Origin: an uncultured bacterium
Lineage (GTDB): Bacteria; Patescibacteria; JAEDAM01; Absconditabacterales; Absconditicoccaceae
Direction of reading: 5' to 3'
Assembly (NCBI GenBank): GCA_903904545.1
Contig: CAIVDB010000005.1
Span: forward strand, 1 to 5,926
Length of the DNA: 5,926 nt
Shown: positions 1 to 5,926 of the stretch, piece after piece
Position numbering within the stretch: position 1 is the stretch's first letter
How the letters are laid out: each line of letters starts with the position of its first letter
Notes under the pieces: generated by a model
Databases searched by the model: none
What the model was told of the DNA's origin: nothing
What the model saw: only the letters and a program-made list of their open reading frames with translations
Made by a program: the position numbers and the translations under genes

Positions 1-169
1 AAGGTTATTTTTTGCAATACAAATGATGAGATTTATAGTTGAGAATAGAGAGTAATTGCTTATAGTATTAGTTAATAACTAATAGTTAATAGTGTATAGC
101 GTAGGTACTTTCTTATAAAAAAAGTTCTGACACTCTTCACTTTTCACTTTTAACTTTTCACTGTTTTCT
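1..169. other. AT-rich low-complexity spacer upstream of folD
   Basis: No gene is visible here. Bases 68-82 form a small palindrome (TTAGTTA, one base, TAACTAA) inside a run of TTAGTTAATA-like units. Bases 134-163 are a degenerate tandem repeat built on CACTTTT/AACTTTT, ending just before the folD ATG. The same kind of simple repeat occurs upstream of the nitroreductase gene on the other strand. A folD promoter must lie here or further left, but no pair of -35/-10 boxes stands out. Confidence 0.6.
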
Positions 170-1111
170 ATGATATTGTCTTGAAAAAACATTTCCCTTG
201 AACTACAAAATAAGCTCTCTGAACAGGTAAAAACTGCCTTTGCTGGCAGAAAACCTTATGTGGCTATTCTTTTCCTTGGAGAAGATTATTCCTCCGCTAC
301 GTATGTGAAGCATAAAAAATCTTATGGAGCTTCTTTGGGCTTGCCGGTTATTGTTTTTGGACAAAATCAACATGCAGAGTATGATAGAAATCAGGTGGGT
401 CGCTTTGATGATGTGAGTATTTATATCAATCAAACCTATGATAGTATCGGTAAGGTTATGGAACTTATTCGTTACCTCAATCATGATGATGAATGTGTGG
501 GTATCCTTGTCCAACTTCCTTTACCAGAGCAATTTGCTTCGTATAAAACAGAGATATTGTCTGCCATTACCCCAACCAAAGATATTGATGGACTGGGCGG
601 AGTAGTGACATGATTATCTTCCATTGACCTTATAGATTTTACTCCAGCGACACCAAGAGCGGTATTGATGCTTTTGGACCACTATGAATTAGGTGACATG
701 AGTGGCAAGATGGTGTCTATTATAGGGCAGAGTAATGTAGTCGGTAAGCCTCTTATCTTCGAATGTATCAAGAGATGAGCAACCGTTGCTTCATTCAATC
801 AGGACAATTCTTTGGAGGAAATACAATCTGTATGTAAACAGTCAGATTATATCATTTCTTGTACAGGAAAAGTACATCTCGTCAACGAGCAGTTTATCCG
901 TGATGATCAGACGCAGATTATTGTGGATGTGGGCTATGGACATATCGATGGTAAACCCGTGGGAGATGTCCAAATCGATGCTATTGCAGATAAAGTGGCT
1001 GCCTATACGCCAGTTCCTGGTGGTGTTGGCCCTCTTACCGTAGCGTGCATTTTCTCTAATGTGTTGGATTTACAAAATTACAAGGAAATATTAAAACCAT
1101 ATAAATTATAA
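170..1111 (+). CDS. folD: Bifunctional methylenetetrahydrofolate dehydrogenase / methenyltetrahydrofolate cyclohydrolase FolD
   Basis: FolD oxidises 5,10-methylene-THF to methenyl-THF with NADP+ and hydrolyses it to 10-formyl-THF in the cytosol, feeding one-carbon units to purine synthesis and initiator Met-tRNA formylation. Read with TGA=Gly the protein has 313 residues. The N-terminal catalytic domain has SGKNIS (4-9, matching the family DGKxIA), the Tyr-x3-Lys pair (Y45, K49) in ATYVKHKK, VQLPLP (114-119) and KDIDG (137-141). The Rossmann domain has GQSNVVGKP (186-194) and ends with TPVPGGVGP (280-288). In-frame TGA codons at 182-184, 611-613 and 776-778 give G5, G148 and G203; G5 and G203 (RGATV) match family glycines. 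The ATG at 170 was chosen because it starts the conserved SGK segment; starting at 260 would delete about 30 conserved residues. It is longer than the roughly 288-residue E. coli protein, mainly from about 20 extra residues around 60-85. Stop is TAA. No Shine-Dalgarno is seen. Confidence 0.96.
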
Positions 1112-1130
1112 TATAATTGCTTTTAATGTT

Positions 1131-1250
1131 TTTCTAGGGCGTTTCCGTAGGACATACTTTTTGTGCAACGCTTTGCTGAGACCTATTTTTCTTCTAGGGT
1201 GTTTCCGTAGGACATACTTTTCGTGGGACGCTGCGCTGGGCCCTACTTTT
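1131..1250. repeat. 60-bp tandem duplication, two copies
   Basis: Bases 1131-1190 and 1191-1250 align end to end with no gaps at 50 of 60 positions (my count). The best conserved core is GTTTCCGTAGGACATACTTT, identical at 1141-1160 and 1201-1220. The right halves differ most, and the second copy is richer in GC. The copies lie just downstream of the folD stop. I do not recognise a named element; an unmobilised local duplication or a dispersed intergenic repeat are both possible. Confidence 0.9.
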
Positions 1251-1270
1251 TTCATTGCCAAAAAAGTAGG
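1242..1270. repeat. 11-bp perfect inverted repeat with 7-base loop
   Basis: CCTACTTTTTT (1242-1252) pairs perfectly with AAAAAAGTAGG (1260-1270) around the loop CATTGCC. It begins inside the end of the second 60-bp copy. As RNA it would make a stem whose upper part is only A-U pairs. It could contribute to ending folD transcripts, but there is no free U-run after the stem, so a classical Rho-independent terminator is not shown. Confidence 0.55.
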
Positions 1271-1358
1271 CAAAAAGGCTAGTCGCAACAAGACTCGCAG
1301 ACCTTATGTTACAGACTCGTTATTTTTGTTTTGTGTTTCTAATTTTGGTAGTCCATCT

Positions 1359-1395
1359 AGTGAACTCCCAACCTTCGGTCGGGCTCCGGTTCACT
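1359..1395. repeat. Compound hairpin, possible terminator of folD or nrdB
   Basis: An outer 7-bp stem (AGTGAAC 1359-1365 with GTTCACT 1389-1395) encloses an inner stem (CCCAACC 1367-1373 with GGTCGGG 1377-1383, one A/C mismatch, loop TTC). It lies about 250 bases after folD and 190 bases after nrdB. The following sequence is AT-rich but has no strong T-run on either strand, so it may instead be a dispersed structured repeat. Confidence 0.4.
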
Positions 1396-1484
1396 TTACA
1401 AATTGATTTGTATTTATTGTTGAAGGATAGCTCGGACAAATTGTTGCGACGGATACATCGGAGTTTTTTATAAAAAATTACTGT

Positions 1485-1494
1485 CTACCGGTAG
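1485..1494. repeat. Palindrome CTACCGGTAG, degenerate copy of the element at 4071-4086
   Basis: The 16 bases 1481-1496 match 4071-4086 at 13 of 16 positions, and both centre on CTACCGG. The copy here is more AT-rich and its palindrome is shorter. Two related copies in intergenic DNA of one small window suggest a dispersed repeat family. Confidence 0.45.
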
Positions 1495-1519
1495 GGCTTA
1501 AAGCATGAATCTTTTATAC

Positions 1520-1554
1520 AAAAAAATCCCAACACGTACTCCCGCTCGGGCGGG
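1520..1554 (-). terminator. Candidate nrdB terminator: GC hairpin with distant T-run
   Basis: Reading on the - strand, about 35 bases after the nrdB stop, CCCGC (1554-1550 complement) pairs with GCGGG around a 4-base loop. A run of seven T (1526-1520) follows after a 14-base gap. The gap between stem and T-run is too long for a textbook Rho-independent terminator, so this is tentative. The GC-rich CCCGCTCGGGCGGGG core also resembles a dispersed CPR-type palindrome. Confidence 0.35.
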
Positions 1555-1588
1555 GTTCTTAATTCTGCATTCTGAATTCTACATTCCA

Positions 1589-2629
1589 TTAGAAATCCCA
1601 TGAGCCTTTCATACTGCTCGATTGGGTATAATTCGTTACGGTGGATTCAAAGAAATTTCACTTGTCCATATTGTTATCTTGGAGTCTTTCTAAATGTTTA
1701 TAAGGATTTTCTGTGATTTCTGGATAGAGGGGCTGGAGTCCAATGAGGCGAAGTCTGTCATTTGCTAGTCGTTTTGTATAGGTCTCGATTGTTTTTTCGT
1801 TGATGCCTAGTACTGCATTTCCTAAGATAAATTGTGACCATTTGATTTCCTGTTCTACTGCGATGGTAAACATTTCATAAATCATTTTCTCGTCAAACAT
1901 CTCCGGGAATTCTTTTTTTATCTCTTTGAGGATGTTGGTAAAGAGCGTCACATGTGTCAGTTCATCTCTGCGAATATAATTGATCATTCTGTCTGTTGCT
2001 TTCATTTTTTGGTGATCAGCAAGCGTATCGAAGAATGCGAATCCATTATAGAAATACAATCCTTCCAACAAAAAGTTTCAGATGATTCCTTTAAATAAAT
2101 TTACATCATTAGGCTCGTCGATGAAACTTTGATAAATATTTCCAATGAAGGTATTTCTTTCCAGAAGAATCTCATTTTCTCTCCAGAAATAATAAATCTC
2201 ATCTCTTTTGCTTTGTTCATTGACGATAGATTCTAAAATCGTTGCATAACTTTGGGAATGAATAGCCTCTTGATAGGTCTGAATAGCTAAAATCAGGTTG
2301 ACTTCAGGGGCTGTGATGTATTCAGAGAAGTTTGGAAGATTGACGGTTTGGATACTATCAAGGAAGATCAAAAAGGAAAGTATCCCATCATAGGCTCTAC
2401 GTTCTCCATCGCTCAGATCTTTTTGGTAGCAGATGCTATCCTCATTAAGTCCAGAGACTTTTTCTGGTACTCGAAAATTCCCTATCATGATGGTGTAGAG
2501 TGATTTGGCTCGAGCGTATTTGGTATTATTGAGATTGAAGAGGCCTGTAGTATTGCCTTTGATTATTGTTCTTTCTCCTGCATCGTCATTCCCATTGGGA
2601 TTGAAAAGCTTGTTTGGGGTGATGTTCAT
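1589..2629 (-). CDS. nrdB: Ribonucleoside-diphosphate reductase, small (beta, R2) subunit NrdB
   Basis: R2 houses the dinuclear metal site and stable tyrosyl radical of class I ribonucleotide reductase and passes the radical to NrdA. With TGA=Gly it is 346 residues. Metal ligands and radical site follow E. coli R2: D91 in FLDSIQ, E121/H124/Y128 in EAIHSQSY (Y128 matches radical Tyr122), E189 in LLEGLYFY, and E223/H226 in RRDELTH. The Tyr makes a radical-type R2 more likely than the Tyr-less Ic type. The C-terminus has NFFESTV and ends WDF, the R1-contacting tail. In-frame TGA at 2078-2080 and 1656-1658 gives G184 and G324; read as a stop, the second would remove the tail, and the first would remove half the metal site. 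The ATG at 2629 starts the segment that looks like R2; an upstream ATG at 2728 would add a basic hydrophobic stretch with no family match. Stop is TAA. Its partner nrdA lies about 2.3 kb upstream, across three redox genes. Confidence 0.96.
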
Positions 2630-2639
2630 GCTATTTCTG

Positions 2640-2651
2640 TTTATATATAAA
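2640..2651 (-). promoter_or_regulatory. TATA-rich palindrome just upstream of nrdB
   Basis: TTTATATATAAA is a perfect 12-base palindrome ending 11 bases before the nrdB ATG. It could act as a -10 region giving a very short or leaderless transcript. No convincing -35 box is visible at the usual spacing, so this rests on composition and position only. Confidence 0.25.
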
Positions 2652-2763
2652 ATTGGCTTGACTTTTATGCGTATTTTCTTATATTTCATTACAGTACATA
2701 AGGCGATATGGGAGATGAATGACGGCATAATGCGTCCGTTCCTCTCTTTCCCTCCGTTTTGTG

Positions 2764-2778
2764 TAGTTGAATCAACTA
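2764..2778. promoter_or_regulatory. 15-base palindrome in the ahpC-nrdB gap
   Basis: TAGTTGA and TCAACTA are perfect inverted arms around a single A. It lies about 135 bases upstream of nrdB on the - strand, right beside a larger inverted repeat. The size and symmetry suit a dimeric regulator site. It does not match the NrdR box pattern (ACAC...GTGT ends) that often controls such genes, and no regulator is identifiable. Confidence 0.3.
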
Positions 2779-2781
2779 ACC

Positions 2782-2831
2782 GGGTGTGTAATTATTGTAG
2801 ATGATATTTCATTTATCTTAATTATACACCC
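2782..2831. repeat. Long imperfect inverted repeat upstream of nrdB
   Basis: GGGTGTGTAATTA (2782-2794) pairs with TAATTATACACCC (2819-2831) at 12 of 13 positions around a 24-base AT-rich loop. On RNA the one mismatch can be a G-U or A-C pair depending on strand. It lies in the 262-base gap between the ahpC stop and the nrdB start, the longest gap between the - strand genes. It may be an nrdB leader structure, an operator pair, or part of the ahpC transcript end. Confidence 0.45.
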
Positions 2832-2891
2832 TAACCTTATTCTTGAAAATTCTTATATATCTTCTTGGAGGGCAGTCTTGACTGTTCTTTT

Positions 2892-3485
2892 TTAAATTTC
2901 TCCGATTTTCCCTGCGATTTTGATCGATGGATGAAGAATGCTTTCTCCTACGTTCCAACTTGCAGGGCATGCAGATCCTGGATTAGCTCTTACAGATTCT
3001 AATGCTCTTATTTTTCTCAGTAATTCTACGCTGCTTCTTCCTATAGGTTCAGTGACTATCTCTATAGACTTGATAAATCCATCTGGGGAAATAATAAAGG
3101 TTCCTCTTTCGCTATTACCAGAAGTCTCATTTAATACTCCAAGTATTTTACTTAGTTCTCCTGTTCTATCGCTTATCATGTTGATACCAAAATTTTCTAG
3201 TAATTTCTCAGTCTCTATTCGTCTCTTGTGAGAGAAAACGGTATCAGTACTTGCTACTAGAATTTCAGCCTTGCTGTCCTGGATCTCTTTATATATCTTA
3301 TTGATGTCCTTGAGTTCTGTAGGACAGACAAAGGTAAAATCTGCAGGATAGAAGAAGAGGATCAATCGTTTTCCTTCGTATTCATCTATCATCTTGGTGA
3401 TGATTTCATCGTTTTTGGGAGTGTAGAGAGTGAGTTGTCTATTGGGAAGTTTTTCTTCTAAATGAAGTGATGTTTGGTTTTCCAT
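2892..3485 (-). CDS. ahpC: AhpC/Prx1-type 2-Cys peroxiredoxin
   Basis: This thiol peroxidase reduces hydrogen peroxide, organic peroxides and peroxynitrite in the cytosol, and is normally re-reduced by AhpF or a thioredoxin system; neither is in the window. The 197 residues cover the whole family length. YPADFTFVCPTE carries the PxxxTxxC active site (P47, T51, peroxidatic C54). STDTVFSHK (80-88), R127 in ERGTF and IGRSSVELLRKIRA follow. The resolving cysteine C173 sits in GSACPASW, with a GKI near the end as in E. coli AhpC. So it should form the typical intersubunit disulphide. The ATG at 3485 gives the normal N-terminus. There is no in-frame TGA, so the gene reads the same in either code; stop is TAA. 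A 22-base palindrome lies 39-60 bases upstream and may be an operator. It precedes nrdB by 262 bases on the same strand. Confidence 0.95.
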   Translation of the reverse strand: MENQTSLHLEEKLPNRQLTLYTPKNDEIITKMIDEYEGKRLILFFYPADFTFVCPTELKDINKIYKEIQDSKAEILVASTDTVFSHKRRIETEKLLENFGINMISDRTGELSKILGVLNETSGNSERGTFIISPDGFIKSIEIVTEPIGRSSVELLRKIRALESVRANPGSACPASWNVGESILHPSIKIAGKIGEI

Positions 3486-3523
3486 GATAATTAGATTAAT
3501 GGTTAAAAAATTATTTTTATGTA

Positions 3524-3545
3524 GAGATAATTCATAAATTATCTC
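3524..3545. promoter_or_regulatory. Perfect 9-bp palindrome upstream of ahpC, candidate operator
   Basis: GAGATAATT (3524-3532) and AATTATCTC (3537-3545) are perfect inverted arms around CATA, 39 to 60 bases upstream of the ahpC ATG. The GATAAT/ATTATC core resembles Fur/PerR-family boxes, and peroxiredoxin genes are classic PerR targets, but the spacing is not the standard one. A weak hairpin in RNA is the alternative. Regulation is inference; the symmetry is seen. Confidence 0.4.
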
Positions 3546-3552
3546 ATAAATT

Positions 3553-3572
3553 AGCCAGTTCGTGAACTGGCT
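3553..3572 (-). terminator. Hairpin after bcp, candidate terminator
   Basis: AGCCAGTT and AACTGGCT form a perfect 8-bp stem around a 4-base loop, starting 10 bases after the bcp TAG on the - strand. The downstream sequence is AATTTATGAG, AT-rich but without a strong T-run, so termination may be weak. The position directly between bcp and the ahpC palindrome suggests the two genes are at least partly separate transcription units. It may also be a dispersed palindromic repeat. Confidence 0.5.
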
Positions 3573-3581
3573 CTACGGAAT

Positions 3582-4034
3582 CTATTGTTCAATTCCTAAT
3601 TCTTTCATGATTTTGGCTACGTGGCCTGTTGCCTTGACGTTCTTTCGTGCTTTGATGATATTCCCTTCTTGATCTATAAGGAAGGTAGATCTAATGGTTC
3701 ATTCATAGATCTTTCCGTAATTGCTTTTTTCTCCTCGTGCACCAATTTTTTTGTGCAATACAAGTTCTGGGTCGGAGATGAGTGGTATAGAAAGACTGTG
3801 TTTTGTAATAAAATTACAATGTGCAGCATCTGCGTCTTTACTTACTCCATAGATTCATATCCCATGTTTAAGAAACGTTGCATATTCATTAGAGAAATCT
3901 TTTGCTTCTATTGTACACCCAGGAGTATCGTCTTTGGGATAGAAGTAAATAATTATTCTCTCATTTTTCTTGAGTAATTCATTGAATTCTACCTCTTGAG
4001 GATCATGATTGAGGAGTGAAATATGTACTTTCAT
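3582..4034 (-). CDS. bcp: Bcp/PrxQ-family peroxiredoxin (thiol peroxidase)
   Basis: Bcp/PrxQ is a cytosolic, usually monomeric thioredoxin-dependent peroxidase. With TGA=Gly it has 150 residues, normal for the family. YFYPKDDTPGCT gives the PxxxTxxC site (P33, T37, peroxidatic C40). Then GIGIYGVSKD, PLISDPE, the GARGEKSNYGK segment, and EGTIRSTFLID. TGA at 3855-3857 and 3699-3701 gives G60 and G112; G112 is the family glycine in G-x-x-R-x-T/S-F-L-I-D. The usual resolving cysteine five residues after the peroxidatic one is Lys here (K45), so it may work as a 1-Cys enzyme; C73 is the only other cysteine. The N-terminus is about five residues shorter than E. coli Bcp and lacks the common AP-x-F motif. 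ATG at 4034 is preferred; the ATG at 4100 would read through a palindromic repeat as ASLPAGRQG. Stop is TAG. No Shine-Dalgarno is seen. Confidence 0.94.
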
Positions 4035-4046
4035 GGTGAATGGGGA

Positions 4047-4111
4047 AAAAGATAAAAGCTCGTCTTCGCCCTGCCTACCGGCAGGCAGGCTCGCGTTCAA
4101 AAGATAAACGC
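4047..4111. repeat. GC-rich palindromic element flanked by 13-bp direct repeats
   Basis: AAAAGATAAAAGC (4047-4059) and AAAAGATAAACGC (4099-4111) match at 12 of 13 positions and bracket a 39-base GC-rich insert. The insert has a hairpin, CCTGCC (4070-4075) with GGCAGG (4080-4085), loop TACC, then a further CAGGC. In translation the insert reads LPAGRQG, a peptide that I recall recurring in CPR protein predictions as a sign of a dispersed repeat. The layout looks like a small inserted element with a target duplication, in the nfsB-bcp gap. It could also aid termination after the nitroreductase gene. Confidence 0.5.
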
Positions 4112-4124
4112 TTTGCGATAAAGC
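4110..4124 (-). terminator. Weak hairpin after the nitroreductase gene
   Basis: On the - strand, 6 bases after the TAA at 4131, GCTTT and AAAGC can pair around a 5-base loop, followed by the T-rich GTTTATCTTTT. Only five pairs, so it is a weak candidate Rho-independent terminator. Confidence 0.25.
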
Positions 4125-4130
4125 AGAGTT

Positions 4131-4778
4131 TTATTTTTCGATGATGAGCTGTTCTAAAGGAAATCTTACTTTAGGTAGGTTCGCATATTTATCTTCAGCA
4201 TCTCTATATCCTACAGGGATGACTAAGGTTGTTGTAAGCTCAGGATCTAATCCAAGTATCTCATTGTATTTTGCAGGTTCAAATCCTTCCATAGGACAAG
4301 CGTCTATCTCTAGAAGTGCACAGGTAGTAAGCAAAACTCCTATAGCAATATATGCTTGTTTCTGACTCCATCTTTTGAGCTCTTCCTCAGATTTATTTAT
4401 GATAGATCCCTGCATTCTTTGCTTAAATGTTTCAAGTCCTTTTTTATCCTCTTCTGTTCTCTCTGGAGAGGTTCTTGTCTTGATAATATCTTCGATATAT
4501 TCATCGATATCTTTTTCTTGGACATGAATCTTGGATGCAATGATGATAAGATCGGATGCTTGAGTTACTTGTTCTTGCCCATAGGAAGCTTCTTGTAACT
4601 GTGTTCTAATCTCTGAATTTTTTACATGGATAAATTTCCATGGTTGCATACCAAAAGATGATGGTGCTAATCTGAGTGACTCTAGGAGGGTAGTAAGATC
4701 TTGCTGACTTATTTTTTTGTTTGGATCGAAGTGCTTGGTGGCGTAGCGTCGGTTGAGGGCTTGGATAATGTCGTTCAT
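4131..4778 (-). CDS. NfsB-type FMN-dependent NAD(P)H nitroreductase
   Basis: This family makes homodimeric cytosolic flavoproteins that use NAD(P)H to reduce nitroaromatics, quinones or flavins; the physiological substrate is usually unknown. The 215 residues match the length and order of E. coli NfsB (217). The FMN phosphate site is RRYATK (10-15). APSSFGMQPWKF (38-49) matches the family SPSSxxxQPWxF. KQAYIAIG (140-147), CPMEGFEP (161-168, with the FMN-contacting Glu-Gly) and LPKVRFP (201-207, phosphate-binding Lys/Arg) follow. ATG at 4778 is chosen because the sequence upstream of it, reaching back to an ATG at 4928, translates to simple-repeat peptide. No in-frame TGA; stop is TAA. It sits 157 bases after nrdA and 96 before bcp. 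The specific gene symbol is left blank because substrate cannot be read from sequence. Confidence 0.92.
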   Translation of the reverse strand: MNDIIQALNRRYATKHFDPNKKISQQDLTTLLESLRLAPSSFGMQPWKFIHVKNSEIRTQLQEASYGQEQVTQASDLIIIASKIHVQEKDIDEYIEDIIKTRTSPERTEEDKKGLETFKQRMQGSIINKSEEELKRWSQKQAYIAIGVLLTTCALLEIDACPMEGFEPAKYNEILGLDPELTTTLVIPVGYRDAEDKYANLPKVRFPLEQLIIEK

Positions 4779-4799
4779 GGATTGGCTTGTAAAAAATAA

Positions 4800-4930
4800 A
4801 AATGGAGTTAAGGGTTTAGAATTTATGGTTAAGGGTTGAGTTAAGAGATCAGAGTTTGGAGTGAGGATTGTGAGATTTTGCTTATAATTCATAACCCAAC
4901 CCATAACGCTTAACTCTGCATTATGCATTC
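4800..4930. repeat. Degenerate simple-repeat spacer between nrdA and the nitroreductase gene
   Basis: On the - strand this stretch is made of TTAACTC/CTTAAC/ACTCCAAACTCTGA-type units, with TGCATAATGCAGAG at its nrdA end. It translates into a peptide of the MHNAELSVMG type and fuses in frame to the nitroreductase, which is why a longer start is misleading. Similar low-complexity spacers lie at 131-163 and 1561-1587. No clear promoter can be singled out. Confidence 0.5.
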
Positions 4931-4935
4931 AATTC

Positions 4936-5926
4936 CTATCCACTACAACTTGCACATTCTTTGACATCTAAACTCATACTTCTGACATAATAGATGGTCT
5001 TGATGCCTTGTTCTCGTGCTTGGAAATAATATCCAAAGAGCTCTTGTGGCGAGACTTGCGCAGGATCGATGATTCGTTCAAATGAGATGGATTGATCAAT
5101 TCGCTTTTGTATTCATGAGATCATATTGATGACTTCTGGCATTTTCATGTGGGCATATTCCTTATAATATCGCATATTTTTGGTGCTGAGTTTTGGTGCG
5201 ACATTGACAGAGGGTGCGATGCTATTTGTTTCCACAAAATATTTTCTATAGATAGGAAGCAGTCAGGCAGTCGTACCTACCACGAGTGATGTAGACGTAT
5301 TCGGAGCAGGGGAGAGATGATATCCAAATCTGACTCCATACTTTCTTATCTCTTGGATAAGTTCTCCTCGTTTTTCTTTGAGCTGGGTATGATGCGTGAG
5401 ATAGTCTTCATCTTTACCAAATAAGATTCCCTTAGACCAATCGCTTCATTCGAAGAGTTCGTACTTTCCTCTTTCTTGAGCTAAATCTTTGGATGCTTTG
5501 ATAGTATGATAGGCATAGTGTTCAAATAATCCTTCGACGTGATCTTTTGCAAAAGGACTATCGTAGATCATATTGTTGGTAGCGAGATACTCTGCGAGTC
5601 CGAGGAATCCTAGTCCCACACTTCTATATCTCTTTGCTGTAATTTCTGATTCTTTGACGGGATAGAAGTTGAGCGTGATGACGTTGTCCAATATTCTCAT
5701 AGCAATAGGGATGATTTCCTCCATTTCTTCTTGTGTGTGTACTTTGGCTACATTGATAGAAGCAAGGTTACAGACCACAGTATCTCCTGCTTGATAGGAG
5801 ATAGATACTTTCCCATTTTCTTCTGTTTCCTGGATAAACTTAGAAGGGGAAGTATTCTGTGCTATCTCAGTACAGAGTTGAGAAGAATAAATATTTCAGC
5901 TGTGTTTATTGGGGTTGGTTTTGTTG
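4936..5926 (-). CDS. nrdA: Ribonucleoside-diphosphate reductase, large (alpha, R1) subunit NrdA, C-terminal part
   Basis: R1 reduces ribonucleoside diphosphates to deoxy forms in the cytosol, using a thiyl radical generated through NrdB. Only the last 329 residues are inside; the N-terminus (ATP cone, first active-site Cys) lies beyond the right edge. Visible: NPNKHSGNIYSSQLCTEI with thiyl-radical Cys (C18 of the fragment) and E20, the redox partner Cys in VVCNLASINVA (C52), SPAPNTSTS, IQKRIDQSIS, the radical-transfer pair YY (312-313), and a C-terminal ECASCSG with the CxxC that shuttles electrons from thioredoxin or glutaredoxin. TGA codons at 5896-5898, 5446-5448, 5263-5265 and 5113-5115 give glycines; the first falls in the conserved SGN before the active-site Cys. 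About 4 of 19 glycines use TGA. The residue two before the active-site Cys is Gln where Asn (N437 in E. coli) is expected. Stop is TAG. Confidence 0.96.

Follow-up and report, generated by a model that had tools for sequence, protein, structure and literature searches.

Evidence for UGA as glycine and CGA as tryptophan in a chromosomal segment of an SR1 bacterium

Genes of the window and their in-frame codons

The window (the whole 5,926-nucleotide stretch of DNA analysed here) comprises folD on the forward strand and, on the reverse strand, nrdB, an ahpC-type peroxiredoxin gene, bcp, an NfsB-type nitroreductase gene, and the 3' part of nrdA, the 5' end of which lies outside the window (Table 1). 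For nrdB, code 25 also permits a longer ORF from 2728; the start at 2629 fits the profile match and the homologues, most of which have ~345 residues. The window, which its relatives assign to Absconditabacteria (SR1), was compared with eight related genomes, namely seven from SR1 and one (G008) from Gracilibacteria, among which only G006 is a complete chromosome, the others being drafts or split into many contigs.

Within their 1,550 codons the six genes contain 11 in-frame TGA and no TAA or TAG, and they terminate with TAA (four genes) or TAG (two genes). This recount agrees with an earlier, sequence-only reading of the same DNA, both in the number of TGA codons, all of which fall in folD, nrdB, bcp and nrdA, and in the restriction of all six stops to TAA and TAG. 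Ten of its eleven TGA positions were also right, the exception being an nrdB codon placed at 1656-1658, two off from the correct 1658-1660; its estimate that TGA supplies 11 of about 74 glycines in the four genes had the right TGA count and came close to the actual total of 75 (64 GGN and 11 TGA). The ahpC and nitroreductase genes are additional and both lack TGA. Altogether the six genes have 13 CGA, 7 TGG, no CGG and 39 AGA codons, and CGA accounts for 13 of the 20 putative Trp codons. That these TGA and CGA codons result from sequencing or assembly errors, or from gene decay, is exceedingly improbable: the window may come from an environmental assembly, but 11 TGA stand against no TAA or TAG, and independent relatives carry TGA or GGN and CGA or TGG at the same sites.

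Table 1. Genes of the window and predicted readings of their TGA and CGA codons (residue counts from homologues, codons from related genomes)
Feature	Position	Strand	Details
folD	170..1111	+	313 codons; 3 TGA, 0 CGA, 0 TGG; stop TAA
TGA=Gly, folD codon 5	182..184	+	Gly in 3/3 covering PDB alignments (of 5 listed); TGA in G003, G006
TGA=Gly, folD codon 148	611..613	+	G006 GGA; G003 TGA
TGA=Gly, folD codon 203	776..778	+	Gly in 3/5 PDB alignments listed, otherwise D and K; TGA in G001, G006; GAG in G003
nrdB (class I ribonucleotide reductase small subunit)	1589..2629	-	346 codons; 2 TGA, 3 CGA, 3 TGG; stop TAA
TGA=Gly, nrdB codon 324	1658..1660	-	G 68/120; Ser/Thr in 7/7 SR1 relatives; G008 GGA
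CGA=Trp, nrdB codon 287	1769..1771	-	W 74, R 27, Y 18 (n=120); TGG/CGA in 8/8 relatives
TGA=Gly, nrdB codon 184	2078..2080	-	SR1 relatives TGA 4/7, GGA 3/7; G008 GCC
CGA=Trp, nrdB codon 53	2471..2473	-	W 97, R 23 (n=120); TGG/CGA in 7/7 relatives
CGA=Trp, nrdB codon 40	2510..2512	-	W 91, R 29 (n=120); TGG/CGA in 7/7 relatives
ahpC-type peroxiredoxin	2892..3485	-	197 codons; 0 TGA, 2 CGA, 1 TGG; stop TAA
CGA=Trp, ahpC codon 89	3219..3221	-	W 4/5, F 1/5 PDB alignments listed (near-identical proteins); CGA/CGG/TGG in 6/6 relatives
CGA=Trp, ahpC codon 40	3366..3368	-	W 5/5 PDB alignments listed (near-identical proteins); CGA/TGG in 6/6 relatives
bcp (PrxQ peroxiredoxin)	3582..4034	-	150 codons; 2 TGA, 2 CGA; stop TAG
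CGA=Trp, bcp codon 130	3645..3647	-	W 5/5 PDB alignments listed (four near-identical); W 78, R 19, Y 11, M 7; CGA/TGG in 5/5 relatives
TGA=Gly, bcp codon 112	3699..3701	-	G 78, W 41; GGA in 1/5, TGA in 4/5 relatives
CGA=Trp, bcp codon 100	3735..3737	-	W 48, Y 31, R 14, F 14; CGA/TGG in 5/5 relatives; Ile in 5/5 PDB alignments listed
TGA=Gly, bcp codon 60 (variable site)	3855..3857	-	GGA/GGT/TGA in 3/5 relatives, AGT and CAA in the rest; mainly Q, V in homologues
NfsB-type nitroreductase	4131..4778	-	215 codons; 0 TGA, 1 CGA, 2 TGG; stop TAA
CGA, probably Trp, nitroreductase codon 10	4749..4751	-	F, F, W, F, N in PDB alignments listed; TGG, TGG, CGA, ACA in four relatives
nrdA 3' part (large subunit)	4936..5925	-	329 codons; 4 TGA, 5 CGA, 1 TGG; stop TAG
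CGA=Trp, nrdA codon 304	5014..5016	-	W 86/97; CGA/CGG/TGG in 6/6 relatives
CGA=Trp, nrdA codon 284	5074..5076	-	W 93/99; CGA/TGG in 6/6 relatives
CGA=Trp, nrdA codon 275	5101..5103	-	W 90/99; CGA/TGG in 6/6 relatives
TGA=Gly, nrdA codon 271	5113..5115	-	V 63, T 28, Gly 0 (n=99); V/T in 6/6 relatives
CGA=Trp, nrdA codon 252	5170..5172	-	W 87/99; CGA in 6/6 relatives
TGA=Gly, nrdA codon 221	5263..5265	-	A 59, G 26 (n=101); GGA/GGG/TGA in 6/6 relatives
CGA=Trp, nrdA codon 186	5368..5370	-	W 99/107; CGA/CGG/TGG in 6/6 relatives
TGA=Gly, nrdA codon 160	5446..5448	-	G 102/111; GGN/TGA in 6/6 relatives
TGA=Gly, nrdA codon 10	5896..5898	-	G 80/82; GGN/TGA in 6/6 relatives

Residues and codons that face TGA and CGA

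The alignment of TGA sites that the sequence-only reading had called for reveals GGN in the DNA of a relative or Gly in other homologues at ten of the eleven sites, nrdA 271 being the only one with neither; at nrdB 324, bcp 60 and nrdA 221 residues other than Gly are also common. Relatives aligned over the 13 CGA sites show TGG, CGA or CGG there, apart from a single ACA, and TGG occurs in one relative or more at 12 of the sites, the remaining one being nrdA 252. Trp is the most frequent residue among homologues at all eight CGA sites of nrdB and nrdA and at both sites of bcp, and among the PDB alignments listed, solved structures carry Trp opposite bcp 130, ahpC 40 and ahpC 89. The weakest of the 13 sites is codon 10 of the nitroreductase, where the residue is probably Trp.

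Codons aligned at the DNA level between the window and the seven SR1 genomes exhibit the same pattern on a larger scale. The partners of TGA, in 6,319 pairs, include GGN in 3,322, TGA in 2,077 and Trp codons in 15 cases, which points to glycine, as expected under both code 25 and the Absconditabacterales code (UGA=Gly, CGA and CGG=Trp). CGA, in 1,573 pairs, faces TGG 574 times, CGG 52 times, CGA 793 times and Arg codons seven times; this argues that CGA is read as tryptophan in the window and the seven SR1 genomes, as in the Absconditabacterales code, rather than as arginine, as code 25 has it. CGG of the relatives is paired with TGG, CGA or CGG in 126 and with Arg codons in three of 145 pairs; in G001 alone, CGG faces Trp codons in none and Arg codons in two of four pairs. 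In the control, the sole Gracilibacteria locus (three ORFs of G008), 32 of the 42 pairs that involve CGA of G008 have Arg as the partner, and SR1 CGA lies opposite TGG of G008 in 18 of 28 pairs. Thus the earlier interpretation was borne out for UGA, which exchanges with GGN and hardly with Trp codons, but its label "genetic code 25" proved incomplete, as CGA=Trp had been overlooked.

Exact adherence to code 25, with UGA=Gly as the sole change and CGA kept for arginine, appears very improbable to us. Translation under code 25 does give recognisable proteins, with family matches for all six genes, and Arg ranks second at all eight CGA sites of nrdB and nrdA (e.g. 29/120 at nrdB 40), where it presumably stems from proteins of the same lineage translated with CGA=Arg. 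Against this stand the Trp sites at which all 13 CGA codons of the window are located, the preponderance of TGG over Arg codons among CGA partners, and the profile scores. Reading CGA as Trp instead of Arg raised the leading Pfam score in all five CGA-containing proteins (by 14.8 bits in nrdB, 21.1 in nrdA, 8.4 in ahpC, 1.3 in bcp and 0.6 in the nitroreductase) and the leading NCBIfam score in the three cases tried (by 13.2, 17.3 and 11.2); the Redoxin-model score dropped by 1.8 in both bcp and ahpC, and that of TM1586_NiRdase by 0.6.

A reading of UGA as tryptophan, as in Mycoplasma (table 4), could draw on database proteins that have W opposite some TGA sites, and on a residue-column score that for TGA is slightly higher for W (10.7) than for G (9.3). 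However, the same scoring gives W at GGA columns 34.0, so we presume that the W at TGA columns reflects database proteins translated with TGA=Trp; P0018 is indeed labelled "(gcode 4)", which points to code-4 translation as a source of W at these sites. Given also the scarcity of Trp codons among TGA partners and the Gly-type acceptor of the tRNA described below, we regard this reading as having next to no chance of being correct.

tRNAs, release factors and TrpRS of the related genomes

A tRNA with the UCA anticodon, which the sequence-only reading had proposed to look for, is present in seven of the eight related genomes (the seven SR1), with all 74 bases identical, and in G006 its acceptor bases are of the Gly type (G1:C72, C2:G71, G3:C70, U73). 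The same seven genomes have a tRNA(UCG), which ARAGORN, going by the anticodon, calls an Arg tRNA, a point in favour of code 25. Read by eye, it is nevertheless of the Trp type, with G73 and without the A20 that the other three Arg tRNAs of G006 possess, following the features given for such tRNAs in PMC8629427.

Loss of RF2 had likewise been named as worth checking: no RF2 above the cut-off was found in any of the eight related genomes, and in all eight the best match to the RF2 model is the RF1 gene itself, a further weak match occurring in five. Since the genomes other than G006 are drafts or consist of many contigs, the absence of RF2 is weaker evidence there. RF1 exceeds its own cut-off in six of the eight genomes, and each has one trpS above the cut-off.

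Taken together, the window is very probably a piece of an SR1 chromosome with two changed codons, UGA for glycine and CGA for tryptophan. UGA would be decoded by a dedicated tRNA-Gly(UCA), and with RF2 gone, RF1 would terminate only at UAA and UAG. For CGA, and for CGG where present, the decoding tRNAs would have the anticodons UCG and CCG and show features of tryptophan, not arginine, tRNAs; their charging presumably falls to the one TrpRS. Arginine would be encoded chiefly by AGA. UGG, CGG and CGA would make up a single set of Trp codons linked by mutation (UGG-CGG-CGA), with the member in use largely determined by strand-specific mutation. The proposed meanings of the two codons derive from alignments that cover both window and relatives, and the tRNA genes, the absence of RF2 and the strand effect described below from the relatives; we infer the charging of the tRNAs, decoding in the cell, and the presence of the same tRNAs and release factors in the window's own genome.

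Usage of CGA and comparison with known codes

CGA makes up 31-54% of Trp codons in the seven relatives and exceeds TGG in the window, in G003 and, within a small sample, in G004. In the complete chromosome G006 its share of CGA+TGG is 552/1045 (53%) on the + strand and 202/868 (23%) on the - strand, the behaviour that would be expected of a settled synonym; this effect suggests that the old and new Trp codons exchange nearly neutrally.

It is improbable, if less so than the other alternatives, that CGA is ambiguous, largely Trp with some Arg, in a reassignment still under way. The 2021 paper describes an early stage and cautions about possible ambiguity (PMC8629427), CGA-Arg pairs do exist (7/1,573), and conserved Trp sites of G006 have a somewhat smaller CGA share (60/170) than variable ones (14/31). 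However, Fisher tests of CGA against TGG show no significant difference between conserved and variable sites in any of five genomes (p 0.31-0.80), and CGA is a large fraction of Trp codons in all seven relatives. We somewhat favour the view that the CGA reassignment in the SR1 lineage is complete rather than starting, CGA being a full and sometimes the leading Trp codon, also at conserved sites. The choice between CGA and UGG would then be governed mainly by strand-specific mutation along the neutral path UGG-CGG-CGA. If so, the direct route from UGG to CGA via UGA would be closed because UGA is glycine, and the first reassignment would therefore have shaped the spread of the second.

That UGA encodes glycine in SR1 is already published knowledge. 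Code 25 (SR1 and Gracilibacteria) shares UGA=Gly with the present case, and the relatives have the tRNA-Gly(UCA) and lack RF2, but this table has CGA=Arg where the window and the seven SR1 genomes apparently have CGA=Trp. In code 4 of Mycoplasma and Spiroplasma, RF2 has been lost and UGA is also a sense codon, but for Trp and not, as here, Gly. Judged by the alignments, the code that fits best is not table 25 but the Absconditabacterales code, which we take to be NCBI table 37; the phrase "translation table 37" was not found in any paper in our literature search. Annotation with table 25 would thus misplace arginine at 13 tryptophan sites in the six window genes, and a lineage with two reassignments, of which the second involves a common codon, makes the predicted CGA=Trp easily testable by mass spectrometry.

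Using Codetta, Shulgina and Eddy predicted CGA/CGG=Trp for Absconditabacteria in 2021 (PMC8629427); they give the same meanings of UGA, CGA and CGG as proposed here and report tRNA(UCG) and tRNA(CCG) with Trp features. They found the reassigned codons to be rare; within the Pfam domains aligned, CGA stayed below 37 per 10,000, as against 34-59 in conserved ORFs of the relatives and 78 in the window ORFs, although the counting methods differ. In the codes of Anaerococcus and of the Onthovivens/RFN20 Bacilli, an Arg-box codon has likewise passed to Trp through an altered tRNA, but CGG alone has changed and CGA remains Arg, whereas in the present case it is chiefly CGA that is reassigned.

Reading frames of the window and UGA as glycine

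Eleven in-frame TGA codons within family-matching genes had been claimed from the sequence alone, and all of them do lie in frame, in genes that match their families; the six stops, said to be only TAA or TAG, comprise four TAA and two TAG, and the six genes of the window, 1,550 codons in total, contain neither triplet within frame. The TGA coordinates proposed in that sequence-only reading are correct with the exception of the nrdB site, which had been placed two bases off. It also missed two genes, encoding an ahpC-type peroxiredoxin and a nitroreductase, both devoid of TGA. A tRNA search of the window found no tRNA genes.

Features located in the window (the repeat and the palindrome-like stretch were noted by eye)
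Feature	Position	Strand	Description
TGA codon of nrdB	1658-1660	-	Corrected position
Direct repeat	1141-1221		gtttccgtaggacatactttt occurs twice in the folD-nrdB gap, with copies 60 bases apart
Palindrome-like stretch	4068-4095		GC-rich, ahead of bcp; encodes LPAGRQG in frame, upstream of the bcp start

The closest NrdB in the databases is 93% identical, and an entry from Candidatus Absconditabacterales is 77% identical. Scanning genome contigs with nrdB yielded eight loci (G001-G008) with 67-82% identity. G005 is named SR1 in its record, G001 and G007 Patescibacteria and G008 Gracilibacteria; the SR1 status of G001-G004 and G007 is based on nrdB identity (77-82%), tRNAs and codon pairs. G006 is the complete SR1 chromosome RAAC1_SR1_1 (CP006913.1); the order of the five minus-strand genes of the window is conserved in it, with their homologues at 895-901 kb and folD close by.

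Scoring of TGA by residue columns from database homologues (8 sites) failed, as W seems to occupy Gly columns in those proteins, and we therefore resorted to codon pairs at the DNA level. The set comprised the window and G001-G007 (G006 whole, the six others as samples of 18-319 kb). Pairs were taken from reciprocal-best ORFs (E 1e-15) following the removal of those with <45% identity and of weaker overlapping ORFs (a count with shadow ORFs left in was noisier), and a codon pair was counted if at least 6 identical neighbours were present within six columns on either side. Among 6,319 pairs, counted in both directions with sites repeated across partners and hence not independent events, TGA is opposite GGN in 3,322, TGA in 2,077, Trp codons in 15, Arg codons in 14 and other codons in 891. 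The UGA=Gly part of the earlier claim is true, already known and ordinary: it was reportedly published for SR1 by Campbell et al. in 2013. In a BD1-5/SN-2 bacterium it was supported by proteomics, and the UGA peptides reported at the highest stringency comprise 40 with glycine and one each with tryptophan, alanine, lysine and aspartate (PMC4032931).

TGA accounts for 25-31% of glycine codons in G001, G002, G003 and G006 vs 65% in G007 (2,588 of 3,987 in 160 conserved ORFs; DJVF01000030.1 lineage, locus L007), whose RF1 gene contains 18 in-frame TGA codons.

CGA at tryptophan sites

The reassignment of both CGA and CGG to Trp in Absconditabacteria was predicted in 2021 (PMC8629427), for which reason the window's 13 CGA codons were tested; a 2026 paper takes it as given in Absconditabacterales (PMC13092985), and a 2023 phage paper (PMC10746230) surfaced among the literature on the Absconditabacter code and codon reassignment. 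At all eight CGA sites of nrdB and nrdA, W is the commonest residue and R the second among the 120 homologues listed for each (of 3,120 and 269, respectively), and W is also the commonest at both sites of bcp among 120 listed of 7,997. Residue-column scoring with database homologues favours W over R for CGA (42.7 vs 0.5, 10 sites). In solved structures, with five alignments listed per protein, mostly to near-identical chains, W is found opposite bcp codon 130 (5/5), ahpC 40 (5/5) and ahpC 89 (4/5); the residues opposite nitroreductase 10 vary (F, F, W, F, N), and bcp 100 speaks against W, with Ile in 5/5. With CGA translated as W, the leading score rose for 5/5 proteins in Pfam and for 3/3 in NCBIfam; three secondary Pfam scores went slightly down.

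In aligned relatives, the 13 sites are occupied by TGG, CGA or CGG everywhere except for one ACA, with TGG in at least one relative at 12 of them; conversely, at every one of the seven TGG sites of the window some relative has CGA or CGG. The 1,573 CGA pairs, obtained from the window and the seven SR1 genomes by the same repeated counting, comprise 793 with CGA, 574 with TGG, 52 with CGG, 7 with Arg codons, 6 with TGA, 4 with GGN and 137 with others. In the control, the Gracilibacteria locus G008 (3 ORFs), CGA is opposite Arg in 32/42, which places the change inside SR1. Our analysis thus adds strong sequence support to the predicted reading of CGA as Trp in the SR1 lineage. The label of code 25, in which CGA remains Arg, does not stand, given CGA at Trp sites, and should be replaced with the Absconditabacterales code.

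CGG in G001 forms only 4 aligned pairs, opposite Arg (2), K and N, with no Trp, unlike in G002-G004, G006 and G007. Among the database homologues P0002-P0361, CGA-type Trp columns contain R and TGA-type Gly columns contain W, as if the proteins had been translated under the wrong code, which could introduce errors when profiles are built.

tRNAs, release factors and TrpRS in the relatives

A search with a fixed anticodon-loop motif for tRNA(UCA) gave 23 matches, and ARAGORN reported no UCA tRNA on 20 excised loci, but then detected it on the complete G006 chromosome. It is identical over 74/74 bases in seven of the eight related genomes and was not found in the remaining one, G008. The G006 copy has the glycine acceptor bases that served as a criterion in Shulgina and Eddy (PMC8629427). 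The seven SR1 genomes that share this identical tRNA (L198-L204) encode NrdB 75-82% identical to that of the window; in the scanned loci it has tRNA-Tyr, -Ala, -Arg(UCU) or -Glu genes in its vicinity. RF1 is present in 8/8 related genomes, where the RF2 model search matched RF1, plus one more weak match in five genomes.

The 37 tRNA genes of G006 (ARAGORN) include UCA, UCG, CCG, GCG, CCU, UCU and Trp CCA. The UCG tRNAs of seven genomes possess G73 and lack A20, which is present in the other three Arg tRNAs of G006 (positions assigned by eye). The G006 UCG and CCG tRNAs are 0.55 and 0.62 identical to Trp(CCA), vs 0.37-0.54 to those three Arg tRNAs. CCG tRNAs were found in 5/8 related genomes, and all eight have one trpS above the cut-off, whose product, TrpRS, would charge both the UCG and CCG tRNAs.

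Frequency of CGA and its relation to strand bias

CGA accounts for 13 of the window's 20 Trp codons (a count of ORFs with N-terminal extensions gives 8 TGG and 12 TGA), and for 31% of TGG+CGA+CGG in G001, 40% in G002, 50% in G003, 54% in G004 and 41% in G005 (both small samples), 39% in G006 and 46% in G007. Conserved Trp sites in G003 comprise 55 CGA, 9 CGG and 40 TGG, and in the five genomes tested the CGA share showed no significant difference between conserved and variable sites. These values are evidence that CGA is common in this lineage; for aligned Pfam domains, the 2021 paper gives <37 CGA per 10,000 (PMC8629427), which is not strictly comparable, since whole ORFs were counted here. 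In the Absconditabacteria literature as far as consulted, with few subscription papers, we came across neither a strand effect nor a CGA count above that of UGG.

An increase of CGA use with UGA use was rejected, as the two are not correlated across G006 genes (rho -0.03). Lineage alone was also rejected as the source of the window's 13:7 ratio of CGA to TGG: the corresponding locus in G006, with 14 CGA, 5 TGG and 1 CGG at the same 20 sites, is above the chromosome-wide 39%. Homologues of all six window genes lie at 895-908 kb on the CGA-rich plus strand of G006, where CGA/(CGA+TGG) is 552/1,045 (53%), vs 202/868 (23%) on the minus strand; the contrast is small in the first ~300-440 kb and large elsewhere. 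Across 368 G006 genes this share varies beyond chance (chi-square 663; permutations averaged 366, sd 21, with 0/1,000 reaching the observed value).

In 228 G006 genes the CGA share correlates with fourfold-site GC skew (Spearman -0.48). G001 (-0.50) and G007 (-0.40) agree, the correlation is weak in G003 (rho -0.20, p 0.10), and the G002 sample shows none (rho 0.00); TA4 skew correlates with the CGA share in all five genomes, G002 and G003 included. These results are evidence that CGA usage follows strand bias. Such tracking of mutation bias would be expected of codons that are used interchangeably, as CGA and TGG may be by inference. The two are two bases apart, and CGG would be the neutral intermediate between them, the alternative step, TGA, being glycine. 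The window's minus-strand genes have a strongly negative pooled fourfold-site GC skew (-0.59), in the direction that favours CGA.
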